Assembly: GCF_021869765.1 (NCBI RefSeq)
Contig: NZ_CP084580.1
Coordinates: 186,001-250,000, forward strand
Direction of reading: 5' to 3'
Length of the DNA stretch: 64,000 nucleotides
DNA from: Chryseobacterium sp. MEBOG06
GTDB taxonomy: Bacteria; Bacteroidota; Bacteroidia; Flavobacteriales; Weeksellaceae
The notes under the pieces were generated by a model that worked only from the letters and a program-made list of their open reading frames with translations, did not search any database and was not told where the DNA came from. Below, piece by piece: positions 1-64,000 of the stretch. A program made the translations under genes and the position numbers. How positions within the stretch are numbered: position 1 is the first letter of the stretch; each line of letters begins with the position of its first letter.

Positions 1-2520
1 GATCTGTGCATTCAGAATGGCATAAGATTCAGAATATGCCGGAAGCTGAAACTCCTGAGGGTTGCTTGACGTATCAGGAAGTCTTTGCTTGCCCACCCAG
101 TTTAAAGTAGTATCAAAACTCCAGAATCCGCCTTTATCATTTTTATTGGTTGAATAGGCTAGATTAACGAAACCTCTGTGCTTGGCCATGAAAGGAACTT
201 CTCTCCTTCCACCGATATAATCAGCCTGTACATCATAATATTTATAAGCTAACCTTACTTCAAGGTTTTTCACAGGCATAAAATCCCATTGCGTCTGAAA
301 TGAATTGGCAAATGATTTTCCTTCAAGATTGTAAAAAGTCAACTGTTGTGGAGATTTGTCCAGATCCACTAAAACCTGATCCTGGAAATCTGTTCTGAAG
401 AAGTCTGCAATAATACTGGATTTTCTTCCAAACAGCTTAAATTCCTGCTGTAAACTTGCACCGTAGTTCCATGCGATTTCTGGCTTTAATCCATAGATGT
501 TTCCATTGTTCGGTAAAATAGTAATCGTTCTGTTGGAAGCAAAATACTGCTGGCTTTCTGCAAATACATTCGCCGTTCTGAATCCTCTTCCCGCAGATAG
601 TCTTAAAATCGTCTGAGGTGTGAAGTCATATTTAAAATTAACTCTCGGTGTAAACTGAGTTCCTGCCAGATTATGGAAATCTACTCTGGAACCTGCTACC
701 AAGGTGTATTTTAACCCTGTTAAAGTATATTCCGCAAAAATACCCGGCACAATTTCATTCCTTCTCAGATCATCCGTTAAATAAGTTTCCTTATAACCAT
801 CATATAAAAAACTTGCACCAACTTTATACTTGTTGTTGGTATTTCCGATGATGCTTTCGAATATTAAATTGGAATAATAAGTATGCTGTTGTCCCGCATA
901 ATTTCTCCATCCGAAAAAGCTGTCCTGCTGGTGGTAGACATACTGGTTCATCCATCCGATACTCTGGTAAGGTTTTCCTTTAAAAACATAGCCTGTTTTA
1001 TTCCAAACCTGGAATCTTGAAATATCAATCCCTACACCATAAGCGGTCTGATCATCCTGAGGCAGTTTTTTATTAAAATCAACCTGCCCCGCAGTTCTTT
1101 CATCTCTGATAAAATTTATTCCAAAGTGAGATCCGAACCCTGATTTTTCAAGATCATTATAATTAAGTAAATATGCTGCATTGATCTGGGTTCCTTTCGG
1201 TCTGTCCAGAAAACCATCATGATTCATATCCGTATTACCGAAAGTTCCGTTCCCGTGCAGCAGAAAAGTATGAGACCATTTATCATTGATGGGGGCAACG
1301 TTGGTAATATTGATTTCTGCTCTTCCGTTAAAATCAGAAAAAAGGTTCAGAGAAGTCTCAGGTTCTTTTGCATTTTTCAAAAGCTCCGTGTTAATCTGTC
1401 CTGTAATACTTTCATAACCATTCGTTACCGTACTTCCTCCCTTTGTCAGCTGAATACTTTCAATCCATCTTCCAGGAATAAAGTTTAAACCATATGCAGA
1501 AGCCAGTCCTCTGATTTCAGGAAGCTGTTCCTTGGTTAAACTCGTGTATTTTTGATCTAAACCAAGCATTTTTAACTGCTTAGTCCCTGTAACAGCGTTA
1601 CTGAAAGAAACATCTACTGTTGCATTTGTTTCAAAACTTTCAGAAAGGTTACAACAAGCCGCTTTTAGCAGTTCTTTTTTATCAATATTAAAAACAAGTC
1701 CTGCTTCTTTCTTGCTTAAAGCTGTTGCCGCTTTAGAACCTGTCACTACTACACCATCAATGCTTTTTTCATTCTTTTTGTGATCTTCTTTAGCTGATAG
1801 TGTCTGATGCTCTTTGTGGTCTTCATGTTGCGTTCCTTCCTCATAATGAACCTTTGGATTAGCTTCTCCAAAAGTAAAGTCTCTGTCGTACAGGCAACAT
1901 CCCGGAAGTCCGTTATACACTGCGTCAGAGGCTTTGTATTTTTCATTGTCGTGTCCTGCATCAGCGATAGCTCGTAAAATTTTATCTGATGAAGTTTTTG
2001 ACGGGTCAAAATTCAACACAACAGTTTGTTTCTCTGCATTCCATTCTGCTGCATCTGCACCAGCTCCTTTTGCTGCCTTTTCTATTCTGGCTTTGCATGA
2101 AGCACAGTTTCCTCTTACATAGAACTCATTCTCTTTTTTCGCATTCATTTGATGCTCATGGTGGTGAGTTTCTGTCTGAGCAGACTCTTGTAGGTCTCTA
2201 TTGTAATGGCAGCATCCCGGAAGACCTTCATAGGTTTTATCAGAGGCTTTAAATTTTTCATTATCATGCCCGGCTTCAGCTACTTTCTTCAAAATATCAT
2301 CAGTAGAAACCTTATCCGTTTCTATGGTTAACGTCTGAAGATCAATAGAGTAAACTGCTGTTTTTGCGCCTGCATTTTTTGCGGCACTTTCAATTCTTGT
2401 TTTGCACATTTCACAGTTCCCTTTTACCTTGAACTGGTTTTTTGAAAGTGTTTGAGCAGAGATAAATTGTGTAAATAGGAATAATGCACCAAGTATCAAC
2501 CTGGAAATATGTAATTTCAT
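1..2520 (-). CDS. TonB-dependent receptor with two N-terminal heavy-metal-associated (HMA) domains, 3' end beyond the window
   Basis: This is an outer-membrane receptor, probably for a metal or metal complex. The frame is open from the ATG at 2520 to the left edge (840 codons), so only the C-terminal end of the barrel is missing. Residues 1-22 are a signal peptide. Two HMA units follow, with CEMC at residues 36-39 and CASC at 139-142. Each is trailed by a copy of a GLPGCC motif (99-104 and 204-209), so the whole unit of about 100 residues is duplicated. A His-rich linker (118-123 and 232-238) leads to a TonB plug (around 255-400) and beta-barrel. The gene is last in a minus-strand group with the Cys-rich and lipoprotein genes upstream. 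HMA CxxC pairs normally bind Cu(I) or related soft metals, so copper is the best guess. The substrate is inferred, not shown. Confidence 0.9.
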   Translation of the reverse strand, partial: MKLHISRLILGALFLFTQFISAQTLSKNQFKVKGNCEMCKTRIESAAKNAGAKTAVYSIDLQTLTIETDKVSTDDILKKVAEAGHDNEKFKASDKTYEGLPGCCHYNRDLQESAQTETHHHEHQMNAKKENEFYVRGNCASCKARIEKAAKGAGADAAEWNAEKQTVVLNFDPSKTSSDKILRAIADAGHDNEKYKASDAVYNGLPGCCLYDRDFTFGEANPKVHYEEGTQHEDHKEHQTLSAKEDHKKNEKSIDGVVVTGSKAATALSKKEAGLVFNIDKKELLKAACCNLSESFETNATVDVSFSNAVTGTKQLKMLGLDQKYTSLTKEQLPEIRGLASAYGLNFIPGRWIESIQLTKGGSTVTNGYESITGQINTELLKNAKEPETSLNLFSDFNGRAEINITNVAPINDKWSHTFLLHGNGTFGNTDMNHDGFLDRPKGTQINAAYLLNYNDLEKSGFGSHFGINFIRDERTAGQVDFNKKLPQDDQTAYGVGIDISRFQVWNKTGYVFKGKPYQSIGWMNQYVYHQQDSFFGWRNYAGQQHTYYSNLIFESIIGNTNNKYKVGASFLYDGYKETYLTDDLRRNEIVPGIFAEYTLTGLKYTLVAGSRVDFHNLAGTQFTPRVNFKYDFTPQTILRLSAGRGFRTANVFAESQQYFASNRTITILPNNGNIYGLKPEIAWNYGASLQQEFKLFGRKSSIIADFFRTDFQDQVLVDLDKSPQQLTFYNLEGKSFANSFQTQWDFMPVKNLEVRLAYKYYDVQADYIGGRREVPFMAKHRGFVNLAYSTNKNDKGGFWSFDTTLNWVGKQRLPDTSSNPQEFQLPAYSESYAILNAQI

Positions 2521-2589
2521 TTTGTTTAAAAGTTTAGATTAATTAAAAAATGGTTCATTAAGCATTATAATGAACTCACAATGTTTTAA

Positions 2590-2949
2590 TTAACCTATTT
2601 TAGGCGGTTGCCAGATTTCCTTTAAACGGTCTGAAAGATAAGGATCTGAATAATGGAACTGGGGATTCTTATTCGCTTTGTAATAAGATAGTTCCAGATG
2701 TAGATTTTTTGAAAACGGAGTCTCAATAAAAGTATAACAGGCAACACATGATGAACAGCAGTCGTCATTACATGATTTTTTTTGATCATGTCTGTTGTCT
2801 TTTTTGGAAGAATGATTTTTACAGCAGTCACTCTTTTTAGACTCTGCTTTACAGCATGTTTCCTGCATCCCTTGCGCATAGAAGCTATCCTTAGGAATCA
2901 AGAAAATCCCTAAGCAAAACACGATTGCAAGTATGTGAAACAACTTCAT
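2590..2949 (-). CDS. small exported Cys/His-rich protein, putative metal binder
   Basis: This 119-residue protein has no family I recognise. It starts with a signal peptide (MKLFHILAIVFCLGIFLIP). A mid-section follows with three CC pairs and single Cys residues (motifs ETCCKAE, SDCCKNH, DDCCSSCVAC), mixed with Lys, Asp and His. The last 50 residues are Cys-free. I chose the ATG at 2949 because a signal peptide begins there; a longer frame from 2988 would run into the upstream lipoprotein gene. It lies between that lipoprotein gene (19 nt away) and the HMA receptor (69 nt away), so it is probably co-transcribed with them. Soft-metal binding in the periplasm is inferred from composition and neighbours only. 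Confidence 0.7.
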   Translation of the reverse strand: MKLFHILAIVFCLGIFLIPKDSFYAQGMQETCCKAESKKSDCCKNHSSKKDNRHDQKKSCNDDCCSSCVACYTFIETPFSKNLHLELSYYKANKNPQFHYSDPYLSDRLKEIWQPPKIG

Positions 2950-2968
2950 ATGTGCAAAAATAAGAAAT

Positions 2969-3622
2969 TTATGGCAAAGGATCACCAACTTTTACCGAGC
3001 AGTTGTGCCAAGGCTCTCCGTGTGCAGGGTTAGCTTTTGGTTTTTCACCCATTGCAAGATTTTGAGCAGCGGGTGCCGGGGAAGGAGTTGGAGTGGTTTG
3101 TACCACATTCTGGACAGGCTGTGGAGCCGGAGCGGGTTTACTGTTTAAAGGCTGGCCTACCGGAATATCACATCGGTGTCCCGGCTGTCCATGCGGAGGA
3201 TTCATTCCCGGAGCTGTTTTTACCGGTTTTCCGTTGTTATCAATGGCAATTTTACCAGGTGATACTGAGTTGGGATCAATCTGAATGGTATTGGTTCCTC
3301 CTCCTACATTGATGTTTTGAGCAGCTGGAGTGGCATTAGCCGGCTGGCTGTTTAGAGGCTGTCCTACTGGAATATCGCATCGGTGGCCGGGCTGCCCGTG
3401 TGGAGGATTCATTCCCGGTGCAGTAGCCATAGGAGCCGGATTGGAATTTGTCTGAATTCCGGCCTGTTCCATTAATGCTGTTTTAGAAGTGCTGTTTGAA
3501 GCTATATTAGGCTGTGTAACGCCTGCTTCTTCTTTTAAATAAGTTGCTTTTTCATCCTTTTTACAAGATGTTGCTAATAGTGATACGGTGATCAAACCTA
3601 TAAATGTATTCTTCATATCCAT
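2969..3622 (-). CDS. lipoprotein with three copies of a His/Cys motif (HGQPGHRC type)
   Basis: This is a 217-residue lipoprotein: the signal ends in LLATSC, a lipobox, followed by KKDE. The remainder is Pro/Ala/Asn-rich and probably unstructured. It carries two near-identical copies of APGMNPPHGQPGHRCDIPVG (followed by QPLNS) and a third diverged copy reading NPAHGEPWHNCSVKVGDPLP at the extreme C-terminus. Each copy holds two His and one Cys at fixed spacing, which suggests a metal site. I have seen similar motifs in flavobacterial hypothetical proteins but know of no established function. The start could be the ATG at 3622 or the second Met two codons later. It is first in the group that ends with the HMA TonB receptor. 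Confidence 0.75.
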   Translation of the reverse strand: MDMKNTFIGLITVSLLATSCKKDEKATYLKEEAGVTQPNIASNSTSKTALMEQAGIQTNSNPAPMATAPGMNPPHGQPGHRCDIPVGQPLNSQPANATPAAQNINVGGGTNTIQIDPNSVSPGKIAIDNNGKPVKTAPGMNPPHGQPGHRCDIPVGQPLNSKPAPAPQPVQNVVQTTPTPSPAPAAQNLAMGEKPKANPAHGEPWHNCSVKVGDPLP

Positions 3623-3631
3623 TGGTATGAA

Positions 3632-3673
3632 ACAAAATTAGCAAAACATTTTCAATTGTTTTGCTAATTTTAT
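3632..3673 (-). terminator. perfect 15-bp inverted repeat between rprY-like gene and lipoprotein gene
   Basis: The arms at 3634-3648 and 3657-3671 are perfectly complementary with an 8-nt loop. Read on the minus strand, the hairpin follows the response-regulator stop and is followed by a short T-rich tract, as in an intrinsic terminator. The distal arm also contains TAATTTTG (3639 to 3632, minus strand), a match to the flavobacterial -7 box, just upstream of the lipoprotein start. It may therefore be a terminator, an operator, or both. Confidence 0.6.
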
Positions 3674-3694
3674 ATTTATAATTTGATTTTTGGC

Positions 3695-4381
3695 TTAATT
3701 TTTTACCAAAAGTCTAAATCCTTCTCCGTGAACGTTGATAATTTCCAACCCTTCGTCATCTTTTAATAATTTACGAAGCTTAGCAATATAAACGTCCATA
3801 CTTCTAGCGGTAAAGTAATTTTCTTTTTTCCAGATCTTTCTCAAGGCAAGATCTCTTGGCATAAAGTCGTTTCTGTGGATGCAAAGAAGTTTTAGCAGCT
3901 CATTTTCCTTCGGAGACAGTTTATATTCTTTATCACCTACTTTCAGTTGTCTCAGCATAGAGTCAAAGAAAATATTGCTGATCTTAAACTGTTCCTGTTC
4001 TTCATTTTCCAGTGTCGAGCTTCTTTGAAGAATAGCTTTGATCTTGTATAAAAGAAGTTCAGTATCAAAAGGCTTTGTGATATAATCATCAGCACCCAGT
4101 TGATATCCTTTCAAAATATCCTCCCTCATATTTCTTGCGGTAAGGAATATAATTGGTGTATTTTTGTCAATCTTTTTTACGTCTTCAGCCAATGAAAACC
4201 CATCTTTTTTAGGCATCATTACGTCAAAAATGCAGATGTCAAATTCATTTTCTGTGAATTCTTTAAGTCCCTGCTCTCCATCAGTGGCAAGAGTTACTTC
4301 AAAATTATTGATTGTCAAATAATCTTTAAGCACCGCCCCGAAACTCTGATCGTCCTCTACTAATAATATTCTGTTGCTCAT
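3695..4381 (-). CDS. rprY: OmpR-family response regulator, RprY-like
   Basis: This is a 228-residue DNA-binding response regulator. The receiver domain (1-120) has the acidic pair EDD at 9-11, the phospho-acceptor D53 (IFDVMMP), T81 and K103 (TKPF). A winged-helix output domain (about 130-226) contains the DYA-like stretch ARSMDVYIAKLRKLL and ends in HGEGFRLL. It lies 92 nt downstream of the kinase coding region on the same strand, so the two form a two-component operon. In Bacteroidota the closest described relatives are RprX/RprY. The targets cannot be read from the sequence. Confidence 0.88.
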   Translation of the reverse strand: MSNRILLVEDDQSFGAVLKDYLTINNFEVTLATDGEQGLKEFTENEFDICIFDVMMPKKDGFSLAEDVKKIDKNTPIIFLTARNMREDILKGYQLGADDYITKPFDTELLLYKIKAILQRSSTLENEEQEQFKISNIFFDSMLRQLKVGDKEYKLSPKENELLKLLCIHRNDFMPRDLALRKIWKKENYFTARSMDVYIAKLRKLLKDDEGLEIINVHGEGFRLLVKN

Positions 4382-4473
4382 AACTTTTACTAATTAATGA
4401 TTACAATTAAGAATGAACATTCTCACTCTATCTTCTTATATTTTGATATTTGGTTTTACTTTTATTGATGTTT

Positions 4474-6017
4474 CTAGCTCATTGGAAGCTTTATCGTAAA
4501 CTTACTTCCATTTCCCTTATTGGATTCTACTATAATCTGTCCTTTGTGCAGTTCTACAATTTTCTTTACGTAGGAAAGGCCTAATCCCTGTCCTTTTACA
4601 TTGTGAATATTTCCGGTTTCTTCTCTGAAGAATTTTTCGAAAATTTTAGTCTTATTCTGAGTATCCATTCCCATCCCTTTGTCTGAAATTTCGATAACAT
4701 ACCATTGTTCCTCATTTCTTGTCTCTACATGAATTTCCGGTGCATCAGGAGAATATTTATTGGCATTATCCAGCAGGTTAACCAGCATATTTGAGATATG
4801 GAATTCATCAATCTTGAAATTATAATGAGTCGCATTGAATTTTTGAGTAAGCGATCCCTTTCTCTGTTCCACGATAAGATTGAAAGATTCTGTTGTTCTT
4901 TTGATCAGTTCTCTTACGTTGGTTTCTTTTAAGAACAGTTCAACTTCATTTCTCTCAAGCTTAGACATATTAAGTACATTCTCCACCTGCTTCTTCATCC
5001 TTAGGTTCTCCTGTTTGATCAGTTCTGAATAATATTTCACCTTATCCGGATTGGTCGCAATCTTATCATTGGCCAAAGAATCTGTGGCTACTGAAATAGT
5101 GGCTAGAGGAGTTTTGAATTCGTGAGACATATTGTTGATGAAGTCCGTTTTCACTTCAGCAAGCTTCTTCTGTCTCATCATATAGTTGATGGAGATGATA
5201 TAAATACCCAAAATGGTAAGAAGTGAAAGAAAGGTCCCTAAAAGCATCGGCCAGTTGTTCATCGCGAGGGAATATTCTTTCTTCGGGAAAACCAATGCTA
5301 GGCTGTATAATGTATTCTTTTTATCTGTAAAAAGAGGGTAGCTGTACGTGTTGCTGTCTTTTTTTCTTTGTAGGCTTTATTGGCAATGCTGGTAAGTTTA
5401 CTGTTCTTATCAAGCACTCCATATCCGAACTTTGCAGTGATTCCTCTTATTCTCAGTTCCTTCGTGATTACGGAATCAAGGGTTTGGGAATCTACTCTTT
5501 TCGTAATAGGAAGATTTTTACCATAGACCTTTACAAACTCTTTCATAGAATAATCACCCGTTTCAATATCCTGATTGATATCGGTGGTGAGAAGTTCGCG
5601 GTTCGTGGTATCTCTTTTTATTTTATAGGCGGCTTCATCGGTATACAACGTGGTAAGCTTCACAGAATCTCCTTTTTTAGAGATCGGAAGCTGTGTATTG
5701 GATATGATATTTTTAGAATAGATAATCTGTCGCTGGGTTCCGGAGTCTTCTACCTGTTGAATAGTCGTTAATGAAGGCTGCTTGCTGTTGGCAATAATAT
5801 TTTTTCTGAAATCTTTAATATCCTTATTCAAATATTTATCGGCCTCAATCTCTTCAACACTTTTTGACGTACTTTCCAAAACAGCATACACTTTGTTTGA
5901 AAAATCCTGCTCGAGGACACCGTAATAGCCTTTCAACCAATAAAATTGGAGCGTCACAAAGACAATCAGTGAGATCGTCATAAACACCGAAATTATTGGG
6001 ATGAATTTGTTATTCAT
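4474..6017 (-). pseudogene. rprX: sensor histidine kinase, RprX-like, interrupted by a one-base frameshift
   Basis: Two adjoining frames together encode one kinase. The 5' part (6017 to about 5366) has a transmembrane segment at residues 7-28 and a periplasmic domain, then runs into a stop at 5298. The 3' part continues in another frame with a second membrane segment (WPMLLGTFLSLLTILGIYII), the H-box NNMSHEFKTPLA, N-box NLLDNANKY, G1 DKGMGMD, F-box FEKFF and G2 GQGLGLSYVKK. The 3' part has only TTG as a possible start (5295). Adding one T to the T7 run at 5359-5365 joins the frames into about 514 codons and restores a smooth reading through KKDSNTYSYPLFTDKKNTL. It could be a real lesion, a slipped-strand switch, or a sequencing error. 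The partner regulator is intact. Confidence 0.85.
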
Positions 6018-6217
6018 TAGTTAATTATATATGTTTTGGAAAAATGAATGTTAAAATTAATTGTTTTAAGACTACATAAACAAAAAACGAGCCAAATAAA
6101 TGTTTTTTTTCTCTTAAAAGAGTGTTTTTTAACAATTATTTATGAATTATCTTTTACTTGTCATATGAAAAGTCCTTTCAATAAATAAAATGGTAACTTT
6201 ATTAAAAATAATTACTT

Positions 6218-6706
6218 ATGGAATCTAATATCATTTTTAACAAAGATTTTGACGCAAAGAGCACTTATGTCATGAAAATTTATGATGCTGATGTTTCAAA
6301 AGTATGGGACTATTTTACCAAATCCGAATTGCTGGATCAATGGTGGGGCCCTAAACCCTGGAGATGCGAAACAATAAATCAGGATTTTAAAGAAGATGGA
6401 GTCTGGCTTTATTCAATGGTCGGACCAAATGGTGACAGAGGATATGCCCAATTCAGATATGGAGAAATCATGGAGCACAGGAGTATCGACTGGATGAGTG
6501 CTTTTTGTGATGAAAAAGGAACTGTGAACGAAGATTTTCCACCATCAAAGTGGCTGGTCGGTTTTACTGGGGTGGAAGAAGGAACAAAAGTAACCGTCAA
6601 TATTCATTATCAATCTCAGGAAGTCATGAAAAAATTGTTTGATATGGGATTTGAAGGAGGTTTTACCATGGGGCTGAATCAGCTGGAGGAGATTCTGAGT
6701 AAATAA
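6218..6706 (+). CDS. SRPBCC/AHSA1-domain protein
   Basis: This 162-residue protein has the START-like fold of the Aha1 C-terminal (AHSA1) family. The recognisable pattern is a first strand with YDADVSKVWDYFTKSELLDQ, then WWGPKPWRCETINQDFKEDG, then a long C-terminal helix with GFEGGFTMGLNQLEEIL. Family members bind hydrophobic ligands or act as stress proteins, but most have no defined substrate. It stands alone on the plus strand, divergent from the kinase gene. A TAACTTTA element near 6193 resembles a -7 box 20 nt before the ATG. Confidence 0.8.
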   Translation: MESNIIFNKDFDAKSTYVMKIYDADVSKVWDYFTKSELLDQWWGPKPWRCETINQDFKEDGVWLYSMVGPNGDRGYAQFRYGEIMEHRSIDWMSAFCDEKGTVNEDFPPSKWLVGFTGVEEGTKVTVNIHYQSQEVMKKLFDMGFEGGFTMGLNQLEEILSK

Positions 6707-6773
6707 CCCTAACCCATAAGATTGATTAAACCGTTCAGCTTAATATTCAAATTGAACTGTGTTTTTAAATATA

Positions 6774-6808
6774 AAAAGCTTGGAAAAATATCCAAGCTTT
6801 ATTTTTAT
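6774..6808. terminator. bidirectional terminator
   Basis: AAAGCTTGGA (6776-6785) pairs with TCCAAGCTTT (6792-6801) around a 6-nt loop, with T-rich sequence on one side and A-rich on the other. It sits between the convergent SRPBCC gene and the minus-strand gene ending at 6805. Confidence 0.8.
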
Positions 6809-7146
6809 AACAGTTCTTCGTCCTGAAAATATTGTATGATTGCCTTTTTCATAAGCAATGACTGCTCATTGGGTCTTAATTCAGGCAAGCCCTCTATTTT
6901 TTCGAAATGTGGCCATCCATCTTCGTAATGCGTAAATTTATAATAGCCAAACGGTTCCAATAATCTGCAAACCGCTATATGAAGAATATTTAATTTATCG
7001 TCTTTCGTATATTTTTGTTGACCACTTCCCAGTTCCTGAAGTCCAATTAAAAATAATATAGTTTCAATGGGCGGATTTTTTTCAGTCTGGAAATTTTCTT
7101 CAAAGAATTGTTCTACTTTTTTCCAATATTCAGCTTCGTTGATCAT
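6805..7146 (-). CDS. conserved hypothetical protein, 113 aa
   Basis: This is a soluble protein with no signal peptide or membrane segment. It contains ETILFLIGLQELGSG and a Trp/His-containing middle (THYEDGWPHFEKI). I recognise it only as a hypothetical found in Bacteroidota. The ATG overlaps the stop of the upstream S9 peptidase gene by 4 nt (7143-7146), which implies translational coupling. A partner role with the peptidase is possible but unproven. Confidence 0.75.
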   Translation of the reverse strand: MINEAEYWKKVEQFFEENFQTEKNPPIETILFLIGLQELGSGQQKYTKDDKLNILHIAVCRLLEPFGYYKFTHYEDGWPHFEKIEGLPELRPNEQSLLMKKAIIQYFQDEELL

Positions 7147-9191
7147 TCTTTTTGATTTTCTAATTTTAATAAAAATGCGAATTCCAATGCGTCTTCTTTC
7201 AAAGATTCAAATCTTCCGCTTGCGCCTCCATGCCCGGAGCTCATATCTGTTTTAAATACTAAAATATTATCGTCTGTCTTTACCTCTCTTAGCTTTGCTG
7301 TCCATTTTGCAGGTTCCCAATACTGTACCTGAGAATCATGGAACCCGGTAGTGATCAGCATATGTGGATACTCTTTAGCTTCTACATTGTCATAAGGAGA
7401 GTATTCTTTCATATAATGATAATATTCTTTATCATTTGGATTTCCCCATTCATCATATTCTCCGGTAGTCAAAGGAATAGTATCATCCAGCATTGTGGTA
7501 ACTACATCTACAAAAGGAACCTGTGCTACTATTCCGTGGAATAATTGTGGCTCATAGTTCACTACAGCTCCTACCAAAAGTCCTCCTGCACTTCCGCCCA
7601 TGGCGTATATATGTCTGGACGAAGTGTAATTTTCCTTTATCAGGTATTTTCCTGCATCAATGAAATCAAAGAATGTATTTTTCTTATAAAGCATTTTTCC
7701 ATCTTCATACCACTCTCTACCCAGGTACTCTCCTCCGCGTATGTGGGCGATAGCGTAGATAAATCCTCTGTCCAGAATAGACAATCTTACATTGGAAAAA
7801 CTGGCATCTACGGTATGGCCGTAACTTCCATATCCATATAATAGGAGTGGGGTATCGGCGGTTTTTTTGGTGTCTTTGTGGTATACCAAAGAAATAGGGA
7901 TTTTAGTCTCTCCGTCTCTGGAGTCTGCCCAAATTCTTTCAGAAATATAGTTTTCCGGGAAGAAGTTTCCGCCCAAAACTTCCTGCTGTTTCAGGAGCTT
8001 TGTCGTTTTTTCCTTCATGTTGTACTCGTAAGTTGAGCTTGGCTGTGTCAATGATGTATAGCCATAACGTAAAACTTCTGTGTCAAATTCAAGATTGACC
8101 CCAATATAGCAGGTATAGGTAGGATCGGAGAATGGCAGGTAATATGAGTCCTGTGTTTTTTCATCAATGATTTTGATCTGAAGAAGTCCTTTTTCTCTTT
8201 CTTCAAGAACCAGATAATCTCTGAAAATTTCAAAACCTTCCAGCAAAACCTCGGCACGGTGAGGGATAACATCTACCCAGTTTTCCATACCGCAGTTGGC
8301 GATCTTTGTTTTTACAATTTTAAAATTTGTAGCATCATCGGCATTTGTAATGATGTAAAATTCATCCTCGTAATGTTCAACAGAATATTCAAGATCATCT
8401 ATTCTTGGCTGGATAATAGTCCAGTCTGTGAATACATTATTTGAAGGGATGAAGCGGTGCTCATCAGAAATAGTACTTGAACTTGCGATGAAAATATACT
8501 GTAAAGATTTTGTTTTGAATACGTTGACATCAAAAGTCTCGTCTTCTTCATGGAAAATAAGAATATCTTCAGATGAATCCGTCCCCAGTAGGTGTCTGTA
8601 TACCTGGAATGCACGAAGGTTTTTATCTTTTCTGATATAGAAAACATGCTTGTTATCGTTAGCCCATACAGCTTTTCCTGTAGTGTTCGGAATCGTGTCA
8701 GGAAGAATTTCTCCGGTCTTTAAGTTTTTAAAGTTTAACGTGTAAATTCTTCTTCCTACATTATCTGAAGAAAAAGACGTCAGCTCATTATTAGGGCTTA
8801 CAGCCACACTTCCTACTTCAAAGAACTCCTCTCCCTCGGCTAAGATATTCACATCAAGAACAATTTCTTCCTGATTGTCCAGGCTTTTATACTTTCTGCA
8901 GAAGATTGGATATTCTTTACCCTCTTCATATCTTACGATGTACCAGTATTCATTAAAGATGTAAGGAAGTGATTCGTCATCTTTTTTATAGCGGGCCTTC
9001 ATCTCCTCAAAAAGATTTTCCTGAAGAGTTTCTGTGTCTTTCATGATGAATTCTTCGTAAGCATTTTCTTCTTCAAGATATTTGATGACTTCAGGGTTTT
9101 CTCTTTCATTGAGCCAAAAGTAATTGTCAATTCTTCTGTCGCCGTGGGTTTCTAATATTTTTTCTATTTTTTTTGCTTGTGGGGCTTTCAT
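7143..9191 (-). CDS. S9 family oligopeptidase (oligopeptidase B/prolyl oligopeptidase type)
   Basis: This 682-residue serine peptidase cleaves short peptides, by family analogy after basic residues or proline. The N-terminal half is the beta-propeller, beginning with HGDRRIDNYFWLNERENPEV, typical of oligopeptidase B. The C-terminal alpha/beta-hydrolase domain has the nucleophile in GGSAGG (Ser near residue 532), the Asp in TGFHDSQVQYWEPAKW and the catalytic His in SSGHGGASGR. No signal peptide is present, so a cytoplasmic location is likely. Oligopeptidase B is the closest match from the propeller start and C-terminal pattern. It is followed with a 4-nt overlap by the 113-residue gene. Confidence 0.9.
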   Translation of the reverse strand: MKAPQAKKIEKILETHGDRRIDNYFWLNERENPEVIKYLEEENAYEEFIMKDTETLQENLFEEMKARYKKDDESLPYIFNEYWYIVRYEEGKEYPIFCRKYKSLDNQEEIVLDVNILAEGEEFFEVGSVAVSPNNELTSFSSDNVGRRIYTLNFKNLKTGEILPDTIPNTTGKAVWANDNKHVFYIRKDKNLRAFQVYRHLLGTDSSEDILIFHEEDETFDVNVFKTKSLQYIFIASSSTISDEHRFIPSNNVFTDWTIIQPRIDDLEYSVEHYEDEFYIITNADDATNFKIVKTKIANCGMENWVDVIPHRAEVLLEGFEIFRDYLVLEEREKGLLQIKIIDEKTQDSYYLPFSDPTYTCYIGVNLEFDTEVLRYGYTSLTQPSSTYEYNMKEKTTKLLKQQEVLGGNFFPENYISERIWADSRDGETKIPISLVYHKDTKKTADTPLLLYGYGSYGHTVDASFSNVRLSILDRGFIYAIAHIRGGEYLGREWYEDGKMLYKKNTFFDFIDAGKYLIKENYTSSRHIYAMGGSAGGLLVGAVVNYEPQLFHGIVAQVPFVDVVTTMLDDTIPLTTGEYDEWGNPNDKEYYHYMKEYSPYDNVEAKEYPHMLITTGFHDSQVQYWEPAKWTAKLREVKTDDNILVFKTDMSSGHGGASGRFESLKEDALEFAFLLKLENQKE

Positions 9192-9300
9192 CCGTATATT
9201 TTAATTTTTTATTGAATAGGATATGCTTTGTCTATTTCTTTTGAAAAATATGATTTGCAAAGACAGTTCATTCAATGTTAATTCTTGTTCAAATTTAGGT

Positions 9301-9337
9301 AAAAAAAAACCATCTTTTCTGTATTGAAAAGACGGTT
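9301..9337 (-). terminator. intrinsic terminator of hemD
   Basis: On the minus strand AACCGTCTTTTC (9337-9326) pairs with GAAAAGATGGTT (9319-9308), with one G-T pair, followed by a run of nine T. It lies directly after the hemD stop. Confidence 0.8.
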
Positions 9338-9359
9338 GATCGTATTTTTATAGTAAAGA

Positions 9360-10109
9360 CTATTTATGAAGTGCTTTAATAAACTTTTCAAGAGCCATTG
9401 TCATGGAAGGTGTTTCCTTCGTAGGAGCCATTAAGTCTACTTTTAATCCAGCTTCCTCAGCAGCAGCCAAAGTTGTGTTTCCGAAAACACCGATCTTTGT
9501 TTCATCCTGTTTGAAGTCTGGGAAGTTTTGTTGTAGAGACTTGATTCCTTGCGGGCTGAAGAAAATCAGCATATCATAATCCTGAATGTTGATATCTGTC
9601 AGATCACTGCATACAGTACGGTACATGATTGCTCTTGTCCATTCTACATTCGAAGAATCCAGAGTTTTTACAATATCCGGGCTTAAAACATCTGAAGATG
9701 GCAACAGATATTTTTCACTTGGGAATTTTTTGAAAAGAGGCAGCAGATCCGAGAAGTTTTTCTCCCCAAAACTGATTTTTCTTTTTCTGTAGACAATATG
9801 CTTTTGAAGATAGTTGGCAATTGCTTCCGACTGGCAGATATATCTCATCGTATCAGGAACAGCAAAACGAAGTTCCTCTGCAAGTCTGAAGTAATGGTCT
9901 ATTGCATTCTTGCTGGTAAAAATAATACCTGTGTACTGCGTTAGATCAATCTTCTGTGTTCTAAGTTCTTTATTGTCAACTCCTTCGACGTGGATAAATG
10001 GACGGAAATCAATCTTTATTTTTTCCTTCTTCGCTATATCCAAATATGGAGAAGACTCACTAGGCGCTGGTTGAGAAACCAATATAGACTTTATTCTCAT
10101 CATTGACAT
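9360..10109 (-). CDS. hemD: uroporphyrinogen-III synthase
   Basis: This 249-residue enzyme closes and inverts hydroxymethylbilane to uroporphyrinogen III in haem synthesis. Members are poorly conserved, but the family pattern is clear: YTGIIFTSKNAIDHYF in the first domain, then DYDMLIFFSPQGIKSL and IGVFGNTTLAAAEEAGL near the end, closing with TPSMTMALEKFI. The start could be the ATG at 10109 or one of the two Met codons 2-3 residues later. It lies 3 nt after the DUF4271 gene, a pairing I know from Flavobacteriia. Confidence 0.88.
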   Translation of the reverse strand: MSMMRIKSILVSQPAPSESSPYLDIAKKEKIKIDFRPFIHVEGVDNKELRTQKIDLTQYTGIIFTSKNAIDHYFRLAEELRFAVPDTMRYICQSEAIANYLQKHIVYRKRKISFGEKNFSDLLPLFKKFPSEKYLLPSSDVLSPDIVKTLDSSNVEWTRAIMYRTVCSDLTDINIQDYDMLIFFSPQGIKSLQQNFPDFKQDETKIGVFGNTTLAAAEEAGLKVDLMAPTKETPSMTMALEKFIKALHK

Positions 10110-10112
10110 TTA

Positions 10113-10781
10113 TTAAAAAAATAACAACTTCCAAAGCAATAATAATGGTGCGATTTGGAGGGTGCAAATATACAAAAATTTATAATACCATTTCTCTGGA
10201 AGAATCTTGTTCTTGTGAAATAAATAGAAAAAAACTTTAAATATGAACACAAAAGCAAAAAAGCAGAAATAATATAGAAAGATCCTATTTCTGTCTATAG
10301 GGAAATAATAGTGCGCTACACAAAGGATTATCAGCAAAAATGACAGTATAAAATAAAACTTAGTGGAGGTAAAATAAAAAATAGACCATTTTTTTCCGTC
10401 ACCTATACTTTGGTAAAATAGAAAACCTAATGTAGATTTTGTCAGATAAAAGAACAGTATCGCAATAAGGGTATAGCCAAATTTATTGAGCTGATATCCA
10501 AAAAGCTGGAGGTCTGCAATGTATTTAGGGACTATCGGGATGTACTGTGAAACTAAAACAGACAAAGTAAGAGTCGTTACACACGAGGTGATGATCCAGC
10601 TGGGAAGGTTGTTGCTTGCATCAAAATATTTCTGAAGCAGAAAATCTTTCAGACTGGCATCCCTTTCTATAATGTTCATCATAAAAACATATAAAAATAT
10701 ACAGCCTACGAGTATAAAGATTACCCAGTCATTGTTCTCAGGTATTCTTACATGGTTGATGAAGTTTTGTGATGACGGCAA
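10113..10781 (-). CDS. DUF4271 membrane protein
   Basis: This 222-residue integral membrane protein has about six hydrophobic segments, including WVIFILVGCIFLYVFMMNII near the N-terminus and a final segment IAPLLLLWKLLFF. It matches what I know as DUF4271, a Bacteroidota family of unknown function usually placed just before hemD. Here the stop codon and the hemD start are 3 nt apart, so the two are almost certainly co-transcribed. A role in porphyrin or membrane assembly is only suggested by the neighbour. Confidence 0.8.
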   Translation of the reverse strand: MPSSQNFINHVRIPENNDWVIFILVGCIFLYVFMMNIIERDASLKDFLLQKYFDASNNLPSWIITSCVTTLTLSVLVSQYIPIVPKYIADLQLFGYQLNKFGYTLIAILFFYLTKSTLGFLFYQSIGDGKKWSIFYFTSTKFYFILSFLLIILCVAHYYFPIDRNRIFLYYFCFFAFVFIFKVFFYLFHKNKILPEKWYYKFLYICTLQIAPLLLLWKLLFF

Positions 10782-11005
10782 AATTTATTTTTTTTTAATT
10801 TTTATTTAATTTCAAAAGCACAGTCTGGCATAGATTTTCTTATTGCCTGATCTGTGAAAATTGTAACTTAAATATATGCTCCCGCCGATTTTGTGTACTA
10901 TTCAGATTCTTTCAGTAAAAGTTTCTGTTTCATTCCCTTAATCCGTGAGAAATATTTTTGCAAAATTATAGATTATTTTGTATAAAATAAAAAGGTTAAA
11001 TAAAC

Positions 11006-11013
11006 TATCTTTG
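11006..11013 (+). promoter_or_regulatory. -7 box TATCTTTG of the GT2 gene
   Basis: The sequence matches the flavobacterial TAnnTTTG consensus and ends 9 nt before the ATG at 11023. The predicted transcript would have a very short leader. The upstream TTTG at 10977-10980 is 25 nt away, slightly beyond the usual spacing. Confidence 0.5.
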
Positions 11014-11022
11014 CAAACTGAA

Positions 11023-11739
11023 ATGAAAAAACTAGTCATTATCCCAACTTATAACGAAAAGGAAAATATTGAAAATATTATTTCCGCGGTTTTTGCATTG
11101 GAGGACGACTTTCATATTTTAGTAGTAGATGATACTTCTCCGGATGGAACGGGAGAGCTGGTGAAGGAATTGCAGAAGAGAAATCCGCACTATCTGCACC
11201 TGTCCGTAAGACATACAAAAGATGGATTGGGGAAAGCATATATTCATGGATTTAAATGGGCGCTGGAAAACAATTATGATTACATCTTTGAGATGGATGC
11301 CGATTTTTCGCATAATCCTAATGACCTTCCCAAACTTTTTGAAGCCTGCCTGAATGCTGATATGGCCATCGGGTCCAGATATTCAAAAGGAGTGAATGTG
11401 GTCAACTGGCCTATGGGAAGAGTATTACTTTCTTATTTTGCATCCAAATATGTAAGATTTGTTTTAGGGCTTCCTATTCATGATACTACAGCCGGGTTTG
11501 TATGCTTTTCAAGAAAAGTACTGGAAGAAATAGGCCTTGATAATGTAAGGCTGAAAGGATATGGATTTCAGATAGAAATGAAATTCAGAGCTTATAAAAA
11601 GAACTTCAAAATTGTAGAAGTACCTATTATATTCACCAACAGAATTTTAGGAGAAAGCAAAATGAATGGAGGGATTATTCATGAAGCCGTATTTGGAGTT
11701 TTAAATTTAAAATGGAAATCCATTATCAATAGATTATGA
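11023..11739 (+). CDS. polyprenol monophosphomannose synthase-like GT2 glycosyltransferase
   Basis: This 238-residue family-2 glycosyltransferase resembles dolichol-phosphate mannosyltransferase (Dpm1). It has the nucleotide-binding start LVIIPTYNEKENIENII, VVDDTSPDGTGELV, the metal-binding EMDADFSHNP and GSRYSKGVNVVNWP, and ends in GESKMNGGIIHEAVFGV. There are no clear C-terminal membrane spans, so it is the short catalytic form that loads mannose or a similar sugar onto a lipid carrier. I chose the ATG at 11023 because the family begins there; an earlier frame start at 10978 lies upstream of the -7 box. It heads a plus-strand group with DUF4296, tgt and an LptF/G permease. Confidence 0.88.
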   Translation: MKKLVIIPTYNEKENIENIISAVFALEDDFHILVVDDTSPDGTGELVKELQKRNPHYLHLSVRHTKDGLGKAYIHGFKWALENNYDYIFEMDADFSHNPNDLPKLFEACLNADMAIGSRYSKGVNVVNWPMGRVLLSYFASKYVRFVLGLPIHDTTAGFVCFSRKVLEEIGLDNVRLKGYGFQIEMKFRAYKKNFKIVEVPIIFTNRILGESKMNGGIIHEAVFGVLNLKWKSIINRL

Positions 11740-11824
11740 AACACAGCATAGGCAATGCTTCTCATACAGAGGAATATTGATAGGCGAAGCTCTTCAGACT
11801 ATTAAAAAATATAAAAATAAACTG

Positions 11825-12193
11825 ATGAAAAAACTGATCTTCATTTTCGTTTTGCTGGGACTGGTTTCATGCAGTGATTATATTGATAAGCCTAAAAATC
11901 TGATCGATGAAGGGACCATGGCTGATATTATGGCAGATCTTGCGATCAATGATCAGGCAATCTTTATGTATCAGGACAAAAATATGGAAGCTGGGACAAG
12001 AGCGGTTCTTACATCTCATCATGTGAAATCTGAAGACTTTATAGAAAGCTTTAAATATTACGTGATTAAAGAAAAAATGGAAGGGATCGCCAACGATGCA
12101 CAGGAAATATTATTGAAGAAAGATCCCAAAGCAGATAAATACGTAAAGGATAAAATAAAACAGAATGGAAGTATGCCAACTATGGTAAGGTAA
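11825..12193 (+). CDS. DUF4296 lipoprotein
   Basis: This is a 122-residue lipoprotein: MKKLIFIFVLLGLVSC is a signal with lipobox LVSC. The mature part, with PKNLIDEGTMADIMADLAI near its start, matches DUF4296, a Bacteroidota family that lies upstream of tgt. The start at 11825 is the Met of the signal peptide; the frame is open further upstream from a TTG but without signal features. It follows the GT2 gene by 85 nt and precedes tgt by 68 nt. Its function is unknown. Confidence 0.8.
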   Translation: MKKLIFIFVLLGLVSCSDYIDKPKNLIDEGTMADIMADLAINDQAIFMYQDKNMEAGTRAVLTSHHVKSEDFIESFKYYVIKEKMEGIANDAQEILLKKDPKADKYVKDKIKQNGSMPTMVR

Positions 12194-12261
12194 TTATCAG
12201 GCAGAATACTTCTTATTCTACAAAAAACGCAGGTAAAACAGCTGGTTAAAAAAGTATAGAG

Positions 12262-13392
12262 ATGAAATTTTTTAATATAGAAAAAACCTCTGAGGGAAAA
12301 GCAAGAGCAGGGGAGATTACCACAGATCACGGGAAGATTCAAACTCCTATTTTTATGCCTGTGGGAACTGTAGCCAGTGTGAAAACAGTTCATCAGAGAG
12401 AATTAAAAGAAGACATTAAAGCTCAGATTATTCTGGGAAATACCTATCACCTTTACCTTCGTCCCGGTATGGAAACGATGGAGGCTGCAGGTGGATTACA
12501 TAAATTCATGAACTGGGATCTTCCGATTCTTACCGATTCCGGAGGTTTTCAGGTTTTTTCATTGGCAAGCAACAGAAAAATGACCGAAGAAGGTGCGAGA
12601 TTCAAATCTCATATCGATGGAAGTTATCATATGTTTTCTCCGGAAAGATCAATGGAGATCCAAAGACAGATCGGAGCCGATATTTTCATGGCCTTTGATG
12701 AATGTACACCATATCCGTGTGAATATAATCAGGCAAAATCATCGATGGAGCTTACCCACCGATGGCTGAAAAGATGTATCGACTGGACGAATGAAAATCC
12801 TGAACTTTACGGCTACAAGCAAAGACTTTTCCCAATTGTTCAGGGATCAACATATTCTGATTTAAGAAAAATTTCTGCAGAAGTAATTTCTGAAGCTGGT
12901 GCTGAAGGAAATGCTATCGGAGGACTTTCCGTTGGAGAGCCTGAGGAAGAAATGTACAGAATCACTGATGAAGTGACAGATATTCTTCCAAAAGAGAAAC
13001 CAAGATACCTGATGGGAGTTGGTACTCCATGGAATATTTTAGAATCCATCGGTTTAGGAATCGATATGATGGATTGTGTAATGCCGACAAGAAATGCAAG
13101 AAATGCAATGCTTTTCACATGGCAGGGGGTGATGAACCTTAAAAATGAAAAATGGAAGCGCGACTTTTCGCCTCTGGACGAATTTGGAACCAGCTTCGTA
13201 GACCGTGAATATTCAAAAGCATATCTTCGCCACTTATTTGTATCAAAAGAATACCTGGCAAAGCAGATTGCTTCAATCCATAACCTTGCATTTTATCTTG
13301 ATTTGGTAAAAGTTGCAAGAGAACACATTCTTGCAGGAGACTTCTATGAGTGGAAAAATTCTGTAATACCAGTTCTTAGACAAAGACTTTAA
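12262..13392 (+). CDS. tgt: queuine tRNA-ribosyltransferase (TGT)
   Basis: This 376-residue enzyme exchanges guanine-34 for a 7-deazaguanine precursor (preQ1) in GUN-anticodon tRNAs. It has the substrate region LTDSGGFQVFSLA with the catalytic-site Asp, GGLSVGEPEEEMYRI, YLMGVGTPWNILESIGLGID and DCVMPTRNARNAMLFT. The bacterial zinc site (CxCxxC plus His) is altered: at residues 304-325 the sequence reads PLDEFGTSFVDREYSKAYL, with Gly, Ser and Asp in place of the three Cys, and the later His (RHL) kept. I believe this is a lineage feature rather than decay, because the rest is intact. It is co-oriented with the LptF/G gene 7 nt downstream. Confidence 0.94.
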   Translation: MKFFNIEKTSEGKARAGEITTDHGKIQTPIFMPVGTVASVKTVHQRELKEDIKAQIILGNTYHLYLRPGMETMEAAGGLHKFMNWDLPILTDSGGFQVFSLASNRKMTEEGARFKSHIDGSYHMFSPERSMEIQRQIGADIFMAFDECTPYPCEYNQAKSSMELTHRWLKRCIDWTNENPELYGYKQRLFPIVQGSTYSDLRKISAEVISEAGAEGNAIGGLSVGEPEEEMYRITDEVTDILPKEKPRYLMGVGTPWNILESIGLGIDMMDCVMPTRNARNAMLFTWQGVMNLKNEKWKRDFSPLDEFGTSFVDREYSKAYLRHLFVSKEYLAKQIASIHNLAFYLDLVKVAREHILAGDFYEWKNSVIPVLRQRL

Positions 13393-13399
13393 GAGAATT

Positions 13400-14512
13400 A
13401 TGCTTAAAATTGTAGACAAATATATCATCAAAAAGTACCTTGGAACTTTCAGTTTCATGTTGGTTCTTTTGTCTATAGTCGTACTTGTTATCGATGTTCA
13501 GCAGAAGATTCCAAGGATAGAAAATGCGAAGGCCATTGATGCAAAACTTGACCTCACCTATTTTCTGATCCATTTCTATCCTTTTTGGATTGTGAATCTT
13601 GTGGTGACATTTCTTTCCATTCTGGTCTTTATTTCGGTGATTTATTTTACATCCAGAATGGCGAATAATACCGAAATTGTAGCTATTATCAGTAGTGGAG
13701 CAAGTTTTCACAGGTTTTCAAAACCTTATTTATATACTTCTATTTTAATTGCATTGATGTCCCTTTTGGTGTACCATATGGTTCTTCCTTGGGCGAATAT
13801 CAAGAAAAATGAACTCGAAGCCTATACCTATAATGCGGCCAATAAAGAAAAGATTTTGGGAACGGCACCTGCCTCTTCGCAGTTGAGCAGAACAGAATAT
13901 ATCTTTGTTGACTCATGGAATAAAAGAGAAAAAAGAGGCTCTAGCTTCGTCTATCAGAAATTTGATAAAGACAGAAGAATGGTATATGAGCTGAAAGCCG
14001 GTGATGTATATTGGGATAATGTTAAAAAACAGTTTGTCTTAAATAACTTTTTCGAAAAAACAATCAATAAAGACAATACTGAAAAGCTGAATAACGGCAT
14101 AGAGCTTAGAAAAAACTATGGACATTCACCCGAAGAACTCTTTCCAAATGAGCTTTTAGGGCAAAATAAAACCACTCCCGAACTTTTAAAATTTATTGAA
14201 AGAGAAAGAGCAAGAGGAAACGGAAACCTGAATTCTTATCTGAATGAACTTCATCAAAGAACGTCAATGCCTGTTTCTATTATTATACTGACCTTTTTAG
14301 CCCTTTCACTATCCTCTCAAAAGAAAAGAGGAGGACTTGGGGTCAATTTGGCGATAGGAATTTCACTGGCCTTTATCTTCGTGTTTTCATTTGAAGCCTT
14401 AAAAGTAGTATCAGAAAATAAGAGTCTGCCTCCTGCATTAGCGATGTGGCTGCCTAACCTCGTATTTCTTCCGCTTACCCTATACCTGTATATCAAAAGA
14501 GCAAATCAATAA
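13400..14512 (+). CDS. LptF/LptG (YjgP/YjgQ) family permease
   Basis: This 370-residue inner-membrane protein belongs to the family that forms the transmembrane part of the LptB2FG LPS exporter. Segments near residues 13-33, 58-80 and 100-125 are followed by a large periplasmic jellyroll region (about 130-280) and three C-terminal spans (295-365). The N-terminal IVDKYIIKKYLGTFSFMLVL is typical. I cannot tell LptF from LptG. It starts 7 nt after tgt. Its stop directly abuts the stop of the convergent biotin ligase gene, with no terminator between. Confidence 0.88.
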   Translation: MLKIVDKYIIKKYLGTFSFMLVLLSIVVLVIDVQQKIPRIENAKAIDAKLDLTYFLIHFYPFWIVNLVVTFLSILVFISVIYFTSRMANNTEIVAIISSGASFHRFSKPYLYTSILIALMSLLVYHMVLPWANIKKNELEAYTYNAANKEKILGTAPASSQLSRTEYIFVDSWNKREKRGSSFVYQKFDKDRRMVYELKAGDVYWDNVKKQFVLNNFFEKTINKDNTEKLNNGIELRKNYGHSPEELFPNELLGQNKTTPELLKFIERERARGNGNLNSYLNELHQRTSMPVSIIILTFLALSLSSQKKRGGLGVNLAIGISLAFIFVFSFEALKVVSENKSLPPALAMWLPNLVFLPLTLYLYIKRANQ

Positions 14513-15229
14513 TCAATAAAGGAGTTTTACTTCTTTATGATAAAACGGGCGTAATCCGTCATTTTCGAGTTCGATCCAGAGCTCACCCTTTTCGTCTGCA
14601 TATCGGATGATGCCATTTTGTCTTTGTTTTCCGATTTCAAAAACTGAGATTTCATTTTTGCGGAAGAGGCTTTTGTTAAAGACTTCCAGTATTTCCTGAT
14701 CAGATGGTATATTTTTAAGTTTTTCAGACAGATAAGTATGAAAATTGAAAGCGACCTCCTCAAGGTCAAATTGTACCCCAGTTTGAGTTAAAAGCGACCC
14801 TGCATTTGATATTTCATCAAATTTATCCTGTAAAATATTAATTCCGGTTCCGATAATGAAATAATTATTTTGATTAATTTTTTTCTTTTCTATTAAAATT
14901 CCAACGATTTTTTTACCTTTAAGGATAATATCATTCGGCCATTTAATTCTTACATCAGAATCAGCCAATTTGGCAAGGAAATCCCGGACAATAATTGCGG
15001 TATAATAATTGAATATAAAGTCGGAGCACAGAATGTGTTGAGTATTCACTGCCAGCGTATAAGCTAGGTTTTTTCCGGCAGTCTGAGTCCATACATTTCC
15101 ATACTGACCACGGCCTTTAGTTTGATTAAAAGTATGCAATCCTATAAAATCTGAATTTTCATAAAGTAAAAACTTTGATATTTCGTCATTAGTAGAAGAA
15201 CATTCGTTCAGATAGAAGAGTTGGCTCAT
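14513..15229 (-). CDS. birA: biotin--[acetyl-CoA-carboxylase] ligase
   Basis: This 238-residue enzyme makes biotinyl-AMP and transfers biotin to carrier proteins such as AccB. The catalytic core shows STNDEISKFL, TKGRGQYGNVWTQTAGKNL and IKWPNDIILKGKKIVGILIE, which carry the biotin/ATP-binding Gly-rich loop and the substrate Lys. There is no N-terminal HTH domain, so it is the monofunctional ligase and not the BirA repressor. The small C-terminal SH3-like domain is present. It runs divergently from rsfS with an 87-nt gap. Confidence 0.92.
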   Translation of the reverse strand: MSQLFYLNECSSTNDEISKFLLYENSDFIGLHTFNQTKGRGQYGNVWTQTAGKNLAYTLAVNTQHILCSDFIFNYYTAIIVRDFLAKLADSDVRIKWPNDIILKGKKIVGILIEKKKINQNNYFIIGTGINILQDKFDEISNAGSLLTQTGVQFDLEEVAFNFHTYLSEKLKNIPSDQEILEVFNKSLFRKNEISVFEIGKQRQNGIIRYADEKGELWIELENDGLRPFYHKEVKLLY

Positions 15230-15288
15230 TTAAGAAAACTTTAAGACATTAAGGGGGTAAAAGTAAGGTTAAAGTAAAGAAAAAACAA

Positions 15289-15296
15289 TAAATTTG
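15289..15296 (+). promoter_or_regulatory. -7 box TAAATTTG of rsfS-ftsH
   Basis: This is an exact TAnnTTTG match ending 20 nt before the rsfS ATG. No good -33 TTG is seen at the expected distance, so the call rests on one element. Confidence 0.5.
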
Positions 15297-15316
15297 CAGA
15301 TTATAGTATTTTTTTA

Positions 15317-15685
15317 ATGAATAAAACAGCAGAAAAACAAGCATTAATAGATAAAATCGTTGAAGCTATCCAGGATGTAAAAGGTGAAGATATCATGATC
15401 TTTGATCTTTCCAACATTGAAAACTCCGTGGCAGAAACGTTCGTAATATGTAGTGGTAACTCAAATACGCAGGTTTCGGCATTAGCGGGAAGCGTTGAGA
15501 AGAAAGTTAGAAACGACTTAAAAGACAGACCTTGGCACGTTGAAGGAACGGAAAATGCAATGTGGGTACTTGTGGATTACGTTTCCGTGGTAGTTCATAT
15601 ATTTCAGAAAGATGTACGTGAGTACTATGATATAGAAGAGCTTTGGGGTGACGCAGTTATCACCAAAATTGAAAATGAATTGTAA
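15317..15685 (+). CDS. rsfS: ribosome silencing factor RsfS
   Basis: This 122-residue protein of the Iojap/RsfS family binds ribosomal protein uL14 and blocks subunit joining under starvation. The signature is complete: DLSNIENSVAETFVICSGNS, RPWHVEGTENAMWVLVDYVSVVVHIF and YYDIEELWGD. It precedes ftsH by 17 nt on the same strand, forming the first gene of an operon. Confidence 0.93.
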   Translation: MNKTAEKQALIDKIVEAIQDVKGEDIMIFDLSNIENSVAETFVICSGNSNTQVSALAGSVEKKVRNDLKDRPWHVEGTENAMWVLVDYVSVVVHIFQKDVREYYDIEELWGDAVITKIENEL

Positions 15686-15702
15686 AATTTTAAAAAGTAT
15701 AA

Positions 15703-17724
15703 ATGAATAATAAAGGATTCAACTGGTTCTTTCCTATTGCAATCATAGCTCTTTTGCTATTCTTTGGCTCCAATTTCCTTGGAGGTGACAGTGCAAAATC
15801 TATTGATGAAGATGGTTTCTTTAGAGAAATGCAGGCGGGGAAAGTCCAAAATATAATTATATACAAAGACATAGAGAAAGCTGATGTTTTCCTTACCAAA
15901 GAGGCCAAATCGGCAACGGTTGCCAAAACCGCTAAAGAAAATAACCCTCTTTCTGCATTCGAAATGGCTCCTAAAGCAGATTATTCTGTAAAATATGGAG
16001 ACCTTCAACTTTTCCTTCAGAAATTTGAGCAGATAAAAGCTGAAAATCCGGTGATTAAGACTTCTAAAGATTATGGAACAGGTAAAAGCCCGTTTGCCGA
16101 TATCTTAGTGTCTGCGTTAATCTGGATCGCCATTTTAGGATTATTCTACTTCCTTCTTTTCAGAAAGATGGGCGGTGGAGGAGGCCCTGGAGGACAAATC
16201 TTCTCTATCGGGAAATCTAAAGCAAAGCTTTTTGACGAAAAAGAAAGAATTCAGGTAACATTTAAAGATGTTGCAGGACTGGAAGGTGCTAAAGAAGAAG
16301 TTCAGGAAGTCGTTGATTTCTTGAAAAACTCTGAAAAATACACTAAACTTGGAGGTAAGATTCCTAAAGGTGTACTTTTAGTAGGCCCTCCGGGAACAGG
16401 TAAAACTCTATTGGCAAAAGCTGTTGCAGGTGAAGCTAAAGTTCCGTTCTTCTCACTTTCAGGTTCTGATTTCGTAGAGATGTTTGTAGGAGTAGGTGCC
16501 TCAAGAGTAAGAGACCTTTTTGCACAGGCAAAAGCAAAATCTCCGGCAATTATCTTTATTGATGAGATAGACGCTATCGGACGTGCAAGAGGGAAAAATA
16601 ACTTCTCAGGCGGAAACGACGAAAGAGAAAATACCCTGAACCAGCTTCTTACGGAAATGGATGGCTTCGGAACAGATGTGAACGTAATTGTTATGGCAGC
16701 CACCAACAGAGCAGATATCCTTGATAAGGCTTTGATGAGAGCAGGACGTTTTGACCGTTCCATTTATGTAGACCTTCCGGAATTACATGAAAGAAAAGAA
16801 ATTTTTGATGTTCACTTGAAAAAAATTAAGCTGGACGATAATGTTGACAGAGATTTCTTGGCCAAACAAACCCCTGGATTCAGTGGAGCAGATATTGCTA
16901 ACGTTTGTAATGAAGCAGCACTTATTGCTGCAAGATATAACCATACCTCTGTTACAAAACAGGATTTCCTGGATGCTGTAGACAGAATCATCGGAGGTCT
17001 TGAAAAGAAAAACATGGCCATCAAGCCATCTGAAAAGAAAAGAGTTGCTTATCATGAGGCAGGTCACGCTACAATCTCCTGGTTGGTAGAGCATGCATCA
17101 CCTCTTTTAAAAGTAACGATTGTGCCAAGAGGACGTTCTTTAGGTGCAGCATGGTATCTTCCGGAAGAAAGACAGCTTACTACGACAGAACAGATGCTGG
17201 ACGAAATGTGTGCTACCTTAGGAGGTAGAGCAGCAGAACAGGTGATCTTCAATAATATCTCTACAGGTGCACTTTCTGACCTGGAAACGGTTACTAAGAG
17301 AGCACAGGCAATGGTTACGATTTATGGTTTAAGCCCGAATATCGGAAACATCTCTTATTACGACAGCTCAGGCCAGTCTGAATATTCTTTTGGAAAACCT
17401 TATTCTGAGGAAACCGCTACTAAAATTGATGTAGAGATTAAGTCAATCATCGAAAATCAGTATGAAAGAGCAGTAAGAATTCTTGATGAAAATAAAGATA
17501 AACTTGATGCTTTAGCCAATAAGCTTTTAGAAAAAGAAGTAATCTTCCGTGAAGACCTGGAGGAAATATTCGGAAAGAGAGCATGGGATCCTGAATTGAC
17601 AGAGAGACCAGTTACCAATACAATTCCGGTAAAAGATATTCCGGGAGCATTGGATATGCCTCAGATCAAAGAGAAAGAAGAAGAAAGCGAAATACAGGCT
17701 CCAGAAAGCCCGACACAGCTTTAA
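15703..17724 (+). CDS. ftsH: ATP-dependent zinc metalloprotease FtsH
   Basis: This 673-residue inner-membrane AAA+ protease degrades misfolded membrane proteins and selected regulators. Two membrane spans flank a periplasmic domain (about 6-24 and 135-153), followed by a Gly-rich linker. The AAA module has Walker A GPPGTGKTLLAKAVAG (about 228-243), Walker B IIFIDEIDAIG and the second region of homology ATNRADILDKALMRAGRFDR. The zinc site HEAGH is near residue 451, with the third ligand in the downstream TGALSDLETVTKRA helix region. The acidic C-terminal tail is low in complexity. It is transcribed with rsfS and ends at a strong terminator. Confidence 0.96.
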   Translation: MNNKGFNWFFPIAIIALLLFFGSNFLGGDSAKSIDEDGFFREMQAGKVQNIIIYKDIEKADVFLTKEAKSATVAKTAKENNPLSAFEMAPKADYSVKYGDLQLFLQKFEQIKAENPVIKTSKDYGTGKSPFADILVSALIWIAILGLFYFLLFRKMGGGGGPGGQIFSIGKSKAKLFDEKERIQVTFKDVAGLEGAKEEVQEVVDFLKNSEKYTKLGGKIPKGVLLVGPPGTGKTLLAKAVAGEAKVPFFSLSGSDFVEMFVGVGASRVRDLFAQAKAKSPAIIFIDEIDAIGRARGKNNFSGGNDERENTLNQLLTEMDGFGTDVNVIVMAATNRADILDKALMRAGRFDRSIYVDLPELHERKEIFDVHLKKIKLDDNVDRDFLAKQTPGFSGADIANVCNEAALIAARYNHTSVTKQDFLDAVDRIIGGLEKKNMAIKPSEKKRVAYHEAGHATISWLVEHASPLLKVTIVPRGRSLGAAWYLPEERQLTTTEQMLDEMCATLGGRAAEQVIFNNISTGALSDLETVTKRAQAMVTIYGLSPNIGNISYYDSSGQSEYSFGKPYSEETATKIDVEIKSIIENQYERAVRILDENKDKLDALANKLLEKEVIFREDLEEIFGKRAWDPELTERPVTNTIPVKDIPGALDMPQIKEKEEESEIQAPESPTQL

Positions 17725-17748
17725 TACTCTTAAAAATAACTTTAATAA

Positions 17749-17780
17749 AACCTGACAACTTCAAAATTGTCAGGTTTTTT
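17749..17780 (+). terminator. intrinsic terminator after ftsH
   Basis: CCTGACAA (17751-17758) pairs with TTGTCAGG (17767-17774) around an 8-nt loop, followed by TTTTTT. Confidence 0.88.
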
Positions 17781-17858
17781 CATATTTAAACAGATATTTA
17801 GGACTCTATTGTAATTTATTTTCTATTTTTGTATAAAGTTGACTAAAAATAGATTAAG

Positions 17859-18440
17859 TTGAATTTATTCAAGAGGATTGTAAGCAAACTTACCAACCAG
17901 CCTGAGGAAGAAGACAAACAGAGCCTGGAGAAGCTTGGGGATTCGCTGAAAAATGCGGATCTTGACTATAAGTTTGCGCAATTATTTACGCATTCGGGGG
18001 GATTTTTTAATTATTGTGCAGATGAAGCGGAAGCTCTACAGACTTTAAATCAAATTGTCAAAATAGAAAATATTGGCAATCTTTTTTGCTGGGATAAAGA
18101 ACTTCAGAACTTTTTGAACGTTGTGAAGACTTCTTATACTTCAGAACTGCAGCCATCTAATGATGCTGCATTTATTACTTGTGAGTATCTCATTGCTTAT
18201 GATGGCAGGATCATGCTGTCACATAACAATATTCTTCACTATCACTCTTCAAGGCTGCCGGAGAAAATAATCATCATTGCCAATGTTTCTCAGATTGTCA
18301 ACAATCTGAACGATGCCATGGGGAAAATAAAAAGAAATGGAAATATCAAGAACCTTACTTCCATCAGTGGAAGCCAGTCTAAAATGGACAGTTCTTCCAA
18401 TTCTAATGTGAAACTGTTTTTATTACTGCTTGAAGATTAA
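17859..18440 (+). CDS. LUD-domain (LutC/YkgG-like) protein, TTG start
   Basis: This 193-residue protein resembles the LUD domain seen in LutC-type lactate utilisation proteins. The pattern DAAFITCEYLIAYDGRIMLS and LPEKIIIIANVSQIVNNLND is typical. No Fe-S Cys cluster or other enzyme domain is present. The start is a TTG at 17859 (reading as MNLFKRIVSKL), since no ATG precedes the conserved region. It lies between ftsH and cdsA, an order I know from other Flavobacteriia. It is separated from ftsH by a terminator and is 24 nt before cdsA, so it probably belongs with the lipid genes. Its physiological role here is unknown. Confidence 0.75.
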   Translation: MNLFKRIVSKLTNQPEEEDKQSLEKLGDSLKNADLDYKFAQLFTHSGGFFNYCADEAEALQTLNQIVKIENIGNLFCWDKELQNFLNVVKTSYTSELQPSNDAAFITCEYLIAYDGRIMLSHNNILHYHSSRLPEKIIIIANVSQIVNNLNDAMGKIKRNGNIKNLTSISGSQSKMDSSSNSNVKLFLLLLED

Positions 18441-18464
18441 GCACCCACTTCTAAATTTTAAATT

Positions 18465-19337
18465 TTGGACAAAAATCTCATTCAAAGAACCATTTCCGGT
18501 ATAGTCTATGTTGCTATCATTATTCTTTGTTCAACTCCCTGGGGAGCACAACTGATCAATAATATCTCTCCCGGCCTTATCAAACAGCAGTATCTTTATC
18601 ATGCACTGATGTGCCTTCTGCTTATTGTAGGTACCTGGGAGTGTGTAAAGATCATGAAATTCGGAAACGGATATGAAAAATGGGTAGTATATCCATTGGT
18701 TATTTTTATATTTTATATTTTTTCAAAACGATACTTCAATCATGATTTCTTTTTTGACTTCAGGTTGAGCGAAATATTAGCATTGGCCCTGATTGGGATT
18801 GCTGTGCTTACTTTATTCAAATATCCTAACGAATTATACTTCGACAGCGGGAAGCTGATTTTTACGGTCATTTACGTGGCTCTGCCGTTCAGTTTTGCAT
18901 TAGGCCTGCCTAAGTTTTCCAGTTATAATGACACTTTTACTTTGGAAGTTCTTTTTCTGTTTATCCTGATATGGAGTAGTGATACTTTTGCTTATCTGGT
19001 AGGTAAATTCTTTGGTAAACATAAGATGGCACCCAAGATTTCGCCTAAAAAAACCTGGGAAGGATATATTGGAGGTGTTGTTTTAACGCTGGTTTTATCT
19101 TATTTCATAGAACATTATCAGCCGGAGCTTAGAGGAAACTGGATGTTTGTCGGGTTTTTAGTAGCAGCTTTTGCTCCATTAGGCGATTTGGTAGAGAGCC
19201 AGCTGAAAAGAAATTTCGGTGCAAAAGACAGCGGAAACATCATTCCGGGGCATGGTGGAGTTTTAGATAGACTGGATAGTTTTATTATCTGCGTTCCTGT
19301 CGTATATTTGTACTTTATTTTAGAAAAATTTATTTAG
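18465..19337 (+). CDS. cdsA: phosphatidate cytidylyltransferase, TTG start
   Basis: This 290-residue integral membrane enzyme makes CDP-diacylglycerol from phosphatidate and CTP. About eight hydrophobic segments are visible. The family signature lies near the C-terminus: GDLVESQLKRNFGAKDSGN followed by IIPGHGGVLDRLDSF. The cytosolic loop KISPKKTWEGYIGG is also diagnostic. The start is a TTG (18465; MDKNLIQRTISG). It is followed by psd with a 4-nt gap, so both steps around phosphatidylserine metabolism are co-transcribed; the pssA gene is not in the window. Confidence 0.94.
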   Translation: MDKNLIQRTISGIVYVAIIILCSTPWGAQLINNISPGLIKQQYLYHALMCLLLIVGTWECVKIMKFGNGYEKWVVYPLVIFIFYIFSKRYFNHDFFFDFRLSEILALALIGIAVLTLFKYPNELYFDSGKLIFTVIYVALPFSFALGLPKFSSYNDTFTLEVLFLFILIWSSDTFAYLVGKFFGKHKMAPKISPKKTWEGYIGGVVLTLVLSYFIEHYQPELRGNWMFVGFLVAAFAPLGDLVESQLKRNFGAKDSGNIIPGHGGVLDRLDSFIICVPVVYLYFILEKFI

Positions 19338-19341
19338 TCTC

Positions 19342-19998
19342 ATGAAATTACATAGAGAATCAAAAGGAACTATTACTGTAGCGACCATACTTTTTATTAT
19401 ATTGGGAGCATTAGCAATTTATTTCCTTAAAATATGGTCCCTGTTGATCATCGTACCTTTGCTGGTTATTTATTGTTTAGTCTTCTGGTTTTTCAGAGTG
19501 CCAAACCGTACTATTCTTGACCACAAAGAAAATGTGATCGCTCCGGTGGACGGAAAAGTAGTCATGATCAAAGAAGTGGAAGAGGACGAGTTTATAAAAG
19601 GGAAAGCTATTCAGGTTTCTATTTTCATGTCTCCACTGAATGTTCACATCTGCAGGTATCCTGTTTCAGGTGAAGTGATTTATAAAAAGTATCACCCTGG
19701 AAAGTATCTTGTAGCATGGCACGAAAAGTCTTCTACAGAAAATGAAAGAACAACAATGGCTGTTCAGACTTTAACCAATCATAAGGTAGTTTTCAGACAG
19801 ATTGCAGGATATGTGGCAAGAAGGATTGTTTTCTATTGTAATGAAGGAGATAATGCAAAAGCGGGACATGAGTTCGGATTCATCAAATTCGGTTCGAGAA
19901 TGGACATATTCCTGCCTTTAGATACTGAGATCATCTGTAAGATCGGAGATATTACAAAAGGAGGTTTGGATGTGATTGCCAAATTGAAAGAAAATTAA
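19342..19998 (+). CDS. psd: phosphatidylserine decarboxylase proenzyme (short PSD-A type)
   Basis: This 218-residue enzyme makes phosphatidylethanolamine. The N-terminal membrane hairpin (residues 9-50) is followed by VIAPVDGKVVMIKEV, FMSPLNVHICRYPVSG and the self-cleavage site KFGSRMDIFLP, where the chain breaks between Gly and Ser and the Ser becomes the pyruvoyl group. The length suits the short soluble-like PSD-A branch. It is last in the LUD-cdsA-psd unit and ends before a terminator at 20024-20050. Confidence 0.94.
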   Translation: MKLHRESKGTITVATILFIILGALAIYFLKIWSLLIIVPLLVIYCLVFWFFRVPNRTILDHKENVIAPVDGKVVMIKEVEEDEFIKGKAIQVSIFMSPLNVHICRYPVSGEVIYKKYHPGKYLVAWHEKSSTENERTTMAVQTLTNHKVVFRQIAGYVARRIVFYCNEGDNAKAGHEFGFIKFGSRMDIFLPLDTEIICKIGDITKGGLDVIAKLKEN

Positions 19999-20023
19999 AA
20001 TTCTTATTATAGATAAAAGTACA

Positions 20024-20050
20024 AAGAGAGCTGTAAAGGCTCTCTTTTTT
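20024..20050 (+). terminator. intrinsic terminator after psd
   Basis: AAGAGAGC (20024-20031) pairs with GCTCTCTT (20039-20046), with T residues through 20050. Confidence 0.85.
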
Positions 20051-20084
20051 GTTTGATGGATATATGAGTTCATTTGATTGTTTT

Positions 20085-20156
20085 GAGTTTAATTACGCAT
20101 GAGTACTATTGCGTATGGGAAGGTTGATGCTTTTCCTGTTTGGATCGATAATTTTG
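20085..20156 (+). promoter_or_regulatory. operator-like element copy A plus promoter
   Basis: The core at 20085-20115 begins GAGTTTAATTACGC and contains direct half-sites GAGTAC and GCGTAT with starts 10 bp apart, plus the inverted pair TACGC-N12-GCGTA. A -33 TTG (20124) and -7 box TAATTTTG (20149-20156) follow with 22-nt spacing. The core end is 33 nt from the -7 box, the same geometry as copies at 21449 and 22327. This suggests binding of an activator just upstream of polymerase. Confidence 0.7.
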
Positions 20157-20444
20157 CGGCTTAAAAACACAAGCTAATGCTTTTAATTGATGTGAGGTAA
20201 AAGCTTATTAATTTTTATCAAAAATTGTATTTCATTTGATAATTTTAATATTGATTTTTAGTAAATTGTAACTAGAAAAACACCTTAATCATATTCTTTA
20301 TAATGATAATGCTAAAAAAAGACTGACATATTTCATTATTGTAGGTTTTTATTTGCATAAAAGGCTGTTAATATTGGGAACTTTATGCTTTCAGGAGTAC
20401 AAATGCCAACTTAAGTTTGTGAAAGAGTAAAAAACAATAACAAG
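20157..20444 (+). other. long untranslated leader of the membrane regulator gene
   Basis: From the predicted start point near 20160 to the ATG at 20445 there are about 285 nt with no convincing gene. The stretch is very AT-rich. A second weak promoter-like pair (TTTG near 20353, TAATATTG near 20371) could give a shorter leader. I see no riboswitch I recognise. Confidence 0.4.
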
Positions 20445-21434
20445 ATGATTTATAAGTTTTTCTTTAAGGTGATCAATGACGAAGCTGAGACAATAGATGA
20501 TTTTGAAAGTAATTATCTGCATCTTATTAACCGCTATCTGCTTTTACTTTTTTTCATATTTCTGTTTTACTCCATCTTTATTATTACTTTTTTTGGAGAT
20601 ATGTTTGTTTCCATATTTCTTACTGTGATTACTTTTTTCTGGTTGTTTCTAATGGCCATAAAAGGAAAGACGAAACGGTTCAGAAAAGTATTGAAAACTG
20701 CCATTATCAGTATCTTTGTTTTACTTACCTTTATTGTGAGTTTTTTTAATATTTATACATACAAAAATGCCGGGGTAGAATATTTTTATTTTTGTCTTTT
20801 ATTTGCTGTTCCATTCTTTTTGAACTATAAAAAAGATGCATTTTCTATCTTCTTCATTACTTTCATGATCAGCATTAATTTTATTGTTTGCCTATACTTT
20901 GATTTTGACTTTCTGCCTAAAAGCAGATTTATAGAAAAACAGGACTTTAAAACAATAAAGCTGTTGAATATCTTGTTTTCCATTGCATCTTTCCTGATGG
21001 ATATCGTTTTTATTGCTCAGAAAGATGTGCTTATAAAAGGGTTGATTACGGATCGGAAAGAGAAGGATTCCACCATTAAAGATCTGATAAAGACGAATGC
21101 TGAACTGATGAAACATCAGATGCTGATCAATCATCTCTCAGAGGAAAACATTCAGGAAATTTTGAACCTTGCAGAAGCTAATTCTTCCATGTTTTTTGAA
21201 AAATTTCAGGTGTTTTTTCCTCACTTTATCCCGGATATTTTAAAAATAAACCCAAATCTTATTCATTCAGAACTGTATTTCTGTGCGTTGATGAAACTTG
21301 ATTTTGATACGAAGAAAATAGCACAATGTACCAATAACAGTATCCGTGCTGTAGAAAGTAAAAAATACAGAATACGAAAAAAACTGAATATTTCTTCTGA
21401 AGTAAACATCAATAGTTTTCTCATTAAAATTTAG
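20445..21434 (+). CDS. membrane-bound LuxR-like transcriptional regulator
   Basis: This 329-residue protein has an unusual layout. Residues 1-190 contain about six or seven hydrophobic segments, among them YLLLLFFIFLFYSIFIITFF and FLTVITFFWLFLMAI. A likely coiled linker (about 200-235) follows, and then a C-terminal LuxR/GerE-like helix-turn-helix (about 275-329: HSELYFCALMKLDFDTKKIA, then NNSIRAVESKKYRIRKKLNI). DNA binding is therefore tethered to the inner membrane, with signal input from the membrane domain itself. No phospho-acceptor domain is present. It is preceded by operator copy A and a long leader, and is followed 15 nt later by operator copy C. It probably controls nearby genes, but its signal is unknown. 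Confidence 0.78.
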   Translation: MIYKFFFKVINDEAETIDDFESNYLHLINRYLLLLFFIFLFYSIFIITFFGDMFVSIFLTVITFFWLFLMAIKGKTKRFRKVLKTAIISIFVLLTFIVSFFNIYTYKNAGVEYFYFCLLFAVPFFLNYKKDAFSIFFITFMISINFIVCLYFDFDFLPKSRFIEKQDFKTIKLLNILFSIASFLMDIVFIAQKDVLIKGLITDRKEKDSTIKDLIKTNAELMKHQMLINHLSEENIQEILNLAEANSSMFFEKFQVFFPHFIPDILKINPNLIHSELYFCALMKLDFDTKKIAQCTNNSIRAVESKKYRIRKKLNISSEVNINSFLIKI

Positions 21435-21448
21435 ATTTTGGCTACTTT

Positions 21449-21520
21449 GAGTTTTAATACTTATAAGTAGTGTTGAGTAGTGCTTTATGGTATTTGTTGG
21501 CCTGTTGGTCAATAATTTTA
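21449..21520 (+). promoter_or_regulatory. operator-like element copy C plus promoter
   Basis: The core at 21449-21480 begins GAGTTTTAATAC and carries half-sites AAGTAG and GAGTAG with starts 10 bp apart, plus a perfect 12-bp palindrome TACTTATAAGTA. A -7-like TAATTTTA lies at 21513-21520, 33 nt from the core as in copies A and B. No clear -33 TTG is found at the matching position, so this promoter would depend on an activator. Confidence 0.6.
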
Positions 21521-21535
21521 CCTGAAAATAATGCA

Positions 21536-21949
21536 ATGAATATTAAAAACATCCATATTGGCAGTCTGATCAGATCCAAAGTGGAAGAGTATCAGATCCC
21601 GATAGAAAGAATCAGCAGATTTTTAGATAGAGCAGAAGAGGATGTGGAAAAAATGTACAATGAGAAAAGCATTGACACTGAAATTCTGTTGAAATGGTGT
21701 AAACTTTTAAAATTTGATTTCTTCAGATTTTATAGCGGACATCTTATTTTGTATGCTCCTCCGTCAAGAGTTGATAACACAGTCAGCGAAAAGAAAAACA
21801 CAATGGTCTTCAGGAAAAATGTCTATACGCAAGAGGTAAAAGATTTTATACTTGAGAAAATAGCAAATGGTGAGATGACGGCCAATGAAGTTGTTCTACG
21901 GTACAAAATTCCCAAAACGACCTTATACAAATGGATGAAAAAAATATAA
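21536..21949 (+). CDS. small HTH protein (137 aa), family often labelled transposase
   Basis: The protein starts MNIKNIHIGSLIRSKVEEYQ and ends in a helix-turn-helix with YKIPKTTLYKWMKKI. Between them is LLKWCKLLKFDFFRFYSGHL and then a linker with ILYAPPSR. I know similar short proteins from Chryseobacterium and relatives, sometimes annotated as transposase because the HTH resembles that of IS3-type OrfA proteins. No DDE catalytic domain or inverted repeats are present here, so I treat it as a DNA-binding regulator. The ATG at 21536 is chosen over an earlier frame start because the family begins there. It is followed 1 nt later by another HTH gene, implying coupled translation. Confidence 0.7.
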   Translation: MNIKNIHIGSLIRSKVEEYQIPIERISRFLDRAEEDVEKMYNEKSIDTEILLKWCKLLKFDFFRFYSGHLILYAPPSRVDNTVSEKKNTMVFRKNVYTQEVKDFILEKIANGEMTANEVVLRYKIPKTTLYKWMKKI

Positions 21950-21950
21950 T

Positions 21951-22271
21951 ATGATTCCGGATTACAAACAGATTTATACGGATATTCTTAAGGAAAAGTT
22001 TCCTGAGAAATTAATGGATATTACCATTAAGCATCGGCTGGAAAGATTGCATTCGGCTATTGATGTTGTGAATTTTAATCAAATGGTTTTTGGGCAGCCG
22101 GAATATGAAGTCGGATTTAATAATCAAAGGCTTCGCTCTTATGATGAAGAATCAATCTTAAAAATTCTCAGCTATCAGAAAAAGAATAAACTTACCAACC
22201 TACAGTTGAGCAGCCATTTTAAAATAAGTAGAAATACAGTTACCAAATGGAAAGCTATTTTTAAAATTTGA
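21951..22271 (+). CDS. second small HTH protein (106 aa)
   Basis: This 106-residue protein starts with MIPDYKQIYTDILKEKFPEK and ends with a helix-turn-helix, FKISRNTVTKWKAIFKI, similar in position and pattern to the end of the preceding gene. The middle region (HSAIDVVNFNQMVFGQPEYE) is not recognised. It is co-transcribed with the preceding gene (1-nt gap). The two may work as a pair, or one may antagonise the other. The partner and target are unknown, but operator copy B begins only 55 nt beyond its stop. Confidence 0.7.
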   Translation: MIPDYKQIYTDILKEKFPEKLMDITIKHRLERLHSAIDVVNFNQMVFGQPEYEVGFNNQRLRSYDEESILKILSYQKKNKLTNLQLSSHFKISRNTVTKWKAIFKI

Positions 22272-22326
22272 AGATCAGCCCATCTTTGTATTTGTCCTTT
22301 TTAAATAAGTAATTATTAACATTTGT

Positions 22327-22397
22327 GAGTTTTATTACGCGTGAGTAGCATTGCGTAGGTGGAATTGATTTGTAATTATCTGTGAATGATAACTTTG
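22327..22397 (+). promoter_or_regulatory. operator-like element copy B plus promoter
   Basis: The core at 22327-22358 begins GAGTTTTATTACGC and has half-sites GAGTAG and GCGTAG with starts 10 bp apart and the inverted pair TACGC-N12-GCGTA. A -33 TTG (22365) and a -7 box TAACTTTG (22390-22397) follow with 22-nt spacing. This drives the exported repeat protein, whose ATG is 56 nt downstream of the -7 box. Confidence 0.7.
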
Positions 22398-22453
22398 TGA
22401 TGGTTAAATGACTTATGTTGAAATTTTAATCATTAAACAATTATAACTTATAA

Positions 22454-24265
22454 ATGATGGAAACAAAATTTACAATCCTCCCGATCAGGGCTTTGCTGAT
22501 AGCACTGCTCTTTACTTTTGGAAAATCTTATTCGCAGGCCAATAACGGAGCTGTAGGTATTAATACCACTTTCCCCAATTCGAATTCCGTTTTGGATGTA
22601 GTTTCAGGAAATAGCAACAAAGGAGTACTGATTCCCAGGCTTACCGAAGCGCAGCGAAATGCGATCACAATCAATCAGTCCAAAGATGATGGTTTGACGA
22701 TTTACAATACTACTGAAGACTGCTTCAATTACTGGAGCTTAGCAGATAATGAATGGAAAAGTGTCTGCGGGCAGATGGGTAAGGCTGTTTTTACGGTAGA
22801 CTGTTCTTCTTCCAAAGCAATGGGGAGCTATGTGAAAGGTAAAGAACTTACCAATTCCAATTACCTTAGTATTGCTGTCAATATAACAAAAGTTGGTAAT
22901 TATACTATTTCCGGAACGACTACAAACGGATATAACTTTTACGGAACAGGAGTATTTCTCAATACAGGAGTACAAACCATACAAATACCAGGACAGGGGA
23001 TTCCTCTGAATATTCAGACAGATAATATTGCACTTGAAGCTAATGGAACAGTGGTTACCTGTAGTCCTGCAATTTCTATTTCTGTGCTGAGCCCGGCAGC
23101 AACTTACACAATGAGCTGCGGAAGTGCAACAGTAAATGGTGTGTATAAGGTGGGAACTACTCTTGCAGTTTCTAATACCATTACGTTACCTGTAAATGTT
23201 TCAGCATTGGGTAGCTATACCATTACAACCAACACGGTTGACGGAATTTCCTTTAATGCTTCAGGTACATTTACTGCTACGGGAAATCAGAATATCACTT
23301 TGCAGGGGATGGGTACACCTACTTCAACCACTTTAAAAACAATGACCATTACTTCGGACAGTAAGGGAGGAGTTTCCACCACATGTACGGTAAATGTGAT
23401 TGTAGTTGTTCCAAAGAAAAAGCTTTTAGCCATTGGAACAGCACCAAACGGATGTGGATATAATGTATCGGGGACTTCTCCATCAGGTATGCTGACTAAA
23501 GCCGCCGCTAATTTTGGAACATTGGCAAACAGCATCGTAAAATATGAAGGATGGGATCAGATTATAGACGGTACAGACAGCCCGAATGCTACACAGCTGA
23601 CAAGTTGGACAACGGGAGCCAATCCTGTAGATATTATTGTAATAGGATATGCGTGGGGAATGAATGCTGCGGAAGCACAGGTGCTAAAAAATTATCTGAT
23701 AAAAGGGGGTGTCATCATTGCTTATTCTGAAAGTAACAGCGGAATGCAGAATCTTTTCAGAAATGTTTTTGACGGATCTGTAAACACCGGAAGTGTAAAC
23801 AGTGCGGGAGCTGTCTATAAACTACCGCTGACAAATGATGAAATCCTGAATGGTCCTTTTGGAGATATAAGAGGATTGCAATGGGGAGAAGATGCTTCTT
23901 CTACAACGTATGCAACTGGCCTGCCTTCAAGCGAAATTACGGTATATTCAGGAGATACCAATATCTCTACTGCTTCACCATCAGGAACGGTAGGCCGTGT
24001 AACTGCATTTAAGCATAACACTCTAAACTTCATCTGGGCAGGAGATGGCGGATACAACTCTCAGTGTGGAACAGTTGCTTCTCCAAATACCTCAGATACT
24101 ATATGCCCTTTCTATGCAGATACGAACTATAAGCCAATTGCTAAACCCAATTATGGAAATGGTGCCACTGCTTATAAAATGAATGTATATAACTCAATAT
24201 TCTACGCAAATGCTCTTGCCTGGGCAATTAAAAAGGCAGAATTCAACGGAATAAACACACAATGA
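22454..24265 (+). CDS. large exported repeat protein with C-terminal ThuA/GATase1-like domain
   Basis: This 603-residue protein has a signal peptide (residues 1-28, ending KSYSQ). Next comes a motif common in flavobacterial surface proteins, GAVGINTTFPNSNSVLDVVS with GVLIPRLTEAQRNAI. Two diverged repeats of about 100 residues follow (about 112-215 and 216-315), each opening with a Cys-containing strand (FTVDCSSSKAMGSYVKG, YTMSCGSATVNGVYKVG). The C-terminal half resembles a ThuA or type-1 glutamine-amidotransferase fold: VDIIVIGYAWGMNAAEAQVL, then GGVIIAYSESN. I see no T9SS sorting domain and no LPxTG. The protein is probably surface-exposed or periplasmic. Start is ATG 22454 (a second Met follows directly). 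Function is unknown. Confidence 0.75.
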   Translation: MMETKFTILPIRALLIALLFTFGKSYSQANNGAVGINTTFPNSNSVLDVVSGNSNKGVLIPRLTEAQRNAITINQSKDDGLTIYNTTEDCFNYWSLADNEWKSVCGQMGKAVFTVDCSSSKAMGSYVKGKELTNSNYLSIAVNITKVGNYTISGTTTNGYNFYGTGVFLNTGVQTIQIPGQGIPLNIQTDNIALEANGTVVTCSPAISISVLSPAATYTMSCGSATVNGVYKVGTTLAVSNTITLPVNVSALGSYTITTNTVDGISFNASGTFTATGNQNITLQGMGTPTSTTLKTMTITSDSKGGVSTTCTVNVIVVVPKKKLLAIGTAPNGCGYNVSGTSPSGMLTKAAANFGTLANSIVKYEGWDQIIDGTDSPNATQLTSWTTGANPVDIIVIGYAWGMNAAEAQVLKNYLIKGGVIIAYSESNSGMQNLFRNVFDGSVNTGSVNSAGAVYKLPLTNDEILNGPFGDIRGLQWGEDASSTTYATGLPSSEITVYSGDTNISTASPSGTVGRVTAFKHNTLNFIWAGDGGYNSQCGTVASPNTSDTICPFYADTNYKPIAKPNYGNGATAYKMNVYNSIFYANALAWAIKKAEFNGINTQ

Positions 24266-24285
24266 TAAAAGGTTTTTAAAGAAGG

Positions 24286-24316
24286 CTCCGGTACGATTAT
24301 TCGTACCGGAGTTTTT
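24286..24316. terminator. bidirectional terminator
   Basis: CTCCGGTACGA (24286-24296) pairs perfectly with TCGTACCGGAG (24301-24311) around TTAT, followed by a T-rich tract. It separates the exported repeat protein from the convergent DUF1801 gene. Confidence 0.88.
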
Positions 24317-24662
24317 ATTTTACATATCTTTTAATCTCTTCTGTAAGGCTTAATATAAATTCTACTGGAAGATCTTCTTCCATATCAATGAGAAGAATCT
24401 TAAACTTCTTTCTGCCATCCTGGATCAGCTCAGGATAATCGAGTTTGTCACCGTGATAAAAACTCAGGTAATGCTTTTGGTATTTTTTGCTGTAATAGAA
24501 ATAGCACAGCATTTTCTTTTTATACTTGATAAAAGGAAGCCCGAAGCTAAAGGTTTCTGTAATGTTTTCAGTATCGGATGCCAGGATCTTTTTGCGCAAA
24601 AATAAAAGAGTACTTCTTTCAGGTTCTTTAATTCTGTAGAAGTACTCTTGTATAGGATTCAT
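24315..24662 (-). CDS. DUF1801 (YdhG-like) protein
   Basis: This 115-residue protein has the DUF1801 pattern: MNPIQEYFYRIKEPERSTLL at the start, then ETFSFGLPFIKYKKKMLCYF. Related YdhG/frataxin-like proteins have been linked to iron, but no specific role is established. It lies 19 nt downstream of the ABC transporter gene in the same direction, so the two may share a transcript. Confidence 0.75.
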   Translation of the reverse strand: MNPIQEYFYRIKEPERSTLLFLRKKILASDTENITETFSFGLPFIKYKKKMLCYFYYSKKYQKHYLSFYHGDKLDYPELIQDGRKKFKILLIDMEEDLPVEFILSLTEEIKRYVK

Positions 24663-24681
24663 TTTTAATTAAATTAAAAAA

Positions 24682-26520
24682 TTAGTCAAAGTTTTGAAGC
24701 TCAACAAGCTTGTTATACATTCCTTTTTTAGCAATAAGGTCATAATGGGTTCCCTGCTCTACGATATCTCCTTTTTCCATCACGACAATCCAGTCTGCTT
24801 TTTGAATAGTTGAAAGTCGGTGGGCAATTACTAAAGAAGTTCTGTTTTCCATCATTTTTTCTAAAGCGTCCTGTACAAATCTTTCAGATTCTGTATCAAG
24901 GGCTGATGTAGCTTCATCAAGAATCATGATTGGAGGGTTTTTCAATACTGCCCGTGCAATAGAAACCCTTTGTTTTTGTCCTCCGGAAAGTTTATTTCCA
25001 TCATCTCCAATATTGGTGTCATACCCTTCAGAAAGTCCGGTAATAAAGGAATCTGCATTGGCAATTTTAGCCGCTGTGATAACTTCCTCCCTGGTTGCAT
25101 CCGGTTTACCCATCAGGATATTATTGTAAACAGAATCATTGAATAAAACAGACTCCTGCGTCACCATTCCGAGAAGCTGTCGGTATTCTTTTAATTTTAA
25201 ATGTTTGATATCTGTTCCGTCAATCAGAATTTCTCCTTCCGGAACATCATAGAATCTTGCTAAAAGGTTAGCTATAGTTGTTTTTCCACTTCCACTCTGT
25301 CCAACTAATGCAACGGTTTTTCCTTTAGGAATCGTTAGATTAAAGTTTTTAAGAATCAGATTGGATTTGTCATAGTAGAATCCGATATTTTTAAATTCAA
25401 TATGATCTTTAAGGGTCGTAATAGAAACAGGCTCTGCAATTTCTTCGATTTTTACATCTGCATCCAGAATTTCCAGTACTCTTTTCAGAGAAGCTTCCCC
25501 TTTTTGTACGTTGGAAATAGAAGTGGATAAGCTTTTTGCCGGAGGCAGGATCTGGAAAAATAATCCTAAGAACACTAAGAAATCCGCTGGAGAGATACTT
25601 TGTTCAACAATAATTTGTTTTCCTCCATACCATGCGATAATCAAAAAGGTAATAGAACCTAAAAATTCGCTCATCGGAGAGGCTAATTCCTTCTTTCTTC
25701 CTAAGCTGATTGAGCTTGAAATCCACTTATTCATAGACTTCATAAAACGATTGTCCATTATCTTTTCAGCATTGAAAATTTTAATGACTTTCGACGATTT
25801 CAGTGTTTCATCTACTATAGAAAAGATGGTTCCCATTTCATTTTGTGCTTCATGAGAATCTTTTTTAAGGCTTTTCCCCACTAAGGCAATCATTGTTCCC
25901 ATCACCGGAAGTACCAATAGAGAGAAAAGGGTCATCTCAGGACTTAGGATGAATAAGCTGACCAAGGTACTGATCAACATGAAAGGAGCGTTAATAAGCT
26001 CCACTAAACTTCCTAAAATATTGCCTTCAACTTCTCCCACATCATTCGACATACGGGACATCAGATCTCCTTTTCTGCTGTCAGTAAAAAATGAAACAGG
26101 TAAAGAAAGTACTTTTCTATACATTGCTCCACGAAGATCCTTTGTAACGCCTACACGATAGTTGATTAATAGGAAAGCACCAAGATATCTGAAAATATTT
26201 CTTAAAAGAAACATAAATGCCGTTATGATACAAAGCCATGCAAGAACCTTCAGGGTACCATATTCAGCTACTAAATTCTGAATAGAATAATTTAAATAAT
26301 CTTTTATATAGCTGAAAAAATCAAGAAACTCTCCTGAATAAACAGGGGCAGTCTCGTATTTTTCAGGTTTGATGGTCCCAAAAAGCATCCCTAATACGGG
26401 TAAAATAGTTCCTAAGGAGGCAATTTGAAATACAGAATATAGGATATTGAAAAATAAACTTCCGTAGATGTATTTTTGATGCGGTCTCGCGAACTTTAAG
26501 ATTTTTTTATATTCGTTCAT
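24682..26520 (-). CDS. ABC exporter, permease-ATPase fusion (MsbA-like)
   Basis: This 612-residue half-transporter has six transmembrane segments in residues 15-335 and an ATPase domain in 360-605. The motifs are Walker A GQSGSGKTTIANLLARFYD, Q-loop TQESVLFND, signature LSGGQKQRVSIARA and Walker B IMILDEATSALD. It acts as a homodimer or heterodimer in the inner membrane. The MsbA-like label rests on architecture; lipid or peptide substrates are both possible. It is followed by DUF1801 with a short gap and has no dedicated partner genes. Confidence 0.92.
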   Translation of the reverse strand: MNEYKKILKFARPHQKYIYGSLFFNILYSVFQIASLGTILPVLGMLFGTIKPEKYETAPVYSGEFLDFFSYIKDYLNYSIQNLVAEYGTLKVLAWLCIITAFMFLLRNIFRYLGAFLLINYRVGVTKDLRGAMYRKVLSLPVSFFTDSRKGDLMSRMSNDVGEVEGNILGSLVELINAPFMLISTLVSLFILSPEMTLFSLLVLPVMGTMIALVGKSLKKDSHEAQNEMGTIFSIVDETLKSSKVIKIFNAEKIMDNRFMKSMNKWISSSISLGRKKELASPMSEFLGSITFLIIAWYGGKQIIVEQSISPADFLVFLGLFFQILPPAKSLSTSISNVQKGEASLKRVLEILDADVKIEEIAEPVSITTLKDHIEFKNIGFYYDKSNLILKNFNLTIPKGKTVALVGQSGSGKTTIANLLARFYDVPEGEILIDGTDIKHLKLKEYRQLLGMVTQESVLFNDSVYNNILMGKPDATREEVITAAKIANADSFITGLSEGYDTNIGDDGNKLSGGQKQRVSIARAVLKNPPIMILDEATSALDTESERFVQDALEKMMENRTSLVIAHRLSTIQKADWIVVMEKGDIVEQGTHYDLIAKKGMYNKLVELQNFD

Positions 26521-26737
26521 TCAATGAAAAAATTGGATAGCAAAATTACGTAAAATTAAAAGATAAGACGTTCTTAATCCTGTTTTACTTTAATTGATAT
26601 GTTTCAAAACATATTTTTTTGTTACAAATGCCTCTCTTTTAATTCTATATTCTTTTTTGATCATAAAAACAGAAAGGAATCTATAAGCCTGTTATCAATA
26701 ACTGAAGGGATGGCTCATTAAGCGATAATAAATGCAT

Positions 26738-26763
26738 GAAAAACCGCCATTGAGACGGTTTTA
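26738..26763 (-). terminator. terminator of the M28 peptidase gene
   Basis: On the minus strand AAAACCGTC pairs with GGCGGTTTT around TCAAT, followed by T residues. It lies just beyond the M28 peptidase stop. Confidence 0.65.
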
Positions 26764-26779
26764 CTACTATAATCATGAA

Positions 26780-27700
26780 TTAAAATTTTACCTGATCATT
26801 ATATTTAGGAGTGAAATTTTTGGGATTCAGTTTATCCAAAGTTTGCCCGAAATTATTGATGATCTGAGTCATATTATTGAAGTCCACAATGTTGATGTCA
26901 TCATTTTCATGGTGATAATGAGTAGCCTTTGTCATGTCAACTGTTGAAAATGAATGAGCAATAATTTTCTTTTTTACAAAACTTACATTGTCTGAACGGT
27001 AAAATAGCTGCTGCTTTGCATAGGGATCAGCGTTTATTTTTAATCCGTTTACAGCATACGTGTTAAAGAGTTCATCCAAATCTGAAAATCCGTCTCCTGT
27101 CATATACAAAGCGTTTTTTCCCCATTGAGATTCTGTAGCTACCATTTCAAAATTGAAAAGAGCAGTCATTTTGTTATAGATAGGATCCAGATTGGTATCT
27201 GTTGAAATCGCTTTTGATCCCAGCATTCCTTTTTCTTCTCCATTGAATGCCATGAAAACCATTGAGAATTCAGGTTTTTTATTCTTAAAATAATCAGCAA
27301 TTCCTACTAAAGTTGTAATTCCGCTGGCATCGTCATCTGCTCCGTTATAAATATTATCACCCGTTTTATTGCTGGTTCCGATATGATCAAAATGCCCGGA
27401 AAAGCCAAGATATTTGTCCGTTTTTCCTTTTTTTACGCCACAGACATTGTAAACTGTTTTTCCATTATAGTCAAAGGGAATCAGGTAAGAATTTCCCGTA
27501 CAGTATTCCAGTTTGTTTTCTTTAAAAAGCTTGGCAATATAGTTAGCTGCGTTTTCATTTTCCTGAGTTCCTATTTCACGGCCTTTCATTTCGTCTGATG
27601 CCAGAGTTGAAAGAATGGTTTTTACCCTTTCCTGTGAAACCTCCTGTGCAGAGGATACTATAGAGAAGAGAGATAAAGTAAGGTAAGTGAGCTTTTTCAT
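26780..27700 (-). CDS. exported M28 family metallopeptidase
   Basis: This 306-residue peptidase has a signal peptide (residues 1-18, MKKLTYLTLSLFSIVSSAQ). The zinc site shows GHFDHIGTSN, NGADDDASGITTLVGI and AFNGEEKGMLGSKAI, and the last His lies in KATHYHHENDD, so the two-zinc aminopeptidase site is complete. M28 enzymes remove N-terminal residues from peptides. It probably acts in the periplasm or outside the cell. The gene is monocistronic with its own terminator. Confidence 0.88.
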   Translation of the reverse strand: MKKLTYLTLSLFSIVSSAQEVSQERVKTILSTLASDEMKGREIGTQENENAANYIAKLFKENKLEYCTGNSYLIPFDYNGKTVYNVCGVKKGKTDKYLGFSGHFDHIGTSNKTGDNIYNGADDDASGITTLVGIADYFKNKKPEFSMVFMAFNGEEKGMLGSKAISTDTNLDPIYNKMTALFNFEMVATESQWGKNALYMTGDGFSDLDELFNTYAVNGLKINADPYAKQQLFYRSDNVSFVKKKIIAHSFSTVDMTKATHYHHENDDINIVDFNNMTQIINNFGQTLDKLNPKNFTPKYNDQVKF

Positions 27701-27825
27701 TGTCTTTAATTAAGAGTTGAACGATCTGTCGTACTTTTTGTTTAAAAGTTGCATGAAATTACATAAATTAATTAACCTGTGGAGATTATGCCGGCAAAAA
27801 TGGATAATCAGAGATCATATAAAAA

Positions 27826-27855
27826 TAAAAAACAGCTCCTAAAAAGAAGCTGTTC
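27826..27855 (-). terminator. terminator of the DUF4293 gene
   Basis: On the minus strand AACAGCTTC pairs with GGAGCTGTT around a 6-nt loop and is followed by a T-rich run. Confidence 0.75.
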
Positions 27856-27878
27856 TTACTCAAAAAATCGTTGTAAGG

Positions 27879-28268
27879 TTATCGAAGTCTGTCTACAGAT
27901 TTTACGAGCCTCTCATCTTTACGGATGTATATGTTTGCAATAAGCAGACATATTATCGCGATCAATGGGAAAATCGGCTCAATACCCTTCTCAGGAAATT
28001 GAATTCCTCCGGATAAGTTTAGTAACCAGTACGCCAATACACCAATCAACAAAGCGTTTATAATGATGCTGATGGTATTCAGCAAAATTTGTCTTTTTCT
28101 GTTTTTAAAACTAAAAATACTTAATGCGCCAGTGATAACAAGCACTATGCAAGCAATATTAAGGAGAGGAATACTGTCGGAAATGACAACATCCTGTCCC
28201 GTTATAAAAAGGAAAACAGCAGCTAAAACTGCTAATAAGGTCCATATACTTTGTATTCTCTGTAGCAT
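27879..28268 (-). CDS. DUF4293 membrane protein
   Basis: This 129-residue protein has four hydrophobic segments and starts MLQRIQSIWTLLAVLAAVFL, which matches the Bacteroidota-specific DUF4293 family. A basic tail (RKDERLVKSVDRLR) is likely cytoplasmic. It is divergent from rho with a 143-nt gap, the arrangement I know from other Flavobacteriia. Its function is unknown. Confidence 0.85.
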   Translation of the reverse strand: MLQRIQSIWTLLAVLAAVFLFITGQDVVISDSIPLLNIACIVLVITGALSIFSFKNRKRQILLNTISIIINALLIGVLAYWLLNLSGGIQFPEKGIEPIFPLIAIICLLIANIYIRKDERLVKSVDRLR

Positions 28269-28302
28269 CGAATATTAAATTCCTGGCAAAAATAACATAA
28301 AT

Positions 28303-28333
28303 TTTGCACAATTCAAAAATAAGTGTAGATTTG
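28303..28333 (+). promoter_or_regulatory. rho promoter
   Basis: TTTG (28303-28306) and TAGATTTG (28326-28333) are separated by 19 nt, matching the flavobacterial consensus. The predicted leader before the rho ATG at 28412 is about 75 nt. Confidence 0.65.
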
Positions 28334-28411
28334 CATTATACAATGTACTTGAAAACCAAAGTCACCGGACTTACTTTTCTTACTCACAATTAATTACATT
28401 TTTACATAAAT

Positions 28412-30256
28412 ATGTTTAACATAGAAACGTTAAGGTCAAAATCCGTAACGGAACTGACTAAAATCTTAAAAGATTTGGGCGTTAAAGTTGCAAGAACCAG
28501 CAATGAAAATGACAAAATCTTTGCTATTCTTGACTTTCAGGCTTCTAACCCTAAAGTTGCAAAAGATTATTTCAACGCCACAGAAACCACCAGTATAACC
28601 ACTGAAGAGGCCCCAGCAGAAAAACCTGCTAAAGCCCCGGCAAGAAAAGCTGCCCCCAAGAAAACAGCAGCCAAGCCAAAACCAAATACAAAAGCTCCAG
28701 AAGAACCTATAGAAGAGGAAAAAGCAGAAGAGAAGATACCGGTTTCTGAAGAAATTAAACCCGAGGAGCAAAAAGCCGAAGCAGTGGTAGTGGCAGAAGA
28801 AACATCAGCTGCAGCTCAGGCAAAAAAGAAAAGAAAAAGAGTTCCTACCAACACAGCTAATACAGAAGTAGCCCAGGAAAGAACAGAAGCTCCAAAAAAC
28901 ACAGAACCCCAAGAGTCTGCTCAGACCGAAGAAAAGCCTAATAATCCCCCTCAGCAACCACAAGCGCAACAACAGGCTAACAGGCCTCAAAAAGGGAACA
29001 ACCATCCACAGAACAGTGGAAACCAACATAAAAATCAGCATCCGCATCAAAACCAGCACCAAAACCAAAATCAGAACCAGAATCAAAACAGGCATTCTGA
29101 AAAGGTAGAGGAGCACCAGGACCATAAAAGAGAATTCAATTTCGACGGAATGGTTAGCATTGAAGGTGTTTTGGAAATCTTACCGGACAACTACGGATTT
29201 TTACGTTCTTCAGATTTTAGCTATATTTCTTCTCCTGATGACGTGTATGTGTCTACAGCGCAGATCAGAAATTATGGTCTGAAAACCGGAGATACAGTTA
29301 AAGGAATTGTGAGACTTCCAAAAGAAGGTGAGAAATATTTTTCATTATTAAAACCTACAGAAGTGAACGGACGTGACCTTGCATTCATCAAGGACCGTGT
29401 TGCTTTTGAGTATCTTACCCCCCTTTTTCCTGAAGAAAAATTTAATTTGACAGGAAACGGATCTACGATCTCTACAAGAATTGTGGATTTATTTGCACCT
29501 ATTGGTAAAGGACAAAGAGCAATGATTGTTGCCCAGCCTAAAACAGGTAAAACAATGTTGCTTAAAGACATCGCTAATTCTATTGCGGCCAACCACCCGG
29601 AAGTATATATGATGGTTCTTTTGATTGATGAACGTCCGGAAGAGGTTACTGATATGGAAAGAAGTGTGAATGCAGAGGTTATTGCCTCTACATTTGATGA
29701 AGCAGCAGAAAAACACGTTAAAGTTGCCAACCTTGTTCTTGCAAAAGCACAGAGAATGGTAGAATGTGGTCATGATGTCGTTATTTTATTAGACTCTATT
29801 ACGAGATTGGCAAGAGCGTACAATACAGTGACTCCTGCATCAGGTAAAGTTCTTTCCGGTGGAGTAGATGCCAATGCACTTCACAAGCCGAAAAGATTCT
29901 TCGGGGCAGCAAGAAAGATCGAAGGTGGAGGATCTTTAACGATCATTGCAACTGCATTGATTGATACCGGATCTAAAATGGATGAAGTAATCTTTGAAGA
30001 ATTCAAAGGTACAGGTAACATGGAACTTCAGCTAGACAGAAAAATTGCTAACAGAAGAATTTATCCTGCTATTGACCTGATTTCTTCCAGCACACGTAGA
30101 GATGATCTCCTTCTGGATGAAGTTACTTCTCAGAGAATGTGGATTTTTAGAAAATACCTTTCTGAAATGAATCCTGTTGAAGCTATGGAATTTGTAAATA
30201 AGAATATCAAAGGAACTCTTAATAATGAAGAATTCCTGATGTCTATGAATAAATAA
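28412..30256 (+). CDS. rho: transcription termination factor Rho with long low-complexity insert
   Basis: This 614-residue RNA helicase ends transcription at Rho-dependent sites. Residues 1-50 form the Rho N-terminal helical domain. Residues 55-240 are an insert: first Ala/Lys/Glu/Pro-rich, then Gln/Asn/His-rich (for example [16 protein letters not shown]). The cold-shock-like RNA-binding domain starts near 245 ([18 protein letters not shown]). The ATPase has Walker [16 protein letters not shown] (about 377), [13 protein letters not shown] and the R-loop region [18 protein letters not shown]. Typical Rho is about 420 residues, so the insert adds nearly 200. It is monocistronic with a strong terminator. 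Confidence 0.95.
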
Positions 30257-30272
30257 ATTTAATTATTGTTAA

Positions 30273-30319
30273 CTAAAAAGCACGGATCATACTGTATGAT
30301 CCGTGCTTTTTAGTTTTTC
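30273..30319 (+). terminator. strong intrinsic terminator after rho
   Basis: A 20-bp perfect stem (30273-30292 with 30294-30313) with TAGTTTTT after it. The GC-rich core reads GCACGGATCATAC. The almost loopless shape suggests cruciform-like symmetry and use in both directions. Confidence 0.85.
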
Positions 30320-30417
30320 AGAGATTAAATGAAGATTAAATACGAATATTTTAAAAAATTTAATTCATTCTAAATCAATATATCAATGTTAAAGATTTAT
30401 TAAAGTAATCCACAATC

Positions 30418-30449
30418 TTTGATAATCCCTTAAATATTGGCTAATTTTG
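30418..30449 (+). promoter_or_regulatory. sod promoter
   Basis: TTTG (30418-30421) and TAATTTTG (30442-30449) are 20 nt apart, a good match to the flavobacterial promoter. The ATG is 25 nt downstream. Confidence 0.65.
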
Positions 30450-30474
30450 AAGTATAACATTAAAAATAAAGATT

Positions 30475-31071
30475 ATGTCATTTGAATTACCAAAACTAGG
30501 ATATGCATATGATGCATTAGAGCCTACTATCGATGCTAAAACTATGGAAATCCATTATACAAAGCATCACCAAGCGTATATTGACAATTTAAATAAAGCA
30601 ATCGAAGGAACTGAGCTTGCTGGGAAAACGATCGAAGAGATCTGCCAGACAGGAACAGATAAGCCAGCAGTGAGAAATAACGGAGGAGGTCACTTCAATC
30701 ACTCTTTATTCTGGGATATTTTAACTCCAGGAGGTAGCAAAGAACCTGTAGGAAATGTAAAAGCTGCTATCGAAAATTATGGTGGTCTTGAAAAATTCAA
30801 AACTGATTTTTCTGAGGCTGCTAAAACAAGATTCGGTTCAGGATGGGCTTGGTTGGTAAAAAATGCGGACGGTTCTGTATCTGTTTCTTCTACTCCAAAC
30901 CAGGATAACCCATTAATGCCTGTTGCAGACGTTAAAGGTACTCCGGTTTTAGGATTAGACGTTTGGGAGCACGCTTACTATTTAAATTACCAAAACAGAA
31001 GACCTGACTATGTTTCTGCATTCTTCGATGTAGTAAACTGGGATAAAGTAGAGGAATTATTCAACAAATAA
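30475..31071 (+). CDS. sodB: superoxide dismutase, Fe/Mn type
   Basis: This 198-residue enzyme dismutates superoxide to oxygen and hydrogen peroxide. The metal ligands are H27 ([13 protein letters not shown]), H76 ([10 protein letters not shown]), D162 and H166 ([19 protein letters not shown]). No signal peptide is present, so it is cytoplasmic. Fe or Mn use cannot be decided by eye; the gene symbol is therefore tentative. It has its own promoter and terminator. Confidence 0.93.
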
Positions 31072-31090
31072 TTTTCAGCTATTATAAAAT

Positions 31091-31123
31091 GAAAAGGTTC
31101 AGATTTATTCTGAGCCTTTTTTT
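31091..31123 (+). terminator. terminator after sod
   Basis: AAAAGGTTCAGA (31092-31103) pairs with TCTGAGCCTTTT (31109-31120) with one G-T pair, followed by T residues. Confidence 0.8.
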
Positions 31124-31141
31124 ATTGATTAAAGTTATTGG

Positions 31142-31564
31142 CTATCTTACGCTGTCACTTCCTGAAAGTCCGGCCATTTTCAAACCATATTTCCAGTTTA
31201 CATAAGCGAAGACCTGATAAAGTTTGTATTCAAATTTGATCCCGTAATTTTCCCTGGGGTCATAATCAATTCCTGATTCTATAATATTTCTATATCTTCC
31301 TGAATGGTAATAGCTGTTCCATTCGTTCACCAGAAATGCATTTTTTGTCTTCAGATAAGACTCAGAATATTGACTGATGGGTTTTGCAACTGCGCTCAGG
31401 AAATAATCAAACTGAGTATCTATTACTGTAAGATCCCATTCCCCGTCTTCGTTTTTAGAAGGTTTCATTTCGTTCTGTTCCTGATCTTTTTTCTGGGAAG
31501 TATCCTGAGAAAAATAACTTAAGGGGATCAGTGCAAACAATACGATTAAAAAAATATTTTTCAT
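31142..31564 (-). CDS. exported hypothetical protein, 140 aa
   Basis: The start at 31564 is chosen because a signal peptide begins there (MKNIFLIVLFALIPLSYFSQ). An acidic, Lys-rich stretch follows, then a soluble domain with DYFLSAVAKPISQYSESYLK and YVNWKYGLKMAG. I recognise no family. It is convergent with sod and has a separate hairpin between it and the upstream nuclease gene. Confidence 0.65.
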   Translation of the reverse strand: MKNIFLIVLFALIPLSYFSQDTSQKKDQEQNEMKPSKNEDGEWDLTVIDTQFDYFLSAVAKPISQYSESYLKTKNAFLVNEWNSYYHSGRYRNIIESGIDYDPRENYGIKFEYKLYQVFAYVNWKYGLKMAGLSGSDSVR

Positions 31565-31579
31565 GATCAATGTATTTAC

Positions 31580-31608
31580 ATAAAAAAAGCACTCCAATAA
31601 GAGTGCCT
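31580..31608 (-). terminator. terminator of the nuclease-family gene
   Basis: On the minus strand GCACTC (31606-31601) pairs with GAGTGC (31594-31589), followed by TTTTTTT. Confidence 0.75.
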
Positions 31609-31614
31609 AAATTT

Positions 31615-32805
31615 TTATGGTTCTTTCTGCAGAACTACAAATGCCGGGAAGTGGTCACTGTATCCGCCTGTAAACTGATCTCCGTTCCAGGATCTGAAAG
31701 GGTATCCTTTGTAATTTCCTTCTTTATTGACTAAATAAGCAGGAGCAAAAATTTCTGCCTTATAAACTGAATACTCTTTTGTTACCTGATCAGACATTAA
31801 GTTTTTAGAAACAATGATCTGGTCAAACAAGTTAGGAGCATCCTGGTATGCTAAAGAAGCTACTCCTTTTTTGTATAAAGGATACATTAAGTTAAGATAA
31901 GGAGTTTCTTCACTTAAATCTTTAGGATTTGCCTGAGCTTTCAGATGATTTTTTAAACTTGGGCTTATAGGATCATCATTGAAGTCACCCATAGCAAATA
32001 ATTTTGTAGTTGGATCGGCTGCTCTTACGCTGTCCATCTGCTGTTTAAGTAAAAGTGCCGCAGCATTTCTTTTTGGTAAAGAGATTGCTTCACCACCTCT
32101 TCTTGAAGGCCAGTGATTCATGAAAAAAGCAACTTTCTCATTATCTAAAAAACCTGTTACAACAAGGATATCTCTTGTATATTCTCTTCTTCCGTTGTCA
32201 CCAAAGATTTTTAGTTCTTTCTTTAATGAATTGGTAGGGGTGAATCTTCTTTTCTGGTAGATCAGGGCAACATCAATTCCTCTGTAGTCATAAGAGTTGT
32301 AATGAATGATTCCGTAATCATATTTCTTTAGAGCAGGTTCGTTGATCAGGTCCTGAATAACCTGTCTGTTTTCCACCTCTATCAAACCTACAATTGCAGG
32401 AGCAGTTTTGGTATATTGTGCTCCCATCTCAGAAATCACTTTAGCTTCGTTAGCCAATTTTGCTTTGTAAATTTTTGATCCGTAGTTTTTTGGGCTTTTA
32501 GGAGTAAACTCTTCAGAACCACCTTGTTCTCTAACTACTTTTTTCCCTATTAAAGCACCATCGCTCCATGGTCCGTCGTATTTTTCAGCATCCAGAAATT
32601 TGATAGAATCAAATGGAATACTTCTGTGGAAAGCTGGATTTTTGATATCTTTAGTTCCGTCAATATAATCTGCTGAACGAATAGTATCCCACAGGTTTTC
32701 TACATTTAAAAAACCAACTGTAGCTACTTTTCTCAGTTTTCCTTGTTGTTGTGAGAATGCCATGATCGAAAAAACGATGGCAAACAGACTCGAAAATCTC
32801 TTCAT
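31615..32805 (-). CDS. exported endonuclease/exonuclease/phosphatase (EEP) family protein
   Basis: This 396-residue protein has a signal peptide (MKRFSSLFAIVFSIMAFSQ) and the EEP fold of DNase I-like enzymes. Motifs are VGFLNVENLWDT near the N-terminus, AIVGLIEVENRQVIQDL with the metal-binding Glu, FMNHWPSRRGGE with the catalytic His, and KLFAMGDFNDDPISPS with Asp and Asn. The substrate could be nucleic acid, a sugar phosphate or a phospholipid. It is divergent from a TonB receptor and DUF5689 lipoprotein (249-nt gap), which makes extracellular nucleic acid or phosphate-ester processing plausible. Confidence 0.85.
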   Translation of the reverse strand: MKRFSSLFAIVFSIMAFSQQQGKLRKVATVGFLNVENLWDTIRSADYIDGTKDIKNPAFHRSIPFDSIKFLDAEKYDGPWSDGALIGKKVVREQGGSEEFTPKSPKNYGSKIYKAKLANEAKVISEMGAQYTKTAPAIVGLIEVENRQVIQDLINEPALKKYDYGIIHYNSYDYRGIDVALIYQKRRFTPTNSLKKELKIFGDNGRREYTRDILVVTGFLDNEKVAFFMNHWPSRRGGEAISLPKRNAAALLLKQQMDSVRAADPTTKLFAMGDFNDDPISPSLKNHLKAQANPKDLSEETPYLNLMYPLYKKGVASLAYQDAPNLFDQIIVSKNLMSDQVTKEYSVYKAEIFAPAYLVNKEGNYKGYPFRSWNGDQFTGGYSDHFPAFVVLQKEP

Positions 32806-32964
32806 CTCTTAGAGTTATTATTAATATTATTTAATTTGCAAATTTACTTTTTTTTAATTCACTGCATTTTAAATATTTGTAAATTTATCTGCAATAATCT
32901 GAACATTTTTTATATAATGATTCTTAAAATTTTGCAATGTTAAGAAAAAATAATGTTAAAAAAG

Positions 32965-32993
32965 TTGTGAATTGTAAATTTTGACTAAATTTG
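32965..32993 (+). promoter_or_regulatory. promoter of the TonB receptor/DUF5689 operon
   Basis: TTG (32965-32967) and TAAATTTG (32986-32993) are 18 nt apart. The leader before the ATG at 33055 is about 58 nt. Confidence 0.6.
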
Positions 32994-33054
32994 TGCCCCC
33001 AACTTTTAAACTGTTGACAATTAACAAGAAAAGTATTTAAAAATAAATATACTC

Positions 33055-35928
33055 ATGATTAAAAAACTATCATTAATCTCTTTATTCACTTTGCTGCCTG
33101 CGTCCTATTATTTTGCGCAGACGACAGTGTTTGCGTATCTTAAGGATGCGGATGGGAAACCTGTTGAACAGGCAAGCGTGGATTTAAAAGGAGCAGGAAA
33201 TGATGTAAAGGCGGACAAAATCGGATACTTCCAATTTGCTGATTTGATGCCCGGACATTATCAGATTATGGTTACAAAATCAAATTTTGAAACTAAAATT
33301 TTAGAATTTGATGTAATTACTAATGAGAAAAAGAAAGATCTTGGAGTAATTACTCTTTATTCGGCATTAACTAATGCAGATCAGGGCTTAGCTATTGTAG
33401 AAGACTCTGGTGAGAGTGATAATGGAGGACAGCAAACTGCAACAGTAGGGCTGCTTCAATCTTCTCAGGATATATTCAACAGAATTGCAAGCTTTGACCT
33501 TGGACAGTACTGGTTCCGTCCAAGAGGAATTGACAGCAGAACCGGAGAAAATATGATTAATGGAGTCTCTATGGCCGCTGCAGACAACGGAGACGTTGAT
33601 TTCAGCACATGGGGTGGATTAAATGAAATTACCCGTTATCCGGAAATTTCTGCTAATCATGCTCCCTCTGAATATGCTTTTGGGGGAACTACAGGTGTGT
33701 TTTATAAAAATACTAAAGCAAGTGAGTACAGAAAAGGAAGTCAGCTGACTTACTCTCTGACAAACAGAAATTATAATAACAGATTGTCTTACAGATTCTC
33801 TTCCGGGATGAACAAAAACGGATGGGCATTTACTGGGATGATTGCAAGAAGATGGGCCCAGGAAGGTATTCAGGATGGAACTTCTTATGATGCATACAGT
33901 GGCTATATCGGTGTTGAGAAAAAATTCAGCGACAGCCATACCATGACGTTTAATGCTATTGGTTCTAAATATGCGAGAAGTTCTTCCAGTCCAAATACTC
34001 AGGAAGTATATGATTTCAGAGGAGTTCATTACAACTCCTATTGGGGATGGCAAGATGGAGAGAAAAGAAATGAAAGGGTAAGAAGAGGTTTCCAGCCCAT
34101 GCTTCAGCTGCAGGATTTCTGGAAAATCAATAAAAATTCCCAGTTATGGACTTCAGTTTCTTACCAGTTTGGAAAAGAATATAGTTCAAGATTAGATTGG
34201 TACAGAGCCAATAACCCATCACCTACCTATTACCGTAATTTGCCAAGTTATTGGTTGAATTATAATAATCCGGCTCCATCACAGGCAGAAAATATCGGCT
34301 TCTGGAGAGACAAATGGACTAATAATGACGAAAAATATACACAGATCAACTGGGATAATCTTTATAATGCCAACAGAAATGTGGAATACAGTTCTGTGTT
34401 TGGCGGAAGAAGAGCTGCCTACTATCTTGTGGATGATGTAAAAGATGATAAAGTATGGAATGCATCTACTCACTATACTTATAACTTCAGTGATACTTCA
34501 CGTTTTATTTTAAACGTATCTTATCAGAATTACAGATCTGAGCAGTACAGAGAGGTAAACGATTTATTAGGGGCCGATTTTGCTCTGAATATGGACCCGT
34601 TTGCATCCAACACAACTGCCGGAAATGTTTGGGGGCAGTACAATACGAAAGAAGACGTTGGTTCTGTTGCAAAGAGAGAAGGTGACAGAATTGGATATAG
34701 CTATATTTTCAGAAGACAGGAAGTTAAAATAAACCCGGCATTTAAATTTGCAACAGGGAAATTTGATGTCTTTGTTTCCGGATTATTCGGATATACCAAT
34801 AACAGCAGAGAAGGGCAGTTCCAACATTACCTATATCCTTCATCTTATGGAAAAGGAGAAGACAAAAACTTCTGGAATGCAGGTATCAAAGGGCAGGTTA
34901 CTTATAAAATCAATGGTAGGAACTTCTTGGTTTATAATGGAGCATACTTTTCACAGTCTCCGTTCTTAAATGATATTTATTTCAATACAAGAGTAAGTGG
35001 TGTTACTACTCCGGGTATCAAAAACGTTGTGATCGATGCTAATGATCTGAGTTATGTAATTTCTACTCCGATTCTTAAAGTTAGATTAACAGGTTACCTT
35101 GTTAATACTCAGAATGAAACAAGTGTACAGAGATATTTTGCACAAGGCGTTAAGTTGACGACACTCACTGAAAGCGGAGATCAGACTCCTATTCAGGATG
35201 GTGCTTTCATCACGCAGGTACTTGCAGGAGCAAACAAAAGAAATATGGGGATTGAACTTGGAGCTCAGGTGAAAGTTACCCCTACTTTAACGGCTAGTGG
35301 ATTGTTAAGCGTAGGACAGTATACTTATACTAATAATCCTACGGTTTATTTCGCTTCTGACGCTGTTGGAACGTTCAGAGAACTGGATGGAAACGGGAAT
35401 ATTGTATCAAGATCTTACACCAACATGGGTGAGGCTACTCTTAAAAATTACAGACAAGGAGGAACTCCTCAGGAGGCGTATACTTTAGGTCTTAGATATA
35501 GCAGCCCTAAATACTGGTGGGTGGGTGCAACCTGGAACTACTTCGGGCACTCTTTCTTAGATCCGTCTCCGGTAACCAGAACAGCAAGATTCTATACGAA
35601 TCCTAACACCCCTGGAGTTCCTTATGATAATGTAACTGAGGAAGAATTAGCAAGAGTGCTGACTCCTACTAAGCTGCCTTCAGCATTTTTCTTCAATGTG
35701 AATGCAGGGAAATCCTGGATGATCGGTAAGTATTACGTATTGGTGTCTGCTTCTGTAAACAACATTCTTAACAATAGAAATTACATTACAGGAGGATTCG
35801 AGCAGACAAGAAACGTTAACTATAAAGACTATGCTAATGACTACGACAGCGGAAACATGGTATTCGCTCCTAAATATTGGTATAATCAGGGTAGATCTTA
35901 TTTTGTCAACCTTCAGTTCAGATTCTAA
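33055..35928 (+). CDS. TonB-dependent receptor with carboxypeptidase-like N-terminal domain
   Basis: This 957-residue outer-membrane protein has a signal peptide (residues 1-22) and a carboxypeptidase-regulatory-like beta-sandwich (about 24-105, KDADGKPVEQASVDLKG). The plug (about 130-230) includes FRPRGIDSRTGENMINGVSM, and a 22-strand type barrel ends in the aromatic terminus FVNLQFRF. The layout is SusC-like, but the partner is a DUF5689 lipoprotein rather than a SusD protein. The two genes are 26 nt apart and co-transcribed. The substrate is unknown; the divergent EEP enzyme hints at nucleotide- or phosphate-containing material. Confidence 0.9.
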   Translation: MIKKLSLISLFTLLPASYYFAQTTVFAYLKDADGKPVEQASVDLKGAGNDVKADKIGYFQFADLMPGHYQIMVTKSNFETKILEFDVITNEKKKDLGVITLYSALTNADQGLAIVEDSGESDNGGQQTATVGLLQSSQDIFNRIASFDLGQYWFRPRGIDSRTGENMINGVSMAAADNGDVDFSTWGGLNEITRYPEISANHAPSEYAFGGTTGVFYKNTKASEYRKGSQLTYSLTNRNYNNRLSYRFSSGMNKNGWAFTGMIARRWAQEGIQDGTSYDAYSGYIGVEKKFSDSHTMTFNAIGSKYARSSSSPNTQEVYDFRGVHYNSYWGWQDGEKRNERVRRGFQPMLQLQDFWKINKNSQLWTSVSYQFGKEYSSRLDWYRANNPSPTYYRNLPSYWLNYNNPAPSQAENIGFWRDKWTNNDEKYTQINWDNLYNANRNVEYSSVFGGRRAAYYLVDDVKDDKVWNASTHYTYNFSDTSRFILNVSYQNYRSEQYREVNDLLGADFALNMDPFASNTTAGNVWGQYNTKEDVGSVAKREGDRIGYSYIFRRQEVKINPAFKFATGKFDVFVSGLFGYTNNSREGQFQHYLYPSSYGKGEDKNFWNAGIKGQVTYKINGRNFLVYNGAYFSQSPFLNDIYFNTRVSGVTTPGIKNVVIDANDLSYVISTPILKVRLTGYLVNTQNETSVQRYFAQGVKLTTLTESGDQTPIQDGAFITQVLAGANKRNMGIELGAQVKVTPTLTASGLLSVGQYTYTNNPTVYFASDAVGTFRELDGNGNIVSRSYTNMGEATLKNYRQGGTPQEAYTLGLRYSSPKYWWVGATWNYFGHSFLDPSPVTRTARFYTNPNTPGVPYDNVTEEELARVLTPTKLPSAFFFNVNAGKSWMIGKYYVLVSASVNNILNNRNYITGGFEQTRNVNYKDYANDYDSGNMVFAPKYWYNQGRSYFVNLQFRF

Positions 35929-35954
35929 AAAAATAAATTTAAAAATTGAAAACA

Positions 35955-37367
35955 ATGAAAAATATATATTTTAAAGCGGCCTTTTTTAGTGCCATTTCCA
36001 TGCTGACATTATCGTCTTGTGTAAAATCCGATGATTATGAAGTGCCGGCAATCCAATGTACAAACAAGTTTGCAGCAGCTAATCACCAGTTATCAGAACT
36101 TGCAACTATTGCTAAGCCAAAACCAGCTGAAGCTGATATCATTAAAGATGATTTCATCGTTGAAGCTTATGTTTCTTCAAGTGATGAATCAGGAAACATT
36201 TACAAAATGATGTTCCTTCAGGATAAGCCTGAAAATCCTACCCAAGGTATTGAAATTGATATTGACGGTGGAAACCAGTATCTTGACTTCCCAACGGGAG
36301 CTCTGGTTAGAATTAACCTTAAAGGACTTATCGTTCAGGCTTCTAATGGAAATATCAAAGTAGGTTCTTATGACCCTAGTTACTCTGTAGGAAGAATCAA
36401 TCCAAACAAAGTGTCAAATTACATGGCAAGAGTTTGTGATGGACAGAAGCCTGTAGTAGCAGTAATGAAGCCGTTAGAGTTTAACAGTATTGCAGATGCT
36501 CTTAAAAATGGTGCACACATCAACCAGCTTGTAAAAATCAAAAACGTTCAGTACGAAGATGCAGAACTGGGAAAAACTTTTGGTGACGAAAGTGCTACAG
36601 GAGACCGTTATATTACGGATAAAAAAGCGGGTAGACTAGATCTTCGTTTCAGTAACTATGCAACATTTGCGAAGTCTCCGATTTCTCCTACGTATGCTAA
36701 AAGTGGTGATATCGTTCTTCTTTTAAGCCGTTATACGAGTCCAAGTAACCCAACAACTCCAACGTTTACAGAGCAGGCTTATATCAGAAATCTTAGTGAT
36801 ATGAACTTCCCTAATGCAAGATTTAACCCGGGAGAGCCAGAAGCTCCGTCAGCTACTGCCGTTAACCTTTTTGCAGGATCTGATTTTGAAAACTGGCCAT
36901 CTTTCCTATCTACTTTAAATAGCTTTGGGCTTATGCCTTATGCATCTCAAGGTATTAATCTGGGGTACAACGGTACAAACTCCCTTCAGATTAAAGGTAC
37001 ACCTGCCAATAATGACTATGTATTTACATCAGTTGCTGCTACCGGAATACCTGCTGTTCCAAAGAGAATTACAATGTACATTAAAGGTGTAGCGACAGGA
37101 AAATCACTTTCTTTCAACGTATATAAAACGAATGGTACTTTCTATTCATTCAACTTAGGAACATTTGCTACAGGTGCTACACTAATTTCAGAAAGTGCTA
37201 ACTCATATACTGGATCCATCAATACAAACGGACAGTGGAGATTAGTAGAACTTACGCTTACAGGTCTTGCCGATCTTAACGTAACCGCTGGAAAAACTAT
37301 GTTTGCTTTAAAAACAGGATCAAATGGAAACTATGATATTCAGATTGATAATATCAAAATTGAGTAA
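35955..37367 (+). CDS. DUF5689 lipoprotein with C-terminal jelly-roll-like domain
   Basis: This 470-residue lipoprotein has a signal ending in TLSSC (Cys near residue 22). Residues 50-285 match DUF5689, a beta-rich domain with an OB-like second part that is common in Bacteroidota surface lipoproteins. Residues 300-470 look like a carbohydrate-binding or jelly-roll domain (NLFAGSDFENWPSFLSTLNS near its start, ending GNYDIQIDNIKIE). The start is the ATG at 35955; an upstream TTG is in frame but adds only three codons. It is the partner of the TonB receptor and is followed by a strong terminator. Confidence 0.82.
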   Translation: MKNIYFKAAFFSAISMLTLSSCVKSDDYEVPAIQCTNKFAAANHQLSELATIAKPKPAEADIIKDDFIVEAYVSSSDESGNIYKMMFLQDKPENPTQGIEIDIDGGNQYLDFPTGALVRINLKGLIVQASNGNIKVGSYDPSYSVGRINPNKVSNYMARVCDGQKPVVAVMKPLEFNSIADALKNGAHINQLVKIKNVQYEDAELGKTFGDESATGDRYITDKKAGRLDLRFSNYATFAKSPISPTYAKSGDIVLLLSRYTSPSNPTTPTFTEQAYIRNLSDMNFPNARFNPGEPEAPSATAVNLFAGSDFENWPSFLSTLNSFGLMPYASQGINLGYNGTNSLQIKGTPANNDYVFTSVAATGIPAVPKRITMYIKGVATGKSLSFNVYKTNGTFYSFNLGTFATGATLISESANSYTGSINTNGQWRLVELTLTGLADLNVTAGKTMFALKTGSNGNYDIQIDNIKIE

Positions 37368-37394
37368 TACAGGATTTCACCTCTGATAATTTAA

Positions 37395-37430
37395 AAAAAT
37401 AAGCCGGCTCTATAAAGCCGGCTTATTTTT
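37395..37430. terminator. bidirectional terminator
   Basis: AATAAGCCGGCT (37398-37409) pairs with AGCCGGCTTATT (37416-37427) around CTATAA, with A-rich sequence before and T-rich after. Confidence 0.88.
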
Positions 37431-37534
37431 ATATATCATTATGAATATGAGGCTAATAGATCTGTGTCAGGCTCAAAATAAATTAATAAAACAAAAAAAC
37501 ACTGCTGATGAAGTGGTTTAATTATTTACGTCTT

Positions 37535-38123
37535 TTAATTAACTGTAATTGTTGGATCCCAGTAAAAGTAGCCGTATAAAATCTGCTTATTACTATCTTT
37601 TGGATCTAAAATATAAAGTGCAAACTGTACATAGAAGTTCTCTTTTCCTGTAGTTCTCACTTTGGAATCAATACTGGCGAAAGTAATATCAGCTTTAGTG
37701 GCAGGAAGTCCGTTTAGAGATTTCACATCTGGTACAACAGCCTCCTTTCTTTCCACAGAATTATATACAAAATTATTAAAAACCTGTTCTCCGGACCAAT
37801 ATTTAATATTGTAAATAATGACAGCATCATCAGAATTCTGATAAATTGAAGTTCCTCTGAAAGAAACTACATCTCCTGCTCTTGCACTGAAGTCTAGGTC
37901 GGCAGAACCCTGCCCAGAAAGAGCGTTGGCATTTGAAGCAATCATATGCTGGCTATTGTGATCAATTCCTGTTGGATTATTGGGATCTGTACTTGGAGAA
38001 GTATAATGTGATCTTATATAATCTGTGTCAATTACGATCAGGATATCTATTTCCTGGCTGGATGCTTTAAGTTGTGAGTTGTCTATGATATTTAGTTTTT
38101 TAGTTTGGTATATTCTTACTCAT
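37535..38123 (-). CDS. AidA/PixA-like inclusion-body family protein with probable 5' frameshift
   Basis: The sequence reads DIVIL-type beta-strand regions and the PixA/AidA pattern DHNSQHMIASNANALSGQG and SDDAVIIYNIKYWSGE. An ATG-initiated frame starts only at 37945, which would miss the first third of the domain. In the same frame the codons upstream encode SSQEIDILIVIDTDYIRSHY, clearly part of the protein. That frame then runs into a TGA with no ATG, GTG or TTG start. Removing one base near 38102 joins it to the ATG at 38123 (MSKNIPN, 66 nt below a TACATTTG -7 box). Family members form inclusion bodies or bind hydrophobic ligands. It may be a pseudogene, a miscall or a rare start. Confidence 0.65.
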
Positions 38124-38513
38124 TTGGCTTTTCAGATTCCGCCCTGTGATTGTAGTGATTTCAGCTTCACGGTTGTGGTTGTAATTACTATACAAATGTA
38201 CATTGCTGAAAATGAAATTATTAGAGTGTAAATGCTGAAAAGTATCATTACGGGTTTTTACCTAATTAATTTAAAACCAAATGGAAAAGCTGAGAGGTAA
38301 ATTCTATAATGAAAGAAGACCTTTCATTTTCACGATAAGAATAAATTTTTCTGAGTGTATACTATAAGTAGAGCAAGTAGTTTTTTTACTTAAATAAAAC
38401 GGTGGTCCTTTTAAACTGGTCTATTAAGCCAGTGTTGGCTTTTATGCAAAAAAAATACCCTAAAAGCTAAGCTCTCAGGGTACCCATTTATAATGGTTAA
38501 ATCTAATTTTCTT
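38124..38513. other. intergenic stretch with a -7 box and a terminator, no gene seen
   Basis: This 390-nt AT-rich stretch holds a TACATTTG -7 box on the minus strand (38200-38193) for the PixA-like gene. It also holds a hairpin at 38448-38482 (TACCCT pairing with AGGGTA, T run on the minus strand) that probably ends the DUF6702 gene. A small second stem (AAGCCA/TGGCTT near 38427-38442) has no clear role. I see no coding signal. Confidence 0.6.
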
Positions 38514-38984
38514 TTAAAAAGAAACCTCATTTACTTCTTTTCCTCTTTGGAAGTTCATCATTTTCTGGCTGCCTTTATAGCCAATGCTGACCAGATTGAT
38601 TTGCTTGGGAAAAGCACTTAAAAGGATCGTATTTTTAATTTTTAAGGTGCTGATATCTGAAACACCACCGGTTTCAAAATACACCCATACAGTTTCTCCG
38701 CTGACCTGGCTTCCTGTGAAGGTAATTGTTTTGGGAGCACCATTGACAAATACATCAAAATTATTGTTCACATATTTTTTAACTTCTGCTTCAAAGCCTG
38801 CCGTGTTAGGGTTGATTTTGATAGCATCAGAGATATGGCTTGTATTCATTTTTGTGGTAAACTTCAACGTCTTGCTTCCATCAATATAGTCCACTTTGGT
38901 CATTGAAGAGAAAAAGTCTGCATACATAAAACTCATTAACACAAAAAATGTTAAAATTCCTGATATATATAAAAGTTTTTTCAT
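38514..38984 (-). CDS. DUF6702 family protein
   Basis: This 156-residue protein has an N-terminal hydrophobic signal or anchor (MKKLLYISGILTFFVLMSFM). The rest is a compact beta-rich domain with KVDYIDGSKTLKFTTKMNTS and ETVWVYFETGGVSDISTLKI. The pattern is that of DUF6702, a Bacteroidota family of unknown function. I chose the Met at 38984 because the hydrophobic segment starts there. It lies 58 nt downstream of the LOG gene on the same strand. Confidence 0.7.
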   Translation of the reverse strand: MKKLLYISGILTFFVLMSFMYADFFSSMTKVDYIDGSKTLKFTTKMNTSHISDAIKINPNTAGFEAEVKKYVNNNFDVFVNGAPKTITFTGSQVSGETVWVYFETGGVSDISTLKIKNTILLSAFPKQINLVSIGYKGSQKMMNFQRGKEVNEVSF

Positions 38985-39042
38985 CTTAATTAATAGATTT
39001 ACAATCATACTTGCTAGTTATAAGTCACAAATAATATGCCAA

Positions 39043-39795
39043 TTAGAAATTTACATTCACAGAATACTTATCATAAAAAGCTTTAATATGCGCTACTGCC
39101 TCATCAGCAGTGTCTACCACGCGATAAAGATCCAAATCATCTTCAGCAATCATTCCTTCTTTTAGCAGAGTGGCTTTGAACCAATCCAGTAATCCACCCC
39201 AAAATTCACTTCCTACCAATACAATAGGAAACTTGCCAATTTTGTTGGTCTGAATCAGGGTCATTGCTTCTGTCAGCTCATCCAAAGTCCCGAAACCTCC
39301 CGGCATTACTACAAAACCCTGAGAATATTTTACAAACATTACTTTTCTTACGAAGAAGTAATCAAAATTCATAGAGTAGGACTTATTGATATAAGGATTA
39401 AAGTGCTGCTCAAAAGGGAGGTCAATATTAAGACCAATGGATTTCCCTTCTGCATTAAAAGCACCTTTGTTTCCGGCTTCCATAATACCAGGTCCACCTC
39501 CGGTAATAATTCCGAAGCCTAATTTTGTTATTTTTTCGGCAATTTCTACTGCCATTTTGTAGTACTTATTCTCCGGCTGCAGACGTGCTGAACCAAATAT
39601 AGAAACACAAGGCCCTATCTTAGCCAGTTTTTCGTAGCCGTCTACAAATTCAGCCATGATCTTAAAGACCATCCAGCTGTCTTTGGTAATCGTTTCGTCC
39701 CAGGTCTTCTGTCTGAAACTGTTAAGCAGTTTTGTTTCGTTTATATCAAATTCCGGATTTACTAAACTTTCATCCCTGGTCCCATCAATTTCCAT
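39043..39795 (-). CDS. LOG family protein (TIGR00730 Rossmann fold)
   Basis: This 250-residue protein belongs to the LOG/TIGR00730 group, whose studied members are nucleoside-5'-monophosphate phosphoribohydrolases. It has CVSIFGSARLQPENKYYKMA, GGGPGIMEAGNKGAF with the catalytic Glu in the following segment, and VVMPGGFGTLDELTEAMTLI (the PGGxGTxxE signature). The physiological substrate in flavobacteria is unknown. It is 8 nt downstream of the MurU-like gene and therefore in the same operon. Confidence 0.88.
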   Translation of the reverse strand: MEIDGTRDESLVNPEFDINETKLLNSFRQKTWDETITKDSWMVFKIMAEFVDGYEKLAKIGPCVSIFGSARLQPENKYYKMAVEIAEKITKLGFGIITGGGPGIMEAGNKGAFNAEGKSIGLNIDLPFEQHFNPYINKSYSMNFDYFFVRKVMFVKYSQGFVVMPGGFGTLDELTEAMTLIQTNKIGKFPIVLVGSEFWGGLLDWFKATLLKEGMIAEDDLDLYRVVDTADEAVAHIKAFYDKYSVNVNF

Positions 39796-39803
39796 TGCAA
39801 AAT

Positions 39804-40517
39804 TTATTTAAAATGTTTCTCTGCTTCTATTATGGATGCCGGCCTTCCGACATCTATGAGAATACTGTCATGTTTAAAACCGTGTATATGCTCGGTCTGC
39901 ATCAGATCCAGATATTCTTCCATAATAGAAAATTTGCCTGTTCTTTTTATTTTTTCAAAGATAATAGGGTTGATGCAATGAACTCCACTGAATGCCAATG
40001 CTTTAAATCCCTTGTTGAATTCAGCAAGACGCTGTTCACCCGTCTGTACATTCAGCCAGCCCCTTAAAACAGAATCATCATTGAAAAGGAGTTTTCTAGA
40101 ACTTTCCCTATCTGAAACTGCTAAAGTAGCAAAATCTTTTATCTTTTTATGATATTCTACCAATGCATTGATATTTAGGTCTGTTAAAATATCAGCATTC
40201 ATAATTATAAAATCTTCTCCGTGATCAAGATACTTTCTTGCAAAAATCAAGCCTCCTCCGGTTTCAAGGAGCTCGTTAGATTCATCGGAGATTTCTATCT
40301 TACAACCGAAATTATCATTTTTATTTAGAAAATCAACTATTTGACTTCCAAAATGATGAATATTGATAACAAAATCTGTTATTCCGAAGCTTTTCAGATA
40401 ATTGATATTTCTTTCCAAAAGTGGAATTTCATTTACTTTTGCCAGTGCTTTTGGATGGTGGTCTGTAAATGGTTTAAGGCGGGTGCCTTTTCCTGCTGCG
40501 AAAATAAGAGCCTTCAT
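39804..40517 (-). CDS. murU: sugar nucleotidyltransferase, MurU-like
   Basis: This 237-residue enzyme has the sugar-phosphate nucleotidyltransferase fold. The signature is MKALIFAAGKGTRLKPFTDH, then PKALAKVNEIPLLERNINYL and the metal-binding MNADILTDLN. MurU joins UTP to MurNAc-1-phosphate to give UDP-MurNAc and so bypasses the early, fosfomycin-sensitive steps of peptidoglycan synthesis. The gene is 70 nt from the RapZ-C gene and shares the strand with the AmgK-like kinase, and that pairing supports the assignment. A general hexose-1-phosphate enzyme is the main alternative. Confidence 0.82.
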   Translation of the reverse strand: MKALIFAAGKGTRLKPFTDHHPKALAKVNEIPLLERNINYLKSFGITDFVINIHHFGSQIVDFLNKNDNFGCKIEISDESNELLETGGGLIFARKYLDHGEDFIIMNADILTDLNINALVEYHKKIKDFATLAVSDRESSRKLLFNDDSVLRGWLNVQTGEQRLAEFNKGFKALAFSGVHCINPIIFEKIKRTGKFSIMEEYLDLMQTEHIHGFKHDSILIDVGRPASIIEAEKHFK

Positions 40518-40587
40518 AATTGGTTGACTAATAAGTAGTGTGTAATGGGCAGTTTGATAAATGATCAGTAAATAAAGTACTGATTTA

Positions 40588-41004
40588 TTAATTATTAGCC
40601 GTGTTTAATTGTGGTTGTTCGTCGTGGTGAAGGCTTACCTGTGTTCCTTCAGGATACTTTTCTTTGATAAACTCAGCAATTTTTATTGCAGAATATACCG
40701 ACCTGTGCTGGCCTCCTGTACATCCGAAATTAATCTGAAGATGTTCAAATCCTCTCTCTAAATAATCATTAATATTAATCGAGATAAGAGATTTTACCAG
40801 TTCTAAAAACTGAGGCATTTCTGTTTTAGTTTCAAGATATTCCTGAACGCCAATATCATTTCCGGTTTGTTTTTTATATTCTTCAATTCTTCCGGGATTT
40901 AAAATTCCTCTGCAGTCAAAAGCGAAACCTCCGCCATTTCCTGAATGATCTTTAGGAATTCCTCCTTTCTTGTATGAAAAACTGTGTATGTCTATGTGCA
41001 GCAT
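40588..41004 (-). CDS. RapZ C-terminal-domain protein
   Basis: This 138-residue protein corresponds to the C-terminal half of RapZ only, with FSYKKGGIPKDHSGNGGGFA, DCRGILNPGR and the RapZ motif FGCTGGQHRSVYSA. The N-terminal P-loop ATPase domain of full RapZ (about 284 residues) is absent. In Escherichia coli the RapZ C-terminal domain binds glucosamine-6-phosphate and GlmZ/GlmY RNAs. Here it stands between the AmgK-like and MurU-like genes on the same strand, suggesting it senses or regulates amino-sugar flux. No GlmZ-like RNA is evident in the window. Confidence 0.85.
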   Translation of the reverse strand: MLHIDIHSFSYKKGGIPKDHSGNGGGFAFDCRGILNPGRIEEYKKQTGNDIGVQEYLETKTEMPQFLELVKSLISININDYLERGFEHLQINFGCTGGQHRSVYSAIKIAEFIKEKYPEGTQVSLHHDEQPQLNTANN

Positions 41005-41088
41005 TTTATCTTTTATTTTTTGTTGAACCTTTTTAGGCCTGTTTAATTATATTGAAGTGATTGTTTGGGTCTGAACAGATCTGAAGGT

Positions 41089-42108
41089 TTAAATTTTTAT
41101 TATTCTTTCAATTTTCTGTTTTGTTTTCTCAGCGGCCAGCTGTTGAATTACTTTATTCAGTTCCGGATAATTTTTCATTTCTTCCCAGGAAAGAGCAAAC
41201 TGTGTAATATTCTGGATTCCTTTTTCTAAACTTGCGATGAAATGCTGCTTTCTCTGGATCAAACCTCTGAATCCATAAGCTCCCAGGACCTGTAAGAATC
41301 TCATCATCTGAATAGGTTTGATGCAGTTTTTTAGCTGAACTCTCATTTCAGTACTTTCGAACTGGGTGATATAAAATTCAAGCATTTTATTTTTGAAATC
41401 TTCAGGAAAATTAGCCTTCGCCTGAAATAAAAAGGAAATCACATCATATAACAAAGGCCCATACATCGCAGACTGATAATCAATAAATGAAACTTTATTT
41501 TCTTCATTTACCATAATATTTCTTGCCTGAAAGTCACGGATCATAATTCCTTTAGGTTCAAGATTTTCAATGTGTACAGCAATTTTTTTGAATTCCTTCA
41601 GAAGAGTAGATTTATTGTATTCCAGTTCCAGAACGTCTGCCACAAAGTTTTTAAAATAGTAAAGGTCATGAATTACCGGAAGCTCGTCATAACTTTCATA
41701 TTCAAATGTCCTTGAATAATCTATTTTCCCTTGTGTATGTATCTGTAGTTGAAAAAGCTTTTCTAATGTTTGCTGGACCAAAGATTTAACAGAAGGAGAG
41801 AAGCCTTCTTTGGTGATCACCTCCGAAAGTGTCTGTGCTCCCAGAAACTCCTGTATATACATTTTTCGGTCATCCGAAACGGCAAGAATTTTTGGAGTAT
41901 TAAGATTTACCTTAGAGAATACTTCCGAATAATATAAAAAACTTTCATTTTCCGGAATATTTTCGTTGTAGGTGATGATGTATTTTTCAGTATCAGCTGA
42001 GGCCATAAAGTTGACCCTCGCAGAGCCGCTTTGAGCTAATGTGATGAATTCGGTCGATTTTTTACCCAATTGGTTTTCAAAAAATCGTTTTGCATTTTCA
42101 GAAGTCAT
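41089..42108 (-). CDS. amgK: aminoglycoside-phosphotransferase-fold kinase, AmgK-like
   Basis: This 339-residue kinase has the APH fold. The catalytic loop reads MIRDFQARNIMV, with Asp and Asn at the usual places but Ile where the His of the classical HxDxxxxN motif would be. The second metal motif is FIDYQSAMYGPLLYDVISFL. AmgK phosphorylates MurNAc or GlcNAc at the anomeric position. I favour that role because a MurU-like gene is two genes downstream. The N-terminal lobe (ITLAQSGSARVNFM) fits the family. A homoserine/choline-kinase role is the main alternative. Confidence 0.78.
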   Translation of the reverse strand: MTSENAKRFFENQLGKKSTEFITLAQSGSARVNFMASADTEKYIITYNENIPENESFLYYSEVFSKVNLNTPKILAVSDDRKMYIQEFLGAQTLSEVITKEGFSPSVKSLVQQTLEKLFQLQIHTQGKIDYSRTFEYESYDELPVIHDLYYFKNFVADVLELEYNKSTLLKEFKKIAVHIENLEPKGIMIRDFQARNIMVNEENKVSFIDYQSAMYGPLLYDVISFLFQAKANFPEDFKNKMLEFYITQFESTEMRVQLKNCIKPIQMMRFLQVLGAYGFRGLIQRKQHFIASLEKGIQNITQFALSWEEMKNYPELNKVIQQLAAEKTKQKIERIIKI

Positions 42109-42302
42109 AATATGAAAACAAATATACTAATTTAACGGGAGTTAGAAATATCAGTTCTTTTATAATTATCTGAATAGATATACTGAATGTTTTTTACAGA
42201 AAACAAAAGATAAATGCATTTGTCTTCTATATTATTTCCCTGTTTTTAGATTTAATAGCAAGCATTCTTGTCTCAAAATCAGATTTGTTTCACTCTAATT
42301 TT

Positions 42303-42310
42303 TATCTTTG
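42303..42310 (+). promoter_or_regulatory. -7 box TATCTTTG of xrtF
   Basis: The box ends 4 nt before the xrtF ATG, so the predicted transcript would be leaderless or nearly so. An upstream TTTG (42284-42287) is 15 nt away, slightly short of the usual spacing. Confidence 0.5.
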
Positions 42311-42314
42311 TAAT

Positions 42315-42845
42315 ATGTTTAAGGATTTTAAACCTGTTTTAGGTATTCTACTTCGTTTCATTATCATTTATCTGGTTCTGCTTTTTGCGTATCAGTTTTA
42401 TCTGAATAATGAGAAGGATTTCGGCCTGGATTCTTTTTCACGGATGATAGCCAGTCAGGTAACTGCACTTCAAAATACAATAGGCTATCCGACAGAACTT
42501 TATGACGATGCTAAGAATGGACAGGTTTGGTTTTATGTAAAATCCCAATATGTAACGAGAATGGTGGAAGGATGCAACGCTGTTTCTGTAATGATTTTAT
42601 TTGTATCTTTTGTTTGTGCTTTCTATAAGGGTGCCAAGACATTTGTTTTTGCAGGAGCAGGATTAATTTTACTGTATATAATGAACATTCTAAGGATTAT
42701 GGGATTGAATATTGTCATGTCAGACCATAAAGAATATGGGAAAATGTTCCACGATTTTGTTTTTCCCGCGATCATCTATGGAAGTGTTGTACTGCTTTGG
42801 CTGTTGTGGATTAAATTCTTTGCTTTAAAACATGAAAACTCTTAG
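42315..42845 (+). CDS. xrtF: exosortase family protein XrtF
   Basis: This 176-residue membrane protein is an exosortase, a cysteine transpeptidase-like enzyme for protein sorting. It starts MFKDFKPVLGILLRFIIIYL. The active-site Cys lies in VEGCNAVSVMILF, the Arg in MNILRIMGLN, and the His in GKMFHDFVFPAIIYG. It overlaps the next gene by 14 nt. XrtF is a flavobacterial subtype with no well-established substrate, unlike PEP-CTERM systems. I see no PEP-CTERM-like tail in the window. Confidence 0.88.
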   Translation: MFKDFKPVLGILLRFIIIYLVLLFAYQFYLNNEKDFGLDSFSRMIASQVTALQNTIGYPTELYDDAKNGQVWFYVKSQYVTRMVEGCNAVSVMILFVSFVCAFYKGAKTFVFAGAGLILLYIMNILRIMGLNIVMSDHKEYGKMFHDFVFPAIIYGSVVLLWLLWIKFFALKHENS

Positions 42846-43281
42846 TTGGCTTCTGGTGATCGTCGGAATTTGTGGGCTTGTTGGGGTCAGAATTCTGGAG
42901 AATACCCTATTTTACGACCCTTTTCTTAATTACTTTCACGAAGCTAATCAAAATATAGTATTTCCTCCGTTTGAATGGGGGAAGCTAATTGGCGGGCATT
43001 TGTTTAGATTCTTTTTGAATCTGTTTTTCTCCTGCCTGATTATTTATGGCTTATTTAAAAGTAAGGATTGGACAATTCAGGGAGCCATTATGATAGCAAT
43101 TGTTTTTATAATTGCGCTGCCGATCTATCTGTATTGTGTTTATGATAAATTTGAAGTAGGATATCTTTTTTCTTTTTATATGAGAAGATTTGTGATTCAG
43201 CCTTTGATCCTCTTACTGATTATTCCAATGTTTTATTATCGGAAGCAGATGATTAGCAAAGGCCCCTCAGAAAAGATATAA
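42832..43281 (+). CDS. exosortase F-associated membrane protein
   Basis: This 149-residue protein has four hydrophobic segments and starts MKTLSWLLVIVGICGLVGVR. I recognise it as the family that always follows XrtF in Flavobacteriia. The 14-nt overlap with xrtF (42832-42845) implies coupled translation. It probably acts with XrtF at the inner membrane. The mechanism is unknown. Confidence 0.82.
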   Translation: MKTLSWLLVIVGICGLVGVRILENTLFYDPFLNYFHEANQNIVFPPFEWGKLIGGHLFRFFLNLFFSCLIIYGLFKSKDWTIQGAIMIAIVFIIALPIYLYCVYDKFEVGYLFSFYMRRFVIQPLILLLIIPMFYYRKQMISKGPSEKI

Positions 43282-43333
43282 TCTTATTGAGTGACTATTT
43301 TCAATCTCCTTTATCCATTTGCTGCCATTATAG

Positions 43334-44332
43334 TTATTCTGCAGTATGTTTATCTACACTGGTTACATTTTCAGGAGTCCATTCTACACGTTTAATGAAA
43401 TCTTTTTCCCGGACAGGGCATTTTTCAATCTGGCAGACAGAGCATGATATAGGCTTACAGTCATCCATATGAAAATTAAACTCAATGGTCCGTTTTATAT
43501 TCTTGGCAAGAAGTAGGATTACTTTTTCCATTTCTCCATGAGCATCACGAAGATCATAGTACCATGGAAGTGTAATATGGGCATCAATATGAAGGGAAGA
43601 ACCAAACTGTTGGATTTTCATATTGTGTACATCTATCCACTCTGCTTTTCTATTTTCTTCAAGGATTCTGATTACTTGGTTTAATATTTCGGGATCCTGC
43701 TCATCCATAATACCGCTTAATGATTTACGAACGATTTTATAGCCTACAAAGATGATATAAAGTCCAAAAAATAATGCAACCACTGAATCCAGCCAGTAGA
43801 TCTTTGTAAAGTATACAATGACTAAACTACCTACAACACCAAGTGTTGTGACTGTGTCTGACTGAAGATGTTTTCCGGAGGAAATAAGCACCAATGAGTT
43901 TTCCTTTTCTCCTTTTTTAATAGAAATATATCCCAGCAGATAATTAATAACTGCTGTTGCTGCAATAATCCAAATTCCAAGATCAATTTTGCTAAGGGTC
44001 TTTCCTACAATAAGACTGTGAATACCTTCATAGATGATCATAATACCCGCAATAGCAATCAGGGCTCCTTCTATGCCAGAGGTGACAAATTCTACTTTTC
44101 CATGGCCATATGGGTGATCGTCATCTTTAGGCTTGGCGGCAAGATGAAGAGAGTAAAGTCCCATGAAGGCACTGATGACATTCACGATGCTTTCCATTGC
44201 ATCGGAGAATACAGCGTCTGAGTTGGTAAGCTTCCAGGCAATAATCTTTCCGATGAAAAGGATGATTCCGAATATGGCAATAAGCTTCTGAAATCCTATT
44301 TTATCTTGGTGGGTATTTTTCTGGCTGTTCAT
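43334..44332 (-). CDS. cation diffusion facilitator transporter with Cys-rich C-terminal tail
   Basis: This 332-residue metal-proton antiporter has six membrane segments, with the metal-binding motifs LTNSDAVFSDAMESIVNV and SSGKHLQSDTVTTLGVVGSL, and HPYGHGKVEF in between. The cytoplasmic domain ends with HMDDCKPISCSVCQIEKCPV, a stretch containing four Cys and extending past the usual family end. Zinc, iron or manganese are possible substrates. It is convergent with the XrtF pair. Confidence 0.88.
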   Translation of the reverse strand: MNSQKNTHQDKIGFQKLIAIFGIILFIGKIIAWKLTNSDAVFSDAMESIVNVISAFMGLYSLHLAAKPKDDDHPYGHGKVEFVTSGIEGALIAIAGIMIIYEGIHSLIVGKTLSKIDLGIWIIAATAVINYLLGYISIKKGEKENSLVLISSGKHLQSDTVTTLGVVGSLVIVYFTKIYWLDSVVALFFGLYIIFVGYKIVRKSLSGIMDEQDPEILNQVIRILEENRKAEWIDVHNMKIQQFGSSLHIDAHITLPWYYDLRDAHGEMEKVILLLAKNIKRTIEFNFHMDDCKPISCSVCQIEKCPVREKDFIKRVEWTPENVTSVDKHTAE

Positions 44333-44344
44333 AATGAGTTTGAT

Positions 44345-44378
44345 AAAAAAAAGAATCTCAATTTTGAGACTCTTTTTT
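44345..44378 (-). terminator. terminator of asd
   Basis: On the minus strand AGAGTCTCAA pairs with TTGAGATTCT around a short loop and is followed by a run of T. It lies between asd and the CDF gene. Confidence 0.78.
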
Positions 44379-44389
44379 ATTTTGTTAGT

Positions 44390-45412
44390 TTATACTAAGT
44401 TGCTAGCTACAAGATATTCTGCGATTTGTACAGCGTTTGTTGCTGCTCCTTTCCTCAGATTGTCTGCTACGATCCAAAGGTTGAGCGTTTTTGGCTGTGA
44501 CAGATCCCGTCTTATTCTTCCTACGAACACTTCATCTTTTCCTTCCGAATATAAAGGCATAGGGTAGTGGTTGTTCTTTACATCATCCATTACGATGATA
44601 CCAGGCGTTTCGGATAAAATTTTTCTTACTTCATCAAGTTCAAATTCATTTTCGAATTCGATATTTACACTTTCAGAATGTCCTCCCTGAACCGGCACTC
44701 TTACTGCAGTTGCAGTCAGATTAAAGGTATCATCACCCAAAATCTTCTTAGGCTCTTTCATCAGCTTGATTTCTTCTTTAGTATAATCATCTTCTGCGAA
44801 TACATCACAGTGTGGTAATGCATTTTTAAAGATCTGGTAAGGATATACTTTTGCAATAGAATCATCTCCGCTGATTTGGCTCTCTTTGTTCACCGAATTT
44901 TCAATTTCACCATTTAACTGGTCCACAGCGGCTTTACCTGTTCCTGTTACAGACTGGTAGGTAGAAACTACAACTCTTTTTAAATCATATTTTTTGTTCA
45001 AAGGCCCTAAAACCATTACCAACTGAATGGTAGAACAGTTCGGATTTGCGATGATTTTATCTTCTTTAGTCAAAACATCAGCATTGATTTCAGGAACTAC
45101 CAATTTCTTGTCGGGATCCATTCTCCATGCAGAAGAATTATCAATTACTGTTGTTCCCACTTCTGCAAACAATGGTGCAAATTCAAGAGAAGTAGATCCG
45201 CCTGCAGAGAAGATTGCAATATCCGGTTTGGCAGCTATAGCGTCCTTCATGCTTACAATCGTAAATTCCTTCTGTTTATACTTCACCTTCTTGCCTACAG
45301 ATCTTTCGGATGCTACCGGTATTAATTCTGTTACAGGGAAGTTTCTCTCCTCCAAAACTTTCAGCATAACTTGTCCAACCATTCCTGTTGAACCTACTAC
45401 AGCTACTTTCAT
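44390..45412 (-). CDS. asd: aspartate-semialdehyde dehydrogenase
   Basis: This 340-residue enzyme reduces aspartyl phosphate to aspartate semialdehyde for lysine, methionine and threonine synthesis and for diaminopimelate. It has the NADP-binding VAVVGSTGMVGQVMLKVLEE, the nucleophile in ANPNCSTIQLVMVLGPL, and the base His in VPVQGGHSESVNIEF. It is monocistronic with its own terminator. Confidence 0.95.
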   Translation of the reverse strand: MKVAVVGSTGMVGQVMLKVLEERNFPVTELIPVASERSVGKKVKYKQKEFTIVSMKDAIAAKPDIAIFSAGGSTSLEFAPLFAEVGTTVIDNSSAWRMDPDKKLVVPEINADVLTKEDKIIANPNCSTIQLVMVLGPLNKKYDLKRVVVSTYQSVTGTGKAAVDQLNGEIENSVNKESQISGDDSIAKVYPYQIFKNALPHCDVFAEDDYTKEEIKLMKEPKKILGDDTFNLTATAVRVPVQGGHSESVNIEFENEFELDEVRKILSETPGIIVMDDVKNNHYPMPLYSEGKDEVFVGRIRRDLSQPKTLNLWIVADNLRKGAATNAVQIAEYLVASNLV

Positions 45413-45479
45413 TGATTTAATAAAAATTTTAAGATTAAACTATTTATAAATTATAATGCATATAATTTCTTTATCTATT

Positions 45480-45911
45480 TTAAGCCCCGAAGACTCTTGT
45501 CCAAGGGAATGCGAATGCAAATAAACCTACTGCGATCAGTCCCATAATTGTAACTCCCAGAGAGATCGTATCATTAGACTTTACTTTTTTGTTGACGATG
45601 GTCATCAATACTGCTGCAATAAGCATAGAAAATGGATGCTCAACATATTGGAATCTCAAAGCCGCATTTTTCATGACTTCTCCCATATTTAAGCCTCTGC
45701 TAAAAGTGGTGATCAGCATAATGATTCCTATTAAAAACTGAACGTGGAAGAAGATCATCGTGAAGAGAGTCGTCTTCTTCAGGAATTTGTTCACTTTTCC
45801 ACTGAAACCAAACATGGTTGCTAAAAGTGCAATGATAAATAATGCAACTAAAAGAAGCTCAAGATACCCGAATCCTTTGTGGGCATTAAGCAAAATGTTG
45901 TAAAAATCCAT
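45480..45911 (-). CDS. small four-span membrane protein
   Basis: This 143-residue protein has four hydrophobic segments with conserved-looking His residues (NAHKGFGYLE, FFHVQFLIGI, YVEHPFSMLI). I know similar Bacteroidota proteins that are labelled cytochrome-b-like, and the spaced His could bind haem, but this is a guess. The start is taken at 45911 because the hydrophobic core begins there; the frame also opens earlier at 45956. It lies between asd and a TonB receptor gene. Confidence 0.65.
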   Translation of the reverse strand: MDFYNILLNAHKGFGYLELLLVALFIIALLATMFGFSGKVNKFLKKTTLFTMIFFHVQFLIGIIMLITTFSRGLNMGEVMKNAALRFQYVEHPFSMLIAAVLMTIVNKKVKSNDTISLGVTIMGLIAVGLFAFAFPWTRVFGA

Positions 45912-45939
45912 ACTTTCTATTTTTTGTACACAAAGATAA

Positions 45940-45968
45940 CAAAAATCCCGGCTCAAAGCCGGGATTGA
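45940..45968 (-). terminator. terminator of the second TonB receptor
   Basis: AATCCCGGCT (45944-45953) pairs with AGCCGGGATT (45957-45966) around a 3-nt loop. On the minus strand a TTTTT run follows. Confidence 0.85.
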
Positions 45969-45997
45969 TATTTATAAAATCTAATGTTATGATAATA

Positions 45998-48604
45998 TTA
46001 GAAGTTGAATGATAATGTTGCTGCCCAAGTTCTTGGAGCTCCGAAGAACACTTTGTTTCCGTAAGCAACGCCTTTATACATATAACCTAGTTGTTCGTAA
46101 GTTAGTTTTTGAGTATTTGGTTTTCCATCCTGTAGATTTGTAGGAGCATCAGTCGGTTTGATATAATTTCCTCCTGCATCAGAGATGTAATTTAAATCAA
46201 ATAAGTTATAAACGTTACCTCCGATCGTGAAATACTGCTTAGGATCTTTCAAACGAACTTTGTAAGAGATACCAATATCAAAAAGATCGAAGTCTTTTAA
46301 TTTTAAGATTTCTCCTCCAGGTTTAGTAAATGTTCCTGCATCCATACTTCCATATACCTTACCAACGTGTCTCCATGTTCCGTAGATTCTTAAATCCTGT
46401 ACCGGGATTGCTGTAAATCCTAATGCAGAAGTCATCTGTGGAATACTGTTGAAGTTAGTTCCACCTACTTTAATACCATCAAGATAAAGAGTAGTTGAGT
46501 TTTTATCAGTTCCAGGAACAGCAATAGGATTGTTATTGTTATCAAAAGTTGCTCCTGTTGCATTTCCTACATAATGGTAATCTCCTAAAGAGAACATACC
46601 GTTGAACTCTAAGAACTTAAATGGCTTATAGTTTCCTTCAAATTCAAACCCTTGGTGAACTTCAGTAATACCACTGATTTCTGCATAACCAGCTAGCGTA
46701 CCTGCAGGTAATTCGAAGTTCATGTTTTTTCTTAACCATCTGTCTTTCCATTCAGTTCTGTAAAGGTTTACTGAAGCGTTAAACTTAGCAGATCTGAAAC
46801 CATATCCAACTTCAAAAGAAGAAATTTTCTCATTAGTTAAACTAGGGTTTAGGAACTGTTGGTTACTTGGGTAAACAGAGTTCATGAATGGCTGCTTGCT
46901 ATAGTATCCTAAGTTAGCGAATACATTGTGGTGCTCGTTGATGTTGTAGTTAGCACCTCCCTTAACATTGTAACCAAATATATTTTTAAATCCTGTTTTG
47001 GTATTATTAATTTGGCCGTTAGCTGCAGTAGAACCGTCTACTATAAAGTTATCAATTCTTTGGAATCCTTGGTTAGAAACCGATCCCTGCGCATATACTG
47101 TTAATTTTTCTGTAGAATATTCAACCTGTCCAAATCCGCTATACCAAAGTACTTCACCATCATTGCTGAAAGAAAGTCTGTCAGACATTGGTGGCTGTGA
47201 TCCTCCGAAAGGATTCCACGTTAATTTTTTATAGTCGTAAGTGTTGCTGATAATATTTGGTGCTGTCAGGTTTTTATTCGAAGCATCTTTATATCCTTTA
47301 GCTCCATATAAATCGCTGGCAACCATATAGTGATATCCGTAATAATATCTGTCATCTGTACCTACTGAGAAGTTCCAGTTGTCATTGATTTTATGTTGGA
47401 AGTTCATTAAGATCCCATACCAGTTGTGAGCATTTACGCTTGATCTTCTGATTAGAGTACCTCCTGTTGCTGCTGTAGGTGCATTTACATCTACCGCTCC
47501 ATTGGCTGCAAAAATCTGATCATAATTGATATGACCTCCTGTACCAGGAGTTGTATCTATATATCCGCTGGCAAATTTATTACCTACTTTTCCTACATCT
47601 GAAAGACCACCACCACGGCCGTTAGACATATACGCAACGGTACTTAAAGTTGACTTGTCACTGATTGTCCAGTCCCAGTTTAACATAATTACCGGCTTAG
47701 CGTAGTAATTAGCTTTGTTTGATACCGCTACTTTTCTGCCATTAGCATCTGTATAGTAACCAAAGTCAGAATTATATTCTCTGAATGGAGTACCATCCTG
47801 CTTTGGATTGTATTTGAAATAATCGCCTAATGAGTTAGAAGTATATCTTTGGTCGTGCCATTGTGGAGCAGACGTCATCATAAATTGTAAATTATGCTTT
47901 TTGTTAGGTTGGAAACCTAAAGCAAAGAAATAAGCATAAGATTCATATTGAGTGTTTTCAGCATAGGTAGACCCTGCCTGTCTGCTCATTAAGAATGATG
48001 AAGACCATCCATCTTGTGATTTACCAGTATTGTAAGCGAAAGATGTTTTTAAATAATCATTGTTACCTACCCCTAAACGGATAACACCTCCCTGCTTCAT
48101 ATCAGCTGAACGTGTAATGTAGTTAATAGTACCTCCTACTGAAGCAATAGCCAGTTTGGAAGAACCAAGTCCTCTTTGTACCTGAATTGCACTGGTTACA
48201 TCAGATAAACCTGTCCAGTTAGAAGTATACACAGTACCGGTTTCCATATCATTTACCGGCATACCGTTTACCATTACGGCAATGTTTCTTGATTCAAATC
48301 CACGAATTACTATTCCGGAGTCACCAAATCCACCTCCAGCTTTAGTAGCAAAAACGGATGGTGTAGTATTCAAAAGCTCTGGAAGTTCCTGGTTACCCAG
48401 TCTTTCCACAATTTGTGCAGCTTTAATGTTGGATACTGCAACAGGTGTCTTTCTATCTTTAGCGATATCTGTAACACCTCTTAGGATCACTTCATCAATG
48501 TCTTTGGATTTAGTAACTGTATCCTGAACTTGTTGAGCGTAATAGACACTAGCTGTTGATAATGTAATTATCGCAGTAAGAATCGATTTGTTGATTAATT
48601 TCAT
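45998..48604 (-). CDS. TonB-dependent receptor, siderophore/metal type
   Basis: This 868-residue outer-membrane receptor has a signal peptide (residues 1-23), a plug starting with DEVILRGVTDIAKDRKTPVA and containing VIRGFESRNIAVMVNGMPVN, and a barrel ending in AATLSFNF. It lacks the carboxypeptidase-like N-terminal domain of the receptor at 33055 and the HMA domains of the receptor at 1. It is transcribed alone. The substrate is unknown. Confidence 0.9.
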   Translation of the reverse strand: MKLINKSILTAIITLSTASVYYAQQVQDTVTKSKDIDEVILRGVTDIAKDRKTPVAVSNIKAAQIVERLGNQELPELLNTTPSVFATKAGGGFGDSGIVIRGFESRNIAVMVNGMPVNDMETGTVYTSNWTGLSDVTSAIQVQRGLGSSKLAIASVGGTINYITRSADMKQGGVIRLGVGNNDYLKTSFAYNTGKSQDGWSSSFLMSRQAGSTYAENTQYESYAYFFALGFQPNKKHNLQFMMTSAPQWHDQRYTSNSLGDYFKYNPKQDGTPFREYNSDFGYYTDANGRKVAVSNKANYYAKPVIMLNWDWTISDKSTLSTVAYMSNGRGGGLSDVGKVGNKFASGYIDTTPGTGGHINYDQIFAANGAVDVNAPTAATGGTLIRRSSVNAHNWYGILMNFQHKINDNWNFSVGTDDRYYYGYHYMVASDLYGAKGYKDASNKNLTAPNIISNTYDYKKLTWNPFGGSQPPMSDRLSFSNDGEVLWYSGFGQVEYSTEKLTVYAQGSVSNQGFQRIDNFIVDGSTAANGQINNTKTGFKNIFGYNVKGGANYNINEHHNVFANLGYYSKQPFMNSVYPSNQQFLNPSLTNEKISSFEVGYGFRSAKFNASVNLYRTEWKDRWLRKNMNFELPAGTLAGYAEISGITEVHQGFEFEGNYKPFKFLEFNGMFSLGDYHYVGNATGATFDNNNNPIAVPGTDKNSTTLYLDGIKVGGTNFNSIPQMTSALGFTAIPVQDLRIYGTWRHVGKVYGSMDAGTFTKPGGEILKLKDFDLFDIGISYKVRLKDPKQYFTIGGNVYNLFDLNYISDAGGNYIKPTDAPTNLQDGKPNTQKLTYEQLGYMYKGVAYGNKVFFGAPRTWAATLSFNF

Positions 48605-48812
48605 AATCGTTAGTAATAATTAGATTTAATTTTCTGCAAAATTCGCAAAATAAAATTTAACTATTATTAACTCAATGTTAATTTTTAATCAATCTTAATA
48701 ATATTAAATGATTGATTATCAGCAACATGAATAAAAATTGATTTTTTACATGAAAAAAGTCATGTTGATGAATATTTAAGAAAGTGTAGGTGTTTTTGTT
48801 AAAAATACAAAG

Positions 48813-49673
48813 CTATTTCACTGCTTTGAGACTCAAATCAATATTCTCAGCAGAGTGTGTAAGGGCTCCCACAGAGATATAGGTGACACCAGTTGACGCA
48901 ATTTCTTTCAGCATATCTCGGGTAATACCACCTGAAGCTTCAGATTCGCATGAACCATTGATCATTTTTACAGCTTGCATCATTGTTTCTACATCCATAT
49001 TATCAAGCATGATTCTGTCCACTTTTGCATCAATAGCTTCCTGAACTTCTTGAAGGTTTCTTGTTTCAACCTCTATTTTCAGTTTTTTCTTATTCTTTTT
49101 AACGTAGTCCTTCGCCATTGCTACGGCATTGGTGATGCTTCCGTTGTAATCAATATGATTGTCTTTCAGCATGATCATATCATAAAGGCCATATCTGTGA
49201 TTGGTTCCACCGCCTATAGCAACAGCCCACTTTTCACATATTCTGAAGTTAGGAGTTGTCTTTCTTGTGTCTAATAGTTTAGTCTTTGTACCTACCAGTC
49301 TTGAATCCCATTCGTGAGTAAGCGTTGCAATACCGCTCATTCTCTGCATACAGTTAAGGACAAGTCTCTCTGTGGAAAGTATCGATCTTGCACTTCCGGT
49401 TACAATCATGGCTATATCTCCAACCTTTGCAGTATCTCCATCTTTAATGAAAATTTCAACTTTCAGATTTTTATCAAATGTTTTAAAAATGATGTCTGCC
49501 AGCTCTACACCAGCAAGAATACAGTCTTGTTTTACCAAAAGTTTAGCACTTTGTACAAGATCCTGCGGAATGGTAGATAAGGTAGAGTGGTCGCCATCCT
49601 GAATGTCTTCTTCAAGGGCGTTTTTTATAAATGTCTTTAATGCTTTATCTGTTACGTAGCTAGGTCTTTTCAT
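48813..49673 (-). CDS. nadC: nicotinate-nucleotide pyrophosphorylase (carboxylating)
   Basis: This 286-residue enzyme converts quinolinate and PRPP to nicotinate mononucleotide in NAD synthesis. Motifs are EDIQDGDHSTLSTIPQ, LDTRKTTPNFRICEKWAVAI, GGGTNHRYGLYDMIMLKDNH and KIEVETRNLQEVQEAID. It is last in the group nitroreductase-nadB-unknown-nadC. Confidence 0.94.
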   Translation of the reverse strand: MKRPSYVTDKALKTFIKNALEEDIQDGDHSTLSTIPQDLVQSAKLLVKQDCILAGVELADIIFKTFDKNLKVEIFIKDGDTAKVGDIAMIVTGSARSILSTERLVLNCMQRMSGIATLTHEWDSRLVGTKTKLLDTRKTTPNFRICEKWAVAIGGGTNHRYGLYDMIMLKDNHIDYNGSITNAVAMAKDYVKKNKKKLKIEVETRNLQEVQEAIDAKVDRIMLDNMDVETMMQAVKMINGSCESEASGGITRDMLKEIASTGVTYISVGALTHSAENIDLSLKAVK

Positions 49674-49685
49674 TGTTTTTTGCTT

Positions 49686-50318
49686 TTAGTAATAAAACGA
49701 AGATCTTTTTCCAAACAATAAGTCATGAATGATGAAAAGCAAAATGACTTCATTTTCTTTTGCATCTATTTTTTCAAAATCTATATTGTCTTTTATTTTT
49801 ATGTTGTTTTGATTAATGCCTTGAAACTCTAATACTTGTTTTTCGTTTCTTCCTTGTGGTATCACTTTATAGCTCCATTTAAAATTATCCCAATTATATT
49901 CTTGAGTGTAGTAAATGATTTTTTCTCTATTGAATGTTAAAATCGGATATTGAGGATTATTGACGTAATACAGAGTTAAACGCAGCTTATTATCTTTAAT
50001 TATATTATTTAAATCGAATTTTAAACTTCCATAATAGTCAGGCTTTCCTAAGCCCTTCATATTGCATAAAATATTTAATACTAAAGGATATCTGGATTTT
50101 GGGACAATAATCTTTTTTAATAATGTTATTCCATATAAACCGAAAAGAAATCCTAAAATCATTATTCCTGCAAAGATGACTATATTTGAAAAACCATCAA
50201 TTTTTCCATCTTTCACCCAAAAACTTAATAATACAAAACCGCAAATCAATGAAAGTATCATTCTTGAATAGAATAAAATATTTACTGTTGTAAGAATATT
50301 TAAATTCAGGGTTTTCAT
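49686..50318 (-). CDS. membrane-anchored hypothetical protein between nadB and nadC
   Basis: This 210-residue protein has two N-terminal hydrophobic segments (residues 13-33 and 43-68) and a soluble C-terminal part rich in Asn, Lys and Ile, with NIIKDNKLRLTLYYVNNPQY. No family is recognised. It is 14 nt downstream of nadB and 12 nt upstream of nadC, so all three are co-transcribed. The composition is more AT-rich than its neighbours, which could mean later acquisition. A link to NAD synthesis is only positional. Confidence 0.65.
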   Translation of the reverse strand: MKTLNLNILTTVNILFYSRMILSLICGFVLLSFWVKDGKIDGFSNIVIFAGIMILGFLFGLYGITLLKKIIVPKSRYPLVLNILCNMKGLGKPDYYGSLKFDLNNIIKDNKLRLTLYYVNNPQYPILTFNREKIIYYTQEYNWDNFKWSYKVIPQGRNEKQVLEFQGINQNNIKIKDNIDFEKIDAKENEVILLFIIHDLLFGKRSSFYY

Positions 50319-50332
50319 TTGTTTAATAAAAT

Positions 50333-51904
50333 TTAAACCAAGTCTTTATTATAAAATGCTCCCTTGTTCTCTGTCATTTCCATGGACTGACTAATGATAA
50401 GATAAGCAACGGTGGTAAGGTTTCTTAGTTCTGACAATTGTGGTGAGAGAATAGAGTAGTGGTAAATTTCGTCCACGGCTGCTGCAATCTCCTGATGTTT
50501 TTGCAATGCCATGTTCAGACGTTTATTACTTCTTACAATACCTACAAGGTCGCTCATCATTTCCTGAAGCTGTTTTCTAAGATAGCTGACGATCACCATT
50601 TCATCCATGATTTTCATTCCTTCTTCATTCCATTCCGGAACTGCTTTCAGATCGTCAAAGTTGAAATTGTTTTCATTCAGAAGTTTTACCGCTTTCATAG
50701 CAGCATTGTGCCCGAAAACCAAACCTTCAAGTAGGGAATTTGACGCGAGTCTATTGGCGCCATGAAGTCCTGAATTGGTGCATTCTCCTACAGCAAAAAG
50801 ATTTCTGATAGAAGATTGTCCGTCTCTGTCTACTTCAATTCCTCCCATTAAGTAATGACAGGCAGGTACAACGGGTATTAATTGAGTGAATGGATCAATT
50901 CCTTCGTCTTTGCATTTCTTGTAAATATTCGGGAAGTGTTCTAAGAATTTTTCATGATTCATTTCCTTACAATCTAAACCTACAAATTCGTCTCCGGTAA
51001 TTTTCATTTCGGCATCGATAGCTCTTGCAACGATATCTCTTGAGGCAAGCTCTTCCCGTTCATCATATTTGTGCATGAATTTTTCGCCTCTTTTAGTTCT
51101 TAATTTTGCTCCGTCTCCACGTACGGCTTCTGAAATTAAAAATAACATTCCATCCATTTTGCTATACAAAGCTGTAGGGTGGAACTGATAATACTGCATA
51201 TTGGAAACCTTTCCTTTTGCACGGGCTACAAAAGCAATTCCGTCTCCGGTGGCAATAGTAGGGTTGGTTGTATTTTTATAGACGTGTCCGGCACCTCCTG
51301 TGGCTGCCAGGGTAATTTTGGATGTTATTTTTTTAATTGTTTTGGATTTTTCATCCAGAATATAAGCACCATAGCAGTGAATGTCGCCTTCATTGAGTTC
51401 TTTTCCGGGAACGTGGTGCTGTGTAATAATATCAATCACATAATGATGGTCGAGGATTTCAATGTTTGGGCTGTTATTGGCTGTTTCCAGTAAAGCTCTT
51501 TCGATTTCAAATCCTGTAATGTCTTTATGATGGACGATTCTGTTTTCGGTATGGCCTCCTTCTCTTCCCAAAGCAAACTTCCCGTTTTTCATATCGAATT
51601 GAGCGCCCCATTCTACAATTTCATTAAATCTTGCCGGAGCTTCTTTGACTACCATTTCCACTACATCGCGTTTATTTTCGCCATCACCGGCACGCATGGT
51701 ATCGTTAATATGTTTTTCGAAGTTGTCTTTTTGGAAGTCTGTGACTACAGCAAGGCCGCCTTGGGCATATTTAGTGTTACTTTCATCCTCGTCAGATTTT
51801 GTTACGATGATGATTTTGGCATCAGGGAGCTGTTCAGATACTTTAATGGCATAGGAAAGTCCGGAAATGCCGGAACCAATTACTAATACATCCGCTTTTA
51901 TCAT
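50333..51904 (-). CDS. nadB: L-aspartate oxidase
   Basis: This 523-residue flavoprotein oxidises L-aspartate to iminoaspartate, the first step to quinolinate. It has the FAD-binding VLVIGSGISGLSYAIKVSEQ, ESNTKYAQGGLAVV, REGGHTENRIVHHKDITGFE and CTNSGLHGANRLASNSLLEG. The nadA gene is not in the window. Start ATG at 51904 and the gap to the upstream nitroreductase (31 nt) suggest a shared operon. Confidence 0.95.
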   Translation of the reverse strand: MIKADVLVIGSGISGLSYAIKVSEQLPDAKIIIVTKSDEDESNTKYAQGGLAVVTDFQKDNFEKHINDTMRAGDGENKRDVVEMVVKEAPARFNEIVEWGAQFDMKNGKFALGREGGHTENRIVHHKDITGFEIERALLETANNSPNIEILDHHYVIDIITQHHVPGKELNEGDIHCYGAYILDEKSKTIKKITSKITLAATGGAGHVYKNTTNPTIATGDGIAFVARAKGKVSNMQYYQFHPTALYSKMDGMLFLISEAVRGDGAKLRTKRGEKFMHKYDEREELASRDIVARAIDAEMKITGDEFVGLDCKEMNHEKFLEHFPNIYKKCKDEGIDPFTQLIPVVPACHYLMGGIEVDRDGQSSIRNLFAVGECTNSGLHGANRLASNSLLEGLVFGHNAAMKAVKLLNENNFNFDDLKAVPEWNEEGMKIMDEMVIVSYLRKQLQEMMSDLVGIVRSNKRLNMALQKHQEIAAAVDEIYHYSILSPQLSELRNLTTVAYLIISQSMEMTENKGAFYNKDLV

Positions 51905-51935
51905 ATGCTTGCTTTAGGTACAATCGTTTAAAAGA

Positions 51936-52562
51936 TTAAATAAATTTAAACAATTTTTCGTTTGGTTTTCTTACTTTTTTCATGTGCTGGAAAGGATCTT
52001 CATCAGAACGGTAGCCTAAAGCGAGGGTAACGGTTACCTTTTCTGTTTCGGGATTTATATTGAGAATCTCTTCTATAAGGTCCTGTCGGAAGCCTTCCAT
52101 GGGGCACGAGTCTATATTTTCAATAGCAGCGGCATACATCAGATTGGCCAATACTATATAAGATTGTTTTTCTGCCCAGTTGAAAATTTCGTCCTGTGTT
52201 TTTTGATTAATATGCTGATTGATACTGTTTCTGAAAGGATCAAGTTTCTCAAGAGGGGTTTCTCTTACTTCGGAAATATGATTAAAATAACCCCGGATAT
52301 AATGTTCTTCAATGTTTTTCTTTGAAATAATGACAACCAGATGAGAACAGGTGGATATCTGAGAGGGATTGTAAAAAGAGGGAATCAACTTCTGTTTCAT
52401 TTCCTCACTTTCAACAACAATAATTTTATAGGGCTGAAGTCCCAGGGAGCTGGCAGACAGTTTTCCTGACTCAAGAATATTATGCAGCGTTTCCTGAGGA
52501 ATAATTTGATTATTAAATTTCTTTACAGAATATCTTCTGCTTAAAGCTTCCAAATAATTCAT
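51936..52562 (-). CDS. nitroreductase-family NAD(P)H oxidoreductase
   Basis: This 208-residue flavin enzyme starts MNYLEALSRRYSVKKFNNQI, the usual nitroreductase opening, and has SASSLGLQPYKIIVVESEEM, IDSCPMEGFRQDLIEEILNI and VTVTLALGYRSDEDPF. The substrate is unknown. It is upstream of nadB on the same strand. Confidence 0.88.
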   Translation of the reverse strand: MNYLEALSRRYSVKKFNNQIIPQETLHNILESGKLSASSLGLQPYKIIVVESEEMKQKLIPSFYNPSQISTCSHLVVIISKKNIEEHYIRGYFNHISEVRETPLEKLDPFRNSINQHINQKTQDEIFNWAEKQSYIVLANLMYAAAIENIDSCPMEGFRQDLIEEILNINPETEKVTVTLALGYRSDEDPFQHMKKVRKPNEKLFKFI

Positions 52563-52626
52563 AGCACAAATTTAAGAATTGAATATGAATAAAGAGGCTT
52601 TAAAATGAAATATCTCCTTCCTGTAA

Positions 52627-52662
52627 ATAAAAAATCACCCCGGCTGGCGGAGTGATTTTTTT
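52627..52662 (-). terminator. terminator of the first T9SS protein gene
   Basis: AAAATCACCCCG (52631-52642) pairs with CGGAGTGATTTT (52648-52659), allowing one G-T pair. It lies just after the stop at 52682. Confidence 0.75.
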
Positions 52663-52681
52663 ACATAGGTGAAAAGTGTAT

Positions 52682-54940
52682 TTAATCTCTGTTTTTTACA
52701 ACAATCCAACCAGAAAAATTTATTGGAGTGTTGGTTCTGTTATTTTCTTTCCATGAAACAGAGTACCAGTAATTTCCGGTAGGAACTTTTTTGCTTCCAT
52801 TGGTAGTGCCTGCCCATTTGTATCCATTGGTTTTATCAGCCTGGAAAATTTTATAACCATACCTGTCGAAAATTCCTATTTCCAGATTTTGCTTACCTGC
52901 AAGGGCAGAATAGTCAACAAAATCATTAATTCCATCATCATTAGGTGTAATTACATTAACCAGATTAGGAACGGTGATGTTGATTTCAATAGGCGTACAG
53001 TTATAATTGTCTTTCACAAATACTTTAGCTTCTCCTCTGGCCACATTTGTGAATATATTGGAGTCCTGCCAGATAATATTATCCATTGAATATTGATAAG
53101 AAGGAGTCCCTCCGTTTACGTATACAGTAACTTTATTTCCTGAGATATCAATACTAGTGACCACCGGATTTTCAGCTGCATATACTGTTACGGTCTGGAT
53201 TGCTGTACAATCTCCTGTTTTTAGTTTTACCCAATAAGTACCTACTCCCACATTTGTTATGGTCTGCGTAGTAGCTCCGGTACTCCATTCATAACTTTTA
53301 AAACCGGCTCCGGCATCTAAAGTTGTTTTGCTTTCCATGCAGATCGTCTTGTCTTTTAAGACCGTAGAGAATACTGGAGGAAGTACAGTTAATGTAACTT
53401 TGGCGATTGAGTAACAGTTGTTTGTGTTGAATACCTTTATATAAGCTACTCCATTGGGTGCAATATAGGCTGTAGGAGTTGTGATTTCATTGGTTTCATT
53501 GATGGCATCAGTTAGTGATGGGTAATATTTTTTGGATGCTCCACCCTGGGAAACTATAGCTCCTGTAAGATTAAAGGATGCTGTAGAAGGGTTGGTTTGA
53601 ATAAAGCACGATCTTATTTCGGCATCGTTAACGGTGACAACAGGATATATATTTAAAGTGATTTTGGCGGTGCTTACACATCCTTGTGCTGTGGTTACTC
53701 TTACATATATAGTAGCTGCAGGCGACTGATATGCTGCAGGATTCATAATCTGATTGGTACCATTATTCATATCATATAAAGAAGGATAGAATTCTTTAGT
53801 AGTACCTGTGAGCGTTGTTACTGCTGCTGTGGTGAGGTCAAACGTCGCAGTCCCCGCATTGTTATTATTACATCCGATAAGAGTAGCGTCCGTTGCTGCA
53901 AACGGAGTGGGATTAAGCTGGATAACTCCGTCACCATTGTCACAGAGTGTTGAAGTAGGATCTTTGATAACAACTTTAATAGTTGTGTTTCCTGAATATT
54001 GAAAACTTGAAGGGTTAGCAATAGGGGTAGAACTCCCCAATATATAGTAGGTGAAAAGATAATTCCCGGGATTGTTTACAAACTGAGCATTAAATGAGGT
54101 AAGATCTACTACACCATTTCCGGTGGAAGGATTGGTACATACAAACGGTGTTAAAGTATTACTCAAAATGGGAACTTTATCTACATATACCTTTGCGTTC
54201 TTAATAGAATGTCTTGCACTGGCACCTCCTGTGGCAGCAGAGAAACCAAAGTATCCCTGTGACATCCCTGCAGCACCTCCGGAAGGAGCAAAAGACTGAT
54301 CAACGATAAGCACACCGTCTATCTTTACTTTGATAATCCAGTTTATAGGATTGGTAAGGTCTGTCTCTCCATTTACTTCAACATGCCTGTAAGCATCTCC
54401 TACGAAAGGTTGTGTGGGGTTTAGATCAGGCGAATGGAAAGTACTTCCGGCCGTGTTGTTGAATTCAATATTATTACCGGCTGTATTATTGGTTCCATAC
54501 AAAATATGTACTTTACTCATTTGGGCTTCAGTAGTATTGTTGAAAATATCAAAGCCTACCATTAGTCCTGAAGCGTTAGCAGGGATCCCTAGTCCTCCTC
54601 CTGATACAAATCCTGTAGGTGGGTTCGCAAGATACCAGAATGTGAAACCATCTCCTCTTCCAAATTGAGTGGTTCCATTCCCGTCAATTCTAAAGTCGAA
54701 CTCCACTTTCCATTTGTCACAATAGCTTAGAGTGATGGGGGTGGATAATTTTATGGCTCCGTATTTACTGGTCTGGTCGGTTGTAAGCCGGATAAAGTCT
54801 GCGCTTACTACAGCATCAGAAACAAGATCCCAGCCTGTTGTATTTACCGGATTTCCGGCAAGCTGGTAGGTTTGTGAAAAAAATCTGCCTGGCAAACAAA
54901 GTAAGACAGACAGCAATAAAATGAGTATATCTTTTTTCAT
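52682..54940 (-). CDS. T9SS type B sorted surface protein with N-terminal lectin-like domain (copy 1)
   Basis: This 752-residue exported protein has a signal peptide (MKKDILILLLSVLLCLPGRF). Residues 24-255 match an L-type lectin-like beta-sandwich (FTFWYLANPPTGFVSGGGLG). Three repeats of about 80 residues follow, each with KKYYPSLTDAINETNEI-type text and IRSCFI. Then come a PKD-like part (ICMESKTTLDAGAGFKSYEW) and a SprB-like repeat (YQYSMDNIIWQDSNIF). The type B sorting (CHU_C) domain at about 665-752 includes ITPNDDGINDFVDYSALAG and ends in FSGWIVVKNRD. It is probably exported by T9SS to the cell surface and may bind carbohydrate. A paralogue follows upstream at 55120. Confidence 0.88.
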   Translation of the reverse strand: MKKDILILLLSVLLCLPGRFFSQTYQLAGNPVNTTGWDLVSDAVVSADFIRLTTDQTSKYGAIKLSTPITLSYCDKWKVEFDFRIDGNGTTQFGRGDGFTFWYLANPPTGFVSGGGLGIPANASGLMVGFDIFNNTTEAQMSKVHILYGTNNTAGNNIEFNNTAGSTFHSPDLNPTQPFVGDAYRHVEVNGETDLTNPINWIIKVKIDGVLIVDQSFAPSGGAAGMSQGYFGFSAATGGASARHSIKNAKVYVDKVPILSNTLTPFVCTNPSTGNGVVDLTSFNAQFVNNPGNYLFTYYILGSSTPIANPSSFQYSGNTTIKVVIKDPTSTLCDNGDGVIQLNPTPFAATDATLIGCNNNNAGTATFDLTTAAVTTLTGTTKEFYPSLYDMNNGTNQIMNPAAYQSPAATIYVRVTTAQGCVSTAKITLNIYPVVTVNDAEIRSCFIQTNPSTASFNLTGAIVSQGGASKKYYPSLTDAINETNEITTPTAYIAPNGVAYIKVFNTNNCYSIAKVTLTVLPPVFSTVLKDKTICMESKTTLDAGAGFKSYEWSTGATTQTITNVGVGTYWVKLKTGDCTAIQTVTVYAAENPVVTSIDISGNKVTVYVNGGTPSYQYSMDNIIWQDSNIFTNVARGEAKVFVKDNYNCTPIEINITVPNLVNVITPNDDGINDFVDYSALAGKQNLEIGIFDRYGYKIFQADKTNGYKWAGTTNGSKKVPTGNYWYSVSWKENNRTNTPINFSGWIVVKNRD

Positions 54941-55073
54941 AGTGGTTGGTTGTGATATTGTTAGTTATAATATTAAATAAATTCTGAATTTTAAAATATT
55001 GAAATTGAGGACTGTTAATCCTTTTTTATGGTTAAATAGTGTGGTTGATTTGGATTAGAAACAGACTCATAAA

Positions 55074-55105
55074 AAAATCAAAACCACCCTATGAAAAAGG
55101 TAGTT
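55074..55105 (-). terminator. terminator of the second T9SS protein gene
   Basis: AACCACC (55082-55088) pairs with GGTAGTT (55099-55105) with one G-T pair; on the minus strand TTTTTTT follows after a short gap. Confidence 0.6.
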
Positions 55106-55119
55106 CTGATCTTAAAAGG

Positions 55120-57378
55120 TTAATCTCTGTTCTTGACAAGTACCCAGCCTGAATATTTAGTTTCAGTATTGTTTTTGTTGTCTTCATTCCATGAAATGGT
55201 ATACCAGTAAGTTCCTGTAAGAACTTTTTTACCGGAAGCGGTCCCGTTCCACGTGAAATTTCTCATCTTACCTGCTTCATATAGTTTGTTTCCATATCTG
55301 TCATACACAGTGAATAACAGATTTTTCTTATAAGCTAAAGCAGAATAGTCAATAACGTCATTTACATTGTCGCCGTTGGGAGTAATGGCATTGATGAGAT
55401 TAGGTACTGTAATCTGGACTTCAACAGGAGTGCAATTGTAGAAATCTTTTACATAGACCTTTACTTCACCTCTCGCCAGTCCTGTGAAGATATTAGAGGT
55501 CTGCCAGCTGAATCCGTTTATGGAATACTGGTATGGAGGGGTTCCTCCCGACACATTTATCGTAATCATATTATTATCAATATTAATACTTGAAATAACA
55601 GGATTGGGAGATGCTTTTACATTGACAATCTGGGTCGTAATACAGTTGCCTGTTTTAAGCTTTACCCAATAAGAACCTACCCCTACATCTTTAATAGACG
55701 AAGTTGTGGCTCCGGTGCTCCATTCATATCCATCGAAACCTGAACCTGCATCCAGATCTGTTTTCTCACCGATACAAATGATTTTGTCTTTCAGTATTGA
55801 TGATTTAACAGGAGGAAGAACCAAAAGGTTGATTTTGGCAATGGCAAAGCATCCGTTAGCATCCGTCACTTTTGCATATACGGCTGTACTTGTAGACAGA
55901 TATTGAAGTGGATTCATGATCTCATTAGTTCCGTCTAAAGCATTGGTAATGCTTGTGTAATATTTTTTACTTACTCCTGTTGTTAACGTTGTGACATCAG
56001 CAGTTGTTAAATTAAAAACAGCGCTCGTAATATTGTTTTCAATAAAACATGATCTTAGAGTTGCTTCTTTCACTGAGGTGTCTGTATAGAAAGCCAGTGT
56101 GATTTTCGCTGTGCCTGTACATCCTTGTGGAGTAGTTACTTTTACATAAACAGTCCCCGGAGCGGAGAAATAACTGGTAGGATTCAGAATTTCATTGGTG
56201 TCTGCGTTCAGGTCGGTAAGTGTTTTGTAATACTTTTTAATAACACCCGGAACATTTGTTACATTGGCAGAATTCAAGTTGAATGTTGCTGTTCCTATTT
56301 TATTATTATTACACTCTGTAATGGTTTTGTCTTCTGCTTTGAAAGGGGCAAGAACCAACAGGATTTTGGCGTCCGGATTATCACATAATATTCCTGCATT
56401 ATCTTTGATGACCACTGTCACAGTTGTGTTGGCATTGAACTGATAATTGGTAGGGTTAGCAATAGGTGTAGAGCTTCCCAACGGATAGTAGGTGAAGGTG
56501 TAATTTGAGGGATTGCTGACAAACTGCGAGTTGAAAGTAGTCAGATTTACGCTTCCAAAACCAGTGGTAGGGTTGGGGCAGAAAGATTGAGTCGCAGAAT
56601 TTTGTAAAATAGGAACCTTATCGGTATATATTTTTACATTTTTAATGGAATGTCTTGATCTCGCTCCACCTGTAGAAGCTGAAAATCCAAAATAACCCAC
56701 TGTCATTGCTGCAGCTGTACCCGAAGGTGCAAAAGACTGATTACAGATAACATTGCCATCAATTGTTATTTTGATAATCCAGTTCGTAGGGGTGGCAGGA
56801 TCTACCTGAGCGGTTACTTCAACGTGTTTAAAGGTCGTTCCCTGAAAAGGCTGTGTTGTATTCAGGTCTGGTGAATGAAAGGAACTTCCCGCAACATTAA
56901 AAAACTCGACATTGTTGGTGTCTGTTGTATTCTGAACCTGCCCGTAAGCCACATGTACCTTACTCATTGTGGCGGTAGTGGTATTGTTGTAAGTGTCGAA
57001 TCCGACAATAAAGCCAACTGCATTTTGGGAAACTCCAAGGCCGGAACCTAGTACACTGGCAACCGGTGGATTGGCCAGATACCAGAATGCAATTCCGTCT
57101 CCATTAGAAGTTTGGTTAGAGTCCATTCTGAAGTCGAATTCCACTCTCCACTTGTCACAATATTTTAAATTAATGGGGTCATTCAGTCTGATAGATCCAG
57201 ATTGATTATTAGTATCTGGCGTAAGCTGAATGAAATCTGTATTTACCTGTGTGGGGGAAACCATTGTCCATCCGGTGGTGTTTACCGGGTTTCCGGCAAG
57301 CTGATAAGTCTGGGCAAAGGACTTTCCTGTTATACACAAAAAAAGAACGGAAAAATAAAACAGTAATTTTTTATTCAT
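55120..57378 (-). CDS. T9SS type B sorted surface protein with N-terminal lectin-like domain (copy 2)
   Basis: Like copy 1, this protein is 752 residues long and has the same order: signal peptide, lectin-like domain (about 23-255, GIAFWYLANPPVASVLGSGL), three repeats, PKD-like part (ICIGEKTDLDAGSGFDGYEW), SprB-like repeat and CHU_C domain. The C-terminal domain is of the other subtype, ending in KYSGWVLVKNRD. The N-terminal halves of the two copies are close paralogues, which points to duplication followed by domain exchange at the 3' end. Confidence 0.88.
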   Translation of the reverse strand: MNKKLLFYFSVLFLCITGKSFAQTYQLAGNPVNTTGWTMVSPTQVNTDFIQLTPDTNNQSGSIRLNDPINLKYCDKWRVEFDFRMDSNQTSNGDGIAFWYLANPPVASVLGSGLGVSQNAVGFIVGFDTYNNTTTATMSKVHVAYGQVQNTTDTNNVEFFNVAGSSFHSPDLNTTQPFQGTTFKHVEVTAQVDPATPTNWIIKITIDGNVICNQSFAPSGTAAAMTVGYFGFSASTGGARSRHSIKNVKIYTDKVPILQNSATQSFCPNPTTGFGSVNLTTFNSQFVSNPSNYTFTYYPLGSSTPIANPTNYQFNANTTVTVVIKDNAGILCDNPDAKILLVLAPFKAEDKTITECNNNKIGTATFNLNSANVTNVPGVIKKYYKTLTDLNADTNEILNPTSYFSAPGTVYVKVTTPQGCTGTAKITLAFYTDTSVKEATLRSCFIENNITSAVFNLTTADVTTLTTGVSKKYYTSITNALDGTNEIMNPLQYLSTSTAVYAKVTDANGCFAIAKINLLVLPPVKSSILKDKIICIGEKTDLDAGSGFDGYEWSTGATTSSIKDVGVGSYWVKLKTGNCITTQIVNVKASPNPVISSINIDNNMITINVSGGTPPYQYSINGFSWQTSNIFTGLARGEVKVYVKDFYNCTPVEVQITVPNLINAITPNGDNVNDVIDYSALAYKKNLLFTVYDRYGNKLYEAGKMRNFTWNGTASGKKVLTGTYWYTISWNEDNKNNTETKYSGWVLVKNRD

Positions 57379-57541
57379 TTAACTGGGACTTAGATTTATA
57401 AGTAAAGATATTAAATCCCAATCAAAAAATATGTATTTAATGTTAATTTTGTTAAAAAAATCAATTATTCTTTAATAAAAATTATCTCCTGTAGCAGAAT
57501 AATGAATCTTATGTTTGAAATCCTGTGTTTATTTAAATTAA

Positions 57542-58018
57542 TTAAAAAAGACTATTGTTGTCCAGTCCCTCAAAATAAGTGTCAATTTCCAGATCGGAAG
57601 AGCTGGCGGCGGCAACAGCTAGTTTGTCGCAAAGCTCATTTTCGAAATGCCCGGCATGTCCTTTTACCCAGTGCATTTTAGGGGTATGTTTATTGTAAAG
57701 TTCTATGAATTTTTTCCAGAGGTCAGGATTTTTTACATTTTTCCAGCCTCTTTTGATCCATCCTGCAATCCAGTTCTGGTTGATGGCATCTGATACGTAC
57801 TTGCTGTCGGTATACACATGAATGTCATTTTCTACTGACTTCAGCTTTTCCAGTGCTGTGATGACAGCCAGAAGCTCCATTCTGTTATTGGTGGTTTTTC
57901 TGAAACCTTTTGAAAATGTTTTCTGATAGTTTTTCTCAGGTACACGCATAAGAATTCCGTATCCGCCTTTTCCTGGATTTCCGCTGCAAGCCCCGTCAGT
58001 ATAAATTTCGATTCTCAA
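57542..58018 (-). CDS. rnhA: ribonuclease HI, TTG start
   Basis: This 158-residue enzyme cuts the RNA strand of RNA-DNA hybrids. Catalytic acids are in IEIYTDGACSGNPGKGGYG, NNRMELLAVITALEKL, VYTDSKYVSDAI and KGHAGHFENELCDKLA. The start is a TTG at 58018 (reading as MRIEIYTDG); no ATG is in frame close by. It lies 47 nt downstream of dnaB on the same strand. Confidence 0.93.
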   Translation of the reverse strand: MRIEIYTDGACSGNPGKGGYGILMRVPEKNYQKTFSKGFRKTTNNRMELLAVITALEKLKSVENDIHVYTDSKYVSDAINQNWIAGWIKRGWKNVKNPDLWKKFIELYNKHTPKMHWVKGHAGHFENELCDKLAVAAASSSDLEIDTYFEGLDNNSLF

Positions 58019-58065
58019 ATCTGTTTTGTAAAAATTAATTGTAGCCTAAGTCTAAATCTTATGGT

Positions 58066-59652
58066 TTAGAATGGAAAATCATCATCGTCATCAAAGTCAT
58101 TCATTGATGAGCCGGAAAGCTTTGAGCTGTCTGGTAAGTCAAATGCCGCACCTGGTTGGATGGTGGTCTTGATCTTATCAAAACCACTTGGCTGTCCGAA
58201 GTTAGATGGATATCCTCCTCCTGCAGTGCTGTCAAAAGCAGCTTCGATATCTCCGAATTTTGCAAAATGCTTTAAGAAAGATAATCTCACATCTGCAGTT
58301 GCACCATTCCTGTGCTTGGCGATAATCAATTCTGCCTGATTTTCTGTAGAAGTTTCCTGTCCTTCCTCATCGTTATCCCAAACAGTTATTTTATAATACT
58401 CAGGTCTGAAAATAAAAGATACAATATCTGCATCCTGCTCAATCGCTCCGGATTCCCTTAGGTCTGACAGCTGAGGTCTTTTTCCAGGACGGGTTTCCAC
58501 ACTTCTCGAAAGCTGGGAAAGAGCAATTACCGGAACGTTAAGTTCTTTTGCAATAGCTTTTAATGAACGTGATATCATGGAGATCTCCTGTTCACGGTTT
58601 CCAACTCCTTTTCCGCTGCTACCTGCTGTCATCAGCTGAAGGTAGTCAACCATGATAAGTCTTACTCCGTGCTGCATTACAAGTCTTCGGCATTTTGCAC
58701 GGAAATCAAATATAGAAAGAGAGGGAGTCTCATCAATGTACAAAGGAGCATTTTCCAATTCTGACACATTGGAGAAAAGTCTTTGCCATTCTTCATCATC
58801 CAAAGTTCCTTTTCTTAATTTTTCAGATGAAATTTTTGTCTCCGAGGCGATCATCCTGGTGATAAGCTGTACAGAAGCCATCTCCAGAGAGAATAATGCC
58901 ATTGGGATTTTATGTTCTACAGCAATATTTCTTGCCATGGAAAGCAGAAATGCCGTTTTACCCATTGCGGGACGGGCTGCGATAATAATAAGGTCAGAAT
59001 TCTGCCAGCCACCAGTTTCTTTATCAATATCTCTGAATCCTGAAGGAACTCCGGAAATACCTTCTTTGTCTTTTAAAGCCTTGATGGTGTCAATAGCCTG
59101 CTTTACCAATGAATTGGCAGTGTCGAATCCTTTCTTAATAGTTCCATTGGTAATCTCAAAGAATGATTGTTCTGCTTTGTCCAGCAGTTCAAAAACATCC
59201 GTGGATTCTTTATAGGAAGAATCAATTACGTTAGCAGAAACGTTGATAAGGCTTCTTAAGATATATTTTTCCAGAATAACACGTACATGGTATTCAATAT
59301 GGGCAGAAGAACTTACACCCATAGTCAGGTCGATGATATAATGGTCTCCACCCGCCTGGTTCAGCTTATCTTCTTTTTTCAGTTCCTGAATGATAGTCAT
59401 TAAGTCTACCGGATGGTTGCCTTCGTAAAGCTTTAAAATGGTAGAGAAAATAACCTGATGTCTGGGATCATAAAATACTTCTGGAGTAAGCAGATCTATG
59501 GAATGGTCAAGACCTTTTTTGTCTATCAAAAAAGTTCCGATAACAAGTCTTTCAAAATCTACTGCATTGGGAGGCATTTTTCCATCCGCAATAGACAATT
59601 CTTTTGCAAAGTTTCCGTGTGTAAGGGATGATAATGTTTCTTTCTGCGCCAT
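58066..59652 (-). CDS. dnaB: replicative DNA helicase DnaB
   Basis: This 528-residue helicase unwinds the chromosome at the replication fork. The N-terminal domain starts MPPNAVDFERLVIGTFLIDK. The ATPase has Walker A AARPAMGKTAFLLSMARN, the H3 region VDYLQLMTAGSSGKGVGNRE and ALSQLSRSVETRPGKRPQLS. The tail is acidic (DFDDDDDFPF). A TATCTTTG -7 box (59664-59657) ends 4 nt before the ATG. The gene sits, with rnhA, inside the T9SS protein group. Confidence 0.95.
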   Translation of the reverse strand: MAQKETLSSLTHGNFAKELSIADGKMPPNAVDFERLVIGTFLIDKKGLDHSIDLLTPEVFYDPRHQVIFSTILKLYEGNHPVDLMTIIQELKKEDKLNQAGGDHYIIDLTMGVSSSAHIEYHVRVILEKYILRSLINVSANVIDSSYKESTDVFELLDKAEQSFFEITNGTIKKGFDTANSLVKQAIDTIKALKDKEGISGVPSGFRDIDKETGGWQNSDLIIIAARPAMGKTAFLLSMARNIAVEHKIPMALFSLEMASVQLITRMIASETKISSEKLRKGTLDDEEWQRLFSNVSELENAPLYIDETPSLSIFDFRAKCRRLVMQHGVRLIMVDYLQLMTAGSSGKGVGNREQEISMISRSLKAIAKELNVPVIALSQLSRSVETRPGKRPQLSDLRESGAIEQDADIVSFIFRPEYYKITVWDNDEEGQETSTENQAELIIAKHRNGATADVRLSFLKHFAKFGDIEAAFDSTAGGGYPSNFGQPSGFDKIKTTIQPGAAFDLPDSSKLSGSSMNDFDDDDDFPF

Positions 59653-59754
59653 GGTGCAAAGATAGCTTATTTAAAAAATAATAAAAAAATAGTATTCAAC
59701 AAATTATTAGCAGTCTTTCTGGAAATACTGTAAACAGGACATTGCCTATGTTGA

Positions 59755-59785
59755 TAAAAAAATCACCCCGGTCTGAGGTGATTTT
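59755..59785 (-). terminator. terminator of the third T9SS protein gene
   Basis: AAATCACC (59760-59767) pairs with GGTGATTT (59777-59784). It lies just downstream of the gene ending at 59806 and mirrors the terminator at 52627. Confidence 0.75.
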
Positions 59786-59805
59786 GTTAAATAGTAAGTG
59801 AAAAC

Positions 59806-61959
59806 TTAGTTTTTATTTTTTACCAATACCCATCCTGAGTATTTTGTTTCGGTATTGTTTTTATTGTCTTCATTCCACGAAATCGTGTACCAGTAAGTTC
59901 CTGTTGGAATTTTCTTGCCGAACGCTGTTCCGTCCCATGTGAAGTTTTGCATTTTTTTAGCTTCATGAAGTTTATTTCCATATCTGTCATATACAATGAA
60001 GACCAGATTTTTCTTATAAGCTAATGCAGAGTAGTCAATATAATCATTTACATTATCTCCGTTCGGAGTAATAGCATTGACAAGGTTCGGAACGGTAACG
60101 GTTACCTGAACCGGAGTACAGTTATATTTATCTTTTACATAAACGGTATTCTCTCCTCTCGGAAGTCCTGTGAATGCGTTGGAATCCTGCCAGTTGATAC
60201 CGTCAATGGAATATTGGTATGGAGGAACTCCGCCTGTAACCGTAACAGAAATCTTGTTATTGGTAATTTCTATACCTGAAACAACAGGCTGAAGAGTAGG
60301 ATGTACACGTACTTCCTGAAGAGTGAAGCATTTTCCGGTCTGAAGTTTTACCCAGTAAACTCCTACGCTAACATTATTGATAGACTGAGTAGTTGCTCCG
60401 GTACTCCATTCGTAGCTGTCAAATCCAGGTCCTGCGTCTAATGTAGTTTTACCTTCAGGACAAATTGTTTTGTCTTTTAGAACAGCAGATTGTACAGGAG
60501 GCAATACTTTCAGTACGATCTTAGAAATAGCATAACATTGCTTGTCATTATCTACTCTTACGTATACTGTAATTGTTTCTGAAAGGTAGTTTAACGGGTT
60601 TGAAATCGGATTGGTCTGTGCCAGGGCATCTGCTACCGATTTGTAATATTTTACAATGGTACCTGTTGGCAATGGAACAGGTAATCCGATTGCTGCTTTA
60701 GAAAGATCAAATGTTGAATGAGTAACATCATTGTCGATGTAACAGTTTTCAAGTAATGCATCTTTTATCACAACTGTCGGATAGAATGCCAGTCGGATAG
60801 TTGCAGTTGCAATACATCCGAAAGAGGAAAGCACTTTTACATATACGGTGGTTTCCGGTGAGACATAGTTGGCAGGGTTCGTAATCTCATTAGTCCCTGC
60901 ATTCATGTCTGCCAACGTAGGATAGTACTTGATAACAGCTCCTGTGCCGCCAAATACATTTGCACTTGTAAGATCATATTTCGCGGTACCTGCTCCGTTA
61001 TTGTTACATGAATATAAAGTAGCGGAGTTCGCTGTAATAGCAGCATTCACAAATTTAAATTTACCCGTTATAAAACATCCGTTGATTGGGTTATTCGGAT
61101 TGGTAGGATCTCTGTATACGACTCTGTAGTAGTAGATTGTAACTCCATCTACCAATTCTACTGTTAAAGCATTTTCTCCTGTCAGAGCATCGTTCACTTT
61201 TTTGTGGTAAGTTACTTTAAAGTCAGCACTGTTTCCGTTCACAATTGCTGCGCTAAGGGTAGAGAAGTCAAATTGAGTAGGTAGGTTACAGACCATAACT
61301 TTACTAGGCTCAGTTGTATCAGTAGATGGAATTCCTGGCGGGATAAATGGATTAGGAGCAAGCACTGGATTGTTAAATGCAGAACTTAAACTTGCGGTAC
61401 CAGACCATTCCATAGAAAATCCATTGGTAGATTTACTGAAATTATCGATGATCAGATAATAGGTCTGACCAGCTAAAACATTCATATAAGGACTCCATTT
61501 TGTGCCTCCGACGTTCATGTCAGATGTATTGCCTGGAGGATTAACAGGAAATACTGCCGGAGGAGCCATAGTCAGGTCCAGCCCTGTATCTCCCGAAACA
61601 CCACTGTAGTTACATCTTATAGGCTGAATAAATACATGGTCGGCATTCTGTAAAGAAGCACATCCGTTTGTTGTAGGTCCATAGACTGCGAAATCATAAT
61701 CATCATCCTGATTATTAGGTTTGATTTTAAATGCAAGCGTTCCTGGTGTTGATACAGTAAATGTGTACCAAACGGAATATCTTTCATTACTGTTCAGGCA
61801 TCCGCCGTTTTGTTTTAGGATTTCTACGATATCCCCAACTCCTGAAGGAGTATAAGAAATATCAGAGTTACCACAGATAGGAATTGCTGAAATACAGTCT
61901 GATTGTGAGTAGACCGCCTGTGTTATCAATAAAATAAAAAGAAGTAGTATTTTTTTCAT
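59806..61959 (-). CDS. T9SS type B sorted surface protein, PPC-like N-terminal domain (copy 3)
   Basis: This 717-residue exported protein has a signal peptide (MKKILLLFILLITQAVYSQ). The N-terminal domain (20-200) differs from copies 1 and 2: it begins SDCISAIPICGNSDISYTPS, has VWYTFTVSTPGTLAFKIKPN, and looks like a pre-peptidase C-terminal (PPC)-type beta-sandwich with paired Cys. Repeats with VVIKDALLENCYIDNDVTHS-type text, a PKD-like part (ICPEGKTTLDAGPGFDSYEW), a SprB-like repeat and a CHU_C domain follow. The end, KYSGWVLVKNKN, belongs to the subtype of copy 2. Probably cell-surface; function unknown. Confidence 0.87.
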   Translation of the reverse strand: MKKILLLFILLITQAVYSQSDCISAIPICGNSDISYTPSGVGDIVEILKQNGGCLNSNERYSVWYTFTVSTPGTLAFKIKPNNQDDDYDFAVYGPTTNGCASLQNADHVFIQPIRCNYSGVSGDTGLDLTMAPPAVFPVNPPGNTSDMNVGGTKWSPYMNVLAGQTYYLIIDNFSKSTNGFSMEWSGTASLSSAFNNPVLAPNPFIPPGIPSTDTTEPSKVMVCNLPTQFDFSTLSAAIVNGNSADFKVTYHKKVNDALTGENALTVELVDGVTIYYYRVVYRDPTNPNNPINGCFITGKFKFVNAAITANSATLYSCNNNGAGTAKYDLTSANVFGGTGAVIKYYPTLADMNAGTNEITNPANYVSPETTVYVKVLSSFGCIATATIRLAFYPTVVIKDALLENCYIDNDVTHSTFDLSKAAIGLPVPLPTGTIVKYYKSVADALAQTNPISNPLNYLSETITVYVRVDNDKQCYAISKIVLKVLPPVQSAVLKDKTICPEGKTTLDAGPGFDSYEWSTGATTQSINNVSVGVYWVKLQTGKCFTLQEVRVHPTLQPVVSGIEITNNKISVTVTGGVPPYQYSIDGINWQDSNAFTGLPRGENTVYVKDKYNCTPVQVTVTVPNLVNAITPNGDNVNDYIDYSALAYKKNLVFIVYDRYGNKLHEAKKMQNFTWDGTAFGKKIPTGTYWYTISWNEDNKNNTETKYSGWVLVKNKN

Positions 61960-62022
61960 TGGTTAAACGATTTTTGTGAAACAAATTTTGAGGGAAAATA
62001 AATTTTTATCATTATTATTAAT

Positions 62023-62052
62023 CTACAAAAGCCGCCAGAGCGGCTTTTGTAG
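62023..62052. terminator. bidirectional terminator after the fourth T9SS gene
   Basis: CTACAAAAGCCGC (62023-62035) pairs perfectly with GCGGCTTTTGTAG (62040-62052) around a 4-nt loop. Confidence 0.85.
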
Positions 62053-62059
62053 AGATGAA

Positions 62060-64000
62060 TTACTCTCTGTTTTTTACAACAATCCATCCTGAAAATTTGA
62101 ACGGAGTGTTCTTTTTATTGTTTTCATTCCATGATACAGAGTACCAGTAAGTACCAGTAGGTATTTTCTTGCCGGCAATGGTTCCGTCCCATTTATAGCC
62201 ATTGGTTTTGTCACCCTGGTGAATTTTTGTTCCATATCGGTCAAAAATACTCAATACAAGGTTTTGTTTGCCGGCTAATGCAGAATAATCTACAACATCA
62301 TTCACACCATCTCCGTTTGGAGTGATAAGGTTTACCAAATTAGGAACTACCACTGTAACTTCAATCGGGTCGCAGTCATAAGCATCTTTTACATAGACTG
62401 TATAAGTCCCTCTTGCAATATTAGTAAATGTGTTTGAGTTTTGCCATATTATATTATCCATAGAATACTGGTAATCTGGTGTTCCTCCTATTACGTTTAC
62501 GGTAAGTGTCGTGTTAGAAACGTCAATTCCATTTACAACCGGCTGCTCAGAAGGATATATAGTTACTGCCTGAGTGGCAACGCAGTCTCCTGTTTTCAGT
62601 TTTACCCAATATGTTCCTACTCCTACATTAGTAATGGATTGTGTAGTTGCTCCGGTGCTCCATTCATAGCTTTTGAAGCCGGGTCCTGCATCTAAAGTAG
62701 TAGTATCTTCTACACAGATAATTTTATCTTTCAGTACACTTGATGTTACAGGAGCAATTACTGTTAGGCTGATTTTTGCTACGGTATAACATCCACGGCT
62801 GTCAGATACTCTTACATACACAAACCCGGTAGGAGCAATATAAGCATTGAAATTTAAAATTTCGTTCGTAGCATCTATAGCATCAGTTAGTGATGGGAAA
62901 TACCTCTTTGTAGTTGTAGCTGTTGGACTGGTAACGGCCGCATTTCCAAGATTAAATAAAGCGGTAGAAGGGTTTGATTCTATAAAACATGATCTTATAG
63001 CGGCATCAGCTGCAGTAACCAGCGGATAGAATTTAAGAGTGATTTCTGCAGTGGCAGTACATCCAAACTCGTTGGTAGCTTTTACAAAGGCTGAACCTTC
63101 CGCAGAAACGTACATATAAGGATTGGTAATCTCGTTCGTTCCATGGGTAAGATCATACATAGAAGGATAATACTGTAATATATGATTGGGAAGTGCTCCT
63201 ACAGTGGCTGTTGACAAATCGTACAGTCCGGTTCCGGAATTATTATTACTACATGAAGTAAGCGTAGCCGGAGTCAGGGTGAATGATTTATCTAAGAATT
63301 TGATCTGTCCATATTCTCTACATTGATTCAGGAAGCTGGTAGGGCTGCTCGGGTCAACATAGCTGATTGCATAAGTATAAGTAGTTGCTACATTAATATT
63401 CGTAGGTGCAGTGATGGGGTTAACATCGTCAATAGCATCAGTTGGAGATGCGTAATATTTTACTACGAAGTTAGGATTAGCATTCAGGATTTGAGCCGAA
63501 AAAGTAGAGAAATCATAATTTACAATTTTTCCGCAAACCGGGATTTCTCCATTCAGGGTAGGTCCTGGTTGTACAAAAGGATTGGGTTGGTAAGTATGAG
63601 TTGAATTATTATCAAAAGGAGTAAGTAATTTTGCTGTTCCTCCAAAGGTTAGGGTGAATGGGGCAATTTGAGTAGAATAGTTATTTAAAAGTAAATGATA
63701 TACCTGTCCTGGAAGTACATCAATATATTTTACAAAACCGTCGCCCACAGACCCTTGACTTGTAATGGTCGCGGTCATATTAAGACCCGTAGGGTTTACA
63801 ATTGTTGAATTCACACCTGCATAAGAACATCTCAATGGAGTGGCGGCTAAATTTGCGCAATTATGATTGGGTCCATATAAGGCAAAATCATAATCAATTC
63901 CTACAGCAGTAGGGCCTGTAGGGGTAACTACAAATGTTAAAGTTCCTGCAGTTTCTATACTAAACGTAAGCCATATAGAATTACTCTCTCCATTTGGCGC
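62060..64000 (-). CDS. T9SS type B sorted surface protein, 5' end beyond the window (copy 4)
   Basis: The frame is open to the right edge (647 codons), so the start and signal peptide lie outside. A start at 63835 is not credible because the codons upstream continue the same domain (SIWLTFSIETAGTLTFVV). That domain resembles the PPC-like region of copy 3 (both have an RCSYAG or RCNYSG motif). It continues with repeats (AAIRSCFIESNPSTALFNLG), a PKD-like part, a SprB-like repeat and a CHU_C domain ending FSGWIVVKNRE, the subtype of copy 1. Confidence 0.85.
   Translation of the reverse strand, partial: APNGESNSIWLTFSIETAGTLTFVVTPTGPTAVGIDYDFALYGPNHNCANLAATPLRCSYAGVNSTIVNPTGLNMTATITSQGSVGDGFVKYIDVLPGQVYHLLLNNYSTQIAPFTLTFGGTAKLLTPFDNNSTHTYQPNPFVQPGPTLNGEIPVCGKIVNYDFSTFSAQILNANPNFVVKYYASPTDAIDDVNPITAPTNINVATTYTYAISYVDPSSPTSFLNQCREYGQIKFLDKSFTLTPATLTSCSNNNSGTGLYDLSTATVGALPNHILQYYPSMYDLTHGTNEITNPYMYVSAEGSAFVKATNEFGCTATAEITLKFYPLVTAADAAIRSCFIESNPSTALFNLGNAAVTSPTATTTKRYFPSLTDAIDATNEILNFNAYIAPTGFVYVRVSDSRGCYTVAKISLTVIAPVTSSVLKDKIICVEDTTTLDAGPGFKSYEWSTGATTQSITNVGVGTYWVKLKTGDCVATQAVTIYPSEQPVVNGIDVSNTTLTVNVIGGTPDYQYSMDNIIWQNSNTFTNIARGTYTVYVKDAYDCDPIEVTVVVPNLVNLITPNGDGVNDVVDYSALAGKQNLVLSIFDRYGTKIHQGDKTNGYKWDGTIAGKKIPTGTYWYSVSWNENNKKNTPFKFSGWIVVKNRE

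Follow-up and report, generated by a model that had tools for sequence, protein, structure and literature searches.

A conserved, locus-private operator–promoter code with a likely membrane-bound LuxR-type activator in Chryseobacterium

In Chryseobacterium sp. MEBOG06, the genes for a membrane regulator (MR), a pair of helix-turn-helix (HTH) proteins (H1 and H2) and a predicted exported protein (EXP) are preceded by three copies of one putative operator, as an earlier note on this DNA had claimed, each at a near-constant distance from a -7 promoter box. From sequence comparison, we read the locus as a private regulon, with a probability of roughly three in four: MR likely binds the three operators through its C-terminal NarL/LuxR-type domain and would activate its own promoter, that of the HTH pair and that of EXP. 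The window, meaning the whole 64-kb stretch of DNA that was analyzed, covers positions 186001–250000 of the single-contig 5.29-Mb genome. The gene order is cdsA, psd, site 1, MR, site 2, H1, H2, site 3 and EXP (Table 1), with two opposite-strand genes downstream of EXP; the names cdsA and psd are those we presume from sequence.

Table 1. Coordinates of the operators, promoter boxes and genes, numbered from the first base of the window
Feature	Position	Strand	Remark
Operator 1, upstream of MR	20085-20115	+	31-bp core match
-7 box TAATTTTG, MR promoter	20149-20156	+	33 nt past operator 1; predicted
MR (membrane regulator), 329 aa	20445-21434	+	predicted; likely operator binder
Operator 2, upstream of HTH pair H1/H2	21449-21479	+	31-bp core match
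-7 box TAATTTTA, HTH-pair promoter	21513-21520	+	33 nt past operator 2; predicted
H1, HTH protein, 137 aa	21536-21949	+	regulon member
H2, HTH protein, 106 aa	21951-22271	+	likely co-transcribed with H1
Operator 3, upstream of EXP	22327-22357	+	31-bp core match
-7 box TAACTTTG, EXP promoter	22390-22397	+	32 nt past operator 3; predicted
EXP, predicted exported protein (cargo), 602 aa	22457-24265	+	structure model

The three cores lie where the earlier note had put them, and the half-sites it described recur in our reading. In the order left inverted half-site, right half-site and right half-site 10 bp further on, these are TACGC/GAGTA/GCGTA in operators 1 and 3 and TACTT/AAGTA/GAGTA in operator 2, so that TACGC-N12-GCGTA symmetry is found, as had been said, in two of the three. 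The consensus is a left TACKC, a 2-nt gap, a right GMGTA and a second GMGTA exactly 10 bp on, and a GAGTTTT-like conserved stretch precedes the half-sites. At the left end, TACGC in one genome (G112) and TACGT in another (G106) provide a fourth half-site and near-full symmetry. The note had also given 33 nt between core and -7 box in each case; this holds for operators 1 and 2, and operator 3, with a core of 31 bp, lies at 32 nt.

The proposed operator is not scattered at random through the genome that carries it. Scanning the whole 5.3-Mb sequence with the 31-bp pattern at up to 3 mismatches returned 3 matches, all at this locus, and a reversed-pattern control returned 0; a wider regulon therefore has no further site in this genome at that threshold. 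A looser 22-mer added one place (G000:C1:1330735, 3 mismatches), with no -7 box within the 53 nt after it. We also scanned the 64 kb by geometry alone, blind to the letters, for a 5-bp half-site inverted across 2 bp and directly repeated 10 bp on, with a -7 box 31–34 nt downstream and a total of at most 4 mismatches. The scan found the three operator places and no other, a result that speaks to rarity and not to independence, as the geometry was taken from these same three sites.

MR orthologues are encoded in 60 of 148 same-genus genomes, and all 60 loci carry at least one element with a TAnnTTT[GA] box 31–34 nt on (up to 9 mismatches), 52 of them as pattern matches and 8 as weaker copies. 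Pattern matches in the 148 genomes add up by hand to 112, spread over 54 genomes, where the reversed control gives 8. Of the 112, 109 are at this locus and the remaining three are in G006, G020 and G031. Among the 88 genomes without an MR orthologue, just two have pattern matches. That in G031 lies away from MR, H1, H2 and EXP genes; in G124, the stretch from psd to the gene after the locus has lost all four, and a single relic site is left, with no -7 box at the correct distance. A named collection likewise showed the element at 38 of 38 Chryseobacterium MR-orthologue loci (L157–L194), many of which are from the same genomes and so are not independent of the first set.

When up to 9 mismatches are allowed, 147 sites are found in 61 loci, many of them weaker copies with 5–9 mismatches; the reversed key gives 8 and the opposite strand 0. 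These counts bear on whether the cores are regulatory at all. A repeat family, a recombination site or an RNA hairpin would fit with the inverted repeat inside the core, and H1 does show weak similarity to HTH domains of the IS66/IS3 transposase type. Such an origin is nonetheless extremely improbable, given that the sites stand in a single orientation ahead of genes, that neither the MEBOG06 genome nor the 148 genomes hold dispersed copies, and that the fixed distance to the -7 box places the core upstream of the expected transcription start.

The placement of the sites supports a mini-regulon with autoregulation, as had been proposed. An operator is found upstream of EXP at all 56 loci that have EXP, upstream of MR at 43 of the 49 loci in which MR comes first (the exceptions being G047, G062, G068, G147, G012 and G083), and upstream of H1 at 9 of the 11 loci with H1-H2 ahead of MR (by the rule used, G005 and G109 have none there). 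The number of sites is mostly one per transcription unit: the 38 loci of order MR-H1-H2-EXP carry three sites in 31 cases, two in 6 and one in 1; 9 of 11 MR-EXP loci carry two, as do all 6 loci of order H1-H2-MR-EXP. The last site shows 7 and 5 mismatches in G050 and G126, which have lost EXP; in G005 and G052, EXP has been replaced by another exported protein behind an intact site.

Bacteroidota promoters differ from the textbook type: in the sigma-ABfr-type promoter, a TTG at -33 lies 17–23 nt ahead of the -7 box, and transcription starts a few nucleotides past that box. The -7 box itself is given as TAnnTTTG in the available part of PMC6414381, and the promoters described here share it as TAnnTTTG or TAnnTTTA. 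They differ from the general type in that most promoters of MR and H1 lack the -33 TTG and that it is the operator which has a fixed position. A TTG 17–23 nt ahead of the -7 box was found in 3 of 31 MR promoters, 1 of 29 H1 promoters and 17 of 37 EXP promoters, so those EXP promoters that have one may not be wholly activator-dependent.

To quantify the spacing, we drew a set of 98 non-redundant sites from the 133 classed as upstream of MR, H1 or EXP, leaving out sites with more than 6 mismatches, with short context or with nearly duplicate context (99 of 110 bases), as well as the decayed ones in G020 and G136; five sites classed as before the next gene (G005, G050, G052, G124 and G126) fall outside this set. 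A TAnnTTT[GA] box lies at 32–34 nt in 97 of the 98. After shuffling of the downstream sequence, the mean was 0.37 to 0.47 sites per class, with at most 4. Information content is 1.5–1.7 bits per column in the core and 1.2–1.4 in the -7 region, with about 0.5 in the spacer. A fixed distance across a variable spacer points to a protein that needs a set place relative to RNA polymerase. This fixed upstream position, together with the absence of the -33 TTG from most MR and H1 promoters, suggests activation by the operator-bound protein, less strongly for EXP than for MR and H1.

Could the bound protein repress instead, or switch between the two roles? Autorepression is common among regulators, and the 17 EXP promoters with a TTG in the -33 range might fire unaided. 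However, the operators end 32–34 nt upstream of the -7 box and would not cover it, and a distance so fixed is what would be expected for contact with polymerase. We consider it quite improbable that MR binds these sites as a repressor or as a dual regulator.

The model of MR has six predicted membrane helices followed by a long helix and a C-terminal NarL/LuxR-type DNA-binding domain. That domain, at about residues 245–329, shows the four-helix HTH fold of the NarL/LuxR C-terminal domain and aligns with the C-terminal domain of VraR (probability 1.00, TM 0.74 on the target), although E is 0.64. Its Pfam score for GerE (PF00196), 12.6 bits, is below the cut-off of 23.5, so we call MR NarL/LuxR type by fold and do not file it in PF00196; for Sigma70_r4_2, it scores 13.4 bits against a cut-off of 25.7. 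Searched against PDB sequences, the MR profile returned just three weak matches (E 0.57–0.75), including the response regulator EsrB. For MR, H1, H2 and EXP alike, Pfam and NCBIfam gave nothing above the curated cut-offs, and PADLOC gave no match at E 0.01.

The earlier note had left the choice of binder among three HTH proteins open, and our comparisons point to MR as the likely one. H1 and H2 also carry HTH domains and sit inside the regulon, and they could bind the operators and regulate the locus, with MR merely one target. We set the pair aside as binder, as it is absent from 11 of 60 related loci and the sites are kept there. In two loci that have lost it (G020 and G136), the old site of the pair has 7–8 mismatches, whereas the other two sites match a degenerate key without a mismatch. 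H1 paralogues are present in 142 of 148 genomes, and one of them could step in at loci without the pair. Against this, the operator geometry is missing from the fetched flanks of the five other H1 copies in the MEBOG06 genome, and, at the Elizabethkingia loci and the loci of 40% paralogues described below, the geometry is present with no H1/H2 match in the fetched stretch. Regulation by the pair is thus very unlikely. Because pair-less loci keep their sites and other H1 copies lack the geometry, MR is the constant partner within the locus.

To look beyond orthologous loci, we searched 296 genomes of the family from 33 genera; 66 of them, in 3 genera, encode MR relatives at E ≤1e-30. Four Elizabethkingia loci encode two tandem MR relatives each, of 33–35% and 44–46% identity, with exported, lipoprotein-like cargo. 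At all four, the half-sites of the MR promoter are CACTC, GAGTG and GAGTG, arranged with the same geometry and followed at 33 nt by TACGTTTG or TAGGTTTG; in the cargo promoter, CACTCGTGAGTG lies 32 nt from TAACTTTG (counted by hand), and the third half-site is degenerate. The geometry is also found at all three Chryseobacterium MR paralogues of 40–41% identity. It is absent at L133, where G016 encodes an MR paralogue of 48% identity, and the paralogues near 30% identity, some of which adjoin EXP homologues, have no such site. We rejected the idea that the geometry is general to proteins sharing the MR C-terminal domain, with 0 matches in 20 loci.

The letter-blind scan, applied to 30 loci (L127–L156), yielded 15 matches. 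Seven are at orthologous loci (two at L127, one each at L128, L130 and L154, and two at L156), and seven are at independent loci, which are all seven loci with MR relatives of 40–46% identity (L134–L136 and L147–L150). The remaining match, on the minus strand at L153, looks like chance. Shuffled loci gave 0–1 per set. Across the 30 loci, matches peak at the 10-bp period and at offsets of 32–35 nt. Other half-site periods gave 0–3 matches and offsets of 40–43 nt gave 2; at period 10, gaps of 0 and 4 gave 9 and 11, which probably reflects a one-base shift in the reading of the same sites.

A regulator encoded elsewhere, with this locus as one of its targets, deserves weighing here: the sites and MR share one locus, so their co-occurrence is compatible with such a factor, and in G092 two sites are kept beside a disrupted MR, although that disruption may be a recent loss. 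This factor would need to serve the locus almost alone, since the MEBOG06 genome offers no other target at up to 3 mismatches and the 22-mer adds only the one place without a -7 box. Across the 148 genomes, the three off-locus matches compare with the eight of the reversed control. The geometry moreover reappears where MR relatives are encoded at other loci and in another genus. We regard an outside regulator as unlikely and retain MR as the probable binder.

A further correspondence concerns the recognition helix of MR. The motif is RA in the 61 readable MR orthologues and KS in all 11 proteins of the groups with GAGTG-like half-sites, a change that parallels the one from GMGTA to GAGTG-like half-sites. 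This correspondence is confounded with phylogeny and could be explained by common descent alone.

With transcription starting a few nucleotides past the -7 box, the operator center would fall near -60, a position that would allow a bound activator to contact RNA polymerase. Polymerase would need the bound regulator at most MR and H1 promoters, where the -33 TTG is missing. The six-helix membrane domain may be the sensor, and the long helix (about residues 167–228) may pass on its state to the domain that binds DNA. A signal within the membrane or across it would then set off a self-amplifying rise of MR and its cargo.

Comparable membrane-bound regulators have been described in another phylum. 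DadR, CadR and HcdR of Eggerthella lenta are LuxR-type activators with 10–12 transmembrane helices, for which activation of neighboring genes is reported and, for DadR, autoregulation is suggested (PMC9734109, available part). MR resembles them in joining a membrane domain to a C-terminal LuxR-type DNA-binding domain, and differs in having six predicted membrane helices and, as cargo, an exported protein where theirs is a catechol-metabolism enzyme. An operator and its distance are defined here, whereas the available part of PMC9734109 defines no operator for the three. ComA of Bacillus subtilis, a NarL/LuxR-type activator, is a soluble dimer that binds TTGCGG with spacers of 4 nt for the inverted and 5 nt for the direct repeat (PMC4797271, available part). 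Our operators share with it the inverted and direct repetition of one recognition element at strict spacers; unlike those of ComA, they have GMGTA-type half-sites, a 2-nt inverted gap and a 10-bp direct period, and the likely binder is a membrane protein. The MR system would work like the E. lenta membrane activators and is ComA-like in operator layout, and by the features tested it is a member of neither.

The membrane domain of MR can also be set beside that of class III adenylyl cyclases, a fold of six membrane helices with a signaling helix after it; identity is 6–10% and the Foldseek E is 1.8 (7yzk), at a Z that helical models can reach by arrangement alone. In those enzymes (Rv1625c/Cya; PMC4821796 and PMC12505454, as far as available), the output is the cyclase, whereas that of MR is a predicted DNA-binding domain. 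We offer a broader picture only tentatively, and it may well prove wrong: the Chryseobacterium and Elizabethkingia proteins could be one-component factors that fuse a six-helix receptor of the adenylyl-cyclase kind directly with a DNA-binding domain, respond to a lipid or envelope signal in the membrane and drive a self-amplifying private regulon through 10-bp-phased half-sites locked 32–33 nt from the -7 box, their letters re-coded together with the recognition helix.

The earlier note knew of no described operator with this sequence. Our literature search agrees, within its limits: looking for such an operator, for membrane LuxR-type regulators and for regulation in Chryseobacterium and Elizabethkingia, in a library with few subscription journals, we saw this operator or regulator described in none of the matches listed. 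To our knowledge, few activator–operator pairs in Bacteroidota have been defined at base level. Here the operator, its fixed distance to the -7 box, a likely binder, the targets and a half-site that changes naturally between genera come together in a directly testable form. The whole is a conserved, locus-private operator–promoter code with a likely membrane-bound activator, in which we infer that the sites are bound, that binding activates and that the membrane part responds to a signal. If true, the targets of membrane LuxR-type regulators could be found by rule in these bacteria, the locus would offer a compact genetic switch, and the idea that six-helix membrane domains are receptors with a direct coupling to transcription would have a test case.

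As for the cargo in MEBOG06, the best 50 matches listed for the EXP model were only broad beta-sandwich chains (query TM 0.11–0.18), so that we assign EXP no function; the model itself combines a hydrophobic helix at the N terminus with beta-sandwich domains and a C-terminal part of alpha/beta type.

Among loci whose predicted six-helix membrane regulator (MR) is 86-92% identical to the MEBOG06 copy, identity of the predicted exported cargo protein (EXP) to its MEBOG06 counterpart is bimodal, at either ~87-91% or ~60-75%, as if the cargo had been exchanged. In the same-genus genomes G005 and G052, an unrelated-looking exported protein occupies the place of EXP downstream of an intact 31-bp operator, and a similar form of the N-terminal motif VGIGITEPKSTLHIEG...VPRLT is kept in it. 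Elsewhere in related genomes, homologues of EXP, or of the HTH protein H1 (and its partner H2), adjoin distant paralogues with ~30% identity to MR, and regulator-cargo modules seem to recur at these loci without the operator of the MR locus.

Coordinates of the compared genes and related loci
Feature	Location	Context
EXP	window 22457-24265	compared with related loci
EXP-replacing exported protein	L073 and L090	between last site and D1
H1/H2 region	window 21536-22271	
H1-family copies in own genome	G000:C1:820953, 3833211, 2292253, 2602026, 2597156	
Distant MR paralogues	L140, L142, L143 (and L155, L139)	EXP or H1 (and H2) homologue as neighbour

H1 belongs to a multicopy family with six matches in its own genome, one of them with an internal stop, and a member is present in 142 of the 148 same-genus genomes; the family shows weak similarity to HTH domains of the IS66/IS3 transposase type.

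In G092 (L101) the reading frame of MR is broken by stops within the match, and in G063 (L092; genome completeness 75%) it is split, with the operators still there in both. In G124 (L112, around position 2869) almost nothing stands between psd and the gene that follows: all four genes are gone and a single operator relic is left. The Elizabethkingia loci (L147-L150) carry two MR relatives in tandem, and a short reading frame starting MRKNDKQLMNQ is placed between operator and cargo gene.
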